Part shown: positions 1 to 64,000 of the stretch, piece by piece
Layout of the letters: the number at the start of each line of letters is the position of its first letter
How positions within the stretch are numbered: the first letter of the stretch is position 1
Assembly: GCA_002355455.1 (NCBI GenBank)
Contig: AP017375.1
Coordinates: 1,240,001-1,304,000, forward strand
Direction: 5' to 3'
Source: Stanieria sp. NIES-3757
Lineage (GTDB): Bacteria; Cyanobacteriota; Cyanobacteriia; Cyanobacteriales; Xenococcaceae
DNA: 64,000 bases
Position numbers and translations under genes: made by a program
The notes under the pieces: generated by a model
The model's input: only the letters and a program-made list of their open reading frames with translations
Told to the model about the DNA's origin: nothing
The model's database searches: none

Positions 1-1046
1 CAAATCTTAAAACTAGTATTGCCAAACTTAGACAAGATCCTAATTATGCTGATGAAATTTTTAATGAAAGCCAAGAGTTTTTTACTATTACTAATGATGC
101 TGTCTTTGCTGCCGAAGCAATGTATAATCGCAAAGTCAAAACTGTAAAATTGATTGAGATATTTTTATTTACTACAGAGATAGCTATTATAATCGCTATT
201 TTATTTATTGCTCGTAGAATTGGTTTTTTATTAAAATTTTCTGCTAATAATATCGCATCATCGTCAACTCAAATAGCCTCAACAGTAGAACAACAAGAAC
301 GCACTGTCAACGAACAAGCTAGTTCGGTTAGTCAAACCACTACCACCATGGATGAATTGGGTTCATCCTCCCGTCAATCTGCCGAACAAGCCGAATCCTC
401 TGCCAATGGCGCAAGAGTAGCACTCACTCTCGCCGAACAAGGTACTCAAGCCGTCCAACAAACCATGGCAGGGATGAATCTGCTCCAAGACAAAGTTAAT
501 GCGATCGCACAACAAATCATGAGTCTGAGCGAGCAAACTGGACAAATTGGCGGAATTTCCGAGTTAGTCGCTGAACTTGCCAATCAAACTAATATGCTGG
601 CTCTTAATGCTGCGGTAGAAGCTGCTCATGCTGGCGAACAAGGACAAGGTTTTAGTGTCGTAGCTGCCGAAATTCGCAAACTTGCCGAACGCAGCAAAAC
701 TTCTGCTGAGAGGATCAAAGGTTTAGTCAATCAAATTCAAACTGAGATTAATCGCACGGTGATGGTAACTGATGAAGGAACTAAAACCGTGACACAAGGT
801 TTGCAATTAACTCAAGGAACAGCTTCAACTTTTGCTGGAGTGGCCGATGCAGTTAATAACGTCTTTCTCAACTCACAACAGATTTCTTTAAGTGCCAAGC
901 AACAAGCAGTAGCCATTCAACAGATGCTCAGTGCGATGAAGGAAATTGATTTGGGTGCCAAGGAGACTGCTAGTGGCATTAGTCAAGTCAGGATTAGTAC
1001 TCAACAACTCACTGAGGTGGCTCAACAACTTAAAGAGTTGGTTTAA
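1..1046 (+). CDS. Methyl-accepting chemotaxis protein, 5' end outside window
   Basis: The frame is open from base 3, so the gene begins before the window; the first in-frame ATG at 120 is internal. Visible in order are a short soluble stretch, one transmembrane helix just after the ATG (hydrophobic run around [18 protein letters not shown]), and a long coiled-coil cytoplasmic domain with the conserved receptor hairpin tip ([31 protein letters not shown]). It would sense a signal through the missing N-terminal part and control the CheA encoded downstream. Nearly all the signalling domain is encoded by DNA identical to the next gene. Lying 54 bp before that gene, it is probably co-transcribed with the che genes. 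The class is certain; the ligand is unknown. Confidence 0.93.
261..1030 (+). repeat. 770-bp direct repeat, copy 1 (receptor signalling domain)
   Basis: This block matches 1803-2572 base for base in a line-by-line reading, at an offset of 1542 bp. It starts at TCGTCAACTC and ends at CTCAACAACT, after which the copies differ. It covers the coiled-coil and hairpin tip of both chemoreceptors, while the sensor parts upstream are unrelated. Confidence 0.95.
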
Positions 1047-1100
1047 ATCAGGACAACAATTTTATTAGTCAATTTATTTAAATTGGAGAGGTTTGTAATT

Positions 1101-2588
1101 ATGACTCAATTGCTTCAAAAAAAACAAGCTAATTTACCCAATCAAAATGCTTCTGGAAGTTGGCAATATTTGAAAATCTTTTTGATTCCGATGGTTTTTA
1201 CCATTTTTATTGGTGGCTCAGTAACTTGGTATATCTGGGATATGTACAAAACTTTCCAAAGAATCCAAACTCAGGATGCCAAAATCTTAAACTTGAGCAA
1301 TCAAATTACTTATCTAGACGAAGTTTTAACTTCCAGCGCACGTTTAGCAGCTACTACTAATAACAAAAGATGGGAAGAACGTTATTTAAATTTTGTTCCC
1401 CAATTAGATACTGCGATCGCAGAAGCTGAACAAATCTTACCCAAGATTTCTAAAAGTGATGTCCTGACTAAAACGGATGATGCGAATCAAAAACTTATTG
1501 CCATGGAAGATCAAGCATTTAAATTGATCGATCAGGGTAAAGCTAAAGAAGCAGTAGCTATTCTGTTTAGTTCTGAGTATGAGCAGCAAAAAGGTATTTA
1601 TGCTCAGGGCTTAGAAGATACAAGCAATGCTTTGAAAGAGTATGTAGAGCAAAATATTCAACTCAAATCTCAACAAGCATTTTCAGTGGTATTTATAGTC
1701 AGTGTCAGTTTAATTATTCTGCTTTGTACTTGGATTTTTGTTTTAGCCAGGATGCAGAAATATATTCAAACAATTAAAAATGCAGGAATTATGATCGCAT
1801 CTTCGTCAACTCAAATAGCCTCAACAGTAGAACAACAAGAACGCACTGTCAACGAACAAGCTAGTTCGGTTAGTCAAACCACTACCACCATGGATGAATT
1901 GGGTTCATCCTCCCGTCAATCTGCCGAACAAGCCGAATCCTCTGCCAATGGCGCAAGAGTAGCACTCACTCTCGCCGAACAAGGTACTCAAGCCGTCCAA
2001 CAAACCATGGCAGGGATGAATCTGCTCCAAGACAAAGTTAATGCGATCGCACAACAAATCATGAGTCTGAGCGAGCAAACTGGACAAATTGGCGGAATTT
2101 CCGAGTTAGTCGCTGAACTTGCCAATCAAACTAATATGCTGGCTCTTAATGCTGCGGTAGAAGCTGCTCATGCTGGCGAACAAGGACAAGGTTTTAGTGT
2201 CGTAGCTGCCGAAATTCGCAAACTTGCCGAACGCAGCAAAACTTCTGCTGAGAGGATCAAAGGTTTAGTCAATCAAATTCAAACTGAGATTAATCGCACG
2301 GTGATGGTAACTGATGAAGGAACTAAAACCGTGACACAAGGTTTGCAATTAACTCAAGGAACAGCTTCAACTTTTGCTGGAGTGGCCGATGCAGTTAATA
2401 ACGTCTTTCTCAACTCACAACAGATTTCTTTAAGTGCCAAGCAACAAGCAGTAGCCATTCAACAGATGCTCAGTGCGATGAAGGAAATTGATTTGGGTGC
2501 CAAGGAGACTGCTAGTGGCATTAGTCAAGTCAGGATTAGTACTCAACAACTCACTGAGGTGGCTCAACAACTGAAGAAATTGGTTTGA
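1101..2588 (+). CDS. Methyl-accepting chemotaxis protein
   Basis: Transmembrane chemoreceptor of 495 residues. An in-frame TTG lies at 1083, but the ATG at 1101 is preceded by GGAGAGG at 1085-1091 with proper spacing, so 1101 is taken as the start. A first membrane helix (about residues 27-48) is followed by a roughly 140-residue helical sensor region resembling a four-helix-bundle 4HB_MCP domain (family inference), a second membrane helix near residues 197-215, and the coiled-coil signalling domain with the hairpin tip [15 protein letters not shown]. There is no obvious HAMP domain between the second helix and the signalling domain. It should form arrays with CheA and CheW and be adapted by the CheR and CheB encoded downstream. 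From about residue 235 to three residues before the end it equals the preceding receptor at the DNA level. Confidence 0.95.
1803..2572 (+). repeat. 770-bp direct repeat, copy 2 (receptor signalling domain)
   Basis: Second copy of the 261-1030 block with no mismatch seen, including synonymous positions. Identity over this length, with sharp edges inside two adjacent genes, points to recent duplication or ongoing gene conversion. Confidence 0.95.
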
Positions 2589-2637
2589 TATTGGTCAATG
2601 GTCATTTGTTAGTAAACTGAGGTTATCTAAAAAAAGT

Positions 2638-4983
2638 ATGAGAATCGAAGACGACGAACTTAGAGAGTTATATAAAGCTTCTACCACTGAAAGAATTGGT
2701 AAACTCGAACAAGGCTTACTTCATCTCGAACAAAATCCCCAAGATGGAGTCAAATTAGAGGAATTATTGCGAGAAGCACATACCCTCAAAGGTGATTCGC
2801 GAATGTTGGGGTTAAATGAGATCGAAATGTTGATTCATCAACTAGAAGATTGTTTAGCTGCCATTAAACGAGGAGAAGAGACTTTCGATCCGCAAAATTG
2901 CGATCGCTATTATCAAGCTTTAGATGCTATTTCTCAGTTGGCTCATCAAGCTATTACAGGCGAAGAAGCTAATGTTAACACTTTCCAAGTTTTGGCTGCC
3001 TTAATGGGAGCAGAATTAGAGCTTGCTTCTGAATCAGAATCAGCCTCTTCACCAGAAGATGATTTGTTTGAGGATTCAACGCCAACCAAGACAGTTGCAA
3101 TCAAGGATTCAGATCAATTGTCTAAGGATGATTTATTGGGAGATTTCGCTTCTGCTGTTACGCCAACTAATATTACTCCTATTCAAGAACAAAAAACTAG
3201 TAATGTAAGCTCAGCTAGCGATCGCGTAATTGATACCATTCGAGTTGAACCAGAAAAATTAGATGCTTTGATGGCTCAAGCGGGAGAGTTAACTGTTGCT
3301 AAACAAAGAATTGCTACTCAATCTGATCAAATTCAGCAAATTAGCGATCTTTGTATGGAATTAAACCAAAATAAACGCAATTATAGGTTATTATTCCGTA
3401 AAATCGAACAAAGTTTAAATGCAGAATATCTCAAATTTTTTCATGATTTTTTGGCTCATACTCAAACAAGTTTAGAGCAGTTAGAAGCTTTAGTCGATCA
3501 ATTACAAGAGCGTAGCGAAGAGGATAGCACTAACTTAGATTTGGTGAGTAACCGACTAGAAAAAGGAATTCGCAACTTAAGACTTTTACCACTATCCAAC
3601 GTCTTCAATCTGTTTAATCGTTTAGTTAGAGATCTAAGTAAAGAGCAGAACAAACAAATTCAATTATCGATTGAAGGTGGTAATACTCTGGTTGATAAAC
3701 GAATTCTGGAAGAACTTAAAGACCCCTTGTTACATATTATTCGTAATGCGATCGATCACGGGATTGAAACTCCTTCAGAAAGACAAAATAAAGGAAAACC
3801 ACCAACTGCTACTATTCAGCTTCGCGGTTATCAAATGGGTAGTAGTGTCATCGTCGAAATCAAAGATGACGGCAGAGGATTAGATTTAGCACAAATTAAA
3901 CAAACAGCTTTACGAAGAGGAATTCATACCGAAGCAGAATTAGCTCAAATGAGTACCGAACAAATTCAAGCTCTTATTTTTGCCTCGGGATTTTCAACTC
4001 GTACCAGAGTTACTGATATTTCTGGCAGAGGTGTTGGTTTAGATGTTGTCCATGCTAATGTTGAAAAACTTAAAGGTAGTATCGAAGTAACATCTACTCC
4101 CGAACGAGGCTGTCAATTTAGTTTAAGATTAAGTAGCGCGATCGCCACTACAAAAGCCTTAATTCTCAAAGTCAATCAAAATGCTTACGCCTTACCAATT
4201 GAATTTGTTACTAAAATCTTACTGTTATCCCAACAAGAGATCTTTACCTTAACAGGCGATCGCACTATCCTAATCGATCAATGTCCAGTACCAGTAGCTT
4301 GGTTAGCGGATATTTTAGAACTTCCTTTAAATATTCCTGCCTTTGCGACAGTTAATAATACTAGCCACAAAAACATTCCTTGTATTATCGTGCGATCGGG
4401 GACAAAATTGATTGGTATTCTGATTGAAGAAATTCTGACGCAACAAGAAATTATTCTTAAACCTCAAAGTAAATTAATTCAACGAGTACGTAATTTTGCT
4501 GGAGCAACCATTCTAGAGAATGGACAGGTTTGCATGGTGCTAAATGCTCAAGATTTGGCATACTCTATCAACAAAAGTAGTCAAATTAATACGACTCAAC
4601 TTTTAGAATCCACTCAAACACAACCATCTCTATTGTTAGTTGAAGATTCGATTGTGATTCGTACTCAAATGAAACGCATTCTCGAAAGTGCAGGTTATCA
4701 AGTGACGACTGCGGTAGATGGATTAGATGGTTTTAATAAACTGAGACAGGGTAAATTTGATGGAATTATCTCCGATGTAGAAATGCCCAATTTGGATGGT
4801 TTATCTCTAACTGAAAGAATTCGTCAGTATCCAGAATATCGAGAATTACCAATTATTTTAGTCACTACTTTGGCTAAAGATGAGGATAAAAGTCGAGGTG
4901 CGCAAGCAGGTGCTAATGCTTATCTGACTAAAGGTGATTTCGATCAAACTTTACTGCTAGATACTCTGAATCGATTAGTTTAG
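2638..4983 (+). CDS. cheA: Chemotaxis histidine kinase CheA, hybrid with C-terminal receiver
   Basis: 781-residue CheA family kinase. An N-terminal HPt domain (about 1-110) carries the phospho-accepting His48 in REAHTLKGDSRML. After an acidic linker come the dimerisation helices (VEPEKLDALMAQAGELT, about 200-330), an HATPase domain with N box IRNAIDHGIE and glycine boxes DDGRGLDL and GRGVGLDVV, a CheW-like domain (about 505-640), and a receiver domain (about 655-775) with the acceptor Asp in IISDVEMPNLDG. It phosphorylates itself under receptor control and passes phosphate to its own receiver, CheB and other regulators. The fused receiver is typical of cyanobacterial taxis and pilus kinases. 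No separate CheY or CheW gene lies in the window. The ATG at 2638 is 49 bp after the receptor gene. Confidence 0.95.
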   Translation: MRIEDDELRELYKASTTERIGKLEQGLLHLEQNPQDGVKLEELLREAHTLKGDSRMLGLNEIEMLIHQLEDCLAAIKRGEETFDPQNCDRYYQALDAISQLAHQAITGEEANVNTFQVLAALMGAELELASESESASSPEDDLFEDSTPTKTVAIKDSDQLSKDDLLGDFASAVTPTNITPIQEQKTSNVSSASDRVIDTIRVEPEKLDALMAQAGELTVAKQRIATQSDQIQQISDLCMELNQNKRNYRLLFRKIEQSLNAEYLKFFHDFLAHTQTSLEQLEALVDQLQERSEEDSTNLDLVSNRLEKGIRNLRLLPLSNVFNLFNRLVRDLSKEQNKQIQLSIEGGNTLVDKRILEELKDPLLHIIRNAIDHGIETPSERQNKGKPPTATIQLRGYQMGSSVIVEIKDDGRGLDLAQIKQTALRRGIHTEAELAQMSTEQIQALIFASGFSTRTRVTDISGRGVGLDVVHANVEKLKGSIEVTSTPERGCQFSLRLSSAIATTKALILKVNQNAYALPIEFVTKILLLSQQEIFTLTGDRTILIDQCPVPVAWLADILELPLNIPAFATVNNTSHKNIPCIIVRSGTKLIGILIEEILTQQEIILKPQSKLIQRVRNFAGATILENGQVCMVLNAQDLAYSINKSSQINTTQLLESTQTQPSLLLVEDSIVIRTQMKRILESAGYQVTTAVDGLDGFNKLRQGKFDGIISDVEMPNLDGLSLTERIRQYPEYRELPIILVTTLAKDEDKSRGAQAGANAYLTKGDFDQTLLLDTLNRLV

Positions 4984-5003
4984 CTCAGTTACCAATATTT
5001 ACT

Positions 5004-6074
5004 ATGTCACCTATTAAAGTTTTATTAGTTGAAGATTCCCCTATTGCTCTGACAATCTTACAAAAAATTTTGGCTACTTCTCCAGAAATAACAGTAGTTG
5101 GTACTGCGAGTAATGGCATCGACGCATTAGAGCTAATTCCTAAACTAAAACCAAATGTCATTTGTACTGATCTTCAGATGGCAAAAATGGATGGTTTAGA
5201 ATTTACAAAACAAGTCATGGCTAAATATCCTAAGCCAATTTTGATCGTTAGTAACTCAGTACAGCAAAGCGATACCGAAAATATTTTTGAACTACTTCAA
5301 GCAGGCGCAGTTGATGTTTTTCCTAAACCAGTAGGTGGACAAGCTACGGAATACGAACAAGTCAAACAAAAATTACTCAACAAAATCAAAATTTTATCAG
5401 GAGTATCGGTCTTTACCAAACCCTTAAAAGACCACAATCATTCTAGTCGTACCACCAACCCAGGATTAACTCAAACAACTATTTGCTTTCCCTCTTCTGC
5501 AAATCTTAGTTCTCAGATTCGAGTTATAACTATTGGTGCATCTACGGGTGGCCCTCAAGCTTTAGCTAAACTTCTCAAACCTTTACCAAGCGACTTTCCT
5601 GTCCCAATTATTTGTACTCAACATATTAGCGAAGGGTTTTTAAGCGGGTTAGTTAGTTGGTTGGGGAGAGAGTGTAAATTAACCGTTAAAATTACTGAAC
5701 GAGGAGAAATACCTACACCAGGAACGGTTTATTTTGCTCCTGAAAGACATCATTTAGAAATAGATACCCAAGGAAAATTTTTTTATTTGGATCAGCCACC
5801 AGTCGATGGTCATCGTCCTTCTGTAACTGTTACTTTTAAAGCAGTTGCTAGACACTATAGTAGAGGTGCTGTTGGTATTCTTCTCACAGGGATGGGAAAA
5901 GATGGTGCAGAAGGAACAAAAGCGATCGCAGATGTCGGTGGTTTGACTATTGTTCAAGATGAAAGTACTTGTGTTGTCTTTGGAATGCCTAAAGAAGCGA
6001 TCGCTCTAGGGGCAGCACAACATATTCTTCCTCTTTCAGAAATTACGCCCTTTTTACTCAAAAAAATCTTTTAA
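5004..6074 (+). CDS. cheB: Chemotaxis protein-glutamate methylesterase CheB
   Basis: Two-domain CheB of 356 residues. The N-terminal receiver has acidic residues Glu10/Asp11 and acceptor Asp56 (VICTDLQM). The C-terminal esterase domain holds the triad seen as Ser180 in ITIGASTGGPQ, His207 in CTQHISEGF and Asp300 in LTGMGKDGAEG. It removes methyl groups from receptor glutamates and deamidates glutamines, resetting sensitivity when phosphorylated by CheA. It starts 20 bp after cheA and is followed by cheR, so adaptation enzymes and kinase are made together. Confidence 0.96.
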   Translation: MSPIKVLLVEDSPIALTILQKILATSPEITVVGTASNGIDALELIPKLKPNVICTDLQMAKMDGLEFTKQVMAKYPKPILIVSNSVQQSDTENIFELLQAGAVDVFPKPVGGQATEYEQVKQKLLNKIKILSGVSVFTKPLKDHNHSSRTTNPGLTQTTICFPSSANLSSQIRVITIGASTGGPQALAKLLKPLPSDFPVPIICTQHISEGFLSGLVSWLGRECKLTVKITERGEIPTPGTVYFAPERHHLEIDTQGKFFYLDQPPVDGHRPSVTVTFKAVARHYSRGAVGILLTGMGKDGAEGTKAIADVGGLTIVQDESTCVVFGMPKEAIALGAAQHILPLSEITPFLLKKIF

Positions 6075-6127
6075 ATTCTGTTGGTTTAGTTGCAACAAAA
6101 ATTTTTTAAGTATTAAAAATATTACTA

Positions 6128-7666
6128 ATGAGATCCAATCAATTGCTTAACGATAATCTTCTTGAAGCTTTTATTGTTTTAATTACTGAGCAAACAGGTT
6201 TAATTGTCAAAGAACGCGATCGCGATAATTTAAAACAAGAAATATGCAAAAGGACTCAATCTCTGAATCTACCATCACCAGAAAATTATTATAGATTACT
6301 TTCTACTATCTCTAATACTAATTCTTTAGAATGGCAGCAAATTATTAGTTTTTTAACTAATAACGAAAGTTATTTTTTTCGAGATACAGCCCAAATCGAA
6401 CTGTTAGAAAAACAAATTTTTCCAGAACTTATTCAACGTAAACAAACTACCAAAACTTTACGTATTTGTAGTGCTGGTTGTTCTACGGGAGAAGAGCCTT
6501 ATACTCTAGCCATACTTCTTAAAGAACTTATCCCCGATCTAGTTCAATGGAACTTACAAATTATTGCTCTAGATATTGATTGTGAAGCCCTCAAAAAAGC
6601 AGCAGCAGGAATTTATAGTTCTTGGTCTTTTCGAGGCGTAAAACCACGAATCAAACAACAATATTTTCAATTACAAAATAATCAATATCATCTCAATTCC
6701 GAGATTAAAGAGATGGTTAAATTTCAAAATATTAATTTAGTTAACGACTCTTTTGTTCAGGCTACTTGGGAATTAAATAATATCGATCTATTTATTTGTC
6801 GCAATGTTTTTATTTATTTTCCAGAAGATAAAATTGCTACCGTTTTAAATAAAATATATAATTCTCTACAACCTTTAGGTTATTTACTTACAGGTCATAC
6901 CGAATTAGCTGCTCAAAATTTAAGCTGTTTTAAAATTCAGGTTTTTGATGAGTCAATTATTTATCAACGTCCTGAATCAAATAGTCTTACTAATGCTTCT
7001 CCTAACTCAATTAGAATAACTCAACCTAAAACAGTTACAAACCAAATTGTTGATTTAGATCGAATTTCTCCTCAACAAGAAAAATTTAATCGATTAATTA
7101 ACTCCATTGAAAAATCTTTTCAGCAATCTCAGAAACTTTTATCTCATCCGTTGCCTAAAATCGAACCACCATCAATTAAAACTAATTTATCTTTATCGGA
7201 AATAGAACAACTCGTAGAACAACAACAGTACCAGTTAGCGATCACTCAATTACAACAACTAATTACTCAATCAACAAATCAAATTGATTATTATTATCTG
7301 TTAGCCAAAATTTATGCTGATACAGGCAAACACCAAGATGCGATCACAGTTTGTCAATCTGCTTTACAAATAGATTCTTTAGCTGTGTCAATTTATTATC
7401 TTTTATCCCAAGTTAAAGAAGAATTAGGTGATTTTATCGAAGCCAAAGAATTATTAAAAAAAATTATTTATCTCGATCAATTATTTATTGCTGCTTATTT
7501 AAATCTGAGTCAACTTTATCAACAGGAAGGAGATTTAAAAAGAGCTTTCAAAATGCAACTTGCTGCTTTAAATATTCTCAAACAATTACCTCAAAACCAA
7601 AAAATTTCAGGTATGGGTAATTTAACAACTCAAGATTTAATTTCTCAACTAGAGATAATTATCTAA
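6128..7666 (+). CDS. cheR: Chemotaxis methyltransferase CheR with C-terminal TPR repeats
   Basis: The first about 280 residues are a CheR S-adenosylmethionine-dependent methyltransferase: an N-terminal helical part, FLTNNESYFFRD, the SAM loop RICSAGCSTGEEPYTLAI, and LFICRNVFIYF. This part methylates receptor glutamates. A low-complexity linker (about 280-360) leads to tetratricopeptide repeats (about 360-490; for example YYLLAKIYADTGKHQDAI and YLNLSQLYQQEGDLKRA), a known CheR extension that probably mediates protein contacts. It is the last gene of the operon, 53 bp after cheB; a hairpin with a T run lies about 200 bp downstream. Confidence 0.94.
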   Translation: MRSNQLLNDNLLEAFIVLITEQTGLIVKERDRDNLKQEICKRTQSLNLPSPENYYRLLSTISNTNSLEWQQIISFLTNNESYFFRDTAQIELLEKQIFPELIQRKQTTKTLRICSAGCSTGEEPYTLAILLKELIPDLVQWNLQIIALDIDCEALKKAAAGIYSSWSFRGVKPRIKQQYFQLQNNQYHLNSEIKEMVKFQNINLVNDSFVQATWELNNIDLFICRNVFIYFPEDKIATVLNKIYNSLQPLGYLLTGHTELAAQNLSCFKIQVFDESIIYQRPESNSLTNASPNSIRITQPKTVTNQIVDLDRISPQQEKFNRLINSIEKSFQQSQKLLSHPLPKIEPPSIKTNLSLSEIEQLVEQQQYQLAITQLQQLITQSTNQIDYYYLLAKIYADTGKHQDAITVCQSALQIDSLAVSIYYLLSQVKEELGDFIEAKELLKKIIYLDQLFIAAYLNLSQLYQQEGDLKRAFKMQLAALNILKQLPQNQKISGMGNLTTQDLISQLEIII

Positions 7667-7865
7667 ATAAAAATGCCAATAATTATTAGTAAACAAATAT
7701 ACATTTTTCAAAAAATCCTAATATAATCAATGATTTTTCAGTAAGCTTTCGGATGGTATTTTCCAAATAAATATTCAATAATTGCAGAAGAAGGCACAAA
7801 CTTACTAGCCATTATTAAGAAAGATTTTTTTCTTCATAGCTTTGTCTAAAACACTACACAAAGCT

Positions 7866-7888
7866 AAAGATTTTAAAAATCTTTTTTT
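7866..7888 (+). terminator. Probable intrinsic terminator after the che operon
   Basis: AAAGATTTT and AAAATCTTT form a tight A/T-rich hairpin at 7866-7884, followed by more T residues to 7888. It lies in the 331-bp gap between cheR and the next gene. The stem has little GC, so strength is uncertain. Confidence 0.5.
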
Positions 7889-7943
7889 GAAGCAATGCCT
7901 AAATTAGCTTGCTCTAAATTTGTTTTGTGACCCAAAAAATAAA

Positions 7944-7989
7944 TGCGGTCTTGCATGACTAATTGTTTAAATTAATGCATTTGACCGCA
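7944..7989. promoter_or_regulatory. Long inverted repeat just upstream of the oxidase gene
   Basis: TGCGGTC (7944-7950) and GACCGCA (7983-7989) are exact reverse complements. Inside them GCAT (7953-7956) pairs with ATGC (7975-7978). The structure ends 8 bp before the oxidase ATG and may be an operator, an RNA hairpin covering the ribosome site, or a remnant of a small repeat. No Shine-Dalgarno sequence is visible between it and the ATG. Confidence 0.4.
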
Positions 7990-7997
7990 GGTGTTTA

Positions 7998-8930
7998 ATG
8001 AATTGTTTTGTGATTCTTATGGTCAACAAAAATAACATAGATTCTGCTCAAAAACAAGCAGAAAATATTGTCTTTACTACTCAATCAGAAGATCGCCAAA
8101 AACAATCCGATCTAATGAATCTTGAGTGGGCGCAGATTGCTCCAAGCAAAGTAGTAATAGCAACCAAAAATCGTGCTTGGTTGTATCAACCCCATTCTGC
8201 TGAGGATCGCTTTTCTCAACCGATGGCATGTGCTGGGAGTAATGCGACTACTCGAAACTTATTAGATACAGCGATCGCAACTGCTAAATACACTATCAAG
8301 TCTAATGTTAGACCACCTAGCTTAACTCCCATACGGTGGGTGTGGCGATTAGCTAGTGTTTACCATCTGACTTTTTCTGTCCCCGAACTAATGGAAAAAG
8401 CTGCTGCGAATTTTGCTGCTGATAATCATTTTCTTTTAGCACAATGGGCTTTACAAAAAGCAAAAGAGGAAAAAGGTCACGCTCAATTGGCTTTGCTCGA
8501 CATCGAATCTTTGGGATACGATGCTGAAGCAGTTGTGAAAGCATTTGTTCCTGCTGCTGCGGTCAATTTGATTGATTACTTAACTCGCAGCGCACAAGAT
8601 AACAATCCCATCGATTGTGTTGGCTACTGTTATACAGTGGAACGCATAGCTGTCGGTCTTGGAGAGGATTATATCCAAAGGATTGAAGCATTATTACCAC
8701 CAGAAACTAATGCTACCCGATTTTTGCGTGTACATAGTTCCGTTGGTGCTGATGCAGAACACGTAGACGAAAATGCCTCGATGATAGCGCAGCTTACTCC
8801 CTCGGAACGGACTCGTATAGCGCGAGCTTGTTACGAAACTGCATTAATGTGTTTCAGTCCCCCACCTGAAGCCTATATTTCGGATGAGGAACTTAAGCAG
8901 ATTCTGCAACCATTAAAGCTCAATCAATAA
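7998..8930 (+). CDS. Heme-oxygenase-like (TenA/PqqC-fold) metal-dependent oxidase, function unknown
   Basis: 310 residues (303 if the in-frame ATG at 8019 is used). The last about 190 residues are helical and carry a ligand-like pattern of the heme-oxygenase-like diiron oxidase superfamily: Glu157/Glu158 and His161 in KEEKGHAQLALLD, Glu215 in CYTVERIA, and His246, Asp252 and His255 in VHSSVGADAEHVDE. Members with known roles include PqqC, chlamydial CADD and SznF-type enzymes. The first 110 residues form an unassigned extension. No heme biosynthesis, thiamin or PQQ genes are nearby. The neighbour 166 bp downstream is a 48-residue acidic peptide gene, which makes a peptide-modifying role possible (inference). 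Membership of the superfamily is likely; substrate and metal are unknown. Confidence 0.75.
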   Translation: MNCFVILMVNKNNIDSAQKQAENIVFTTQSEDRQKQSDLMNLEWAQIAPSKVVIATKNRAWLYQPHSAEDRFSQPMACAGSNATTRNLLDTAIATAKYTIKSNVRPPSLTPIRWVWRLASVYHLTFSVPELMEKAAANFAADNHFLLAQWALQKAKEEKGHAQLALLDIESLGYDAEAVVKAFVPAAAVNLIDYLTRSAQDNNPIDCVGYCYTVERIAVGLGEDYIQRIEALLPPETNATRFLRVHSSVGADAEHVDENASMIAQLTPSERTRIARACYETALMCFSPPPEAYISDEELKQILQPLKLNQ

Positions 8931-9096
8931 CTATAGGGAAGGCTAATCTTTACCTCTTTATAAGTAGCTCGGCTTAATTAAACATCAAAAATTTTGTAGC
9001 TATAACAATAGATCGTTTTAGCGATTCTACAAATAATTAGGTTGACTTTCTTATCACCTGCAAACTAAGAACAAACATTAAGGAAGGATAATTAAA

Positions 9097-9243
9097 ATGA
9101 ACACTGCAACAATTACTCCAATCAAACCAGTTGAAAATAGCTTAGACATTTTAAATGAATTTGGTCTTGAAATCGATTTAGAAAGTATCTTGATTGAAGA
9201 ATACGAACTAGAATTAGCTAGTGACATTGGCATCGGTCTTTAA
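9097..9243 (+). CDS. 48-residue acidic peptide, possible modified-peptide precursor
   Basis: A short ORF from ATG 9097 to TAA 9241-9243, with a strong ribosome site AAGGAAGGA at 9080-9088, 8 nt before the start. The product has a neutral N-terminal part (NTATITPIKP), then an acidic amphipathic stretch (LNEFGLEIDLESIL), one Tyr in EEYELELASD, and the C-terminus IGIGL. It has no Cys, no signal peptide and no membrane helix. Size, acidic leader-like region and glycine-containing tail resemble ribosomal peptide precursors, and it follows a heme-oxygenase-like oxidase. An inverted repeat closes the unit downstream. Alternatives are a small regulatory or structural protein. The ORF looks real because of the ribosome site and codon use; the function is inference. 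Confidence 0.65.
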   Translation: MNTATITPIKPVENSLDILNEFGLEIDLESILIEEYELELASDIGIGL

Positions 9244-9276
9244 TCAATTTGCACCATAATTCAAGAATCAAGAACA

Positions 9277-9340
9277 ATTCTTTTGGGTTGCAATCTTAGC
9301 TTCGCTGAGGCGCAAAGCGATCGCTTAGTTCCAAAAGAAT
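9277..9340 (+). terminator. Inverted repeat ending the small-peptide transcript
   Basis: ATTCTTTTGG (9277-9286) and CCAAAAGAAT (9331-9340) are perfect 10-bp complements. The loop contains a HIP1-centred dispersed repeat (9288-9324). There is no long T run, so it may be a processing or stability hairpin rather than a classical terminator. Confidence 0.45.
9288..9324 (-). repeat. HIP1-containing dispersed repeat, copy A
   Basis: The reverse complement of this 37-bp stretch matches 32485-32521 at about 31 of 37 positions. Both copies start with GCGATCGC, share TGCGCCTC and end in AGATTGCAA. It looks like a short dispersed palindromic-type element. Confidence 0.55.
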
Positions 9341-9361
9341 AACAACTTAAGCTATTTAACT

Positions 9362-9414
9362 CTCTTTTGTCACTAGGGGAAAAATTGAGGTTTTGACCCA
9401 CTCTGACAAAAGAG
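9362..9414. terminator. Inverted repeat between convergent genes
   Basis: CTCTTTTGTCA (9362-9372) and TGACAAAAGAG (9404-9414) are perfect 11-bp complements around a 31-nt loop. It lies 30 bp downstream of natG, read on the minus strand, and after the peptide gene on the plus strand, so it could stop transcription from both sides. Confidence 0.45.
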
Positions 9415-9443
9415 TATTACTATTTAATGCCTAAGAAACGATC

Positions 9444-10598
9444 TTACCTTTCTTGTAACTGTACCGAGCGATTGAAGCGATTCATTATAGAAGAAATAAT
9501 CAAATTAATAGTCAAATAAGTAATCATCACAACTAATAACATTTCTATCGATCGTCCTGTTTGATTAGAAATGGTACTAGAAATAGCATAAAGATCATTG
9601 TAACCAATTGCGATCGCGAGACTAGAATTTTTAGCTAGATTAAGAAATTCACTAGTCAAAGGGGGAATCATCACTCGTAAAGCTTGGGGAAAAATTACCA
9701 GTTGCATAACTAAACCAGGTTTTAAACCTAATGCTCTTGCTGCTTCCCACTGTCCTTTACTAACTGATTGAATACCTGCTCTGACAACTTCAGCAATAAA
9801 AGCTGCGGTATAGATACTTAATCCAATTAATAAAGTAGCGAGTTCTGGAGAAAGATTAATTCCACCTGTAATATTATTTTCTTGCAATTGAGGTATTTGC
9901 CAATCAATTACCCAGAGAAAAACAGCAATAACAGCAATAATTATTCCTACAAATAACCAAAGCCAAACTTGTCCTGATTCTCCTCTTTCTTCAATATTTT
10001 TAAGTCTTTTACGCCAAAAAATAATTGCTAAAATAATACTAAAAATAATAAAGATCAAACTCAACCGAGTTTTGATATTCATGACCAACCAAGGAATATC
10101 CATACCTCGATTAGTCAAATAAATTACTTTACCTATAGTTACGGGATTGTCTACTTTGGGAAGTCTTAAAAAAACGGCAAAGTACCAAAAAAACAACTGT
10201 AATAATAAAGGAGTATTGCGTAGGGTTTCAACATAAATTGTTGCTAACTGGCGGACTAACCAATTATTAGATAATCTACTAATACCAACAATAATTCCAA
10301 TCGTACTAGCAATAATGATGCCAAAAAACATTACTTGTAAAGAATTAAGCAATCCAACTAAAATTGCTTTGGTGTAAGGATCGGTAGGACTATAGGAAAT
10401 TGGTGAGTTACCGATACCAAAAGAAGCTGAACGAGATAAAAAATTAAACCCAAAAGTCAAACCTAACCTTTGAAAATTGCGGACTAAATTATTACCTAAA
10501 ATTCCAATAATAGTAAATACAATTAGTAAAATAATTGCTTGTCCTACTATATTTAAAATTCGGCTATCTCGCCAAAAAGGTATTTTTTCTTTTGTCAT
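9444..10598 (-). CDS. natG: Amino-acid ABC transporter permease (NatG/AapQ/BztB type)
   Basis: 384-residue inner-membrane permease of the general/acidic-neutral amino-acid uptake family. It is longer than simple HisM-type permeases because helices and loops are inserted between about residues 150 and 250, as in AapQ and BztB. The cytoplasmic EAA loop contacting the ATPase is EAARALGLKPGLVMQ, followed by the usual FPQALRVMIPPL. It should work with the binding protein encoded 221 bp upstream. In Anabaena the matching system is natF-natG-natH with bgtA; here neither the second permease nor the ATPase follows, so they must be elsewhere or lost. It starts at ATG 10598. Confidence 0.9.
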   Translation of the reverse strand: MTKEKIPFWRDSRILNIVGQAIILLIVFTIIGILGNNLVRNFQRLGLTFGFNFLSRSASFGIGNSPISYSPTDPYTKAILVGLLNSLQVMFFGIIIASTIGIIVGISRLSNNWLVRQLATIYVETLRNTPLLLQLFFWYFAVFLRLPKVDNPVTIGKVIYLTNRGMDIPWLVMNIKTRLSLIFIIFSIILAIIFWRKRLKNIEERGESGQVWLWLFVGIIIAVIAVFLWVIDWQIPQLQENNITGGINLSPELATLLIGLSIYTAAFIAEVVRAGIQSVSKGQWEAARALGLKPGLVMQLVIFPQALRVMIPPLTSEFLNLAKNSSLAIAIGYNDLYAISSTISNQTGRSIEMLLVVMITYLTINLIISSIMNRFNRSVQLQER

Positions 10599-10819
10599 TT
10601 ATATTTGATGGTTTATAAGTCGCACTACTATTTTGAGTAAGAGAATGACTAATGATGGTATTGCTGATATCGAGTACAAAACCGAGAGTAAGATAATGTT
10701 TAAATCTTAGCTGTTGACTTTAAGCTTTCAAAAATTTATAAAAAAACAAATCGATAGAAGCATCCAGTATTTCCATACTCTGATTCAGCAACACCTTTAT
10801 AACTAATAACCAATCAAAC

Positions 10820-11911
10820 TTAACGAAACGGAGGAGAATATAATAATCCGCCATTCGTCCACAGTTCATTAAGACCTCTTTCTAAACCAAAAGGTTGACC
10901 AATGTTGCGATCATAAATTTCTCCATAGTTACCGACATGATTGATAATTCGGGCAGCAAAATCATTAGGGAGTCCTAAATCTTGTCCAAAATTGCCTTCT
11001 TGACCCAAAAAACGCTTAATTTCTGGATTATCTGTTGCAGAAAATTGACTGATATTTTCGGAATTGATGCCAAATTCTTCCGCTTGAATTAAAGCAAAAG
11101 TAATCCACTTCACTGCATCAGACCATCTAGAATCACCATTAGCAACCATTGGTGCTAAGGGTTCTTTCGAGATTACTTCATCAAGAACGATATGATTATT
11201 AGGTTCGGCTAAAACCGCACGACGAGCAGTCAATTGAGAGCGATCGCTTGTGGCTGCTTGACATCGACCTTGTTCGTAAGCGACATAAAGAGCATCGACA
11301 TCATCAAATACTACGGGTTGATAAGTAAGTCCTAACTTTCGCATTTGATCGGCTAGATTTTGTTCTGTAGTTGTTCCTGAGAGAACGCAGATTGATTTAT
11401 TGCCTAAATCTGCCATTTTTTGAACGTTACTAGCTTTGGATACCATTACTCCTTGACCATCGTAAAAGAGAATGGGAGCAAATTCCATTCCATTAGCACT
11501 ATCACGACTACTCGTCCAAGTAGTATTGCGACTCACTAAATCTACTTCTCCCGACTGGACAGCAGTAAAACGTTCTTGTGCGCTGAGGTCACGAAATTCA
11601 ACCTTAGTCGGATCGTCAAATAAGGCGGATGCTACTGCGCGACAAAAATCTGCATCCATACCTGAATATTCACCATTTTCATTGACGAAGCTAAAACCTG
11701 GCAGTTGTCCATTGACTCCACAAACAAGATTACCACGGCTTTTAACGCGATCGAGGAGACTGTTAGTATTGCTCGTATTATTTGATTGTGATTGATTAGT
11801 TTGGGTTTGTGAATTAGGATTGCTTTCTCCAGTTTCACAACCAGCTAAAAAGGAAAATAGTAAGCTAATTAAAAGCAATGAACCCCATTGCTTGATTTGA
11901 CGGTTTTTCAT
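10820..11911 (-). CDS. natF: Amino-acid ABC transporter substrate-binding lipoprotein (NatF/AapJ type)
   Basis: 363 residues. A lipoprotein signal peptide ends in the lipobox LAGC (Cys25), then a Ser/Asn/Gln/Thr-rich tether (about 26-52). The rest is a family-3 solute-binding protein: GNLVCGVNGQLPGFSF, then GMDADFCRAVASALF and FTAVQSGEVDLVSRNTTWT, as in AapJ/BztA proteins that bind broad-range amino acids. It would deliver substrate to the permease encoded downstream on the same strand. The 221-bp spacer to natG has no terminator that I can see. Confidence 0.92.
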   Translation of the reverse strand: MKNRQIKQWGSLLLISLLFSFLAGCETGESNPNSQTQTNQSQSNNTSNTNSLLDRVKSRGNLVCGVNGQLPGFSFVNENGEYSGMDADFCRAVASALFDDPTKVEFRDLSAQERFTAVQSGEVDLVSRNTTWTSSRDSANGMEFAPILFYDGQGVMVSKASNVQKMADLGNKSICVLSGTTTEQNLADQMRKLGLTYQPVVFDDVDALYVAYEQGRCQAATSDRSQLTARRAVLAEPNNHIVLDEVISKEPLAPMVANGDSRWSDAVKWITFALIQAEEFGINSENISQFSATDNPEIKRFLGQEGNFGQDLGLPNDFAARIINHVGNYGEIYDRNIGQPFGLERGLNELWTNGGLLYSPPFR

Positions 11912-12153
11912 ATTCTTGATTAATTGTCACAACAGTCTCTGTCGTCTTCCTTACGGCGGAGTAATCTGTGACTTAACTATTATGGATAACTTTATTCAGA
12001 GAGTATAAGCTGACACACAGAATTTTCCGAATTTAGTGACAAAATTTTAACTAATATCAAGTCCGTTTAATTAGTAGTAATAAACTGTCAACTTCTATTT
12101 TTCTTTCTGCCTCTCTCAATTTTAGGGCTATTTAACAGGATTTGAGCTTAATT

Positions 12154-13932
12154 TTATGCAGAATACCAACAACCAAATTGCTCTTCAATCAAATTTTTGA
12201 CATTTTGACTATTGAGGGGATGAGCTAGTAAAAACCCCTGTCCATATTCACAATTTAAATTACGCAGCATCTGAAGTTGAGCTTCGGTTTCGATTCCTTC
12301 GGCAATGACATTTAATTCTAAACTATGTGCCAGATTGATAATTGCTTTAAGAATATCGTAATTTTTATCGTTGCTTTCCTGGGCGACAAAACAACGGTCA
12401 ATTTTTACTGTATCGATTGGTAAATAACGTAAATAATTTAAAGAGGAATAACCAGTACCAAAATCATCAATACATAATTGAATATTTCGTTGTTTTAATT
12501 GTTCGAGGACTTTAGTTACTGCCGAAGGATTTTCCATTAAAATGCTTTCAGTAATTTCTAGTTTTAGGTGTTTTCCTGTTAACGAAAAAGTTTGCAGTAA
12601 TTGATCGATGTGGGAGATTAATTCTGGATGAGATAGTTGAATTCCAGAAACATTAACACTAATTGCTAAAGGTAAAGAATGAGAAAATTGTTGTTGCCAT
12701 AAAGACAATTGTTGACAAGCTTCGGTTAGTACCCATTGACCAAGAGGAATAATTAAACCAGTTTCTTCTGAAAGAGGAATAAATTTTCCTGGTGATACTA
12801 ATCCTAAAAAAGGATGTTTCCATCTAACTAAAACTTCCAAACAATTGATTTGTTCGGTTTTTAAATTAACGATCGCTTGATAATTGAGATGTAATTGATT
12901 TTTGGCGATCGCTTGTTGAAGATCGTTTTCGAGTTGCAATCTCGTTAAGGCATTCTGATGAATTGTTTGGTCAAAAACTACTGCATAGTTTACAAAATCA
13001 GGTTTAGCTTGATTCATTGCTGTATCTGCTGCTTGCAAAAATTGTTCTGATTGTTCGTAACCAAAACTATTTAGGGCAATGCCAATCCTAATTCCTGAAA
13101 AAGCGATCGTTTTATCTACTTGAAAGGGTTCGATTAATTGATTGTGGATAATTTTAGCTTGATTTTGTGCTTGTTTTTCTAAAGAATGTTCACTGGGATA
13201 AAACTCTAGTGCTTGTTCTCGAAAGGTATGGGGAGAGGTTCTTGTTAATAAATCTGGCAGCAAAATAGCAAATTCATCTATACTAATTCGAGCTAAAAAA
13301 TCCTGTGGTTGCAAACAAGCTTTAATTCTTTTACTAGCAGCTATTAGTAGCTTTTCGCTAAAAGTATGACCTAAACTATATTTAATTTTAGAAAAGCGAT
13401 CGAGCTTAATTAATAAAACAGCAAAGGGTTGATTAATTTTAATTTGTTGATCTAAATATTGAATAAATAATCTTTGATTGGGTAAATTAGTTAACTCATC
13501 ATAATAAGCTAAATACTTAAGTTTTTCTTGAGCATGACGATGTTCTTGTCGCAAAACTCCTTCTTTCAATTCTCTTTCTACAGCAGCAACTAAACGAGTC
13601 AATCTTCCTTTAATAAAATAATCATGCGCTCCTGCCTTCATCGCTGCGACAGCAGTATCTTCGCCAATTTTGCCAGAAACAATAATAAAAGGTAAATCTA
13701 AATTGTCTTCTTTTAATAAATCTAACGCCTCAATTGCACTAAATCGAGGTAAAAAATAGTCGGCTAAAATAATATCCCATTGCTCCTGAACTTCAAGAGC
13801 AGTTTGCATTTCTTCTTTAGTTTCTACTCGCTGATAAATTATCTGATAACCGCTACGTTCTAATTCAATTACTAATAAGTCAGTATCATCTTCTGAATCT
13901 TCGACAATTAGTACTCGTAGCAGCTTACTCAT
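12154..13932 (-). CDS. Response regulator with degenerate GGDEF and EAL domains (c-di-GMP phosphodiesterase)
   Basis: 592 residues. A receiver domain (about 5-120) has acceptor Asp58 (DIILADYFLP). A GGDEF domain (about 145-305) has SIDEF in place of GGDEF, so cyclase activity is unlikely. An EAL domain (about 330-575) reads EVL at the signature but keeps the residues needed for hydrolysis: VNVSGIQL, LEITES, DDFGTGYSSL, TVKIDR, IAEGIET and YGQGF. The likely role is phosphorylation-controlled breakdown of cyclic di-GMP, which in cyanobacteria affects motility and aggregation. Its start overlaps the preceding response-regulator gene by 8 bp, so the two are translationally coupled. Confidence 0.9.
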   Translation of the reverse strand: MSKLLRVLIVEDSEDDTDLLVIELERSGYQIIYQRVETKEEMQTALEVQEQWDIILADYFLPRFSAIEALDLLKEDNLDLPFIIVSGKIGEDTAVAAMKAGAHDYFIKGRLTRLVAAVERELKEGVLRQEHRHAQEKLKYLAYYDELTNLPNQRLFIQYLDQQIKINQPFAVLLIKLDRFSKIKYSLGHTFSEKLLIAASKRIKACLQPQDFLARISIDEFAILLPDLLTRTSPHTFREQALEFYPSEHSLEKQAQNQAKIIHNQLIEPFQVDKTIAFSGIRIGIALNSFGYEQSEQFLQAADTAMNQAKPDFVNYAVVFDQTIHQNALTRLQLENDLQQAIAKNQLHLNYQAIVNLKTEQINCLEVLVRWKHPFLGLVSPGKFIPLSEETGLIIPLGQWVLTEACQQLSLWQQQFSHSLPLAISVNVSGIQLSHPELISHIDQLLQTFSLTGKHLKLEITESILMENPSAVTKVLEQLKQRNIQLCIDDFGTGYSSLNYLRYLPIDTVKIDRCFVAQESNDKNYDILKAIINLAHSLELNVIAEGIETEAQLQMLRNLNCEYGQGFLLAHPLNSQNVKNLIEEQFGCWYSA

Positions 13933-14380
13933 TTAATGCTCCAAAATACGGTGGGGCTTGATTGATAGTTAACCAATAATACGTTATTTCTTTAACAAAA
14001 TTTTTCAGTATTGTAAAGTCTACAGGTTTATGAATATAACTATTACAACCATAAACATAGCTGTTGATAATGTCTTCAGGGTCAAGGGAAGAGCTAATAA
14101 TTGTTACGGGTAACAGTCTGGTGATAGGATTAGCACGAATGCGTTGCAGAATTTCTAAACCATTAATTCGCGGTAAATTTAAATCAAGTAGAACTAAATC
14201 TGGCGTGATATTTAAATCGCGATCGCGAAAACTGCCAGTTCCAAATAGATATTCTAAAGCGACAATGCCATCAGGCACAATGATTAAATTATGTTCAATT
14301 TCACTTTCGCTAAATGCTAGTCTAATTAACTCTTGATAGTCACGATTATCCTCTACTAATAAGATAGTGTTACTGCTCAT
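13925..14380 (-). CDS. Rcp1-like single-domain response regulator
   Basis: A stand-alone receiver of 151 residues: acidic pocket Glu10/Asp11 (LLVEDNRDY), acceptor Asp66 (LVLLDLNLPRINGLE), conserved Ser/Thr in IISSS, and the Lys of HKPVDF. The extended loop SFRDRDLNITPDLVLLDLNLP is characteristic of the Rcp1 family, which receives phosphate from cyanobacterial phytochromes. No phytochrome or histidine kinase gene lies beside it. It probably relays to, or is co-controlled with, the overlapping REC-EAL gene. Confidence 0.88.
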   Translation of the reverse strand: MSSNTILLVEDNRDYQELIRLAFSESEIEHNLIIVPDGIVALEYLFGTGSFRDRDLNITPDLVLLDLNLPRINGLEILQRIRANPITRLLPVTIISSSLDPEDIINSYVYGCNSYIHKPVDFTILKNFVKEITYYWLTINQAPPYFGALNE

Positions 14381-15122
14381 TTTTTATAATAGTTCTCCAA
14401 TAAGACAAAGAAAAATAGATTACTAACTATTGAGTAATTTTTTTTATCTTTATAGAGCCTGTGCCGAGCGATTCTGGCAAATCAAGTCTAAAATTCTTGA
14501 AAAATATAGAATTTCTATACCAATCTAAAATTACAAGACAAAAAATAATAATTAATAATCTTTTGGTTGGTATTTAATAAATATTGAATTTATAACCTAA
14601 GCTAATTAGGTATTTCTAATCTAATATGTTTTGTTTGAAAATTGAAGTGTAAATTACAAAATTGATTTAATTTTTATCTAACAAGCTTTTTGCTTTATTA
14701 GCTCTTTAAAATATATTTTAAAAACAAATTTTAATCTAAAAAAACTATCGTGCTGTGATTTTAATTTTATTGGAATAACTTTAAAATTGTTGAGCCTAGA
14801 CAATAAAAAATTGATAATCTATGTGTAAATTCTTTAAAATGCAGATTTTTCTTGATGTTTTTTTTATTTAAATAATTATTTGAAAAAAAAGTTTTGATAA
14901 AACTGATTGAACAAAAAGTTTTTTATGTTCTGAATTAGCCTTTAAATCACACTAAAACGCTTGAGAGTAGGCAAAATTAATCAAGCAAATCTAGCTAGAA
15001 AACAAATTGTCAAACTCTCTTCCCGTTCCTTTACCTAAATTTTGGTCAGATTTATTTCTAGAAAATTACTAACCCAAGCCAACATAGTAGTAAAATTGAC
15101 AGTTGTATTCTCGGCACAGACT
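14381..15122. other. 742-bp AT-rich non-coding stretch
   Basis: This gap between the divergent response-regulator and purB genes is strongly A/T-rich with many T and A runs. I see no convincing ORF, tRNA, stable hairpin or riboswitch. It presumably holds two divergent promoters. Confidence 0.5.
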
Positions 15123-16418
15123 GTGATTGAACGCTATACTCTGCCTGAAATGGGCGAAATTTGGACGGATAACTATAAACTCAAAACCTGGCTACAAGTA
15201 GAAATAGCAGTCTGCGAGGCGCAAGCTGAACTAGGTTATATTCCTCAAGCAGCAGTAGAAGAAATTAAAGCAAAAGCTAACTTCGATCCCGATCGCGTTT
15301 TAGAGATAGAAGCAGAAGTCCGCCACGATGTGATTGCTTTTTTGACGAACGTTAATGAATACGTAGGTGATGCAGGTAGATATATTCATTTGGGTTTGAC
15401 CAGTTCCGATGTCTTAGATACCGGTTTGGCTTTACAATTAGTTGCTAGCCTCAATCTAATTCTAGAAAAGTTAGAAGAACTGATTCAGGCTATTCGCTAT
15501 CAAGCACAACAACACCGTTATACGGTAATGGTCGGTCGTTCTCATGGTATTCATGCAGAACCAATTACATTTGGTTTTAAACTAGCAGGATGGTTAGCAG
15601 AAGTATTACGCAATCGCGATCGCTTGGTTAGATTGAGACAAGATATTGCCGTGGGTAAAATTTCGGGGGCAGTTGGTACTTATGCTAATATCGATCCTCA
15701 AGTAGAAGCGATCGCCTGTCAAAAATTGGGTTTAGAACCCGATACCGCTTCAACTCAAGTCATTTCTCGCGATCGTCATGCCGAATACGTTCAACAACTT
15801 GCTTTACTAGCAGCTTCAATTGAACGTTTTGCCGTCGAAATTCGCAATTTACAACGGACAGATGTTTTAGAAGTAGAAGAATTTTTTACCAAAAAACAAA
15901 AAGGTTCTTCAGCAATGCCCCATAAACGCAACCCCATTCGTTCGGAACGTTTAACAGGAATGGCAAGAATTATCCGAGGCAATGCTACGGCAGCTTTGGA
16001 AAATGTTGCTCTTTGGCACGAACGAGATATTTCCCATAGTGCAGTAGAACGAGTAATCTTACCAGATAGCTGTATATTAATTCACTTCATGCTTAAGGAA
16101 ACTACCAGTTTGGTTAAAAATTTACTGGTTTATCCTGACAATATGAAACGAAATATGAATGTTTATGGAGGGGTAATTTTCTCCCAAAGAGTCTTACTCG
16201 CCTTAGTAGAAAAAGGAATGAGTCGAGAAGAAGCTTATCGAGTTGTGCAAGGATGCGCCCATACAGCTTGGAATAGTGTTGATGGAGATTTTCGTAAGTT
16301 AATTAGTCAAGATGAGACAGTCAATCAATTCTTATCTTCTGAAGAAATTAGTGCTTGTTTTGACCCTCAACATCATCTTCGCAATCTAGATGAGATTTAT
16401 CAACGACTTGGAATTTAG
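15123..16418 (+). CDS. purB: Adenylosuccinate lyase
   Basis: Enzyme of purine biosynthesis that cleaves SAICAR to AICAR and adenylosuccinate to AMP, releasing fumarate. The GTG at 15123 gives 431 residues beginning (M)IERYTLPEMGEIW, the usual length and start of bacterial PurB; the frame is open upstream to a TTG at 15042 but those 27 residues look unlike the family. Visible motifs are the N-terminal RYTLPEMGEIW, TSSDVLDTGLALQ, the catalytic His region GRSHGIHAEP, and the fumarase-superfamily signature GSSAMPHKRNPIRSE, whose loop carries the catalytic Ser. It stands alone, without other pur genes. Confidence 0.95.
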   Translation: MIERYTLPEMGEIWTDNYKLKTWLQVEIAVCEAQAELGYIPQAAVEEIKAKANFDPDRVLEIEAEVRHDVIAFLTNVNEYVGDAGRYIHLGLTSSDVLDTGLALQLVASLNLILEKLEELIQAIRYQAQQHRYTVMVGRSHGIHAEPITFGFKLAGWLAEVLRNRDRLVRLRQDIAVGKISGAVGTYANIDPQVEAIACQKLGLEPDTASTQVISRDRHAEYVQQLALLAASIERFAVEIRNLQRTDVLEVEEFFTKKQKGSSAMPHKRNPIRSERLTGMARIIRGNATAALENVALWHERDISHSAVERVILPDSCILIHFMLKETTSLVKNLLVYPDNMKRNMNVYGGVIFSQRVLLALVEKGMSREEAYRVVQGCAHTAWNSVDGDFRKLISQDETVNQFLSSEEISACFDPQHHLRNLDEIYQRLGI

Positions 16419-16624
16419 TCTTTTTATTTTTTGATTCAGAGAAATTAGACGGCAGGAGGCAGAAGGCAGGAGAGAATACGGATGATCAAATTTTACAAAT
16501 TTAAATACACCACATCTTACTGACGCGCTTTGTTATTAGTTATTGATTAAGCAATAACCAATGATTAATGACTCTAGTTATTATAAAGCTGTAAGTCATC
16601 AACTGAGGATTCAGTTAATAAAGT

Positions 16625-16942
16625 ATGGCAGTCAAAAAGAAATTTTCTAGTTTTCAGGAACTAATTGACAACTCTCAAGTTCCTGTTTTAGTTGATTTTT
16701 ACGCTACTTGGTGTGGTCCTTGTCAAATGATGAGTCCGATTTTAGAACAAGTCGGCGGACATTTACGCGATCGCTTGCAAGTAGTGAAAATCGATACAGA
16801 TAAATATCCAGCGATCGCATCTCTTTATCAAATTCAGGCACTACCTACTTTAGTACTGTTTAAAAATGGTCAACCAGTCGAAAAAATTGAAGGAGTGGTA
16901 CAAGCTAATCAATTAGTTCCTTATTTAGAAAGTTTGTTGTAA
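16625..16942 (+). CDS. trxA: Thioredoxin
   Basis: 105-residue single-domain thioredoxin with active site WCGPC (Cys30, Cys33), the buried Asp24 in VLVDFYATWC and the cis-Pro loop ALPTLVLF. It is cytosolic, with no signal peptide, and would reduce disulfides in target enzymes using thioredoxin reductase. It starts at ATG 16625. The short upstream spacer contains a GGCAGGAGGCAG-type simple repeat (16450-16475) often seen as intergenic debris. Which cyanobacterial thioredoxin class it belongs to cannot be settled by eye. Confidence 0.93.
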   Translation: MAVKKKFSSFQELIDNSQVPVLVDFYATWCGPCQMMSPILEQVGGHLRDRLQVVKIDTDKYPAIASLYQIQALPTLVLFKNGQPVEKIEGVVQANQLVPYLESLL

Positions 16943-17124
16943 CTAAAGCAACGATCCAATTATTTTATTAAGGGCTATGACACGGGCGAGATCGACAATT
17001 TCTTGTAGATACGCCCTGGTCAGATTTTTTGAAGTTTTTTTAATGACTAGAGGTGTGTATTCATACCAAATTAAATAATGTTTGCAATAGATAGGTTATG
17101 CGTAGGGGCTAATCGCGATTCGGA

Positions 17125-17165
17125 GGGGCTGTGGCTTGAACCTGTGTCAAGCCCTTAAAAGCCCC
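17125..17165. repeat. Strong hairpin in intergenic DNA
   Basis: GGGGCT (17125-17130) pairs with AGCCCC (17160-17165), and inside it GGCTTGA (17133-17139) pairs with TCAAGCC (17147-17153). The surrounding gap (16943-17302) is GC-richer than neighbouring spacers and also has GGGCG/CGCCC half-sites near 16984-17013. It looks like dispersed palindromic repeat material; a terminator role is possible but no T run follows. Confidence 0.5.
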
Positions 17166-17302
17166 GTTCCTTACAAGATGTGTCGCCTTGTTTGTTCTAT
17201 TTGGTATCAGTATTCATAAAGTTGAAATTGTGAATGTCGGTTATGGTTACGGAGATTTGGTTTGTCCTACCCAAAACATTCTACTTATTCTGTGCTGATA
17301 AT

Positions 17303-17692
17303 ATGAAATATTTACCTCTAGCTGCTCGCATTTGTCTTTGCCTAATTTTTATTAAAGCTGGAATTAGTCATATTCTAGGTTTTGGTAGTACCGTTGCGAT
17401 GATCAGCGATCGTGGTTTGCCTCTTGCTAATGTTTTGTTATTGTTTACAGTTTTATTCCAATTGTTAGGAGGTCTTTCTTTATTACTAGGTTATAAAGTT
17501 AAGATTGGCTCGCTACTGTTGATTGTATTTTTAATTCCCACTACTCTTGTATTTCATAATCCTATTGCCGATCCGAGTCAGATTAACGATTTTTTCAAAA
17601 ATATCGGTCTAATCGGTGGATTATTGATGGTTATTTATACAGGTGCAGGGGCTTTAAGTATTGACTCATGGCAAGCATCAACTACAAAATAA
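17303..17692 (+). CDS. DoxX-family membrane protein
   Basis: A small integral membrane protein of about four helices. The ATG at 17303 gives 129 residues starting MKYLPLAARICLCLIF, which begins directly at the first helix as in the DoxX family; an in-frame ATG at 17234 would add 23 residues. Family features are the early FIKAGISHILGF, a Gly-rich third helix (LLGGLSLLLGY), and HNPIADPSQINDFFKNIGLIGGLL near the end. DoxX proteins are poorly understood; some take part in redox or thiosulfate-linked processes. No redox partner is adjacent except the thioredoxin gene upstream, which is probably coincidental. Confidence 0.85.
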   Translation: MKYLPLAARICLCLIFIKAGISHILGFGSTVAMISDRGLPLANVLLLFTVLFQLLGGLSLLLGYKVKIGSLLLIVFLIPTTLVFHNPIADPSQINDFFKNIGLIGGLLMVIYTGAGALSIDSWQASTTK

Positions 17693-17832
17693 TTAAACTA
17701 AAAATACTGTTGTTTTTGATGTTTAATTTTTAAATTTAAATAGTTTTTAAGCGTTAAGTTAACGAACTAAGTTGGATTAATTAACATCTGACTTAGTTTA
17801 ATCGTGTTTTAGAAGCAAGATAAAAGATAAGT

Positions 17833-18432
17833 TTACAATCTGTTGACTTCTTCTCTATTAGTTGTTCGCGGACTTGTCTGCTCTTGCAAAGCAAGTAAAC
17901 TTAATAAAGAAGCTGCGATCGCTCCAATAGTATCCATAATTAAATCGACTATGGTATCGTCGAGAGAGTTGATAGTTGCAGTAACCCATTCAAAGACTTC
18001 CCACAATGCACCAATCGCTATCCCAAAGGAAATAATGGTCAAAATATACAGCCGACGGTGAGAGCGAAATACTGTCAACATCGAATGATAGACAATAAAA
18101 CTCAGTGCCAAAGTAATTGAAAAGGTTGTAAAAGCATGGGTAATTTCATCATAAGGTCCTGGTTGATAAAATAAGCCAATCCAACCTCCAGCATTAAGTA
18201 ATGCTGCTATCACAAATAAGAAATCGAATAAAGTCGGTAACTGCCGATCCTTCAACACAAAAAGAAAAGAAGCAATTAAAAATATCAATAGAATAATCGC
18301 TGCTTGCCAGCCAACTTGAACTAAAATAATTATCGTAGCGATCGCCAGAACAAACTGTCCTATCCAAGCAGCTATTCGATAACCCCGCCAATTGGTACTC
18401 GTTACTGCTCTTGCTTCATTACCTTGAAACAT
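17833..18432 (-). CDS. DUF2238 (YjdF-like) membrane protein
   Basis: 199 residues with about six hydrophobic helices. The family's conserved polar residues within the membrane are visible: DEITHAFTTFSIT in the middle and GIAIGALWEVFEW followed by DDTIVDLIMDTIGA near the end. The acid-plus-His arrangement suggests ion or metal handling, but the family has no settled function. It is encoded alone on the minus strand, convergent with the DoxX gene. Confidence 0.8.
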   Translation of the reverse strand: MFQGNEARAVTSTNWRGYRIAAWIGQFVLAIATIIILVQVGWQAAIILLIFLIASFLFVLKDRQLPTLFDFLFVIAALLNAGGWIGLFYQPGPYDEITHAFTTFSITLALSFIVYHSMLTVFRSHRRLYILTIISFGIAIGALWEVFEWVTATINSLDDTIVDLIMDTIGAIAASLLSLLALQEQTSPRTTNREEVNRL

Positions 18433-18551
18433 AAGTAAACTACAGTAAATTCTTTTGTCAAGCAGCTTACCACATTTAACTTGAAATAATAATCATAATA
18501 AGTGATCGCGCGTTGGTAGGTTGGGCAAAAATTGAAAAGACAAAAGTATTT

Positions 18552-18680
18552 AGGACTTACGCAGTCACAACCAATAAATGTCATTCTGGTTCTGAACCTT
18601 TAGCCCTGATTCTGCGAAGGGTCTATAAAGAATCTGAAGAATTTCAAACCCTTATGATTTCGCCTCAGTGGGTAAGTCCT
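18552..18680. mobile_element. MITE-like element with AGGACTTAC / GTAAGTCCT ends
   Basis: A 129-bp non-coding segment bounded by AGGACTTAC (18552-18560) and its exact complement GTAAGTCCT (18672-18680), with weaker pairing just inside. It fills most of the 308-bp gap between the DUF2238 and ArsR genes. It has no ORF. Ends of this type suggest a small non-autonomous transposable element; no clear target duplication can be read. Confidence 0.5.
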
Positions 18681-18740
18681 GCTATTAATTGATATATAAG
18701 GTTAAGTACTGGTTAAAAATTGTGCTAAAAATCAATTAAT

Positions 18741-19064
18741 TTAATCGCAAAAATTGCGAGGTGCAATTATCCCATGACGGCGAAAGTCAGCTAAATATTG
18801 TTCGAGAAGGACAAACTGCAATAGATTCAGACTATAGTAAATCCAACGCCCTTCCTGACGGGGAATAATTAAATCTGCTTCCTTGAGAGTTTTGAGATGA
18901 AAAGAAAGTTTTGATTGACTAACTTGCAGGCGATCGCATAGATCACAGACGAACAATTCCTGTTGTTTCAATAATTCGACAACCGAGAAGCGTAAAGGAT
19001 ACGAAAGAGCATGAAAGCCTGCCAGGATTGTAGTTGAATCAGAAAAGAGATTAACTTGCATCAA
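18741..19064 (-). CDS. ArsR/SmtB-family metal(loid)-responsive repressor
   Basis: 107-residue winged-helix repressor. The recognition helix region is VSQSKLSFHLKTLKEADLI and the wing is RQEGRWIYYSLN. The metal box reads ELFVCDLCD with Cys40 and Cys43, corresponding to the later two cysteines of the ArsR motif ELCVCDLC; the first is replaced by Phe. That arrangement suits arsenite or antimonite binding, less so SmtB-type zinc sites. No arsenic efflux or reductase gene is adjacent, so its target is probably its own promoter or a distant operon. Confidence 0.85.
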   Translation of the reverse strand: MMQVNLFSDSTTILAGFHALSYPLRFSVVELLKQQELFVCDLCDRLQVSQSKLSFHLKTLKEADLIIPRQEGRWIYYSLNLLQFVLLEQYLADFRRHGIIAPRNFCD

Positions 19065-19186
19065 GTTTATTTGAAATGATTCGTCTATTTAATATTTATA
19101 GCAAGTCAACTCTAGATTAGGGATCGATTTTAGCAGCAGGAAAGAGGAACTAACTAGATTAAGATGTAGATCGCTAAATCAAGCGA

Positions 19187-19384
19187 TTAATCTTCATCGC
19201 TATAAAGAAATAAAGTTACACCAGAAACTGGTTGATTATCATCGGCTTGAAGATAGGCTTCTATTTGAGCAGCACTATTAACTGTTTTTGTCTCAATATT
19301 TTCTTCTGTAGATCGAGAAAAATATTGTTGCAGCCCAAGCCATAGCTTAGGTATTTGATTGCAGTAGGTCAGAATTTGATTCAT
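19187..19384 (-). CDS. Small hypothetical protein (65 residues)
   Basis: A short acidic protein starting at ATG 19384 with CAAGGGA a few bases before it. The sequence begins MNQILTYCNQIPKLWLGLQQYF and ends in an acidic tail LFLYSDED. It has no recognisable domain or membrane helix. It lies upstream of arsR on the same strand with a 122-bp gap. I do not recognise the family; coding status rests on the ribosome-site-like sequence and plausible composition. Confidence 0.5.
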   Translation of the reverse strand: MNQILTYCNQIPKLWLGLQQYFSRSTEENIETKTVNSAAQIEAYLQADDNQPVSGVTLFLYSDED

Positions 19385-19588
19385 GATCCCTTGAACCTAA
19401 CTTTATATCTTCTTGATATTATGATGACATAAGTAAGAATACTTTTTCTTTCTCTCTCAGTAAATTTTCTTAACAAAATCTCTCAAGCTGCCTTGTTTCC
19501 AAGGAAACATCACATTTAAATTTTTTCTAGATTTTTAACAGGAAGCGCATCTTAGCGTCATATCTTTACAATTTCGATAAAAATTCTG

Positions 19589-20218
19589 ATGGAATATATT
19601 TATCTTCACGGTTTTGCTTCTAGCCCTCAATCTCATAAAGCTCAATATTTACGCGATCGCTTTGCCTCAATCGGAATTAATTTAACTCTTCTGGATCTTA
19701 ATCAAGGAGATTTTTCTCATCTCACTTTGACTAGACAAATTCAACAAACAGTGGCAGCTTTTCCTTCTCCCGATACTCCCGTCACAATTATTGGCTCAAG
19801 TTTTGGCGGTTTAACGGCTGCTTGGCTGGGAGAAACTTATCCTCAAGTACAACGCTTGGTTTTGCTTGCGCCAGCTTTCAATTTTTTGGCTCATTGGCTA
19901 CCTAAACTCGGAGAAGCACAACGACAACAATGGCAACAGTCTGGTTATTTATCTGCTTATCATTATGGAGAAGGACGAATGCTACCTCTTCACTATCAAT
20001 TTGTCGTAGATCTTAGTAAATATGATGATTCTCAACTGAGGCGTGCTTTACCTACTTTCATTATTCATGGTTTAAATGATGATGTAATTCCAATTACAGC
20101 TAGTCGCAATTATAGTTCTCAACGCCCGTGGGTAAAATTAATTGAATTGGAAAGCGATCATGGTTTGACGGATGCAGAGGAAGAAATTTGGCAATTAATT
20201 AAGACTTTGTTATTTTAA
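19589..20218 (+). CDS. YqiA/YcfP-type alpha/beta hydrolase
   Basis: 209-residue small esterase-like hydrolase. The N-terminal oxyanion region is YLHGFASSPQSHKA, typical of the YqiA/YcfP family; the nucleophile elbow is GSSFGG with Ser71. The acid is probably Asp in GLNDDVIP and the base His in ESDHGL near the C-terminus. It is cytosolic and stands alone. YqiA members have esterase activity on short acyl esters in vitro; the natural substrate is unknown. Confidence 0.88.
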   Translation: MEYIYLHGFASSPQSHKAQYLRDRFASIGINLTLLDLNQGDFSHLTLTRQIQQTVAAFPSPDTPVTIIGSSFGGLTAAWLGETYPQVQRLVLLAPAFNFLAHWLPKLGEAQRQQWQQSGYLSAYHYGEGRMLPLHYQFVVDLSKYDDSQLRRALPTFIIHGLNDDVIPITASRNYSSQRPWVKLIELESDHGLTDAEEEIWQLIKTLLF

Positions 20219-20611
20219 ACCAGTTATCAGAAATAAGCTTTTAACTTTTAGCTATAGGTTATTCATAACAAAAAGTTGTAAAAATCTTAAAATTTTTTGC
20301 CTCATCATTGAGTTTGCTCAGTAAAAATAGTGTATCTACCGTACCTTTGGCACGAAAACCTCTTTTTTGTGTCTGTGTTACCATGCAGTTGACCAAAACT
20401 AAATAAAAATTAATTTTTAAAATTCCTTTTTGTGCTTTTTAACTCAAACCAAATTTTACGTTTATCACTAGATTGTATTTAATTAAGCTGTTTCGCCTCT
20501 AAATCGCATATTGGATTATTATTTCTGCGTTCTGCTTTTTTTCAGTCAATTTTAAGTTACAGCGTCACAAAAATAAGCAAAAAATCTTTTATTTCTAACT
20601 AGGAGCTTAGT
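20219..20611. other. 393-bp non-coding stretch
   Basis: This A/T-rich spacer lies between the hydrolase and monooxygenase genes. I see no ORF with a ribosome site and no strong hairpin. It should contain the promoter of the monooxygenase operon; AGGAGC just before 20612 is that gene's ribosome site. Confidence 0.45.
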
Positions 20612-21694
20612 ATGATTGCTTCTCACTGCAAAATCGGTATTATTGGTGCAGGTTCATCTGGTATATATCTAGCTAGTCTACTGGCTCATCAAGGATACCA
20701 AGTAGATGTGTTTGAAAAATCATCTTATCCTCGTACCGATGGTTGCGGTATCTTATTGATTTCTGACGGTTTAGAAGCACTTCGTCAAGGAAACCCCGAA
20801 CTTTGCCAAAAAATTATGAATTCCGGGGTAATAGTTCGTAATTTTGAGTTTCGCAATCTCAAAGGTAAATTAGCTAATTCTGAATCTCCCCAATATGCAG
20901 CCAATCAATTGCCAGGAATGTTAATTCATCGTAAGGCAATTTTAGAAACCCTACTGGAATTTTTACCTTCCGAATGCCTTCATCTAGACTCTCAGCTTCA
21001 ATCAATTAGTCAAACTGAAAACGAAGTAACCGCTTACTTCAGTAATGGAAGTCAATGGACAGGAGATTTATTAGTTGGTGCTGATGGTCTTTTTTCTCAG
21101 GTGCGAGAATACGTTGTTCCCCATGTCAAACCTTTTTATTTAGGAGATCTCGTTTGGCGTGCAGTAGTTGCAGATGATACTTTTTGTACAAACGGAAATT
21201 TTATTGTTTATATCCGTGGTCGAGGTATTTATGCTAATTTCTTCGATCTTGGTAATGGTTTAACTCATTGGGGCTTTTTTGTAGAACAGGAAAAAGATGA
21301 ACAAGAGCGTTCTCCAAATATTCCGATTCCTCCTCAAGAACTTGCCAAACTACCGATTGATGCAAGAACTGTGATTGCTTCTACTCCACCAGAACAAATG
21401 GTAACTCGTTTCTCTTACGATATCGATCCTTTACCACAATTGTATCAAGGCAGAATTTTATTAATTGGCGATGCTGCCCATGCTAAAAGTCCTACTCGTG
21501 CTAGAGGTATGACTGCTGGGTTAGAGGATGGTTTAGCTTTGTCTCGATTGATCGCTTCTAGTTCCGATATTCCCGAAGCTTTAGCCCGTTTTGAAGCAGA
21601 AAGGAAACCTATTGTCCACGAATATCAACGGACAAGTCGTAAGCAAAGTTTAACTATCGGTCGTCTTCACAAGCAAGGACAAGGAGCAGCGTAG
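20612..21694 (+). CDS. FAD-dependent monooxygenase
   Basis: 360-residue class A flavoprotein monooxygenase (PHBH fold). It has the N-terminal dinucleotide loop IIGAGSSGIYLASLL (Gly12, Gly14, Gly17), the acidic VFEKS at the second strand, the DG motif VGADGLFSQVR, and the GD motif LLIGDAAHAKSPTRARGMTAGLEDGLALS. These enzymes use NAD(P)H and O2 to hydroxylate or epoxidise organic substrates. It ends 35 bp before a lipocalin-like gene on the same strand, so the two probably act on the same compound (inference). Substrate unknown; it has no signal peptide. Confidence 0.88.
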   Translation: MIASHCKIGIIGAGSSGIYLASLLAHQGYQVDVFEKSSYPRTDGCGILLISDGLEALRQGNPELCQKIMNSGVIVRNFEFRNLKGKLANSESPQYAANQLPGMLIHRKAILETLLEFLPSECLHLDSQLQSISQTENEVTAYFSNGSQWTGDLLVGADGLFSQVREYVVPHVKPFYLGDLVWRAVVADDTFCTNGNFIVYIRGRGIYANFFDLGNGLTHWGFFVEQEKDEQERSPNIPIPPQELAKLPIDARTVIASTPPEQMVTRFSYDIDPLPQLYQGRILLIGDAAHAKSPTRARGMTAGLEDGLALSRLIASSSDIPEALARFEAERKPIVHEYQRTSRKQSLTIGRLHKQGQGAA

Positions 21695-21729
21695 TTTAAA
21701 AGTTAAAATTAGCAATCAAGGTAAATAAA

Positions 21730-22278
21730 ATGACTCAATTTCAGCAAAATACTCTACCTTTTCCTACCACTGCAACAGGAGAGTTGATTATTCCTGGGGT
21801 CAGTTATAACAAATTCAACGTACCATTTGCTTTTCTATACAATTGCGGGACTTGGGAAGGGACTGCCAAACGAGTCAATCGCGCAGGAGAGTTGATAGAT
21901 GAACATTTGGTTCGTGTCAAAATTGAAGTTGAAGGTTCTTCGTATGTTCAAACTAATACCGTCCGTATCAATACGCCGAGAGAAGTAACTGCTCAATATT
22001 TTGGTAATTTTACTGAAGGTAAGCTGGTTTTTCCCCTGACCGATGAAGTCTATACTTTAGGAGGTGAAAAGGCATCGGGATTTTCAGGAATTGCTTGGGC
22101 TGTTACTGATGATCTGATTGTTTATCGTGGTAGTAGAACGATACAAAATTGTAAAACGTACTATAACGAATTGATCGCTCTAGTTGACCAGGATCATCGA
22201 GTTAGAACAACTCAGGTTTATGAAGATGGAGTTTATAACTTGGTCACCATGATCGAAGAAACAAAGGTTGAGAAGTAA
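21730..22278 (+). CDS. Lipocalin-like protein, function unknown
   Basis: 182 residues, mostly predicted beta strand. Features resembling cyanobacterial lipocalin-like families are an early NCGTWEGTAKRVN (the Gly-Trp-Glu/Gly at strand one), alternating strands ending in YFGNFTEGKLVFP, and GFSGIAWAVTDDLIVYRGSRT. It has no signal peptide, so it is probably cytosolic. It follows the FAD monooxygenase by 35 bp with a weak ribosome site. It may bind or cyclise the monooxygenase product, but that is a guess from gene order. Family assignment is tentative (possibly near DUF3598). Confidence 0.65.
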   Translation: MTQFQQNTLPFPTTATGELIIPGVSYNKFNVPFAFLYNCGTWEGTAKRVNRAGELIDEHLVRVKIEVEGSSYVQTNTVRINTPREVTAQYFGNFTEGKLVFPLTDEVYTLGGEKASGFSGIAWAVTDDLIVYRGSRTIQNCKTYYNELIALVDQDHRVRTTQVYEDGVYNLVTMIEETKVEK

Positions 22279-22365
22279 TTTTGCTCAACAATCAACTTTT
22301 AGTAGATTTCTTGAATACGATTAAGACTTAAGGTTGATCTTGTCGAACTATAAAATATGTAACCG

Positions 22366-22758
22366 ATGAGGAATCAACCAGAGGAACAAGACACTCTTAA
22401 TATTGATGGTCACCGTCCCATAGATCGTAGTGACATTACAGTTAAAAAAACTTTAGATATCGATGGCAAGCGTCCCATTGTAGAAAGCGATCGCTCTGTT
22501 GTTGATACTTTAGATATTGATGGACAGCGTCCGATTACTAATAGTGATTTAGATTATGACCAAACTCTAGAAATTGACGGTACTCGTCCAATCGATCCAA
22601 GTGAACTTCAGGTTAAAGAAGTTATGGAAATAGACGGGCAACGTCCTATTGTTGCCGATAGTTTTAAAGTTGAAAAGACCCTCAATATTGATGGTAATAG
22701 ACCAATAGCTGCCAATAATCCTAGTAAAACTGAAAATAATAACGATTTAATCGATTAA
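22366..22758 (+). CDS. Repeat protein: six tandem 19-residue IDGxRPI units
   Basis: 130 residues, of which 10-123 are six tandem repeats with an exact 19-residue period: unit starts at Thr10, Thr29, Thr48, Thr67, Val86 and Thr105. The core of each is L/M-D/N/E-I-D-G-x-R-P-I, and most go on with two variable residues, Ser and an acid, and a short polar linker with Val. The protein is acidic, with no signal peptide, no Cys and no membrane helix. The DNA copies have diverged in synonymous sites, so the protein pattern is kept by selection. I do not recognise a characterised family. It lies between the lipocalin-like gene and trpB, 87 bp after the former. Confidence 0.8.
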   Translation: MRNQPEEQDTLNIDGHRPIDRSDITVKKTLDIDGKRPIVESDRSVVDTLDIDGQRPITNSDLDYDQTLEIDGTRPIDPSELQVKEVMEIDGQRPIVADSFKVEKTLNIDGNRPIAANNPSKTENNNDLID

Positions 22759-22963
22759 TCTTCAATATACAATTAGCTATTGGTTACTAGCTCTTAGCTG
22801 TTAGCTATTTTCTATTCGTTCTAACTGTGCTAAGTAACCATTTGAAAAATCTCGTTATCATAAAGGTTTCAGGCTAATTATTGGAGATGTCTAGGCAAAA
22901 CTTGTAGAATTTTCAATGATCGCCGACAGGCTAATTTCAGTTTTAACTAATCAACATTTAGCA

Positions 22964-24208
22964 ATGACAACTACACCTCTTTCTCCCAATCAATCAACTA
23001 CTCAACTTCCCGATCAATTTGGACGTTTTGGTATTTATGGCGGTAAGTATGTTCCAGAAACTTTAATGCCAGCTTTGGCAGAGTTAGAAACAGCTTATAA
23101 TCGTTACAAAAATGATCCCGAATTTCAGCAACAATTACAAGCTTTATTAAAAGATTATGTTGGTCGTCCCAGTCCGCTTTATTTTGCCGAACGCCTAACT
23201 CAACATTATGCCAAACCAGATGGTACGGGCGCACAAATTTATTTTAAAAGGGAAGATTTGAACCATACGGGAGCGCACAAAATTAACAATGCTCTTGCTC
23301 AAGCTTTGTTGGCAATTCGTATGGGCAAAAAGCGAATTATCGCTGAAACAGGTGCAGGACAACATGGAGTTGCTACAGCTACAGTTTGCGCTCGCTTTGG
23401 CTTAGAATGTGTAGTTTACATGGGTGTACAGGATATCGAACGCCAAAAGTTAAATGTGTTTCGGATGCGTTTGTTGGGCGCAACCGTACAACCTGTCTCA
23501 GCAGGAACTGGCACGCTTAAAGATGCTACTTCAGAAGCAATTCGAGATTGGGTGACTAATGTAGAAACTACTCATTATATTCTTGGTTCAGTTGCTGGCC
23601 CTCATCCTTATCCAATGATGGTGAGAGATTTTCATGGGGTAATTGGCACAGAAACCCGTCTGCAATGTCAGGAAAAATGGGGTGGTTTACCAGATATTCT
23701 GATCGCTTGTGTTGGTGGTGGTTCTAATGCCATGGGATTGTTTTATGAATTTGTTAAAGAATCTACTGTAAGGTTGATTGGGGTTGAAGCAGCAGGAGAA
23801 AGTATTGAATCTGGCAAACACGCTGCTACCTTAACTAAAGGTCGTCCAGGAGTGTTGCATGGAGCAATGAGTTATTTATTGCAAGATACCGACGGACAAG
23901 TGGTAGAAGCTCATTCGATTAGTGCGGGATTAGATTACCCTGGGGTGGGACCAGAACATAGTTATTTGAAAGATAGCGATCGCGCTGAATATTATAGTGT
24001 CACTGATGCCGAAGCGATCGCAGCTTTTCAACGAGTATCTCAGCTAGAAGGTATCATTCCTGCTTTAGAAACTTCTCATGCGTTTGCTTATTTAGATCAG
24101 TTATGCCCTCAATTAGAAGGTAGCCCTCGCCTGGTAATTAATTGTTCTGGTCGAGGAGATAAAGATGTCCAAACAGTAGCCAAATATTTGGGGAATTTGG
24201 ATTTTTGA
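22964..24208 (+). CDS. trpB: Tryptophan synthase beta chain
   Basis: PLP enzyme that condenses indole with serine in the last step of tryptophan synthesis, forming a complex with TrpA. The start at 22964 gives 414 residues, the normal TrpB length; an in-frame ATG at 22916 would add 16 residues. Motifs are [17 protein letters not shown] at the N-terminus, the PLP lysine in [27 protein letters not shown], the phosphate-binding glycine run [15 protein letters not shown], and NCSGRGDKD at the C-terminus. No other trp genes are adjacent, as is common in cyanobacteria. Confidence 0.96.
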
Positions 24209-24305
24209 TATCAAAATTATTAATTGGGGGAAGAATTTAAAAGCAAGTAAATATTATGTTTAAGTAAAAAACTGCTTGCTTTTCCTCTAATCAGAATTTA
24301 CTGCA

Positions 24306-24926
24306 ATGTTAAAAATAAAATATATTAAGCAATTATTATTTTATGTAATAACTAGTAAGTTTATCGGTAATTTTGTCGTAGGTTTTAGTTTGATATTTGC
24401 TAATTGTTTGGTTGCTCCAGCTGCGGAGTTAACCGGGGAACACCGGTGCGTGCCGTCTCCTAAGTTCAACTCGGGAGTACCTGCCACTACAGTTGAAAAA
24501 ACCTTAGTAGCTATAACTATTGAACAGAATGATTTTGTTAATGAATTAGAAGATTTAGTACACCAACAAATTAATCAATATCGTCAGTCTTTAAATTTAT
24601 CGCCTCTACAACTAAACCCTTTGATTAGCAAACAAGCGAGAATCCATAGTGAAAATATGGCGCAGGGAATAGTGCCTTTTGGTCACAATGGTTTTGAAGA
24701 AAGAGTTAAAGCTTTAGAAGAGTCAATTCAGTACCGCCGTGCAGCCGAAAATGTTGCTTACAATCAAGGTTATAGCGATCCTGTTGGTCAAGCAGTACAA
24801 GGTTGGATCAATAGTTTCGATCACCGTCACAATATTGAAGGTAATTATGACTTGACTGGGATTGGTGTGGCTAAAAACGATCGCGGTGAATATTATTTTA
24901 CACAACTGTTTATACTAAAGCGTTAG
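24306..24926 (+). CDS. Secreted CAP (SCP/PR-1-like) domain protein
   Basis: 206 residues: an N-terminal hydrophobic signal or anchor (about 18-40, ending near APAAE), a 35-residue linker, then a CAP domain from about 75. CAP signatures are LVHQQINQYRQSLNLSPL, IHSENMAQG, GHNGFEERV, AAENVAYNQG, the GWINSFDHRHNIEGNYDLTGIGVA helix and strand, and YYFTQLFI at the end. Bacterial CAP proteins act outside the cell; activities vary. The linker is encoded by an unusually GC-rich stretch (about 24418-24485). It ends 17 bp before the RNase D start. Confidence 0.87.
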   Translation: MLKIKYIKQLLFYVITSKFIGNFVVGFSLIFANCLVAPAAELTGEHRCVPSPKFNSGVPATTVEKTLVAITIEQNDFVNELEDLVHQQINQYRQSLNLSPLQLNPLISKQARIHSENMAQGIVPFGHNGFEERVKALEESIQYRRAAENVAYNQGYSDPVGQAVQGWINSFDHRHNIEGNYDLTGIGVAKNDRGEYYFTQLFILKR

Positions 24927-24943
24927 TTAAGGAGGGAGTTGTG

Positions 24944-25573
24944 ATGAGTATGGATAATTTTCAAGTTTGTGAACGGGATTTGGATGATGCTACCTTAGAA
25001 CGTTATTTGACTGCTGAGGCGATTGCTGTTGATACAGAAACAATGGGATTAGTATTAGGACGCGATCGCTTGTGTTTAGTGCAACTATGCGATCCTAGTG
25101 GTTATGTTACGGCAATTCGGATTGCTTTGGGACAAACAGAAGCACCTAATTTGCAAAAGTTATTGGAAGCAGAACAAACTACCAAAATTTTTCATTATGC
25201 TCGGTTTGATGTTGCCCAATTTGAATATACTTTTGGGATCAAAACTAAACCGATTTTTTGTACTAAAATTGCTAGCAAGTTAGCTCGTACTTATACTTCT
25301 AATCATGGTTTAAAAAACTTAGTTTTGGAGTTAACAGGCGTAGAATTAGATAAAACTGCTCAAAGTTCTGATTGGGGTAATGCTCAAAATTTATCAGCTA
25401 AACAACTTAATTATGCTGCTAATGACGTTCGTTTTTTATACGAATTAAGAGAAAAACTCATTGCGATGTTGAAGCGAGAAAATCGTATCCAGTTAGCAGA
25501 ACAATGTTTTCAGTTTCTTCCTGTCTTGGTGGCGTTAGATATTCAACGCTACGAGAATATTTTTGAACATTAA
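24944..25573 (+). CDS. Ribonuclease D-like 3'-5' exonuclease
   Basis: 209 residues from the ATG at 24944, chosen because GGAGGG at 24931-24936 fits it; an adjacent GTG at 24941 is also in frame. It is a single DEDDy exonuclease domain: AVDTETMGL (Asp and Glu), FHYARFDVAQFEY, and YAANDVRFLYELR (Tyr and final Asp). It lacks the C-terminal HRDC domains of E. coli RNase D, as usual for cyanobacterial short forms. The likely role is trimming RNA 3' ends. A strong terminator follows. Confidence 0.9.
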   Translation: MSMDNFQVCERDLDDATLERYLTAEAIAVDTETMGLVLGRDRLCLVQLCDPSGYVTAIRIALGQTEAPNLQKLLEAEQTTKIFHYARFDVAQFEYTFGIKTKPIFCTKIASKLARTYTSNHGLKNLVLELTGVELDKTAQSSDWGNAQNLSAKQLNYAANDVRFLYELREKLIAMLKRENRIQLAEQCFQFLPVLVALDIQRYENIFEH

Positions 25574-25618
25574 ATTTCGGTTTGATTTTTGAGTTTGCCA
25601 ATTAGTTTTTATCTGCCG

Positions 25619-25645
25619 ACGTACTAGGTTTAGTACGTTTTTTTT
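25619..25645 (+). terminator. Intrinsic terminator after the RNase D gene
   Basis: ACGTACTA (25619-25626) and TAGTACGT (25631-25638) form a perfect 8-bp stem with loop GGTT, followed at once by a run of eight T. It lies 46 bp after the stop codon. The rest of the 390-bp gap to 25964 is AT-rich with no gene visible. Confidence 0.88.
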
Positions 25646-25963
25646 ATAGATGTAATTACAAAATATTTTATGAGTCAGGAGGAATATAATTAAACCCATG
25701 TAAAAAGTTTTTGTTTAATGAATTAAACGGTTTTAATATCAATATAAAGTGTCAAAGTAACCAGTTGGATTTGTAAATTCAACTATATTGTAGTGATAGA
25801 TTGATTTAATTTAAACAACTCTTTATCTGAACTTCATCTCATTACAAGTTAAGTAAATTTTTGGATAATTTTTCTATATTTATCCTCTGAATCTGGTATA
25901 TTCACCCAAAGAATAAAATTTAATTTTTATTATTAATTTATTTCGTTTTTACAAACTATAGCC

Positions 25964-26623
25964 ATGAAAACATGCTTGGTAGTTTTGACAACTATTCTTT
26001 CTTTGTTGTTTACTTCAAATTCCAGCGCGCAACAACCAAGTATTCAAAATAACCATCTCAAAACTGCTAATCAAAACAATATTTGTGGTTTATTTTCCCA
26101 AAAGGATCGACTCGAAGAACATAATGTTGATGCACCTTCTCCCGTAAGAACATTAGCGGATGAAACAAGCAAAAATGTTGAGGTTAGTATAGCTGAATCA
26201 GAACTTTATCACAAATTGGGATTTAGTCAAGGAAGAGATGGTAGTTATGATTGTTTAGCAAAAGACCCCAATCATTCTAATCGTCAATATACAGTTTTTA
26301 AAGTTAAGAAAGTTGATGATGTTTTAGTAGTTACAAGTTTTTTAAAAAATGGAAAATTTATTCCTGGACAACAACAGGCTACTACTAATTTATTTTTAGA
26401 AATAATTAAATTTTATACAGAAATTCCCAGTAATTATTACAAAGGCATTCAACGTTATTTCCGAGAATTTTATCAGCGTATCGCAGATGGTAAGATTCCC
26501 ACTGCAAGCGATCGCGCTTATCCTATTGATGAACCTGAAGCGGTTGTTGTTATTTATCATCAATTAAATGGAGAATTACCAGGAAAAGCGATCTCTTTAA
26601 ATATTCCTTTAGCTAAAAAATAA
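25964..26623 (+). CDS. Secreted protein of unknown function
   Basis: 219 residues with a clear signal peptide (MKTCLVVLTTILSLLFTSNSSAQQ, cleavage near residue 22). The mature part has three Cys, an LGFSQGRDGSYDCLAKDPNH segment and a helical C-terminal half (FLEIIKFYTEIPSNYYKGIQ). No known domain is recognised. It is followed 93 bp later by another exported protein on the same strand, so the two may form an envelope-related pair. Confidence 0.7.
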   Translation: MKTCLVVLTTILSLLFTSNSSAQQPSIQNNHLKTANQNNICGLFSQKDRLEEHNVDAPSPVRTLADETSKNVEVSIAESELYHKLGFSQGRDGSYDCLAKDPNHSNRQYTVFKVKKVDDVLVVTSFLKNGKFIPGQQQATTNLFLEIIKFYTEIPSNYYKGIQRYFREFYQRIADGKIPTASDRAYPIDEPEAVVVIYHQLNGELPGKAISLNIPLAKK

Positions 26624-26716
26624 GACTCAATTTTGAAATTTTAAATCATTATTTAAATTTGTTTTTATTTAACTTATCAAGTATTTTTATTTTTCCCCAA
26701 ACTAAGTTTAATTATT

Positions 26717-27949
26717 ATGAAAAATATTACTTCTAAAATTGTTTCTTTGCTGTTATTTACTACGGCTCATCTGTGTAGTTGGACAGATACTGCTATGGCA
26801 CAATTACGTCTTGGAACAGGAATTCAACCAGGTTTAGAAGAATATTTATTAGAATACCAACTTCAGGGACTTCCTTTAGAAAGACTTCGTGGCATTAGTG
26901 GTTGTTCAGTCGGATTTGGTGCAGGTTGTAATAAAACTGGTAGTCTACTGCAACAAATTATTCAACAACAAACTGGACGTAGTTATCAAGACCTATTAGT
27001 TGAATCTGCGGGTGGATTAAATAATTATTTGCGATTCCAACAATTTTATTCCAATGCTTCAGCAATTTCTGCTGCACCCTATAGTTCTTTTTGGCGTAAT
27101 CACGACTCTTCAATTCTAGACAGTTATGAAAACTCAGGAATAGGTCAGTTAAATTCTAATAATGTTGCTAACTTGCGAGAAGTTGTTCGTGGTTTTCGTT
27201 ATGCACCCGTTACTCGTGGCAATAACAATCTTAATCTTCGTGAGGGCTTAATTGGACTTAAAACTGCCTATGGAAGGACTTTAATTGAAGAAGTTTTAAA
27301 AATACCAGATCTAGAACAAAAAATTATAGCTTTTGGTTTGAGTGAAAAGGAAACTACTTATCATTTACAACAGTTTCGTCAAGCTAAAGCAGCTTTAAAT
27401 ACGGATAACTCTGAAACCATTAATCAATCTTTGTATCATCTTCTTACTTATCCTTATAGCAGTCTTCCTGCCGAATTAAATCGTCCCCAACTTGGTATTG
27501 CCCAATCAATGGAAAGAATTAGCGGTGTTACTCAAGAGGGTGATTTCGTTACAGACGCAGTTGCAGAAGAAGAATTTATGGTTAGTGAGATTGTACTTCC
27601 TACTTCTTCAGATATTTTAGTCAAGGTAACCGACAAGACTCCAATTTATGTGGCAGCAGGAGTAGGAGGATTAACAATCTTAATTTTATTGTTGAGTTTA
27701 GGCAGTGATGATGCTAACGCTAAACTTGCCAATGCTAACATTAACACGAATAATAGTATTCCTGCCGATCGCGTGATTGAAACTGACGATTTTTATTCTC
27801 CAGTTAATCCAATTGATAATCCTATTTTCAATCAAGCACAGAATATCTCAAGAATTCCCGAACCTAATCAGACAACTTCGTTGATTATTTTGGCAGTTTT
27901 AATTTTATTGTTCTCCCGTAAACGAATCAGGTTTAATTACAACTATTAA
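26717..27949 (+). CDS. Exported protein with PEP-CTERM-like C-terminal sorting signal
   Basis: 410 residues. A signal peptide ends near AMAQ (residue 29). The mature region contains [10 protein letters not shown] (two Cys) and a helical middle. A hydrophobic segment lies near 309-330 ([17 protein letters not shown]). The C-terminus has PEP at 381-383, a hydrophobic stretch [12 protein letters not shown] and a basic end SRKRIR, the layout of PEP-CTERM proteins processed by exosortase. Some of the end overlaps dnaE: the last 17 bp lie within the 3' end of the convergent gene. Function unknown; possible surface protein. Confidence 0.72.
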
Positions 27950-30608
27950 TTTGTTGAAGTTCTAATCCTCGTTCAAAGATTTCATCAATAGGTAACATTT
28001 GACCGTCAATTGTCATAAATTTATGGTCTTTAGTTGCCCGAATCACTGAACCATTATCTAGAGTATATTCAAAAATTTCTTGTTCGCCACGGTCATGCCA
28101 TTGCGCGATCGCTTGAGTATAAATAAAACCATTGCGATCAACAGTATAAATAGTACATTCAATTTGTTCTGTAACAATTTTACCAATCGGCATTGCCCCA
28201 TATTCTACTGTTAATATTTCTGTGTCATAACTAAGACAATATTCAGCAAAATCGAGCATTTGTTTGAATAAATCTTCAGCAGTTTCTTTGCGTACTCCAT
28301 TTTTAGTTGAACCATCGATGAATTTTTCTTTATGCTTCTGCATTTCTGAAACTTTCTTTTTACCCATCGCACGACGCAATAGGTCTGCTTCCCCAAGAGT
28401 ATAACCAGCTAAATCTTGTGCCATCTTCATAATTTGCTCTTGGTAAACTAGGACAGCATAAGTTTCTTTTAAAATTGGTTCTAACAATTTATGATCGTAT
28501 TTAATCGGTTCGCGACCGTGTTTGCGATTGATAAAAACTGGAATTAATCCTGCATCTAAAGGACCAGGACGATAAAGAGCTAAAATAGAAGAAATATCTT
28601 CAATTCCTGAAGGTTTTAAATCCCTAACAATCTGGCGCATTCCTTCAGATTCTAACTGAAAAATTCCTTCCAAATCCCCTTTTTCTAAAAGCTTGTGAGT
28701 ATTTTTAACATCTTCTGGCAATTTTTTACTCGTGCCTTTTTCCAGAATTTTTAAGGCTTTAATTTCTTCTAAAGGTAATTGGTCTAAATCTAATTCAATA
28801 CCTCGATTTTGCTTGATCAAATCAGCAGTATTTTTAATTGTAGTAAGATTTTTTAAACCTAAAAAGTCCATTTTTAATAGACCCAGAGATTCTAAATCTT
28901 CCATAAAATATTGAGTAATTACTGCACCATCATTGTTGCGTTGTAAAGGGACAATCTCATCTAAACGTTGAGAAGAAATAACTACCCCTGCTGCATGAAC
29001 ACCGAAAGTTTTATTAGTACCTTCGATGCGAATTGCCATATCTATCCAATGCTTAACTGTAATTGTATCTACTTCTTCCCCGCGATCGCTATAAACAATC
29101 ACACTTTCACTGTCATAGGCTTGTTTAAACTTAGGTTCGGGACTATTATCAGAAATCATCACTTTCAACTTAGCAGGTTTTCCTCTGGCAACAGGAATTA
29201 ATTTTGCCAGACGATCCGCATCAGCAAAGCTTACTCCTAACACTCTACCCACATCTTTTAAAACAGCTTTAGATGTCAAACGGTTAAAAGTAATAATTTG
29301 GGCAACATTCGCTTCCCCATATTTAGCAGTAACATATTGAATCATTTCATCCCTGCGATCAATACAAAAATCGGTATCAACATCAGGCATTGATTTTCGT
29401 TCGGGATTAAGAAAACGTTCAAATAATAAACCATGATGAACGGGATCGATATTTGTTATTTTGAGACAATAAGCAACTAAAGAACCCGCTGCACTACCCC
29501 TTCCTGGCCCTACAGGAATACCTTTTTCTCGTGCGTGTTTGATATAATCCCAAACCACTAAAAAGTAAGTAGAAAATCCTTTTTCCTGCATTACTTTTAG
29601 TTCTTCTTCTAACCTTTTTTTGTAGGTTGATTCTACTTCAGAAAGATGACGGCACTTGAGTCTTTCTAATAATCCTTTCCAAGTAATTTCTTCTAAATAA
29701 CTATCAGGTGTATGTCCAGAAGGTACGGGATAATCTGGAATCCTAGGTTCACCTAAAATATCATAAGGTTTAATTTTTTCCGCAACTTCTAAAGTATTAT
29801 TAATCGCTTCTTCGATAATTTCTTCGGGTAAATGATCGCGGAATAACAACTTCATTTCTTCAGCAGATTTTAAATATTCTGTTCCGCTATAACGCAATCT
29901 TTTTTCATCAGTAATTCTTTTGCCAGTTAAAATACATAAAAGTGCATCGTGGGCTTCAACATCGTAACAGGAAATAAAATGAGAATCGTTAGTAGCGACA
30001 ATTTTAATTCCTAATTCGCGAGCAATTTTAACGAGTTCTGTATTGACAATTCTGTCTTCTTGGGAACCATGATCTTGAATTTCTAAATAATAATCATCAC
30101 CAAAAACTTCTTTATACCATTTCGCTACATTTCTTGCCCTTTCTAAATCATTAGCTAAAATCGCTTGCGGAACTTCTCCACCTAAACAAGCACTAGTAAC
30201 AATTAATCCTTCATGATACTGTTGCAATAACTCCTTATTAATACAAGGACGAGCAAAAATTCCTTTCCCTTGAAACCCTTTCAGATGGGAAAGAGTAGTT
30301 AGTTTAGTTAAATTTCGATAGCCTTGAGTATTCTTAGCTAAAACAACCTGATGATATTTTTTGTAGCGTTGACTTTTATCTTCAATATCAGTGGCATTAA
30401 TAATATACATTTCGTTGCCAATTATTGGCTTAATACCCTTATTCCGACAAACCTTAATTAATTCGATCGCACCATACATCACACCATGATCGGTTAAAGC
30501 GATCGCGGGCATTCCTAATTCTATCGCTCGATCTATCATTTGTGGAATTTGAGATGCACCATCAAGTAGGCTGTAGTCGCTGTGAATGTGTAAACCAACA
30601 AAAGACAT
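27933..30608 (-). CDS. dnaE: DNA polymerase III alpha subunit, N-terminal part with split-intein N-half
   Basis: 891 residues: about 790 residues of N-extein plus 101 residues of N-intein. The extein has the PHP domain ([17 protein letters not shown]) and polymerase motifs including the catalytic acids in [12 protein letters not shown], and [18 protein letters not shown]. It ends LDFAEY, immediately followed by Cys1 of the intein ([14 protein letters not shown]), then block B ([11 protein letters not shown]). The product must meet the separately encoded C-intein/C-extein protein and splice in trans to make functional replicative polymerase. The C-half gene is not in the window. The arrangement is the known cyanobacterial DnaE system. 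The start is ATG 30608. Confidence 0.97.
27936..28238 (-). other. N-terminal half of the DnaE split intein
   Basis: The coding segment for the 101-residue intein fragment, from the TGT of Cys1 at 28236-28238 to the last sense codon. Features match family intein-N: CLSYDTEI start, [16 protein letters not shown], block [11 protein letters not shown], and the short acidic tail [11 protein letters not shown]. Confidence 0.95.
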
Positions 30609-30892
30609 AATTGTTTGACAAGATGAGGTTTGTTATTGTAGCAACGAATTTTGAACTACAGAAGAAATATTTCCTAAAAACTTATTATTTTAGTTCTATT
30701 GTACTAGCTAGTTTAATTTAAGAGATACAAACAGCAATGTAGAATCTTTTAGCTTGCTTGTGTCAATTTTTTTTGCTCAACGTCCCATCAATCAAAGCTA
30801 TTACCATAAAATGTCACTTTTAAAACAAATATTTAAAAAAAAGTATTTATACTAAAGCTATCTATAAAACTCTAATTGGACAAAACCACACT

Positions 30893-31360
30893 ATGAGTCT
30901 AGTCAAGGGCATTTCTCTCAAACCGTTACAATCAATTCAAGGAGGCATGGCAGAGTTTTATACTCCTCAATCGAGTCACGAGACTATGCTTGTCAAAGTA
31001 CCTGCCAAAACAGTAGATGACCTTTTTGTCCATCGCCATCAAACAGATCAACTTTTAGTGGTACGCGGTAGTTTTGTTTTAGTAGTTTTATATAATCGTC
31101 AGTATCAATACATCCCTTTGAGTGAAAATCAACCACAAGTGGTAACGATTCCACCAAGAATTTTACACGGGGCGATTAACTTGAGTTCTGAAGATTGCTT
31201 CTTAGTCAATGCGGTGTTACATCATGGAGAACCTCTTGCTCAAGATTATCAACCCGTCAAAAGACCTTTTCCCTACGACTTAGATGTTGTCAAAGCCACA
31301 TTAGAAATTCAATCTAAAGCATTTAACTCTGACTTAATCGTTTATCAAGATTTTATTTAA
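30893..31360 (+). CDS. Cupin-fold protein (RmlC-like)
   Basis: 155 residues forming a single cupin barrel: VDDLFVHRHQTDQLLVVRG (HxH-like metal or sugar site), then a second motif PPRILHGAINLSSEDCFLVNAVLHHGE. The length and the closing residues resemble dTDP-4-dehydrorhamnose 3,5-epimerase-like cupins, but the catalytic pair of RmlC is not clear, so no enzyme activity is claimed. It lies alone, divergent from dnaE, with a 284-bp spacer. Confidence 0.7.
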   Translation: MSLVKGISLKPLQSIQGGMAEFYTPQSSHETMLVKVPAKTVDDLFVHRHQTDQLLVVRGSFVLVVLYNRQYQYIPLSENQPQVVTIPPRILHGAINLSSEDCFLVNAVLHHGEPLAQDYQPVKRPFPYDLDVVKATLEIQSKAFNSDLIVYQDFI

Positions 31361-31535
31361 AATTAAAGCAATTTTCCTTCATCCTCAGCTTGAAATTGTT
31401 AAACTAAATAACTACAATTTAACTCTCAAATCTTAGAATGTGAGAAACAAAATCTTTTACCCTTCAAACCTAAAGAAAATCTTAATATACTCAAGTATAA
31501 TAACAGAACAGGGAAATATAGCTTTACCCTAGCTT

Positions 31536-32204
31536 ATGCCTTTATTAATCCTGATTGCTGAGGATGATGCGGGGATTCGGTTGGCGATCAACGATTATCT
31601 AGAATTGTCTGGATATTGGGTAATTACTGCCGAAGATGGAGAACAAGCACTCAACTTGCTAGAGAAGTATCATCCTCACCTCTTAATTTCTGATATCAAA
31701 ATGCCTGGTAAAGATGGCTATGAATTAGTCAGACAAGTTCGTCAACGTCCAGAATTAAGATTAATACCAGTAATTTTTTTGACTGAGTACAATAGTACTG
31801 AACAAAGAATTCTTGGCTATCAAACTGGATGTGATATTTATTTGCCCAAACCTTTTGAAATGGAGGAATTAGGGGCTATGATTCGGAATTTGTTGGAACG
31901 AGCGCACGCCATTGAATCAGAAATTAGATATTCTCAAGTCAAGCAAGTTTCAACCGATCCCAATCCGACCAAATCTGCTTTATCAGATACAACGAATGGA
32001 TTTCAGTTGAGCAATAGAGAAAAAGAAGTGTTAAATCTAATCGCAACAGGTCTTTCTAATATTGAAATAGGAGAATCTTTGTTTTTAAGTCCTCGAACTA
32101 TTGAAAAATACGTCAGTAGTTTATTAAGGAAAACTCAAACTAACAACAGAGCAGAATTAGTCCGTTTTGCCCTAGAAAAAAAATTATTAGACGTAAATAG
32201 TTGA
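31536..32204 (+). CDS. NarL/LuxR-family response regulator
   Basis: 222 residues: a receiver domain (about 1-120) with acidic pocket Glu9/Asp10/Asp11 and acceptor Asp53 (LLISDIKMPGKDGYELV), a linker, then a LuxR-type helix-turn-helix (about 155-215): LSNREKEVLNLIATGLSNIEIGE, ending in ISxRTIEKYVSSLLRK-like LSPRTIEKYVSSLLRK. It resembles the Ycf29-type regulators of cyanobacteria and red-algal plastids. No sensor kinase is next to it. It would bind DNA as a dimer when phosphorylated. Confidence 0.9.
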   Translation: MPLLILIAEDDAGIRLAINDYLELSGYWVITAEDGEQALNLLEKYHPHLLISDIKMPGKDGYELVRQVRQRPELRLIPVIFLTEYNSTEQRILGYQTGCDIYLPKPFEMEELGAMIRNLLERAHAIESEIRYSQVKQVSTDPNPTKSALSDTTNGFQLSNREKEVLNLIATGLSNIEIGESLFLSPRTIEKYVSSLLRKTQTNNRAELVRFALEKKLLDVNS

Positions 32205-32250
32205 CAGTGAACATAATTTAGGTAATACTTATTAAGGTGATAAATCCGAT

Positions 32251-32322
32251 GCGGGTATAGCTCAGCGGTAGAGCGTCACCTTGCCAAGGTGAATGTCGCG
32301 CGTTCGAATCGCGTTACCCGCT
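32251..32322 (+). tRNA. tRNA-Gly (anticodon GCC)
   Basis: A 72-nt cloverleaf: acceptor stem GCGGGTA (32251-32257) pairs with TACCCGC (32315-32321), discriminator T at 32322, D arm GCTCAGCGGTAGAGC, anticodon stem TCACC/GGTGA around TTGCCAA with anticodon GCC, and a T arm with loop TTCGAAT. CCA is not encoded. Confidence 0.97.
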
Positions 32323-32484
32323 TAACAGTTAAAAGTTTATCTTGACCTTAGAAACAAGAATTAAATAAATTCCAGAATTATGTCCCTTGTAACCCTACAA
32401 GATGTTTTTGCGGTGCGATCGCAATTCAATTGGGGTTTTCCTCTTGAGTCTTCTAGATCTTTAAAATGATTTGTTTATTCTTTA

Positions 32485-32521
32485 GCGATCGCACTGCGCC
32501 TCGGTAAAGCTTAGATTGCAA
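32485..32521 (+). repeat. HIP1-containing dispersed repeat, copy B
   Basis: Matches the reverse complement of 9288-9324 at about 31 of 37 positions, starting at GCGATCGC and ending at AGATTGCAA. It lies between tRNA-Gly and the alpha/beta-hydrolase-fold gene. Confidence 0.55.
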
Positions 32522-32579
32522 TCAAATTATTACTTACTTTTTAGATATCTTCTTATTTGTTTTTATTCAATAATTTTTA

Positions 32580-33485
32580 CTATTTTAAAAACTGACTAAT
32601 CGCTGCTGTGACTTCTTGAGGATATTCTTCATAAATACCTAATGTCCCTGTTAATCTTGCTGTTTCGACTTGTGGTAATTCAAGTAAAACTTCCATTTCT
32701 GCTTTTGATTTTGGAGGTGTATTTTCAGCCAGAATGACTAAAACGGAAACAGATAAAGAAGAAAAATAGTCCAAAAATTCCTCTCTGTTAGTCACAGGAT
32801 CGAGCTTACCAGTAACAAAAGCAGCAGGAGCGTATCTTGCACCTTGTTTAGCAGTAATTTGATGTTTTTGACTGATAAATTCTTTAGTTAATTTAGTCTT
32901 GTCTACGTATACGTGTCTTTTGTACATCAAACGTAAAAAAGATGGAGTCGTGTTCAAATAATAAAGAGTTTGTCCGACAATTGGCGATCGCACTAAATTT
33001 CTGACCCCACTCCTGACTGCTGATGGTAATCCCATAACTCGTAATGGTCCTTGCCAAGTAGGAGCAATTAAAACGACTTTAGATACTGCTTCTGGTTGAT
33101 TTTTAGCTAGTTCTAAAGCGTATCCAGCAGTATGTCCAGCAGCAATAATAATAATTGGTTGCTCAAACAGAGATTTGACAAAATCTTGGAGTAATTGATG
33201 AAATAAAACAGGACTATAATCTACAGGTGGACATTCAGACTCACCAAATCCCAACCAATCTAAAACGGTAACTTGATACTGAGAGGATAGTATCTGAGCA
33301 ATACCTTTCATTTCTGTGCGACTGGAAACAGTACTAAAAGCAGGAAGTATTAAGACAGGATTTCCTTGTCCGATGGTTTCATAGACAATTTGATACTGTT
33401 TTGCTTGCCAATTCCAACTAAATCTTTGAACTTTACCGCCAATACCAGCGTCAGTATTTCTTTGAGGAGAAGTTACAGTAGTCAT
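32580..33485 (-). CDS. Alpha/beta-hydrolase-fold protein with Thr at the nucleophile position
   Basis: 301 residues with an alpha/beta-hydrolase core: PVLILPAFSTVSSRTEM (oxyanion strand), VTVLDWLGFGESECP, and the nucleophile elbow IIAAGHTAGYALELA. The elbow reads Gly-His-Thr-Ala-Gly, so the usual Ser/Cys/Asp nucleophile is Thr. A cap region follows and the C-terminal part holds LVILAENTPPKSKAE where the acid would be. Enzyme activity is therefore doubtful; it may be a divergent hydrolase or a non-catalytic protein. No partner gene is adjacent. Confidence 0.8.
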   Translation of the reverse strand: MTTVTSPQRNTDAGIGGKVQRFSWNWQAKQYQIVYETIGQGNPVLILPAFSTVSSRTEMKGIAQILSSQYQVTVLDWLGFGESECPPVDYSPVLFHQLLQDFVKSLFEQPIIIIAAGHTAGYALELAKNQPEAVSKVVLIAPTWQGPLRVMGLPSAVRSGVRNLVRSPIVGQTLYYLNTTPSFLRLMYKRHVYVDKTKLTKEFISQKHQITAKQGARYAPAAFVTGKLDPVTNREEFLDYFSSLSVSVLVILAENTPPKSKAEMEVLLELPQVETARLTGTLGIYEEYPQEVTAAISQFLK

Positions 33486-33573
33486 GGTTATTTATATGAT
33501 TAAAGCAAGAGAGCAGGAAATAGTTATCAGTTACCAGTAGGAAACGGGGCGTATAAACAAGGGGAGGACACGG

Positions 33574-33594
33574 GTACGCCGTCGTACGGCGTAC
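33574..33594. repeat. Perfect 8-bp-stem hairpin in GC-rich spacer
   Basis: GTACGCCG (33574-33581) and CGGCGTAC (33587-33594) flank the loop TCGTA. The stretch around it is clearly GC-richer than the rest of the region and looks like inserted repeat debris at a rearrangement site. Confidence 0.5.
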
Positions 33595-33626
33595 TTTAAG
33601 CTGTTCGTGTCGTCGCCTGGTTCTCT

Positions 33627-33698
33627 TAGATTTATAGTAGCAAGCCCCGCAGAATCTCCAATTAAAAAGCAGTTATCTTTTTTAACTTCTCTCTGTTT
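33627..33698 (-). pseudogene. 72-bp stray fragment of the neighbouring GGR-like oxidoreductase gene
   Basis: This stretch matches 37079-37150, inside the reductase gene at 36944-37924, with only about three mismatches. Same orientation, offset 3452 bp. It covers the segment coding around DNCFLIGDSAGLATIDL. No other part of that gene is present here, so it is a dead duplicated fragment. Confidence 0.85.
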
Positions 33699-33758
33699 GC
33701 TAAACAAGTAATAGTTATCATAAAATTATCCCAAAAAAACTTATTGAAGGAAATTGGT

Positions 33759-34547
33759 ATGTGTTGGAGTGGAGAAGCATCCGCGACATTAGCTACCGTC
33801 GGACTTATGAGTACAACTTACGTTGCTATTAAGGGAGAAGACAAAGCACTATGGATACCCCTAGCCTATTTTTCTCTTATGGAAATGCTGCAAGCATTTA
33901 CCTATACAGTCATCGATCAATGTGGATTGCCTTTGAATCAGTTGCTTACTTTGCTAGGAAGTTTGCACATTACTTTCCAGCCATTTTTTCTTAATGCAGT
34001 TTCGATGCATTTTATTCCAGGAAAGGTTAGAGATAAAATATCTCCCTTTGTTTATGGTCTTTGTTTTTTAGGCTCTATTATGCTTTTAGTTAAGATTTAT
34101 CCTTTGGAATGGTTGGGGAGGTGCAACATCGGACATGAACCGTTTTGTGGAGAGCAACTTTGTTCGGTATCTGGAAATTGGCATATCGCTTGGGAAGCCC
34201 CTTTGAATGGCACAAATTGGCTAACTCTTGGGTATTATATTCCAGTTTTTGTTATCCCTGTTATATATGGTTCGTGGAAATTTATTCTTTACCATCTGAT
34301 GGTAGGTCCATTGTTAGCTCGACTGTTGACGAATAATATCAATGAATGGCCCGCAGTATGGTGTTTGTTGTCTATAGGATTGCTACTGTTAGTTATTAAA
34401 ACCCCAATCCGACAAATTCTTTATACAAAGCGGTGGTGGTTTTGGAATAGTAAAGATATAGAATCATCTATTGTGGTTGAGAAGAGTCAGACTATTACAA
34501 CTTCTGAGGTTAAAGTGAGTAAACCGTTAACAACAGAGAAAAAATAA
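33759..34547 (+). CDS. DUF5765-like membrane protein (MCWS family)
   Basis: 262 residues from ATG 33759; the frame is open upstream to a TTG at 33744 but GAAGGA at 33746-33751 fits the ATG and the family begins MCWS. It has about seven hydrophobic helices, with conserved polar residues in and near the membrane: MCWSGEAS at the N-terminus, FSLMEMLQAFTYTVIDQCG, and GSLHITFQPFFLNAVSMHF. This matches an uncharacterised membrane family known as DUF5765 (recalled, not searched). It sits between a stray GGR fragment and an IS-interrupted pseudogene, so its neighbours may not be original partners. Confidence 0.75.
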   Translation: MCWSGEASATLATVGLMSTTYVAIKGEDKALWIPLAYFSLMEMLQAFTYTVIDQCGLPLNQLLTLLGSLHITFQPFFLNAVSMHFIPGKVRDKISPFVYGLCFLGSIMLLVKIYPLEWLGRCNIGHEPFCGEQLCSVSGNWHIAWEAPLNGTNWLTLGYYIPVFVIPVIYGSWKFILYHLMVGPLLARLLTNNINEWPAVWCLLSIGLLLLVIKTPIRQILYTKRWWFWNSKDIESSIVVEKSQTITTSEVKVSKPLTTEKK

Positions 34548-35111
34548 TCGAAAAAACTTACTTAATATCAGTAGCAGTTGCTATGTTGCTGTCTTGGAAT
34601 CTAAAAAATCCTTTAAAATATTCTTAATAAGTTTCTTTATAAGGATGGCGACTTAGGAAAAGTCAAACAACTAAATTTGTCTACAGTTTTCTAAAAAATT
34701 CATACATTTATTTGGGTTTTCTTTGCTATCTTGGCTGGAGAAACGGTACTGGTTTTGTTGCTCCATCTTATGCCTCGATTGGGTGGGTTTGATAAAAATA
34801 TGACGGTAATATTTATTCACTCAAGCCCCAGGGCTGGATGCGATCTTGTCCCTATTCTTATGGGTTCCTTGGGTAATTGGTGGCATCATTGACGGATGGA
34901 TCGGTTTAATAGCTGCGATCGCTAAACAGGTTTTGGTGATGCAGTCATGAATTTTTGCCCACGAATTTGCCCACCGTCAGACTACTAAAGGTTCACGAAT
35001 CCATCGTTTTATGAACCAAAAGTTTAGTTGGTGGCGTAATAATCTAGCATTATGGGCTACGGCTTTAGCTGTACCTGTCTTTTTTGTGATTCGTTTTGCC
35101 AAAATAATTAT

Positions 35112-36556
35112 CCCTCTTTTATGACTATAGGGTGATAAAATAATTGAAAATAAAAACCCAATGAAAAATGGTGACACCACGAAGAGAAGCATCATCAACA
35201 GTGAGTTTTATCGATCACTATTGTCAAGCCTACCAAGAGCTATTCTCTGATGTGAGAAATTATGAAGCATTCAAATTAATACATTTAGGAATGCTATCAG
35301 AAATACCTAGAAAGTCGCTACCAAAGATAGCAAGAGCGGTAGGATTAAAAGATAGTCAAGGATTAAATTATTTTCTATCTGAAGCTCATTGGAATGTAGA
35401 AAAAATACGAGAAATTAGATTATGGTTGACTAAATTATTGATTGGAGAAAGAAAAATAACTCTTTGTATTGATGAAACAGGAGATGTCAAGAAAGGAAAA
35501 ACAACTGATTATGTAGCCAGACAGTATATTGGTAATTTAGGAAAGACAAAAAATGGAATTGTGTCGGTTAATGCTTATGCAGTAGTAGAGGGAATAACAT
35601 ACCCTTTACTTTTTAAAATATTTAAGCCGAACAAATGCCTCAAAGCAGAAGATACATATAAAACCAAACCACAACTAGCTGTAGAAATAATCAAGGAATT
35701 ACAAAAATGGAACTTTAACATCAAGTTAATATTAGCTGATAGTTTGTATGGAGAAAGTGGAGATGTAATTACAGTTTTGGAGCAATTGAATCTGGAGTAT
35801 ATTGTGGCAATTCGCTCTAACCATAAGGTTTGGATGTTCGGCGATGAGAAAAAAAAATATAATCGATGGCAAGCTTATCAACAAAAATTATCTCGAAAGA
35901 AGAGCGAAACTAGATACATTAGAGAAATTATTTTTGGCACAAGAAAACATATTCGTTTCTATCAAATAAGTAAACAAGACGACAAAAACCCTGAACCAAA
36001 AGATACTTGGTTTATTATGACGAATAAAAAAGGCAAAATTGCCACCACAATTGCTTCAGAATATAGTTTGAGAAACTGGATTGAATATGCGTTTAAACAA
36101 GTCAAAAATGAACTTGGTTGGGCAGATTTTCGAGTTACAGATTATCACGGTATAGAACGCTGGTGGGAATTAATTATGAGTACTTATTTTTTAGTAAGTC
36201 TTCAAGCTAATTATTTTCAATTAGAGACGATTGTTCCCGATGCCAATTCTCAAGTCTCTACTCTTAAATCAGTTTCTTCTTTTCCTTTCTCTAATCATCA
36301 GGCGTGGGATTCTGGTGCTGGTTGGAAAAGTTCTTTAAATAACTTGCGCTTAATTATTCAACCATTAATCTTTTTCTCTCTTATTCAACCTTGGCTATCC
36401 GTATTTCCTAATCAACATCTTCAACTTGGTTTTTCTAAGTTAATCAACATTATGAATCGCTTTCGTGGTTCTCCTTTTCCTCAAAGTCAATTTTTAGAGT
36501 ATTCGTTCTCTGTTGCTTGCTAATTCAATATTTTTCCCCATAGTCATAAAAGAGGG
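35112..36556 (+). mobile_element. IS701-like insertion sequence, 1445 bp
   Basis: Ends CCCTCTTTTATGACTATAGGG on the left and, as reverse complement, CCCTCTTTTATGACTATGGGG on the right; ATTAT is duplicated on both sides (35107-35111 and 36557-36561). One transposase gene fills it. Length and protein resemble IS701 from Calothrix, a family recall and not a search result. It looks complete and possibly active. Confidence 0.9.
35168..36523 (+). CDS. DDE transposase of the IS701-like element
   Basis: 451 residues starting at ATG 35168, 56 bp inside the left end. DDE residues are likely Asp in LCIDETGDVKKGK, Asp in LILADSLYGESGD and Glu in RNWIEYAFKQVKNELG (the YREK-like segment). The frame is intact. 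It catalyses cut-and-paste movement of its own element, which has landed in the pseudogene at 34710-36919. Confidence 0.9.
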   Translation: MVTPRREASSTVSFIDHYCQAYQELFSDVRNYEAFKLIHLGMLSEIPRKSLPKIARAVGLKDSQGLNYFLSEAHWNVEKIREIRLWLTKLLIGERKITLCIDETGDVKKGKTTDYVARQYIGNLGKTKNGIVSVNAYAVVEGITYPLLFKIFKPNKCLKAEDTYKTKPQLAVEIIKELQKWNFNIKLILADSLYGESGDVITVLEQLNLEYIVAIRSNHKVWMFGDEKKKYNRWQAYQQKLSRKKSETRYIREIIFGTRKHIRFYQISKQDDKNPEPKDTWFIMTNKKGKIATTIASEYSLRNWIEYAFKQVKNELGWADFRVTDYHGIERWWELIMSTYFLVSLQANYFQLETIVPDANSQVSTLKSVSSFPFSNHQAWDSGAGWKSSLNNLRLIIQPLIFFSLIQPWLSVFPNQHLQLGFSKLINIMNRFRGSPFPQSQFLEYSFSVAC

Positions 36557-36943
36557 ATTATCTATCCCATTTTATTTTGGGTGCTTGACTTTCCCAACTA
36601 CAAACATAGTGAATGGGTCAATGTCAGTCGTTAGAAATTTCAAGGATTGATCGGGAAAGATTTAATTTGGTGTCTTTACTGTGATTGGATGACAGGAGTT
36701 TATTCTTTGGCGACAGAAATGCTCCGCAACGTCGAATCTTTTGGGTGTCCCATCCGTTTTTACGAAGGCAAAAAATGTGACAACTGTAAATTAGATTTTC
36801 CTGATATTGAAGGTGGTTGGATTGCAGCAGATGGCACTATGGATGATGTTGAAAATCTACTGAAGGAAAAATATGGCGATCAACAGCGTTCTTGGTTTGG
36901 TTATCCAGATAGGCAATAAGAGAGTATAGTTAACAATTGATAA

Positions 36944-37924
36944 TTAAGCTCTTAAAAGCCATCGAACAACTCGATTGAGGCTGAACTTGTCAATCTTTGT
37001 TTTGGTATATTGACTATTGCCTAGAATTTCATCTGCCGCCAATAATCCACTTTCTACTGATGCTCTAATTCCTTCAGCTAGATCTATAGTAGCAAGCCCC
37101 GCAGAATCTCCAATTAAAAAGCAGTTATCTTTTTTAACTTCTCCCTGGTTCGTAAATATATAAAATCCATGACCAGCAGGTTTTAGTTCTTGGCTAGTTT
37201 TTTCATCCAATAGTCTGCGTTTAACTAAATCCTTCAGAAACCAGCGAAAGTGATCGTGGAGGTTAGTTTTTGATTGGACAAAATAGGAACTTACTGCTCC
37301 TAAACCAAGATTAAGAAAACCGTTGCCTTTGGGAGCGTACCAAGAATAGCCTTGAAGTCCGTGATCGTTAAAAAAGATCTGGGTGTTATTATTCCTTTGA
37401 GGATATTCAAATTCTTTTTCTAAAGTCACAATTAGTTTTTCTGAAACGCGCCGATCAGGAAAAAAAGTTCTTCTCACTGGACAACCTGTACCAGCTGCTC
37501 CTACTAAATACTTACATTCATATTTATCGTCAATGATGTAATGCTCTCCCTGCCGTTCTATTTTTTTGACTTGATGAGTTTTCACTGGAGCTTGGGAACG
37601 TTGTAGTAACCAATGATCGAACTCGATCCTGCGAATAGAATAATCTTTTCTCCACGGCAACATCCAACTACTAACGACAGGAAAAGGAATAGGAGCGATA
37701 TACAGTTGAGTGTGCATGGTTAGCATCGAGTGAGGATATTCATCTGGAGTAAATTCCAGCATCTCCATTACCCGAGAAGAAATCCAACCAGCACATAGTT
37801 TTAGGCGAGGGAATGCTTCTTTATCGATTATCAATGCTTCTTTTCCCTGTTTTTTCAATTTCCAAGCACAACTGCTTCCTGCTGGTCCTCCTCCAACAAT
37901 AATAGTTTCATAGTACTCTAACAT
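36944..37924 (-). CDS. Geranylgeranyl-reductase-family FAD oxidoreductase
   Basis: 326 residues. N-terminal FAD loop IIVGGGPAGSSCAWKLKKQG, an acidic strand end IIDKEAFPRLKLCAGWIS with the family's Lys-Leu-Cys-Ala-Gly segment, YLVGAAGTGCPVRR, and the C-terminal FLIGDSAGLATIDLAEGIRASVESG. The family reduces or oxidises isoprenoid chains (ChlP, archaeal lipid reductases) and other lipids. It ends with a basic helix and is shorter than ChlP, so it is not ChlP itself. It lies 16 bp downstream of the methyltransferase gene on the same strand, forming an operon with it. Confidence 0.85.
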   Translation of the reverse strand: MLEYYETIIVGGGPAGSSCAWKLKKQGKEALIIDKEAFPRLKLCAGWISSRVMEMLEFTPDEYPHSMLTMHTQLYIAPIPFPVVSSWMLPWRKDYSIRRIEFDHWLLQRSQAPVKTHQVKKIERQGEHYIIDDKYECKYLVGAAGTGCPVRRTFFPDRRVSEKLIVTLEKEFEYPQRNNNTQIFFNDHGLQGYSWYAPKGNGFLNLGLGAVSSYFVQSKTNLHDHFRWFLKDLVKRRLLDEKTSQELKPAGHGFYIFTNQGEVKKDNCFLIGDSAGLATIDLAEGIRASVESGLLAADEILGNSQYTKTKIDKFSLNRVVRWLLRA

Positions 37925-37940
37925 TGCTAGCTCTCTAAAA

Positions 37941-39077
37941 TTAGGAATTAGGAACTAATAAATATTGACCATTGCCTAAAACTTCGCCATTACAAGCTTC
38001 AAATATAGCTATTGCCAAGAGTAAATAAAACCTCCACATACAACGAAATTGACTGTAATTCATACCGTAATTTAAAGTTTTGATTTTGTCTTGATTGGCA
38101 TCAAAATCCTTTAACCAACTTCTTAGGGTTTGAGCGTAATTAGAGCCATTCATATACCATTTATTGATGGTTTTCAGCTTTTGATTGTGAAGTGGAATTT
38201 GTTCGTAATGCCATGCTCTTGCTCGAGGGAAAATGTATTTCTCGAGAAAAGGATCCATCATATTGTGAGGTAAACGAATTGAAATAATATGAATAAAAAC
38301 TCGACCATTATCTTGTATAAAACTCGCTATCTTCTCTAAGGTGCTGGTTAAGTTTCCTATATGTTCTAGCATACCGATCGCAATTACTTTATCAAATTTG
38401 GTTTCAAAAGTAGCCTCGTTAAAGTCTTGTTCAACCAGAGTAAATCGTTCTGAACTTAGAGTACTATTGGGATCTTGCATTTTTTTTCGCATATATTCAC
38501 ATTGAGTGTGGCTCAAATTAAGACCTGTCACTTTAGCATTGGGAAATCGGGTCAGAATATAATGGCAAGAAGCTCCAAAACCACATCCCAAATCGAGAAT
38601 GTTGTCTCCATCTTTGATGCCTGCTTTTTCGAGCGCATCATCGAGCATATCTCTTTGAGCTTCTAAAATATTTGAAGCTCCTTTTTCCCATAACGCCATC
38701 GTGTATTTGGGGTAAATTAGCTCGCTTTCTCTTAACATCAAATCGAATAGTTCCTCTGGTAGATCGTATTGAACCTGCATTAACTCATGGGAACTTTCTG
38801 CTAGTTGTTCGCTTTCTTTGAGTACCCATTCATAGGGAACGAGCAGAGACGGAAAATATTTATAGAGTATGGGAATAAAAGTATCAAATATCCCTTTAAG
38901 TACTGCATCAGGTATTTCTAGACCATGAATATAAGCTTTGGCTAAAGCTAGCTGGCTTGCATTTGCGATCGCAGTTACTCCGCGAGTTAGTTGGTAGGCA
39001 AATCTACTTTTACTGTTGAGAGTTCCTACTGCTGGTAAATACTTCTGAAAATCATGAAATGTGGTAGTAGAGGTCAT
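37941..39077 (-). CDS. SAM-dependent methyltransferase, CFA-synthase-like
   Basis: 378 residues. An N-terminal helical part of about 140 residues precedes a class I methyltransferase domain of the cyclopropane-fatty-acid-synthase type: SAM loop ILDLGCGFGASCHYIL, GLNLSHTQCEYMRKKM, and IGMLEHIG (the GMFEHVG equivalent), then WHYEQIPLHNQ-like aromatic residues and a C-terminal FRCMWRFYLLLAIAIFEA. Relatives methylate or cyclopropanate lipids; others, such as coclaurine N-methyltransferase, methylate amines. With the reductase downstream and the divergent membrane protein it probably acts on a lipid. Substrate unknown. Confidence 0.82.
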   Translation of the reverse strand: MTSTTTFHDFQKYLPAVGTLNSKSRFAYQLTRGVTAIANASQLALAKAYIHGLEIPDAVLKGIFDTFIPILYKYFPSLLVPYEWVLKESEQLAESSHELMQVQYDLPEELFDLMLRESELIYPKYTMALWEKGASNILEAQRDMLDDALEKAGIKDGDNILDLGCGFGASCHYILTRFPNAKVTGLNLSHTQCEYMRKKMQDPNSTLSSERFTLVEQDFNEATFETKFDKVIAIGMLEHIGNLTSTLEKIASFIQDNGRVFIHIISIRLPHNMMDPFLEKYIFPRARAWHYEQIPLHNQKLKTINKWYMNGSNYAQTLRSWLKDFDANQDKIKTLNYGMNYSQFRCMWRFYLLLAIAIFEACNGEVLGNGQYLLVPNS

Positions 39078-39408
39078 GGATTTTACCTCAATTTACATAA
39101 AATTTAATTAAATTTTTATTTAATATTTTTATACTCTAGCTAGTTATTTCCGAGTTTTGTTATTGATAAAGACTTACTCTAATTTAAACAAAACAATTTT
39201 TTTTTTACTGAGAGTAGTCTAGTTACAAAAAGTAAGTAAGATTATAAAAGCATAATATATTTAAAGATATTTAAATATCCCTCAATTAAATTCTTAAATT
39301 TTTAATAGTAAAAAAAATATCTAAATAAAAGCATTTATAAAATAATCGCGAAAAAGCTCAAAAAACTATCTTTCGTAAAAAAATCAATAAATTTTTGGAG
39401 ATATTAAG
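39078..39408. other. 331-bp AT-rich divergent promoter region
   Basis: The spacer separates the methyltransferase-reductase operon from the divergent HExxH membrane protein gene. It is nearly all A/T with poly-A and poly-T runs. TTGGAGAT just before 39409 supplies a ribosome site. No hairpin or ORF is evident. Confidence 0.5.
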
Positions 39409-40203
39409 ATGGATTTACTAATAAATATTTATTTATCACTGACGTTAGTTCTCGTTGCAGGAGCTTTATTACTTCATTTGATTCCCCGATTAGGAAAACC
39501 AGGTAAACAGTTATCAGATGCTCTCTGCTATGCACCAGCTATTGACTTAGTACTTGCTTATTTCATGCTGATGCCGTTAATTGTCGGTTTAATCTTTGCT
39601 GGATGGACTGGAATAGGAGTTGCTTTAGCTGCTGAGTTTACTTCGCTTTGGATTTGGATTGTCTTTCACGAGCTTCTCCACTACAACAGATGGAAAGAAG
39701 CTAAGATTGCTCGAACAATGAGCAGACTTGTTGGTGGTTGGCGTAACCATTTAGCAATGTGGATTACTATCCTAGCAGTACCCTGTTTTTGGACGGTTAG
39801 ATTTGCTCAACTAATCGCCTATCCCCCGTTAACCTGGTTGATTAAATTCCCAAAATATCAAACAAAAGACTGGATCAACGTGTCCCGACAAAAATTTGAA
39901 GGATTGGTTGGCTATGATCTGATTTGGTGTTTGTATTGCGACTGGATGACTGGTGTATGGTCATTGGGTACTGAAATGTTACGTAACGTTGAGTCATTTT
40001 GGTGTCCCATTCGTTTTTATGATGGTAAGAAATGTGCCAATTGCCAATTAGATTTCCCCGATATCGAAAATGGTTGGGTTGCTGCTGACGGAAAGATGGA
40101 TGATGTCGTGCAACTCCTCCAACAGAAGTATGAACAGAAGTATAGCGATCGCAATAACTCATGGTTTGGACATCCCGATCGAGAATCAGATCCTGGAAAC
40201 TGA
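39409..40203 (+). CDS. Membrane protein with HExxH and two CxxC motifs, function unknown
   Basis: 264 residues. Four hydrophobic segments (about 5-24, 44-66, 70-86, 115-138) are followed by a soluble C-terminal half. At the end of the third helix lies HELLH (His87-Glu88-x-x-His91), a zincin-like metal motif; the soluble part has WCLYCDW (Cys174, Cys177) and KKCANC (Cys209, Cys212) and a conserved CPIRFYDGKK. All of these are kept in the decayed paralogue at 34710-36919. I do not recognise the family. It could be a metal-dependent membrane enzyme acting on the same lipid-like substrate as the divergent methyltransferase and reductase (inference from position). Confidence 0.78.
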   Translation: MDLLINIYLSLTLVLVAGALLLHLIPRLGKPGKQLSDALCYAPAIDLVLAYFMLMPLIVGLIFAGWTGIGVALAAEFTSLWIWIVFHELLHYNRWKEAKIARTMSRLVGGWRNHLAMWITILAVPCFWTVRFAQLIAYPPLTWLIKFPKYQTKDWINVSRQKFEGLVGYDLIWCLYCDWMTGVWSLGTEMLRNVESFWCPIRFYDGKKCANCQLDFPDIENGWVAADGKMDDVVQLLQQKYEQKYSDRNNSWFGHPDRESDPGN

Positions 40204-40221
40204 AATTTCTGCTTGCTACTT

Positions 40222-41034
40222 TTAATTCTTAATTCCCGTTGTACCAATGCCTTGAATAAATTGACGCTGACCGAGTAAAAATAATAACATTACTGGAATA
40301 GTTGCAATTACTACTGCTGCCATTAATAAAGGCCAACTATTAGTAAACTCTTCTTGAAATTCTGCTAAAGCTAATTGCACCGTTCTTAATTCTGGACGAG
40401 TAGTAAATACTAAAGGTTTAAATAAATCGTTCCACTCGCCAATAAAAGTAAACAAAAAAAGTGTTACCAAAGCAGGACGAGATAGAGGTAACATAATTTT
40501 AATTAAAATTTGCCAGCGATTTGCTCCATCTAACATAGCTGCTTCTTCTAATTCTATAGGAATAGTTGCAAAATACTGTCGCATTAGAAAAATCCCAAAA
40601 CCATTAGCAGCAGTTGGTAAGATTAATGCCCAATAAGTATTAATTAAATGTCCCCACTTTAAGACGACAAAGATAGGAATTACTAATAATTGAAACGGAA
40701 TCACTAAAGTAGCCAAAATTAGTAATAAAATTCCTTCTCTTCCTTTAAATTTTAATCTTGTCAAAGCATAACCAGCTAAAGCAGAAGTAAAAATTTGACC
40801 AGCAGTAACTGCTAAAGCCACAATAGTTGAATTGGTAAAAGCTAATAAAAATTTGCCACGTTGCCACGCTTCTTGATAATTAGCCCAAGTGTAACTATTA
40901 GAAGCTTTTCCTAAAATTACATCCGATGGTGCTAAGGAAGTTATTAACACTACGCCTAAAGGTAATAAAACTATGATTGCACCTAGAATTAATAACAGTA
41001 CAATTAAGATTTTGCGCCAAGAATAAGTTAGCAA
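40222..41034 (-). CDS. Sugar ABC transporter permease (MalG/UgpE type)
   Basis: 270-residue inner-membrane permease with six helices. The EAA loop contacting the ATPase is LEEAAMLDGANRWQILIKIMLPLSRPAL, and the N-terminal helix and PLGVVLITSLAPSDV are typical of the MalG/UgpE carbohydrate family. A complete importer also needs a MalF-type permease, a binding protein and an ATPase, none of which is adjacent. It ends 18 bp from the convergent HExxH gene. Confidence 0.88.
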   Translation of the reverse strand: MLTYSWRKILIVLLLILGAIIVLLPLGVVLITSLAPSDVILGKASNSYTWANYQEAWQRGKFLLAFTNSTIVALAVTAGQIFTSALAGYALTRLKFKGREGILLLILATLVIPFQLLVIPIFVVLKWGHLINTYWALILPTAANGFGIFLMRQYFATIPIELEEAAMLDGANRWQILIKIMLPLSRPALVTLFLFTFIGEWNDLFKPLVFTTRPELRTVQLALAEFQEEFTNSWPLLMAAVVIATIPVMLLFLLGQRQFIQGIGTTGIKN

Positions 41035-41803
41035 TTTTTGATGCCCCTTCTATTTATGACAATTTAAATGCGATTTTATCAACCTATAATGCAATAATTA
41101 AATTTTTTACTCAAGGACAAGTCAGGAAACTTATCTACTTGATAAATTGGTGGCGTCATCCTAAAAGTTTAAAAGCCCAGAAATTTACTCAACTTTTACA
41201 AATATTTTTAAACAAAAAGCAATTTTTGTTCATGGTTTATTGTGTAGTTGAATTGATTGGATGCAGCTTAAAACAACAAATTTATTCTTCAAATCAGTTG
41301 TCAGGCCAAGCCTCGTGATTCGCGATGCCTTCAATTTTGATTGAGTTTAAATTATTGAGCTAATTATTATGGTTGATTTTTTTTGAGTTTTTTTTATGTT
41401 ATTTAATTAAACTGTTTTTGATTAAAATATTAGTTTTGTCAGCAAGTTTAAAAAATATTACTTCTTTAAAAACCCTTTTTTTCAAATAGTTAAATTAAGT
41501 TTTAATTTAAGCAACTCATCTAAATTAAGTTATTTTTTGTCGATCCATAATTTTAAAAGCCCCAATAAAACTGTTCTCATTCTTTTTAATATTTATTTAC
41601 ATTCAATTATTTTTATCTTTTAAAGATTAGTTGCCTAGAAGATACAGAGCATTTTGCTTTATTTTCATAAAACTCAATCAATTTCTAGAGATTTTTATGT
41701 CGTTTGATAGAGATATTGAAAACCACAATATCTATAAAATTAGCGATCATTACTTAATTAATTACAAAAAATTAACCTAACTAAAAAAGAGAGCAAAACA
41801 GTT
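41035..41803. other. 769-bp region without a convincing gene
   Basis: An ORF-like stretch on the plus strand up to 41318 (ending SLKQQIYSSNQLSGQAS) has protein-like composition (IYDNLNAILSTYNAIIKFF), but its only upstream starts lie inside the antisense permease gene and there is no ribosome site; it may be a remnant. The rest is A/T-rich and should hold the promoter for the gene at 41804. Confidence 0.4.
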
Positions 41804-42463
41804 ATGTCTTATGCAGAACCTTTAGAAAATCGTGTAGTTGAACCTACAATTGCTACAGTAGTTAATGACCGCGATCGCGTTAGATGGGGTCCGATTTTTG
41901 CTGGAATTGTTGTTGCGATCGCTACCCAACTAATTTTAAGTGCTTTGGGCATAGCGATTGGTTTATCAGCTAGAGCGGAAGGAAGCGATCCCAATTCAGT
42001 AGGTCTTGGTGTTGGTATTTGGTCGATTATTAGCTTGTTAATCGCCCTATTTTTAGGAAGTTGGGTAGCAGCCAATACTTGTAGTCCCATGAATAGTAAA
42101 ACAGCCCTTTTACATGGGTTAATTCTTTGGGCAACAACTTTAGCAATTAGTGCTTGGTTGCTTGCTAGCGGGGTTTCAGGTGCGTTTGGTATTTTAGCTT
42201 CTAATGCTGGTGAATTATTAAACCAAGCTCAACAACCAGGCGGAGTCGATCTTCCAAATCAAGCTCCAAATATTTCTCCTAATCAAGCAAGAGACATTGC
42301 TGGTTATTCTGCAAGAGCAGCTTGGTCATTTATTATCGGTTCTTTACTTGGTTTGGCTGCTTCTTTAATTGGAGCTTCTGTAGGAGCCAGAAAATCTAGA
42401 ACAGTGCGTACTACTACCGTACCTCCTCACAGACCAGACAATCCTATCGGAATGGGAAGATAA
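41804..42463 (+). CDS. Membrane protein, function unknown
   Basis: 219 residues: a 25-residue hydrophilic start, then helices at about 29-52 (WGPIFAGIVVAIATQLILSALGIAIG), 70-90 (IWSIISLLIALFLGSWVAA), 103-130 and 173-193. A Gln/Asn/Pro-rich loop lies near 137-165, and the C-terminus is basic and Pro-rich. The Gly/Ala-rich helices with ALLHG between helix two and three resemble small cyanobacterial membrane proteins sometimes linked to stress. No domain is assigned. Confidence 0.7.
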   Translation: MSYAEPLENRVVEPTIATVVNDRDRVRWGPIFAGIVVAIATQLILSALGIAIGLSARAEGSDPNSVGLGVGIWSIISLLIALFLGSWVAANTCSPMNSKTALLHGLILWATTLAISAWLLASGVSGAFGILASNAGELLNQAQQPGGVDLPNQAPNISPNQARDIAGYSARAAWSFIIGSLLGLAASLIGASVGARKSRTVRTTTVPPHRPDNPIGMGR

Positions 42464-42582
42464 ATTCAGCGATCGCCTATTAGTAAAGTTAGGCAACTAT
42501 CAATTAAAAGCTCAAGAGTAGGTGCAATTAAACAATTGCACCTCCATATCATATTTTGATAGATTTAAATTAATTACTTATT

Positions 42583-43128
42583 TTATTTGCTCTCAATAGT
42601 TTTGGTTGGTTCTGGTGCTGGCAAAATATAAATCAGTCCAGAAATCAAAGTCAAACCAACACATAACCAAAAAGCAGTCAAAGAAGGAATTCGCCAAGTT
42701 TCAGACCAAGGTGAAATTAACAAAGCGATCGCAATTATTTGACTAACAGTTTTTAACTTTCCCCAAAGATTCGCTCCTTGAATAGTGCTACTACCTGTGA
42801 GGTTGGGGTTAATTCTCCATCCTGCGATCGCTAATTCTCTAGCTAAGATTAAACAGACTCCCCAAGCTGGTATTTGTTGTAGCTCAATTAAAGCCAACAT
42901 TGTCCCTAAAACCAGCAATTTATCGACTAAGGGATCGAGAAACTTGCCTAATTCTGTAACTAAATCTAATTTACGGGCCAGATAACCATCTACCCAATCC
43001 GTTCCTGCTGCTACTAAAAAAATCAACATTGCATAAAGCCGTTGGTCTGAAGAAGGGTCTTGCAACAAATAGAGCAGCACAGGTAATCCCAATAAACGGG
43101 ATAAAGTAATCCAAGTAGGAAGATTCAA
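42583..43128 (-). CDS. pgsA: CDP-diacylglycerol-glycerol-3-phosphate 3-phosphatidyltransferase
   Basis: 181-residue membrane enzyme of phosphatidylglycerol synthesis. The CDP-alcohol phosphotransferase signature is visible as DWVDGYLARKLDLVTELGKFLDPLVDK, with the acidic residues that bind the metal. It starts MNLPTWITLSRLLGLPVLLYLL, the usual PgsA N-terminus. Phosphatidylglycerol is essential to thylakoids. It is monocistronic on the minus strand as far as can be seen. Confidence 0.93.
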   Translation of the reverse strand: MNLPTWITLSRLLGLPVLLYLLQDPSSDQRLYAMLIFLVAAGTDWVDGYLARKLDLVTELGKFLDPLVDKLLVLGTMLALIELQQIPAWGVCLILARELAIAGWRINPNLTGSSTIQGANLWGKLKTVSQIIAIALLISPWSETWRIPSLTAFWLCVGLTLISGLIYILPAPEPTKTIESK

Positions 43129-43305
43129 TTTAAAGCTATAAAATAAAAACTTATTTTTTTATATGCTAGCTAGCGTTATTTATCAAATCTAAAATAACGA
43201 ATTATTACAAAACTTTTTGTATTGTAAATAACACTGAAACAAAAAAAAGGCAGGTCATTAACCCACCTTACTGTTACGGAATAATTAAACTTTAAGAAAA
43301 ATCAT

Positions 43306-43581
43306 TTAGCCTCCAGCCACGGCTGGAACGATACTTACTTCATCACCATCAGTTAAAGTGGTATCGGTTCCTTCTAAGAAACGAATATCTTCGCTATTAA
43401 CATAGAGGTTTAAGAAGCGTCGAGGTTGACCAGTTTCATCGCAAATACGAGCTTTGATTCCTGGACAGTTGTTTTCTAGCGCATCAATTAATTCGCTAAT
43501 ACTGCTACCACCACATTCAATAGTTGCTTGATTGTTAGTGAATTTTTGTAAGGGAGTGGGAATTAATACTTTTACAGCCAT
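43306..43581 (-). CDS. MoaD/ThiS-family sulfur-carrier protein
   Basis: 91-residue ubiquitin-like protein ending PAVAGG; the C-terminal Gly-Gly is what is activated and thiocarboxylated in this family. The strand-helix layout ([19 protein letters not shown], then [15 protein letters not shown]) and [31 protein letters not shown] fit MoaD/ThiS. It lies 48 bp downstream of threonine synthase on the same strand, without molybdopterin or thiamin genes, so it may supply sulfur in amino-acid synthesis, as CysO or HcyS do elsewhere (inference). Confidence 0.87.
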
Positions 43582-43629
43582 AGTTAACTACACAACAAAT
43601 CACAAAAAAGACAATAGAGACATTAAAAA

Positions 43630-44934
43630 TTAAACACTAACTTGTTGCCATTCAAGGCGTTCAAGAGTACGAGAACGTTCTAGCGCACGCTCGAAGCTAT
43701 CTAATTTAGGCTCAATTAGTAAAGGTTCGCCAATATAACCTTGGACTGCTTCTTGAGTCTTAAGTCCGTTACCAGTAATATATACTACCGTAGTTTCTTC
43801 AGGGTCGATTTTACCTGCTTCTACCAACTTTTTGAGTACCGCAATAGTAGTACCGCCAGCAGTCTCAGTAAAGATACCTTCGGTTTCAGCTAAAAGTTTG
43901 ATCCCTTCAATAATTTCAGCATCATTAACCGATTCAATATTACCGTTGGTTTTGCGGGCAACTTCTAAAGCGTAGATACCATCAGCAGGGTTACCAATTG
44001 CAATTGATTTAGCAATTGTATTAGGTCTTACTGGTGCAACGAAATCTCTTTCTTCTTTAAAAGCTTGAGCGATAGGAGAACAACCTTCTGCTTGTGCGCC
44101 ACTGAAACGAACTGGTTTATCTTCAACCAATCCAACTTTAACGAACTCTTGGAAACCTTTATAAATTTTGGTATATAAAGAACCAGAAGCTAAAGGTGCA
44201 ACAATATGATCGGGTAGTTTCCAACCTAATTGTTCGGCAACTTCAAAACCAAGGGTTTTAGAACCTTCTGAATAGTAAGGACGAAGATTGATATTTACAA
44301 ATCCCCAACCATAGGTATTACCTACTTCTGAGCAAAGACGGTTTACTTGATCGTAGTTACCTTTGACTGCCATTACCGTAGGGTTATAAATCAGTGTACC
44401 CAAAACTTTACCTGCTTCTAAATCAGCAGGAATGAAAACACAGCAGTCTAAACCAGCATGAGCAGCGATCGCAGCAGTGGAATTAGCTAAGTTACCAGTA
44501 CTAGCACAAGAAACAGTGGTAAAACCTAATTCTTTCGCACGAGTCAGAGCAACTGAGACTACCCTATCTTTAAAACTCAGGGTAGGCATATTGACGGCAT
44601 CATTTTTAATGTAGAGATTTTTGAGACCCAGGCGACGAGCTAGACGATTGGACTTAACTAAAGGCGTCATTCCCGTGCCAACATCGATGGGGTTTTCGCT
44701 GGCTACGGGTAAAAAAGCTTTATAACGCCAAATTGAGTTTGGCCCAGCTTGAATGCTTTCTCGGCTGACTTGACGACGAATTGCATCATAGTCGTAAGCA
44801 ACTTCTAAAGGAGAAAAAGTTTCTTCACAAACATTCAAAGCTTCTAGGGGATATTCAACGCCACCTTCTTTAGAAACTAACTTGGTGAAGGTGGGCGTAA
44901 AAGATGAGGGTTTGGTATTGATCGCCTGAGTCAT
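43630..44934 (-). CDS. thrC: Threonine synthase
   Basis: 434-residue PLP enzyme converting O-phosphohomoserine to threonine. Motifs are the N-terminal VCEETFSPLEVAYDYD, the PLP lysine in PTLSFKDRVVSVALT, SCASTGNLANSTAAIAA, and LASGSLYTKIYKGF (phosphate-binding). The form is the SAM-insensitive-length bacterial type with GGTTIAVLKKLVEAG near the end. ATG 44934 is preceded by AGGAAA on the minus strand. It is co-directional with the MoaD/ThiS-like gene 48 bp later, probably one transcript. Confidence 0.93.
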   Translation of the reverse strand: MTQAINTKPSSFTPTFTKLVSKEGGVEYPLEALNVCEETFSPLEVAYDYDAIRRQVSRESIQAGPNSIWRYKAFLPVASENPIDVGTGMTPLVKSNRLARRLGLKNLYIKNDAVNMPTLSFKDRVVSVALTRAKELGFTTVSCASTGNLANSTAAIAAHAGLDCCVFIPADLEAGKVLGTLIYNPTVMAVKGNYDQVNRLCSEVGNTYGWGFVNINLRPYYSEGSKTLGFEVAEQLGWKLPDHIVAPLASGSLYTKIYKGFQEFVKVGLVEDKPVRFSGAQAEGCSPIAQAFKEERDFVAPVRPNTIAKSIAIGNPADGIYALEVARKTNGNIESVNDAEIIEGIKLLAETEGIFTETAGGTTIAVLKKLVEAGKIDPEETTVVYITGNGLKTQEAVQGYIGEPLLIEPKLDSFERALERSRTLERLEWQQVSV

Positions 44935-45160
44935 AGCTTAATTTTCCTAATTTAATTAATTCCGTCAACAGTGGCTTTGATACTATCACAGGTAAAAATA
45001 CTAGTCAAACATACCCGACTATTTTTGTCGGGATTGATTTAATTACTAAAAAGCGAGCGTTATTATGAATTGAAATAATTTTGAATTAACGTGATCGCAA
45101 TAAACTTACGGCATAACTTTGTTGGGCGATTTCCCAATCTTCCTGGGTATGAATTACTAA

Positions 45161-46239
45161 CTGATGTTACGCAAAAGCTATAATACTCGAATGGACAAAA
45201 AGCTTTTGGAACTATACAGCGATTATATTATCAGCTCGTTTGGACAGATAACAGCGACAGGATTATCAAGAGTATTAGAAGGAAGTATCAGTCACGATAA
45301 AATAACTCGTTTCCTGTCGGCTAAAGACTTAGAGTCACGAGAGCTGTGGAAGTTAGTGAAACCAGTGGTCAGGGAGTATGAACAAGAAGATGGTGTGTTG
45401 ATTGTGGATGACACCATAGAGAAAAAACCTCATACCCAAGAGAATGAGTTAGTGTGCTGGCATCATGACCATCAAGAAAACCGTTCTGTCAAGGGAATTA
45501 ACATCATCAACTATGTTTATAGTGTCGAAGACATAAGCCTACCAATTGGGTTTGATGTCGTCAAAAAGTCCATAAAATTTTGTGAGGTAAAAACAAAGAA
45601 GGAAAAACGAAAAGCAACAGCAACAAAAAATGAATTAACACGAAATCAATTAAAAATTTGCTCCCAGAATCAACTCAAATACAGGTATGTGCTAGCTGAT
45701 AGTTGGTTTTCCTCGAAGGAAAATATGGCTTTTATCTGTCAGGATTTAGATAAGCACTTGATCATGGCTCTCAAAAGCAATCGTACCGTAGCCTTGAGTG
45801 AAGAAAACAAAAAACAGGGTTGTTTTACCAGAATTGATGAACTCAACTGGTCAGAGGATGGCTTAAAGGACTGGACTTTCCTGTTCTCATCTATCGTCAA
45901 GTCTTTAAAAACCAAGATGGCAGTACTGGTATTTTGTATTTGGCTTGTAGTGATTTAAACTGTAATGTCCCTCAAATAGAAGCAATCTACCAAAAACGGT
46001 GGAACGTGGAAGTCTTTCATAAAACGCTCAAGTCTAATACTGGTTTAGCTAAGTCCCCAACTAAATGTCTTCGTACTCAAGGAAACCATATCTTTATGTC
46101 TATCTATGCTGCATTTCAATTAGAGTGTCTGAAATTGAAACACAAGATGAACCATTTTGCTTTGCGCAGTACTATTTATGTCAAAGCTTTGCAACAAGCT
46201 ATGTGTGAATTACATTTACTCAAGAGTGCGTAACATCAG
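45161..46239 (+). mobile_element. Insertion sequence with frameshifted DDE transposase
   Basis: Ends CTGATGTTACGCA on the left and TGCGTAACATCAG on the right (13-bp inverted repeat). TTACTAA lies on both sides (45154-45160 and 46240-46246); because the outermost bases also pair, the target duplication could be 5 to 7 bp. About 1.08 kb. It interrupts a small minus-strand frame that reads like an acetate-kinase end. Confidence 0.88.
45164..46233 (+). pseudogene. IS4/IS701-group transposase split by a frame change
   Basis: Two frames cover one transposase. The first (45164-45958; its probable start is ATG 45191, MDKKLLELYSDYIISSFG) contains LIVDDTIEKKPHT, CWHHDH and YRYVLADSWFSSKEN. The second carries on from about 45880 (FPVLIYRQVFKNQDGS, YLACSDLNCNVPQIEAIYQKRWNVEVFHKTLK, with the catalytic Glu region) to 46233. 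The change is -1 (or +2) near 45865-45890. No classic slippery heptamer is seen there, so a mutation is more likely than programmed frameshifting. Confidence 0.82.
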
Positions 46240-46350
46240 TTACTAATACTTCGATATGATGTTCAGCATAGGGGTTGGGAGTAAAGAGTTGTTCAAACAT
46301 AAATTTTAAATTTTGGTTAACTAAACTTATTACTTATTGCCTATTATTTA

Positions 46351-48453
46351 TTACTTCCGCGCAGCGGCACTAGCCTTCTCCATCAAGACTACCGAAGAGC
46401 GCGCCGTAACCAGGTAACTGTCTCGCTCAATTTTTACTGCTGCTTCTAAGTCAGAAAAATCATCCGGTGCAGGTAAGGCAGTATCGATAATTCGATGCCA
46501 GTAGTTTCCTGTTTTTAAAGGCGGTAAGGCAAAATTAAGGGGTTCCCAATAGGCATTGAGGATAATATGCAGATGTTCTCCCTTAGCTGGATGGCAGAGG
46601 GAAAAAGCCAAATGGCGAGCTTCCTCTTTCCAATCAGGTTGACCCAAATACTGTCCCTGCCAAATTAAATGTGGTTTTTCACTAGTATGGGTCACTTCTA
46701 AAAAGGTTTCTTGATGGAAAATTGCGAGGGTTTGAATAAAGTGAATCAGTTTTTTGACAAACCGCAGCAAACCATCGTGTTTGCTAACCAAACTCCAGTC
46801 AAACCAGCTTAGTTCATTGTCCTGACAGTAGCCATTATTATTCCCCAATTGGGTACGCCTGACCTCATCTCCCATTAACAGCATGGGAGTTCCCTGAGAG
46901 ATAAACAGAATGGTGAAGAAATTTTTGATTTGCTGAGAGCGCAATTGCTCGATGGCTGCGTCGTCCGTTGCTCCTTCTATCCCGCAGTTCCAGCTAAAGT
47001 TATCGTTAGCACCGTCACCGTTATCTTCCCCGTTAGCTAGATTGTGCTTGTAATTATAGGAAACTAGATCGTTGAGGGTAAAACCATCGTGGCAAGTGAT
47101 AAAGTTAACGCTACGATTGATATCCGTATTAGGGCGCGAGTAGATATCGGGACTGGCTAAAATTCTCGCTGCTAAAGCGTTAATCGAACCGCGATCGCTT
47201 TTGACAAAACGCCGAACATCGTCCCGAAATGGACCATTCCACTCGGCAAACCAATCTGCCAGTCCGATAAACTTACCTACCCCATAGAGTCCCGCCGCAT
47301 CCCAAGCTTCGGCAATTAGTTTAGTTCCAGCTAAGACTGGATCGGATTCGATAATCCAAAGAATGTTAGAAAGTCCCATTTCTTCTTTTATGGGTTGCCC
47401 AAACATATTTCTTGCCAAAACTGCTGCCAAGTCAAAACGAAAGCCATCGACGTGCATCTCGGCAACCCAATAGCGCAAGGAATCGATAATCAATCTACCG
47501 ACGATGGGATGATTGCCTTTAAAAGTATTGCCACAGCCACTATAGTTTTGATAATAGGCGGGATTGTCTGCCAAAATGTAGTAGGTTTGGTTATCCAAGC
47601 CTCGGAAGGAAAGAGTCGGACCTCGCTCATTGCCTTCTGCCGTATGGTTGAAGACGACATCTAGAATCACTTCAATCCCCTCTCGATGCAGGGCTTTAAC
47701 CAGATCGCGAAATTCATCTACCGCACCGAGAGCATCGCGCTGCGAACTATAACCTCTATGGAGAGCAAAAAAACCAATTGTGCTGTAGCCCCAGTAGTTT
47801 TTCAGCTCAGGACGGGCATCTTGGGGATCGAATTGGTGGACGGGTAGCAATTCTACTGCGGTAACTCCCAATTCCTTGAGATAGGGGATTTTTTCCATTA
47901 AGCCAGCATAGGTTCCTCTTTTTGACTGGGATACGCCGGAGTTGGGATGGCGGGTAAAACCGCCTACGTGCAGCTCGTAAATGACACTTTGAGCATAGGG
48001 AGTTTGAGGATGGCGATCGCCATCCCAATCATAGCTACTGGTATCTACTACTACTCCTTTTAAAGCGCGAGCGCAATTATCCCCAGGTCGAGCAGCAGCA
48101 TCGCGATCGTAAATTTCGTCTCCCACGATTGCCCGCGCGTAAGGATCTAGTAACACCTTAGTACTGTCAAAACGATAACCTCTTTCTGGAGCAAATTGTC
48201 CGTAGGCTCGGTAAGCGTAAATTTGTCCTGCTTTAATGTTTGGTACAAAAACGTGCCAGTAATAAAAGGTTTTGTTTAATATAGGATCGAGTTTAATTAC
48301 CTGAGTCGGTTGGAAAGCATTAGGAGTATCGAATAGGAGTAGTTCTATGGCTTCAGCGTGTTGGGAAAAGATGCAGAAGTTAACCCCATTAGGGTAAACA
48401 CTAGCTCCCAAGGGAAAACTTTTTCCAGGTAATACTTTATTCACAAACAACAC
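46351..48453 (-). CDS. glgX: Glycogen debranching enzyme (isoamylase type)
   Basis: 700-residue GH13 enzyme hydrolysing alpha-1,6 branches of glycogen after phosphorylase action. It has an N-terminal CBM48 domain (FPLGASVYPNGVNFCIFSQHA), the catalytic barrel with VIYELHVGGFTRHP, VILDVVFNHTAEGN, MHVDGFRFDLA (nucleophile Asp), LIAEAWDAAGLYGVG (acid Glu) and NFITCHDGFTLNDL (third Asp). The length is normal. It starts at ATG 48453, 16 bp downstream of the phosphatase gene, forming an operon with it. Close to a glgP remnant, so this was once a fuller glycogen-breakdown cluster. Confidence 0.95.
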   Translation of the reverse strand: MLFVNKVLPGKSFPLGASVYPNGVNFCIFSQHAEAIELLLFDTPNAFQPTQVIKLDPILNKTFYYWHVFVPNIKAGQIYAYRAYGQFAPERGYRFDSTKVLLDPYARAIVGDEIYDRDAAARPGDNCARALKGVVVDTSSYDWDGDRHPQTPYAQSVIYELHVGGFTRHPNSGVSQSKRGTYAGLMEKIPYLKELGVTAVELLPVHQFDPQDARPELKNYWGYSTIGFFALHRGYSSQRDALGAVDEFRDLVKALHREGIEVILDVVFNHTAEGNERGPTLSFRGLDNQTYYILADNPAYYQNYSGCGNTFKGNHPIVGRLIIDSLRYWVAEMHVDGFRFDLAAVLARNMFGQPIKEEMGLSNILWIIESDPVLAGTKLIAEAWDAAGLYGVGKFIGLADWFAEWNGPFRDDVRRFVKSDRGSINALAARILASPDIYSRPNTDINRSVNFITCHDGFTLNDLVSYNYKHNLANGEDNGDGANDNFSWNCGIEGATDDAAIEQLRSQQIKNFFTILFISQGTPMLLMGDEVRRTQLGNNNGYCQDNELSWFDWSLVSKHDGLLRFVKKLIHFIQTLAIFHQETFLEVTHTSEKPHLIWQGQYLGQPDWKEEARHLAFSLCHPAKGEHLHIILNAYWEPLNFALPPLKTGNYWHRIIDTALPAPDDFSDLEAAVKIERDSYLVTARSSVVLMEKASAAARK

Positions 48454-48469
48454 TCCCTAGTAGCAGTTT

Positions 48470-49108
48470 TTAAGTACCCGGTAGATCGCGCAAAGATTTA
48501 GATAGATGGTAGCGATCGCCCAAACAACGCAGTAAAGGGCCTCGTTCAGTAAATTCAACGATGCTGACCGAAGCAACGGGCATGAGAATGCGATCTCGAT
48601 AGCGGCCCACATCGATTCCCAGTAGGGAACATAGCATAATACGAATGGTTGCTTTGTGAGAAACCACTAGAACATTGCCACTTTGATAGGTTTGTTCGAT
48701 CTCTTCCAAGACTGCGCTACTGCGACGAGCGATATCGATGCCTTTTTCGCCACCAGAAGGAGAGTTCCAACCGGGATCTGCGAGCCAACGGACGTATTCA
48801 TCATGAAACTCCCGATTCACCTCTTCTGGGGTTTTACCTTCCCATTTACCATAGGCAATTTCTTTGAGTCCGTCTCGCAATTGCAGATCCATCCCAATCA
48901 GATCCGACAGGGGTTTGGCTGTTTCGACGGTACGCCACAAGGGACTACAAAAGATCGCCGTCCAGGGTAGGGATTTATAGGCGTTTGCAAAATCCTTTGC
49001 CATCCGAACTCCTTCTGGGGTCAATTCAACATCCAGGGTTCCACAGTAACCTCCTGTTTTGCTAGCAGTAGTTTCTCCGTGGCGCAGAAAATAGATTGTG
49101 AGGCTCAT
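48470..49108 (-). CDS. Histidine phosphatase (phosphoglycerate-mutase-like)
   Basis: 212 residues. The catalytic His10 is in FLRHGETTAS, with Arg in FCSPLWRTVETAKPL, the acid Glu in KEIAYGKWEGKT and the second His in VVSHKATIRIMLCSLLG. The family includes phosphatases acting on sugar phosphates, such as fructose-1,6-bisphosphate-type and GpmB-like enzymes. Its position directly before glgX suggests a sugar-phosphate substrate. Confidence 0.88.
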   Translation of the reverse strand: MSLTIYFLRHGETTASKTGGYCGTLDVELTPEGVRMAKDFANAYKSLPWTAIFCSPLWRTVETAKPLSDLIGMDLQLRDGLKEIAYGKWEGKTPEEVNREFHDEYVRWLADPGWNSPSGGEKGIDIARRSSAVLEEIEQTYQSGNVLVVSHKATIRIMLCSLLGIDVGRYRDRILMPVASVSIVEFTERGPLLRCLGDRYHLSKSLRDLPGT

Positions 49109-49222
49109 AGATAAGTAATTCTCAGATAATTGACTTTCATCAAAGAAACAGATAAATAAACCAATTTAAATCCGAAAAAAAGGGTAAATGGCTGATTTTA
49201 CCCTTAAATAGGTCAATCTAAG

Positions 49223-49456
49223 CTAAAACTTTTCCAGTTCTCCCCTGGCGATCTTTTCGTCGATTAGCTTACGTACTAACTGAAGCTCTTCAACACTTGC
49301 TTTTCGATCCGCTCGTATTGCATCTTTAATGCTGGCAAATTCTACTTCCGTAAGCTTGCCGTCTTCTGTCGCACGTTCGATGATTGCTTTGAGTTTTTCA
49401 AGTTCTTGGAGTTCTTCGCGAGTAGGTTCTCGATCTTGAGGATGTGAAATTTCCAT
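49223..49456 (-). CDS. Small charged helical protein
   Basis: 77 residues, almost entirely Glu, Lys, Arg, Leu and Ile in helix-forming patterns: LQELEKLKAIIERATEDGKLTE and LQLVRKLIDEKIARGELEKF. DGKLTEVEFASIKDAIRADRK looks like a short EF-hand-like turn, though the pattern is loose. No Cys, no signal peptide. A GAGAGCAACCC-like stretch precedes ATG 49456. Function unknown; it lies between the phosphatase and the glgP remnant. Confidence 0.65.
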   Translation of the reverse strand: MEISHPQDREPTREELQELEKLKAIIERATEDGKLTEVEFASIKDAIRADRKASVEELQLVRKLIDEKIARGELEKF

Positions 49457-49554
49457 AATTTGGGTTGCTCTCCTGTCTCGAGTATTTAATTCTACTAATT
49501 CCAGCCAGATAAAAAATTTGCCTATTTTAATGGAATCGTCGATTCAAAGTGTTC

Positions 49555-49818
49555 CTATACTTGTAAAACTACATTGACTTGGGAATATTCTTCTACTTCA
49601 ATCGGTACGGCTTTAGCATTCCAAATATCTTCACAGTATTCGGCGATAGAGCGATCGCTGGAAAATTTACCCATCCGCGTCTAGTTATCCCGATCTCGAT
49701 CAGCTTCTCCCACTTTATCCTGACATTCAATATAAGATTGATAATCGGAGAGTTCCACAGCAGGATGGACTTTTTGACCCAAAGTAACGTTGTAGTCGGG
49801 AAGAAAGACTACTTTAAG
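49555..49818 (-). pseudogene. glgP: Glycogen phosphorylase remnant
   Basis: Eighty-eight codons in one frame join two distant parts of GlgP: VVFLPDYNVTLGQKVHPA, then DYQSYIECQDKV followed by EADRDRDN, and TRMGKFSSDRSIAEYCEDIWNA and VPIEVEEY at the C-terminus. The roughly 100 residues normally between the first and second parts, with the PLP lysine, are missing. A TAG at the usual Trp of DNWTRM and loss of the NTAR segment add to the damage. Stop at 49555-49557. The plus-strand frame over the same DNA is a shadow. Confidence 0.82.
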
Positions 49819-49823
49819 TCACT

Positions 49824-49837
49824 CCCCGATATCGGGG
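49824..49837. repeat. Perfect 14-bp palindrome CCCCGATATCGGGG
   Basis: Lies just beyond the glgP remnant's upper edge and about 100 bp downstream of the phosphoketolase stop. It may be debris from the deletion or part of a terminator region; no T run follows. Confidence 0.45.
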
Positions 49838-49933
49838 TCTTGATTGACAACATCTCCCCTCAAACTAAGTATTAAAAGCTAATTACAATTGAAAGGTTTC
49901 TCATTTCGAGTTTGACTTAAAACCGATTGGCAA

Positions 49934-52342
49934 CTAATAAGGCCACTTCCAGTTCACTACTTCGGGTTTATCCATCCCCTCTTCGTGAGCATAAGCCAGA
50001 TTATCGATGATTTCGTTTCTCATCCGCTCCCTGACATATACTGCTCTAGAACCCAATTTATCGACGCGATCGATTACGTCAATTACCAAATTAAAGCGAT
50101 CGATTTGATTGAGAATTGCCAATTCTAAAGGAGTGTTGATATTTCCCTCTTCCTTATAACCCCGCACGTGAATGCGCTCTTGATTGGTACGACGATAAGC
50201 TAATTTGTGAATCAACCAAGGATAACCGTGGAAGTTAAACATTACTGGTTTATTGGGGGTAAACAAACTATCAAACTCTTTATTAGACATACCGTGAGGA
50301 TGTTCTGTCTCAGTTTGTAGGCGATAGAGATCGACGACATTGATAAACCTAACTTTTAATTCGGGAAATTCCTCTCGTAAAATAGCAGTAGCAGCCAGAG
50401 ATTCCATCGTGGGAATATCACCACAACAAGCCATCACTACATCGGGTTCATCAGCCTCTTTGCCACAGTCGTCGTTACTCGCCCATTCCCAAATACCAAT
50501 ACCTTTGGTGCAGTGCTTGATCGCCTCGTCCATTGTCAGGTATTGCAGGTGATTTTGTTTGTCCGCCACGATTACATTAATGTAGTCTTTACTTCGCAAA
50601 CAATGATCCGCTACCGAAAGTAAACAGTTAGCATCGGGGGGAAAATAAATTCGCGTGACATCCGCACTCTTATTAGTCACCAAATCTACAAAACTCGGAT
50701 CTTGATGAGAAAAACCATTGTGGTCTTGTCGCCAGACTAGAGAGGATAACATCAGATTTAGAGAAGATACAGGAGCGCGCCAGGGAACGTGATTTTTGCA
50801 GATATCCAACCATTTAGCGTGCTGGTTAAACATCGAGTCGATGACATGGACAAAAGCTTCATAAGTGTGTATAAAACCATGCCTGCCCGTCAGTAAGTAG
50901 GTTTCCAGCCAACCTTCTAAAGTATGTTCGCTCAACATCTCCATTACTCGCCCGTCGGGAGACAACTGGCTGCCATCTCGATCTTCTGGTAGATAATCTG
51001 CCATCCAGGTTTTTTTGGTAACTTCATAGATATCTTGCAGGCGGTTAGAAGCAGTTTCATCGGGGCCAAAGACACGAAAATTAGTCATGTTATTTTTCAT
51101 GACATCCCGTAAGAATTTACCCAATACTCTAGTATTTTCTACTTCTACTGTTCCTGGATGCTCGATTTCTACAGCATAATCGCGAAAATTCGGTAATTTT
51201 AAATCTTTCCGTAGTAAACCACCATTAGCTACTGGGTTGGCACTCATGCGTTTGATGCCTACAGGTGCTAATTCTTTTAACTCGGGAATTAACGTACCAT
51301 TATCATCAAACAATTCTTCTGGCTTATAACTTTTCATCCACTCTTCTAGCAGCCGAACGTGTTCGGGGTTAGAGTGCATTCCTCCCATCGGTACTTGATG
51401 AGCGCGCCAGAATCCTTCTACTTTATGTCCGTCTACTTCCGATGGACCCGTCCAACCTTTGGGAGTACGCAGGATAATCATCGGCCAACGAGGACGAAAG
51501 GCTTTATTTTGACTACGGGCTTCCTCTTGATATTCCCGAATTTTGACTATACACTCTTCCATGACTGCTGCCATTTTTTGGTGCATGATTTCGGGGTCTG
51601 AACCTTCGACTACGTAGGGTGTATAACCATAACCTTTAAATAAGTCTTCTAATTCTTCCGAGCTAATGCGAGAAAGAATAGTAGGGTTGGCAATTTTGTA
51701 ACCGTTGAGGTTTAAGATCGGCAAAACGGCTCCATCACGAATGGGATTGAGGAACTTATTAGAATGCCAAGCAGTAGCTAAAGGACCCGTTTCCGCTTCC
51801 CCATCTCCTACTACACAAGCAGCAATTAAGTCGGGATAATCGTAAACTGCACCGTAAGCATGGGAAATGCTGTAGCCCAATTCTCCCCCTTCGTGGATCG
51901 AACCCGGAGTTTCTGGGGTGCAATGACTGCCAATGTAACCAGGGAAAGAGAATTCTTTGAAAAACTTCTGCATTCCCTCTATGTCTTCGCTTTTATCTGG
52001 ATAAATTTCCGAATAAGTTCCTTCTAAATAAACAGGTCCTAATACTCCAGGTGCGCCATGTCCCGGTCCTGCAAGAAAAATAGTATTGAGGTCGTATTTT
52101 TTGATGAGTCGATTGAGGTGAATATAGGTAAAACTAAGAGCAGGAGAAGCACCCCAATGTCCTAGTAATCTTTGCTTGATGTGTTCTGGCTTTAAAGGTT
52201 CTTTTAACAGAGGGTTCTCTCGCAGATAAATCATCCCCACCGCTAGATAATTACAAGCACGCCAATAAGCATTTATTTTGTGTAATTCTTCAGACGTTAG
52301 AGTTTCTTGAGTTACTAATTTCTTGGAAGGATTAGAAACCAT
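49934..52342 (-). CDS. xfp: Phosphoketolase (xylulose-5-phosphate/fructose-6-phosphate)
   Basis: 802-residue thiamin-diphosphate enzyme splitting xylulose-5-P or fructose-6-P with phosphate into acetyl-phosphate and a shorter sugar phosphate. Motifs include [40 protein letters not shown], the ThDP-binding [21 protein letters not shown], and [20 protein letters not shown]. The length is as usual. Acetyl-phosphate would go to acetate kinase or phosphotransacetylase; the local ackA is only a remnant. It starts at ATG 52342. Confidence 0.97.
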
Positions 52343-52498
52343 AAGCTTTTATGCTCGGCAAGATAAACAATATAGGAGATAAAAAATAATTTTTTACCTA
52401 CAATCATTTTATAAATAACAGATTAACTATTTGTTATTTCAAAATTAAGAAATAAAACATTACTTATCGTCGGTCTATCTACCTGATTCAAAATAATT

Positions 52499-53533
52499 TT
52501 AGCGATCGCTCTTCACCCTAGCACTACTATTCCGTTTCACCAAAAAAGGTAATAAAACCAAGTTTTCCACAGTTTTTTCGGCTAATAAATCTAATAACAT
52601 TTGCATCGCACAACGCCCCATTTTTAACATTGGCTGGCATACTGTTGTTAGTGGTGGTGTGACATAACCAGACAGAGCAATACCATCAAATCCAACTAGA
52701 CTTAAATCATGTGGCACTAAAATATCTAGTTCGTGGCAAGCTAAAAGCGCGCCAATAGCTATCATATCATTGTAACACACGATACCTGTTACTCCTGTTG
52801 CGACTAATTGAGGAAGTAATTGTTGACCAGTTTTAACATCGCTGGCTCTTGTAAAATCTTGCTCATTAATGGCAACCCAGTCAGTTTGTTGTGGCAAACC
52901 AGCCGAACTCATCGCCATTTGATATCCTTCTAAGCGTTGGTGATTAGACTTACTGCGATCGCCTACACCCAAATAGCCAATGCGAGTATGACCTAAATCG
53001 ATCAAATGTTCTACCGCTAATCTAGCACCCAAGTAGTCGTCTATTGTTACTGAATGAAAAATTTCTGGTGGCTCTTCAGTTTGGCTATTAATAAAAACTG
53101 TCGGTACACCAATTTGAGCTAGTTGCTTGGCATGATGTTTATTAATGCGAGAATCAGCTACTAAAATGCCGTCTACTCGACGACGATGCAAATTCTCAAT
53201 AGCTGCGATTTCCTGCTCTAAATCTCGGTGTGAAACACTTAACAAAATACTTAAATTTGCCTTTCTGGCTATTTGTTCTATTCCCTCTACTACTTCAGCA
53301 AAAAAAGGATCTGCCACAGAAGTAACTACGACTCCAATCGTATTAGTACGTTGAGTTTGTAAACTTTGAGCAATGTTATTCGGTGTGTATTTCATCTCCT
53401 GTGCTAATTGCTTAATTTCCTCTCGCACTTTCAGGCTAATTAGAGGACTATCTCGCAAAGCACGGGAAACTGTAGTGTGAGAAACTCCTGCTTTGCGAGC
53501 AATATCTGCAATAGAAATTTTTCGTTTTTTCAT
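52499..53533 (-). CDS. LacI-family transcriptional repressor
   Basis: 344 residues: an N-terminal helix-turn-helix and hinge (ISIADIARKAGVSHTTVSRALRDSP, then NNIAQSLQTQRTNTIGVV) and a periplasmic-binding-protein-like effector domain (ADPFFAEVVEGIE, GILVADSRI, GFDGIALSGYVTPPLTTV). It is divergent from a sugar ABC transporter operon, with a perfect 18-bp palindrome between them. The layout equals frtR-frtABC, the fructose transport locus of Nostoc/Anabaena variabilis (recalled). It likely represses the transporter until its sugar appears. Confidence 0.92.
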   Translation of the reverse strand: MKKRKISIADIARKAGVSHTTVSRALRDSPLISLKVREEIKQLAQEMKYTPNNIAQSLQTQRTNTIGVVVTSVADPFFAEVVEGIEQIARKANLSILLSVSHRDLEQEIAAIENLHRRRVDGILVADSRINKHHAKQLAQIGVPTVFINSQTEEPPEIFHSVTIDDYLGARLAVEHLIDLGHTRIGYLGVGDRSKSNHQRLEGYQMAMSSAGLPQQTDWVAINEQDFTRASDVKTGQQLLPQLVATGVTGIVCYNDMIAIGALLACHELDILVPHDLSLVGFDGIALSGYVTPPLTTVCQPMLKMGRCAMQMLLDLLAEKTVENLVLLPFLVKRNSSARVKSDR

Positions 53534-53690
53534 CTCAAATCTAACTCTATCAAACGATTTATATCAAAAGATAGATAAACTCTGTTTTTTAAGTTTCGTA
53601 ACTTATTAATTGAAAAAATTGAGCTCATTTTCAATTTCACTGGCATTATAATTAGCAATAATATTAAGAAAAAAAAACTTGATCTACCTT

Positions 53691-53708
53691 TTTGCACACG
53701 TGTGCAAA
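53691..53708. promoter_or_regulatory. LacI-type operator palindrome
   Basis: TTTGCACACGTGTGCAAA is a perfect 18-bp palindrome with the central CG typical of LacI-family operators. It lies 158 bp before the repressor start and 179 bp before the transporter GTG. The repressor encoded at 52499-53533 is the obvious ligand. Confidence 0.85.
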
Positions 53709-53886
53709 GATGATAATAAGATATTTTTCAGACGATAGCTCAATTTACAGCGTAACTTACTAAATTAGAAACTTACCAACTTAGGTCTGAATTTTTCACA
53801 CCTAGTTTAAATTTTAGCTATTTTATTTTCTTTAAAAACTACCGAGTTTTAGGTAAATTTCAAGGCGTTTTTGGAGATAGCTCGAT

Positions 53887-54876
53887 GTGAATAAAATTGC
53901 GGTCGCTGCTGGCATATTATGCCTAGTCGGCGGTACTTTTTTAGGCTGTACCAATACTTCTCCCAATGGCAAAACTGCTAGCAATATGAGTATGCAGAGT
54001 GGCAAGGAGAAAGAAAAATTAAATTCGGTTGGTGTCACCCTTGGGGATCTAAGTAATCCTTTCTTTGTGGTTATGGCAAAAGGAGCCGAGCAAGAAGCAA
54101 AGAAAATCGGGGGTGATGATGTTAGAGTTACCGTGGTTTCCAGTGGCTATGACTTAAATCAGCAATTTAACCAAATTGAAAATTTTGTGGCTGCTAATAC
54201 TGACATAATTGTCCTCAATGCTTCCGACAGTAAAGGAATTAGACCAGCAGTTGAGAAAGCAAGACAAGCAGGTAGTGTTGTCATTGCGGTAGATACAGCC
54301 GTAGAAGCAGAGGTAGATGCTACGGTTACTACCAATAATGTGCAAGCTGGAGAGGTTAGTTGTCAATACATTGCCGATCGCCTTCAAGGTAAAGGTAATG
54401 TCGTAATTGTCAATGGCCCTCCTGTAACTTCAGTCATTCAAAGAGTGGACGGCTGTTTAAATGTGTTATCCAAATATCCTAATATTAAAATCCTCTCCAA
54501 AGACCAGAATGCCGAAGGAAGTAGGGATGGCGGACTGAGAGTGATGAGCGATCTTTTAACTACTTTTCCCAATATCGATGCAGTTTTTGCCATTAATGAT
54601 CCGAGTGGTGTAGGAGCGGATTTAGCTGCTAACCAAGCCAAACGAGATGACTTTTTTATTGTTGGAGTTGATGGTGCGCCAGAAGCAATTGAAGCGATCG
54701 CTTCTGAGGATAGTGTTTATGCTGCCACAGCGACTCAAGATCCTAGAGGCATGACTGAAAAAGCTGTTCAAGTAGGGAATAACATTATCCATGGTCAAAA
54801 ACCAGAGTCAAACAACATTTTAATCCCAGTCAAATTAATTACCAAAGAAAATGTTGATACGGCGGAAGGGTGGTAG
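53887..54876 (+). CDS. Sugar ABC transporter binding lipoprotein (RbsB/FrtA type)
   Basis: 329 residues from a GTG at 53887 (the overlapping ATG at 53885 hits TGA at once); GGAG at 53873-53876 is the ribosome site. The signal peptide ends in the lipobox FLGC (about residue 19). It is a family-2 sugar-binding protein: GVTLGDLSNPFFVVMAKGAEQEA, VLNASDSKGI, FAINDPSGVGADL and VGVDGAPEAIEAI. These bind ribose, fructose or similar pentose/hexose sugars. It delivers to the ATPase and permease encoded next. Confidence 0.92.
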   Translation: MNKIAVAAGILCLVGGTFLGCTNTSPNGKTASNMSMQSGKEKEKLNSVGVTLGDLSNPFFVVMAKGAEQEAKKIGGDDVRVTVVSSGYDLNQQFNQIENFVAANTDIIVLNASDSKGIRPAVEKARQAGSVVIAVDTAVEAEVDATVTTNNVQAGEVSCQYIADRLQGKGNVVIVNGPPVTSVIQRVDGCLNVLSKYPNIKILSKDQNAEGSRDGGLRVMSDLLTTFPNIDAVFAINDPSGVGADLAANQAKRDDFFIVGVDGAPEAIEAIASEDSVYAATATQDPRGMTEKAVQVGNNIIHGQKPESNNILIPVKLITKENVDTAEGW

Positions 54877-54884
54877 AGCAGTTC

Positions 54885-54957
54885 TCAGTTACCAGTTACC
54901 AATTACCAGTTATCAGTTATCAGTTATCAGGAAGTAATAGGTAATAAGTAATAGGTA
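54885..54957. repeat. Tandem CAGTTACCAGTTA / GTAATAGGTAATA repeats within the operon
   Basis: Short degenerate units of the type CAGTTAYCAGTTA repeat about six times and then units of the type AGTAATAGGTAATA. They lie between the binding-protein and ATPase genes of one operon. Similar short units appear near 33525 and 61400. Confidence 0.6.
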
Positions 54958-55044
54958 ATACTTTTGTTTCTAATTTAAAAGCACGGAAATTACATAACTT
55001 ATTTCAACGTAGCGATATTAAAATTCTTTTAACAGGATTGGCTA

Positions 55045-56598
55045 ATGACCACAAATATTGAAACAGATCTTAATGGCAAATCAGCCGTTACCCCTGTATT
55101 AGAAATGTATGGGATTACCAAGCGGTTTCACGGGTTCACGGCTTTACAAAATGTTAATCTAACGATTTATCCAGGAGAAGTTCACGCCCTGATGGGTGAG
55201 AATGGAGCAGGTAAAAGCACTTTAATGAAAATCCTAGCTGGGGCTTACATTGCCGATGAAGGCGAAATTCGCATCAATGGTATTCCAACCAAGATTAGCG
55301 ATCCAGCTTCAGCACGACAAGCAGGTATTAATCTAATTTATCAAGAATTAAATGTCGCACCCAATTTAACCGTTACCGAAAATATGTTTATGGGTAGCGA
55401 GTTAAAAAAAGGTCAATTTTTAGACCGCAAAGCTATGCAAGCTGAAGCACAGCGAGTGCTAGATAGCTTAGGAGCGACTTTTGGTGCAAATACTATCGTT
55501 GGAACTCTGGCGATCGCAGAACAGCAGCAAGTCGAAATCGCACGAGCATTAAAAGACAAAAGCCGTATTTTAGTCATGGATGAGCCAACTGCAGCCCTAT
55601 CCGACCGCGAAACCGAGCGTTTATTTGAAGTAATTCGCAAACTCCGTAATGATGGCATTGCAATTATTTATATCAGCCATCGAATGGAAGAAATCTATGC
55701 TTTGGCTGACCGTATTAGCGTCCTACGGGATGGTCAATATATTGGCAGTCTCACCAGAGAAGAAATTTCTCCCCAACGTTTGGTACAGATGATGGTTGGT
55801 CGTTCGATGCAGGATTTTTACGAGCATCAACGAAGAAATAATCTCGGTGCGGTGGTTCTAGAAGTAAAAAATATCAGTGATGGACGTAAAATACGACCAG
55901 TTAGTTTTCAACTTCATGCAGGCGAAATTCTTGGTTTAGCAGGACTGGTGGGTGCAGGACGCACAGAAGTATCTCGACTGATTTTTGGGGCAGACCCCAA
56001 AGCAAGCGGTGAAGTCTGGCTCAATGGTAAAAAACTGAAAATAAATTCCCCTGGTGATGCGATCGCTGCTGGAATTGGTTATGTCCCAGAAGACCGCAAA
56101 GACCAAGGTTTGTTTCTGGAAATGAGTTCCCGTAAAAATATTGGTCTGAATAGATTAAAAACGGATGCCAAGGCAGGCATGGTTAACTGGGGTTCGGTTA
56201 ATCAGATAGCTAAACAAGCGGTGGAAGATTTTAATATCCGACTTGCCAATTTGGAAATTAGAGCGGTGGATCTTTCTGGTGGCAATCAGCAAAAACTACT
56301 ATTAGCCCGTTGGCTGGCAATTAAACCTATAGTTTTGATGTTGGATGAACCAACCAGGGGAGTAGATATCGGTGCTAAGAGCGAAATTTACCGCATTATT
56401 AGCGATTTGGCAGCCCAAGGCGTAGCAATTTTAATGGTTTCCAGCGAGCTACCAGAAGTGATCGGTATGAGCGATCGCGTTTTGGTGATGCGTGAAGGAG
56501 AGTTAGTAGGCGACTTAGATGACAGTCCAGGTAAAGAGATTACCCAAGAAAACATTATGCACTATGCAACTGGAGCAACGGAGGTACTAGCATCATGA
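55045..56598 (+). CDS. Sugar ABC transporter ATP-binding protein (RbsA type)
   Basis: 517 residues with two fused ATPase domains. The first has Walker [10 protein letters not shown] and Walker [12 protein letters not shown]; its signature motif is weak ([15 protein letters not shown]). The second has the degenerate Walker [10 protein letters not shown], the strong signature LSGGNQQK and Walker [13 protein letters not shown]. This asymmetry is normal for RbsA-class proteins. It energises import of the sugar bound by the preceding lipoprotein and ends overlapping the permease gene by 4 bp. Confidence 0.95.
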
Positions 56599-57593
56599 GA
56601 CAAAGTTTAAGACCTGTCAACCAAAGAGCGGGAACACAGCCCAAGTCAGAACGGCGTCGCTCCCTGAACAACTTACTCCAGGTGGCAGGGATTTTACCAA
56701 TTCTGATCCTAATTTGCATCTTATTTGCTCTTCTTAGTCCCAATTTTATGACCGCAGGTAACGCGGTTAATATCTTACGTCAGGCATCAATTAATATTGT
56801 CCTGGCAACGGGGATGACTTTTGTTATTCTCACTGGGGGGATTGACCTTTCTGTAGGTTCGATCTTAGCGGTTTCTGCCGTAGTTGCAGTTCTGGTATCT
56901 TTAATTCCCGTTTTAGGTTGGTTTGCAGTTCCTGCTGCTTTGTTGACTGGGTTGCTGTTAGGTTTAGCCAACGGCGCGCTGATTACCTATTTAAATCTTC
57001 CGCCTTTTATCGTCACCTTGGGTTCGTTAACAGCCCTGCGGGGTGCTGCCTATTTAGTTGCCAACGGCACAACGGTGATTAACCGCAATCTTAATTTTGC
57101 TTGGATCGGTAATAGTTATGTAGGGCCCATACCCTGGTTGGTAATCATCGCCCTCTTAACAGTAGCCGTGAGTTGGTTTGTCCTAAGACAGACTGTTTTA
57201 GGGGTACAAATATACGCTGTGGGCGGTAACGAACGGGCAGCACGACTGACAGGGATTAAAGTTAATCGCGTGCTGCTATTTGTCTATGGTGTCAGTGGAT
57301 TGCTATCGGGTTTGGCAGGGATTATGAGTGCCAGCCGTCTTTACAGTGCCACTGGTATGCTAGGGCAGGGCTACGAATTAGATGCGATCGCTGCTGTTAT
57401 TCTCGGTGGAACTAGCTTTACAGGTGGGATCGGTACGATTGTTGGTACGCTTCTCGGTGCATTAATCATTGCCGTTCTCAACAATGGTTTGACCCTCTTA
57501 AATATGTCTTACTTCTGGCAATTAGTGGTCAAAGGTTTGGTCATTATTGTGGCGGTAATTATCGACCGTCTCCGCAAACGTTCTAGAAGATAA
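56595..57593 (+). CDS. Sugar ABC transporter permease (RbsC type)
   Basis: 332 residues. A basic N-terminal tail precedes about 8-10 helices. Family motifs are [31 protein letters not shown] in the first third, [16 protein letters not shown] (the ATPase-contacting loop) and [20 protein letters not shown]. The start codon overlaps the ATPase gene end by 4 bp (ATGA), so translation is coupled. No sugar kinase follows, leaving the substrate to be judged from the regulator and family: ribose or fructose. Confidence 0.95.
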
Positions 57594-57627
57594 AGTGATT
57601 CAATTATGGCACTACTAACAGTTGCGG

Positions 57628-58188
57628 TTAGTAGTATGCTTTTAAAAAACTATAAATCAGACTAATCAAAACCAGTAAAGCGATCGCGACATAATTAAAA
57701 TCCCTCATTTTTAAAAAAGCTGACAGAGAAATAGCTACCCGTGCGATGGGCGTTGCAATCAGTAGTAACAGTCCAAATTGAATGATACCGCGACTGCTAC
57801 CACGCCAAGCAGCTTTGACTATACCTGAGGGAAAACAAAGATCGGATGGCTCTCCGTGAAAAATTTTATAATCAGCAGGTTCATTCCCATGACGAATTAA
57901 ATATAAAATTCCTCCTAGCAACACAACCGTACTAGCAAGCAGTACGCCAGCTTTCAAGATTTTACTAAGCCAAGCTTCTAGTTGCTGTTCTGTTTCTGTT
58001 TTAAAAAGATTTTGGCTAGGCTTTAATTGAGGCTCAATTTTCGTAAGCTCATTGATGGTTAAGTTTGGCAACTCAGAGGTAGAATCTTTCGGAGGCAATG
58101 AAGATGAAATGATTTCTTCTTTATTTGTGGCAGAAGAAAACCACCAAAAACGAGAGCCAAATTTATTCATCCTATATTTCTCCAGCAA
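57628..58188 (-). CDS. DUF1634-family membrane protein
   Basis: 186 residues. A hydrophilic 80-residue start is followed by three membrane helices in the typical DUF1634 pattern: KAGVLLASTVVLLGGILYLIRHG, then GIIQFGLLLLIATPIARVAISL, and YVAIALLVLISLIYSF. In many genomes DUF1634 follows a TauE/SafE exporter, as it does here with a 17-bp overlap. It probably assists that exporter. Confidence 0.85.
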   Translation of the reverse strand: MLEKYRMNKFGSRFWWFSSATNKEEIISSSLPPKDSTSELPNLTINELTKIEPQLKPSQNLFKTETEQQLEAWLSKILKAGVLLASTVVLLGGILYLIRHGNEPADYKIFHGEPSDLCFPSGIVKAAWRGSSRGIIQFGLLLLIATPIARVAISLSAFLKMRDFNYVAIALLVLISLIYSFLKAYY

Positions 58189-59008
58189 AGCTGTTATAGA
58201 TTATTTTAAAAGCCATCGTCACTAACACCAAACTAAAAATCATTCTTAAAACCTGTGTCTTAGTTCCAAGCAAAACTCTTGCCCCCAAAAAAGCACCAGG
58301 AAGTACTCCTAAAATTACAGGCATTGACAATCCTGGATCGATGTAACCTCGTGCCAAATAAACTCCGGCTGAAGCTGCTGCGGTTACACCAATCATAAAA
58401 TTACTGGTAGTGGTAGAAACTTTGAAGGGAATACCCATGACTCGATCCATAGCCAGTACTTTAAATGCTCCCGAACCAATTCCTAGTAAACCAGAAATTA
58501 CTCCTGCGGTTAACATCACTCCAAAACCAGCTAGGACAAAATTAACTTGGTAAGAGATTATCCCTTCAGGAGTGGGATAGGTTCCATGCAATTTCAAATT
58601 GTCCGCTAACGGGTTACTTATTTGGTTGTCTAAATTTTCTGGTGGAGATTGTTGTGACACTAAGGCTGAATACATTAAAACTATTGCAAGCACGAGGCTC
58701 AACGCTTTGACAGATACTATAGTTGCCATAAAAGCTCCAACTAAGGCTCCTATAGTTGTAGCTACTTCTAAAAACATACCCAAACGCCAATTAGTTAAGC
58801 CTTGTTTAATATAAGTCGATGCTGCACCTAAAGAAGTCGCAATAACAGATACTAAGGAAGCACCAACAGCATATCTAATATCAACGCCAAAAATAGCAGT
58901 TAAGAGAGGAACAATTACAACTCCGCCACCTAAGCCTGTCAATGCTCCAACAAAACCAGCAGTAAAGGAGCACACCCAAACCAGCAATGAAAATTCTAAG
59001 ACATTCAC
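58172..59008 (-). CDS. TauE/SafE (TSUP) family anion exporter
   Basis: 278 residues, about eight helices in two repeated halves: AGFVGALTGLGGGVVIVPLL near the start and AGVISGLLGIGSGAFKVLA in the second half, the family's duplicated motif. TSUP proteins move sulfite, sulfonates or related organic anions. It is translated before, and overlaps, the DUF1634 gene. The substrate is not deducible from sequence alone. Confidence 0.9.
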   Translation of the reverse strand: MNVLEFSLLVWVCSFTAGFVGALTGLGGGVVIVPLLTAIFGVDIRYAVGASLVSVIATSLGAASTYIKQGLTNWRLGMFLEVATTIGALVGAFMATIVSVKALSLVLAIVLMYSALVSQQSPPENLDNQISNPLADNLKLHGTYPTPEGIISYQVNFVLAGFGVMLTAGVISGLLGIGSGAFKVLAMDRVMGIPFKVSTTTSNFMIGVTAAASAGVYLARGYIDPGLSMPVILGVLPGAFLGARVLLGTKTQVLRMIFSLVLVTMAFKIIYNSFAGEI

Positions 59009-59045
59009 ACTTTCAATTTATTGTTCGGCAACTTAGAATAATTTA

Positions 59046-59387
59046 TCATTGAGCAGGAAAGAGCAGTAGATTTAAGTTGCGATCTCGGCGCAGCCGAGGC
59101 GCATTTGCGGTCTGCTCCGCAGGCGCGTACGCGATCGCTCTTTGAAGCATCTTAAAAAAAATATCTCGCTGGAAAAGAACCAGACAGAGCAATAGAAAAA
59201 AAACCAAATCAACACCTCTCTTTTGTTTTTCACTCTTCTCCTGTTTGATTTGGTGTAGCATTTTTCCTTGTTCAATTAGTTGTTCAAGCTGTTCATAACT
59301 AATTCTTAATAGCCGTTTCACTTCTTGAGGATGTTGCTTAATGTATTCCCAGGTACAGTTACTCATTGAAGATGCTTGTTTGCCCAA
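59046..59387 (-). pseudogene. Truncated transposase N-terminus (IS5-like)
   Basis: The first 55 residues (CTWEYIKQHPQEVKRLLRIS, then LIEQGKMLHQIKQEKSEKQK) resemble the N-terminus of cyanobacterial IS5-type transposases. After about residue 60 the frame runs into unrelated DNA rich in GC palindromes and HIP1 (59075-59150), so the catalytic domain is missing. Remnant of a lost element. Confidence 0.6.
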
Positions 59388-59665
59388 TTTTTGCTCGCTC
59401 TCTTCCTAATATTCTAGTTGTGATTGTATTTTGGAGATGTCTATAGACTTGAAATATTTAGATGAGGCTGGGTTTTGTCTGTCGAGTCCAGTTAGCTACT
59501 TAATTATAAGCATTTGATAATTAGTTTTACCCTTAAGTTATTAGAATTGAGCCTATCCACCAACCCAAAATTATTAACTAGATAATTGAGAAAAAATTAG
59601 GTGGAACTAATCAGCTAAAATGAAGCCTATTATAGTGTTGACATTAAAAACAAACAACATATTTA

Positions 59666-61378
59666 ATGAAAAAGTCTTCAATTCATTTACTACTATTGCT
59701 AGGTTGGATTGTACTAGGAACAGCACTACGTTTTACTAATTTAGAATCAAAACCTCCTTGGTCGGATGAATGGGCAACTTTAGTATTTAGTTTGGGTAAC
59801 AGTTTTCAGACTGTACCTTTAGATCGAGTTATCAATCTTGATACTTTATTATCACCTTTACAATTAAGTTTTACTCAACAAACTCAAGATGTTATCAATC
59901 ATTTATTAACAGAAAGTACTCATCCACCTTTTTATTTTGTTATCAATCATTGGTGGTTAAAATTATTTTCACCTAATGTTGGTTTAGTTTCAATTTGGTT
60001 GGGTAGAGCTTTAAGTTCGTGTTTAGGAATTGTAGCGATTCCTGTGATGTTTGGTTGTAGCTGGTTATTATTTCGTTCTTTGATAATTGGACAAATAGCA
60101 GCAGCATTAATGGCTGTTTCTCCCTACGGAGTTTATTTATCACAAGAAGCCCGTCACTATACTTTAGTGATTCTCTGGGTTATTGTTTCTTTAACTCTTT
60201 TGTCCATAGCAGTTCGTTATTTACAAGAAAAAAAATCTATTTCTCTCTTCCTAGTTTGTCCCTGGATTGTAGTTAATGGATTAGGAGTTGCTACTCATTA
60301 TTTCTTTGGTTTAACTTTAGTCACAGAAATTGTAGTTTTATTCATCTTTTGGTGGCGAGATTTTAGCAATAATCCCCAAAATATTCTCAACAATTCTTGG
60401 TCAAAAATTTATTTAGCGATTATAGGAACAATTATTAGTTGTTCGGTTTGGATTCATACTTGGCGTAGTATTCCTGATAATCAACTAACTAGCTGGGTAT
60501 TTAATGAAAATACTTTAGCCCAATTTTTTGAACCAATCGTAAGATTATTAGTCTGGCTCATTACGATGGTATTTCTTTTACCAATAGAAGGTGTTTCCGA
60601 TTGGGTAAGTATTATTTCTGGAATCATAATTTTAGCTTTATTAATTTGGTTAGTTCCTAGTTGGATTAGAAATTTCAGACAAGCCCAAAAATTGCCATCA
60701 ATTAAATTATCAACTACAGTATTATGGCGATTCAGTTTAACCGCGATCGCTTTAATTCTAATCATTACTTTTGTTTTTAAAGCAGATTTAACTCTGTCTG
60801 CTCGCTTTCAGTTTTTTTATTATCCTGTTATTTTGCTTTTACTCAGTGTAATCCTTAGTCTTTATTGGCAAGAACCTACTCGACAACATTCTTGGTTTAA
60901 ACCTCAAGGAAAAAAAATAATTGGCATAACTATTCTGATGGGAATTGTCGGCTCTCTTACGATTACTAATAACTATGCTTTTCAAAAAGTTGAACGCCCT
61001 GATTTAGTTGTTCCTGTCATAATTGAAGCTCATCAACAAGTATCTACTCAAACGCCCATTGTCATTGCTACATTACATCAAACTCACGGACAAACAGGAG
61101 AAATGATGAGTATTGCTTGGCAATTTCAAGAACTAATCAAACAAAATCGATTGGACTTTCAACCCCAGTTTTTATTAATTCATCAACCAGAAAAAGATTT
61201 AACAATAGCCAGTTCAATTTTACAACAAGCGATCGCGGCAATTTCTCGTCCTTTTCAACTTTGGCTAGTTAATTTTTCCGATCTAAACAACTTAGAACAA
61301 TTTCAATGTAATGCCGAAACCAATTTCAAACGTAAAACCACAGGCTATCGTTATCAGCTATACGATTGTATGGAATAG
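59666..61378 (+). CDS. GT39-like membrane glycosyltransferase
   Basis: 570 residues with about 11-12 helices. The N-terminal helix leads directly into the loop KPPWSDEWATL, whose Asp-Glu corresponds to the acidic motif in PMT/ArnT-type glycosyltransferases that use lipid-linked sugars. LSQEARHYTLVILW resembles the ArnT/PMT second loop, and a soluble C-terminal part follows. It probably glycosylates a protein or lipid on the outer face of the membrane. No other glycosylation genes are adjacent. Confidence 0.82.
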   Translation: MKKSSIHLLLLLGWIVLGTALRFTNLESKPPWSDEWATLVFSLGNSFQTVPLDRVINLDTLLSPLQLSFTQQTQDVINHLLTESTHPPFYFVINHWWLKLFSPNVGLVSIWLGRALSSCLGIVAIPVMFGCSWLLFRSLIIGQIAAALMAVSPYGVYLSQEARHYTLVILWVIVSLTLLSIAVRYLQEKKSISLFLVCPWIVVNGLGVATHYFFGLTLVTEIVVLFIFWWRDFSNNPQNILNNSWSKIYLAIIGTIISCSVWIHTWRSIPDNQLTSWVFNENTLAQFFEPIVRLLVWLITMVFLLPIEGVSDWVSIISGIIILALLIWLVPSWIRNFRQAQKLPSIKLSTTVLWRFSLTAIALILIITFVFKADLTLSARFQFFYYPVILLLLSVILSLYWQEPTRQHSWFKPQGKKIIGITILMGIVGSLTITNNYAFQKVERPDLVVPVIIEAHQQVSTQTPIVIATLHQTHGQTGEMMSIAWQFQELIKQNRLDFQPQFLLIHQPEKDLTIASSILQQAIAAISRPFQLWLVNFSDLNNLEQFQCNAETNFKRKTTGYRYQLYDCME

Positions 61379-61674
61379 AGACGTAACATGTTACATCTCT
61401 ACAGTGACCAGTGACTTTATGTATAAACTAGATACAAATTGGAAATCTTTTCAAGAATTACATAATTAAAGCCACCTTTACCATTACAATAAGCTACTGC
61501 ACTCGCAAGTCACCAATCTGGCTAACAAAACCTCCACTTTCTCAAGGTACAGCCTGGGTAAGAGGATGGAATAGCGTTAGTGTTTGCCTATAAATTAAGT
61601 TAACTAAGACTTTTTAAATTACACCAAGCGCAAAACCAAGACGAATTACAGACATAAGGAAACAGAAAGATTTC

Positions 61675-63267
61675 ATGACTATGGCAAAGGTTCTTGTATC
61701 CGATCCCATCGACCAAGTTGGAATAGACATCCTCTCTCAGGTTGCTCAAGTAGATGTCAAAACTGGTTTACCAGTAGAAGAACTGGTCAAAATCATCGGC
61801 GAATATGATGCTTTGATGCTTCGTTCTGGAACAAAAGTTACCCAAAAAGTAATTGAAGCAGGTACTAATTTAAAAATTATTGGACGTGCAGGAGTAGGAG
61901 TAGACAATATTGATGTTCCTGCTGCTACTCGTCAAGGTATTGTCGTTGTCAACTCTCCAGAGGGTAACACTATTGCTGCTGCCGAACACGCTCTAGCAAT
62001 GATGTTATCCTTATCCCGTCAAATTCCTGATGCTAATCAATCTGTGAAGGCTGGGAAATGGGAACGTAAGCGTTTTGTGGGCGCAGAAGTCTACAAAAAA
62101 ACTTTAGGTGTAGTTGGCTTAGGAAAAATTGGGGCGCACGTAGCTACCGTTGCTAGAGCAATGGGTATGAAAATTTTAGCTTATGACCCTTTTATTTCTA
62201 CTGAAAGAGCAGAACAACTTGGTTGTCGTTTGGTGGACTTAGATTTATTGTTTCGAGAAGCAGATTACATCACTCTTCACGTGCCAAAAACCTCAGAAAC
62301 TGCTAATTTAATCAATTCTGAAACTTTGGCTAAAATGAAGCCTACAGTTCGGATTGTTAATTGCGCTCGCGGTGGCATCATTGACGAAGCAGCGATAGCA
62401 GAAGCTGTCAAAGCAGGAAAAATTGCTGGTGCAGCTTTAGACGTATTTGCTAATGAGCCTTTAGGAGAATCTCCTTTAACCGAGTTGGGTACTAATGTAG
62501 TACTCACTCCCCATCTAGGAGCATCGACGGCTGAAGCTCAAGTTAATGTTGCTATTGATGTTGCCGAACAAATTCGGGATGTTTTATTAGGTTTACCTGC
62601 TCGCTCCGCAGTTAATATTCCTGGACTCAACCCCGATGTGATGGAAAAACTCCGACCTTATCTACAGTTAGCAGAAACTTTGGGTAACATGGTTGGACAA
62701 CTCGCTGGAGGCAGAATTGAACAACTCAATATCTCTCTCCAAGGCGAACTAGCGACCAAAGACAGTCAACCTCTCATTGTAGGCGCACTCAAAGGTCTTT
62801 TATCTCAAGCTCTAAGAGAAAGAGTAAATTACGTCAATGCTAGTATCGAAGCCAAAGAAAGAGGAATCAGAGTCATTGAAACTAGAGACAGTTCTGTAAA
62901 GGATTATTCTGGTGGTTCAATTCATTTAGAAGCTCAAGGTTCTAATGGTAAACATTCTGTGACAGGAGCATTACTCGGGGACGGAGAAATTCGGATTACT
63001 GATTTAGATGAATTTCCTATTAATGTTCCTCCTAGCGGATATATGCTATTTACTTTGCACCAAGATATGCCTGGCATTATTGGAAAAATTGGGTCATTAT
63101 TAGGTAGTTACAATGTCAACATTGCCAGTATGCAAGTTGGACGGAAAATTGTGCGTGGTGATGCCGTAATGGTTTTAAGCCTTGACGATCCTTTACCAGA
63201 AGGAATTTTGGGAGAAGTGATTAAAATAGCTGGCATCACAGATGCTTACACGGTCAAGCTTTCATAG
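61675..63267 (+). CDS. serA: D-3-phosphoglycerate dehydrogenase
   Basis: 530-residue first enzyme of serine synthesis, oxidising 3-phosphoglycerate with NAD. AAGGA at 61657-61661 fits ATG 61675; an ATG two codons later is also possible. Motifs are [11 protein letters not shown], the NAD loop [27 protein letters not shown], and [12 protein letters not shown] with the catalytic His; an ASB-like intervening domain (about 320-450) and a C-terminal ACT domain ([15 protein letters not shown]) follow, the type-1 long form. Feedback by serine via ACT is a family property. Confidence 0.97.
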
Positions 63268-63288
63268 TTGACAGTAAGCAAAAGTTAA

Positions 63289-63304
63289 GGGGTTTATTAA
63301 CCCC
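63289..63304 (+). terminator. Hairpin between serA and prmA
   Basis: GGGGTT (63289-63294) and AACCCC (63299-63304) with loop TATT. It lies 21 bp after the serA stop. Without a T run it may be a weak terminator or allow read-through to prmA. Confidence 0.5.
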
Positions 63305-63347
63305 TCAGCCTCCTACATTGTTAAGTTCACTATCCCAAAAATAATCA

Positions 63348-64000
63348 ATGTCTAATCGCTGGTGGGAAATAAACGTACTCTGTGAGCCAGTTCTAGAAGA
63401 ATCTGTCTTCTGGCGACTCGAAAAATTTGGCTGCTCAGGAACAGCTACTCAAGTAACAGAAGAGCATTACCTTATTAAAGCTTATATTCCCGAAATTTCA
63501 GCTAAATTAATGGATTTATCTGCTTTGTCGTTATGGTTAAAGCAAGATGCTACCCTAATTGAAGCTTCTCTTCCCCAAATCAACTGGAATTTGATCGATG
63601 AGGAAGATTGGGCAAGTAGTTGGAAAGAGCATTGGCATCCCGCCGAGATTGGCGATCGCATTTTGATCTATCCTGCCTGGTTAGAACTTCCTTCAGAAAC
63701 TGACAGACTTGTTCTCCGTCTCGATCCAGGGGCAGCTTTTGGTACAGGTACTCATCCCACCACCCAACTGTGTTTAGAATCTTTGGAAATGCGTTTATCC
63801 CAAGGCGCAGAAAACCTAACCATTGCTGATATCGGTTGTGGTTCGGGAATTTTGTCGATTGGGGCAGTTTTGTTAGGAGCAAAACAAGTTTATGCTGTTG
63901 ACACCGACACTTTAGCAGTTAAAACCTGTCGTAGCAATTGTCAACTTAACAATATTGATCGACAACGTTTACTCATTCATCACGGTAGTATTGAAAAACT
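63348..64000 (+). CDS. prmA: Ribosomal protein L11 methyltransferase, 3' end outside window
   Basis: The frame opens at ATG 63348 and is still open at the window edge after 217 codons. It begins [14 protein letters not shown], as PrmA does, then [31 protein letters not shown] and the SAM loop [14 protein letters not shown]. It trimethylates L11 in the ribosome. It follows serA, an arrangement seen in cyanobacteria. Confidence 0.95.

Follow-up and report, generated by a model that had tools for sequence, protein, structure and literature searches.

A candidate RiPP-like oxidase-peptide cassette in cyanobacteria and its putative STAND partner

A 64,000-nucleotide stretch of the Stanieria sp. 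NIES-3757 genome (contig AP017375.1, positions 1,240,001 to 1,304,000; here called the window) carries a compact operon that, in our assessment, is fairly likely to encode an HDO-family non-heme dimetal oxidase together with its ribosomal substrate peptide, i.e., a minimal RiPP-like tailoring pair. The best reading of this cassette is as an undescribed RiPP-like family with an HDO as its sole tailoring enzyme. A RiPP calls for a dedicated precursor gene linked to a tailoring enzyme, and the cassette has one. An RRE leader-binding domain, which is common in RiPP systems but not obligatory, was not detected in the oxidase; for this reason, and because we infer from sequence that the oxidase modifies the peptide, we regard the cassette as a candidate RiPP only. 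The principal features of the pair are as follows (positions are those of the window).

7998..8930, + strand: HDO-type oxidase gene; 310-aa open reading frame, with the start likely at ATG 8019 (303 aa)
E158, H161, E215, H246, D252, and H255 (310-aa numbering): predicted metal ligands of the oxidase, from alignment columns
9080..9088, + strand: Shine-Dalgarno region of the peptide gene, AAGGAAGGA, read from the sequence
9097..9243, + strand: candidate precursor gene for an acidic peptide of 48 aa, MNTATITPIKPVENSLDILNEFGLEIDLESILIEEYELELASDIGIGL; IKPVENSLDILNEFGLEIDLESILIEEYELELASD is conserved, whereas the last ~5 residues form a variable C-terminal tail

Both open reading frames lie on the + strand, 166 bp apart, where the preliminary description of this locus had placed them, and its assignment of the first product to the heme-oxygenase-like proteins was borne out. 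The oxidase matches the Pfam model PF14518 (Haem_oxygenas_2) above the curated cutoff (E = 3.1e-8; 34.1 bits against 28.9), and 18 of 24 family members match the model at E <= 10. Among solved structures, the PDB entry 3dde is closest to the oxidase in sequence (family-profile E = 2.2e-14); the sole other PDB relative, MboA, is a weak one (profile E = 0.1). The 3H/3C motif, E158-x2-H161, E215, and H246-x5-D252-x2-H255, is invariant or nearly so across 24 homologs. Loss of ligands is confined to the tandem second copies L050b and L076b (L050 2070-2900 and L076 318-1223), each of which adjoins an intact copy and which may be pseudo-enzymes. The first motif and the second-helix carboxylate align with E86, H89, and E143 of MboA, the MboA ligands H172, D176, and H181 falling outside the aligned stretch, and the third motif aligns with H-x3-D-x2-H of 3dde with two residues inserted. 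On the sequence features tested, the oxidase thus belongs to the HDO superfamily and has a predicted metal site.

The model of the core is in line with the sequence evidence, to which it adds little on its own. This AF2 model (pLDDT 69), compared with solved structures for the seven-helix HO-like bundle expected of HDOs, has 3dde as its best Foldseek match, with a probability of 1.00 but an E value of only 0.012, and its VIA Z score against 3dde (9.8) lies inside the range of generic helical bundles. The full-length model is poor (pLDDT 43; shallow alignment), with a beta region predicted in the ~75 residues N-terminal of the catalytic bundle. The bbb-aaa order in that poor model gave rise to the idea of an RRE fused to the oxidase N terminus, which was rejected (hhalign probability of 0.3% against 22 PqqD-type domains); no PqqD match was found in any member of the oxidase family. 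Identity with CADD was likewise rejected (TIGR04305 score of 23.8 bits against a curated cutoff of 200). No homologs were found in viral contigs, and neither the oxidase nor the peptide matched a PADLOC defense model.

The oxidase probably starts at ATG 8019 rather than at 7998, because relatives without the 7998 ATG keep the preceding 21 nt as conserved noncoding sequence; the stretch GAATTGTTTTGTGATTCTT is conserved 5' of ATG 8019 even in loci without an upstream ATG. Inverted repeats had been reported on both sides of the gene pair, and the two differ in standing.

7920..8021, + strand: conserved 5' cis-element, consisting of TTGTTTTGTGA, an A-rich stretch, TGCGGTC (7944-7950), a variable inner stem-loop, GACCGCA (7983-7989), and TTTAATGAATTGTTTTGTGATTCTTATG
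9277..9340, + strand: 3' hairpin-forming sequence (RNA fold z = -2.4); possible transcript end

The upstream repeat (7944-7989; TGCGGTC/GACCGCA; fold z = -4.9) forms the core of an element of ~100 nt that is kept in ten aligned loci, in which TTTTGTGA, an A-run, TGCGGTC, a variable stem, GACCGCA, and AATTGTTTTGTGATTCTTATG at the start codon follow one another. RNAalifold recovered a 7-bp outer stem from these loci, with pairing kept via G-U changes and two both-sided changes, and the individual elements fold with z scores of -1.7 to -5.3 even where their inner stems are unlike in sequence. Because outer-stem pairing is kept and the divergent inner stems remain foldable, the evidence leans towards an RNA stem, with a DNA operator as the alternative. 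With up to two mismatches allowed, the start-adjacent segment occurs just once in the window genome, and an Rfam search with the element gave no match near or above the gathering score. The downstream repeat (9277-9340) does fold but is absent from the sister-species locus L059, where the 3' flank is different, and it is probably an ordinary hairpin.

The 48-aa open reading frame is a real gene: Shine-Dalgarno sites of the AAGGAGAAT type precede nearly all of its homologs, which are under purifying selection (dN/dS of about 0.24 to 0.36, or roughly 0.2 to 0.4). No match to the peptide was found in Pfam or NCBIfam. Mean pairwise identity is 0.50 to 0.56 over residues 9 to 43 versus 0.31 over the last five residues, a profile that has the RiPP-like pattern of a conserved leader and a more variable core. 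Two clues that had been read from the single window sequence did not hold among homologs: the IGIGL tail is not kept, and most of them have Phe or Leu in place of the lone Tyr, so that the idea of a single catalytic Tyr was rejected. No tail residue that could be singled out as the site of modification is common to all precursor types.

We examined 30 oxidase loci of the subfamily, from Pleurocapsales-type and Nostocaceae-type genomes and including two on Nostoc plasmids. A peptide gene adjoins the oxidase in all 30, as established by a peptide profile and by direct reading of the remaining loci; none of the examined oxidase loci of the subfamily is without one. Whole-genome profile searches returned 22 peptide matches in 14 genomes among 100 relatives and 7 matches in 4 genomes among 386 genomes of the phylum, and every match adjoins an oxidase, so that no peptide homolog was seen elsewhere in either set. 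The co-occurrence across cyanobacteria, which the preliminary description had left to be checked, is thus strongly supported (Fisher P = 1.5e-14 for the relatives and 5e-9 for the phylum, shared ancestry being ignored in both). Neither of the two sequence-level findings that the preliminary description had named as refuting, oxidases with no small gene beside them and peptide homologs apart from the oxidase, was encountered. The profile was needed for this result, as the window peptide used alone as a query of the phylum retrieved only noise besides itself, and a simple open reading frame filter skipped peptides at several loci that the HMM search picked up. The flanks of the window locus have no other gene in common with those of the sister species and two further relatives, so that the adjacency stems from selection or joint transfer rather than from overall synteny. 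Of the 378 locus pairs, 42 have any further neighbor in common, some of the neighbors counted being precursor genes. More distant HDO homologs lack such a peptide; a distant HDO homolog in another cyanobacterium (L094 7195-8052; SEADEEIGHEILALRDLEALG) has neither a peptide nor a STAND gene nearby.

The view that the locus holds no other relevant genes is true locally but incomplete, because a co-inherited STAND gene exists, a homolog of which is encoded elsewhere in the window genome. In about 19 of 30 loci, a gene for an HTH/NB-ARC/WD40 STAND protein of ~1,175 aa lies convergently after the peptide gene.

L060-L075, L087-L092, L103, and L104: loci with a linked STAND gene
G000:C1:2462819-2466340 (locus L105): unlinked STAND homolog of the window genome, 1.2 Mb from the cassette

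The protein has a weak N-terminal HTH (HTH_19; E = 0.03), an NB-ARC ATPase domain (E = 1.9e-14), and WD40 repeats; on the two Nostoc plasmids it is annotated as an NB-ARC domain-containing protein. All 25 STAND proteins of oxidase genomes form one clade (SH-aLRT 98) together with one from a draft genome that lacks the oxidase, and within this clade fall the window-genome homolog and the best homologs of the five other oxidase genomes checked in which no STAND gene is linked. In 14 genomes lacking the oxidase, no STAND protein exceeds 54% identity with the query. Oxidase and STAND distances are correlated (Spearman 0.52; 0 of 2,000 permutations as high), a correlation to which shared species history contributes. 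On this sequence evidence, a distinct HTH-NB-ARC-WD40 STAND clade is co-inherited with the oxidase-peptide pair. A common operator for the two genes was considered and rejected, as the motif of the oxidase 5' element was not seen upstream of STAND genes.

This partner raises the possibility of a conflict or peptide-signaling module, in which the STAND protein would sense the peptide, modified or not, and switch transcription or cell fate, the oxidase licensing or inactivating the peptide. The convergent STAND gene, plasmid cases included, the single clade that tracks oxidase presence even where unlinked, and the distance correlation all speak for such a module, as does the occurrence of the cassette at nonsyntenic sites and on plasmids, as is often the case with conflict genes. 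On the other hand, the only defense-model match is that of the STAND protein to one repeat-type model in PADLOC, a known toxin or nuclease is absent, the HTH call is weak, and such STAND proteins are abundant in cyanobacteria. We consider this module unlikely on balance while giving it appreciable weight; it overlaps with the substrate reading and is not a full alternative to it.

Across 28 loci, the gene families that recur in the flanks comprise the oxidase, the STAND protein, the precursors, AraC-type regulators, and a few others. YcaO or TfuA proteins were not identified among the annotated flank families of these loci (part of the families being annotated), and no protease or exporter conserved in the cassette was found. 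AraC-type regulators lie upstream of the cassette in L071 (3703-4437), L072 (8550-9257), L073, L074, L075, L087 (3978-4652), L103, and L104, i.e., where precursors are long or bear a signal, and on the Nostoc plasmids; PF12833 was matched in all three that were tested. Small related proteins are encoded directly upstream of the oxidase in L062 (9167-9481), L066 (1760-2155), and L070 (10673-11005), the first of which is a ribbon-helix-helix protein by Pfam. In the window itself, an apparent chemotaxis set (a CheA-like kinase with a receiver, a CheB-like protein, and a CheR-TPR protein; 2638-7666) precedes the cassette and is absent beside the relatives' cassettes compared.

Precursors come in three architectures, two of which have N-terminal membrane or signal-like segments. 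Oxidase genomes without a match to the short-peptide profile (e.g., G387, G389, G392, and G278) encode at the same place a precursor of ~97 aa that begins with a hydrophobic segment and ends, e.g., in EEIKLDKEWEGILGSEPEQEVLLARGV; its sequence link to the short type is weak, IxLDxxWxxIL alone being in common. Loci L073, L089, L092, and L104 encode a precursor of ~145 aa whose N terminus is signal-like and whose end, e.g., IELDLDSILDTEFEQKGAILISRCCF, clearly has the segment xIELDLDSILxxEFE in common with the short type. Locus L103 has a short-type and L104 a ~145-aa precursor; that of L103 (8897-9187) has repeated N-terminal units of the METTPATVIERQS type followed by a standard short-type end (EIDLESIMLREFARGLPSDIDGGDL). 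The oxidase tree and precursor type agree. Peptide genes also occur in tandem, with two in L060 and L050 and three in L061.

These variants bear on the proposal that the peptide is a small regulatory or stabilizing subunit, or a substrate-delivery scaffold, of an oxidase whose substrate is a small molecule. Strict adjacency and purifying selection would be expected of a subunit too, and the lack of a conserved dedicated protease or transporter agrees with one. However, some loci have two or three peptides per oxidase, membrane or signal-like segments in two of three architectures are odd for an enzyme subunit, and conservation within the peptide is lowest in its C-terminal tail. A substrate would account better than a subunit for the tandem peptides and for precursor types that co-vary, and we judge the subunit proposal improbable. 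Coincidence, meaning a chance open reading frame or an unrelated small gene 3' of an oxidase that acts on a cellular metabolite, can draw on the commonness of short open reading frames and on the peptide-less distant homologs but is refuted by the co-occurrence, the selection on the peptide, and its absence elsewhere, and we assign it a next to negligible probability.

Under the preferred reading of the peptide as substrate, the conserved 5' hairpin element would govern expression of the operon, and the oxidase would recognize the middle of the peptide (VENSLxxLNxFgIExDLxxILxEEF). With O2, the diiron (or Fe/Mn) site of the enzyme would oxidize a residue of the variable C-terminal tail by desaturation, decarboxylation, or hydroxylation. 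The peptide may coordinate Fe1 through its C-terminal carboxylate, in the manner of the tripeptide substrate of MboA. For a sensor or effector of the modified product, or for a regulator of the operon, the STAND protein would be the prime candidate. Points against this reading are the RRE that was looked for and not detected, the lack of a conserved protease or exporter, the absence of a tail residue common to all precursor types, the weak sequence link of the ~97-aa precursors to the short type, the two residues inserted in the third ligand motif relative to 3dde, and the poor full-length model. A more specific proposal, for which we see a rather slim chance, is a three-gene signaling or immunity module in which a dedicated HTH-NB-ARC-WD40 STAND receptor would respond to the HDO-oxidized ribosomal peptide as its ligand or guard signal. 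If true, it would represent a RiPP class with an HDO as the only tailoring enzyme and an Apaf-1-like (NB-ARC plus WD40) bacterial receptor with a posttranslationally oxidized peptide ligand.

The heme-oxygenase-like dimetal oxidases (HDOs) form a young superfamily, for which >10,000 members are predicted but known substrates are few (PMC13108848). The presence of an enzyme, its encoded substrate, and natural substrate variants in a compact cassette would allow direct deorphanization by coexpression, and the cassette could yield a one-enzyme tool for oxidative peptide tailoring. Through its STAND partner, the cassette further hints at what might serve as a ligand for bacterial NB-ARC/WD40 proteins, a large orphan class.

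For the modification of ribosomal peptides by HDOs, PMC13108848 cites one study only, the VarO work. In the literature searched, we found neither a RiPP family with an HDO as the sole conserved tailoring enzyme nor an HDO-STAND association; most subscription journals were outside this search, and such absence is therefore no proof of novelty. The cassette partner, whether convergent or unlinked, belongs to the cyanobacterial HTH-NB-ARC-WD40 STAND proteins, among which its clade is distinct; the same literature offered no function for them. Nearest to the oxidase by both sequence and Foldseek is 3dde (Sden_3740 of Shewanella denitrificans), a heme-oxygenase-like fold protein of unknown function; the window oxidase differs from it by an N-terminal extension of ~75 residues and by two residues inserted in the H-D-H motif. 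CADD, PqqC, and TenA have the broad fold in common with it; CADD acts self-sacrificially on its own Tyr (PMC13108848), whereas a conserved Tyr is absent from the peptide.

Closer parallels come from two systems. VarO is a heme-oxygenase-like protein of the thiovarsolin RiPP cluster, in which gene deletion suggests desaturation of a precursor residue (PMC6511847), and it resembles the cassette in that an HDO is encoded with a ribosomal peptide. However, the VarO cluster has repeated cores and includes YcaO and TfuA, VarO being accessory to it, whereas no tailoring enzyme other than the oxidase is conserved in the cassette, which has a STAND partner; no relationship was detected between the two peptide families. 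The mangotoxin acetylenase MboA (PDB 9YPI, 9YPL, and 9YPM) is an HDO that acts on Leu-Ala-Arg with the C-terminal carboxylate on Fe1, desaturating the side chain (PMC13185094). It has the E-x2-H first motif and the 3H/3C set in common with the oxidase but is only weakly similar to it, uses a nonribosomal tripeptide, and needs the redox partner MboB; its Asp90 corresponds to Ala162 in the window oxidase and to Asp in most relatives of that oxidase. By analogy, MboA is the best structural precedent for a putative oxidation of the peptide tail, and together with VarO it provides the nearest precedents for the cassette.
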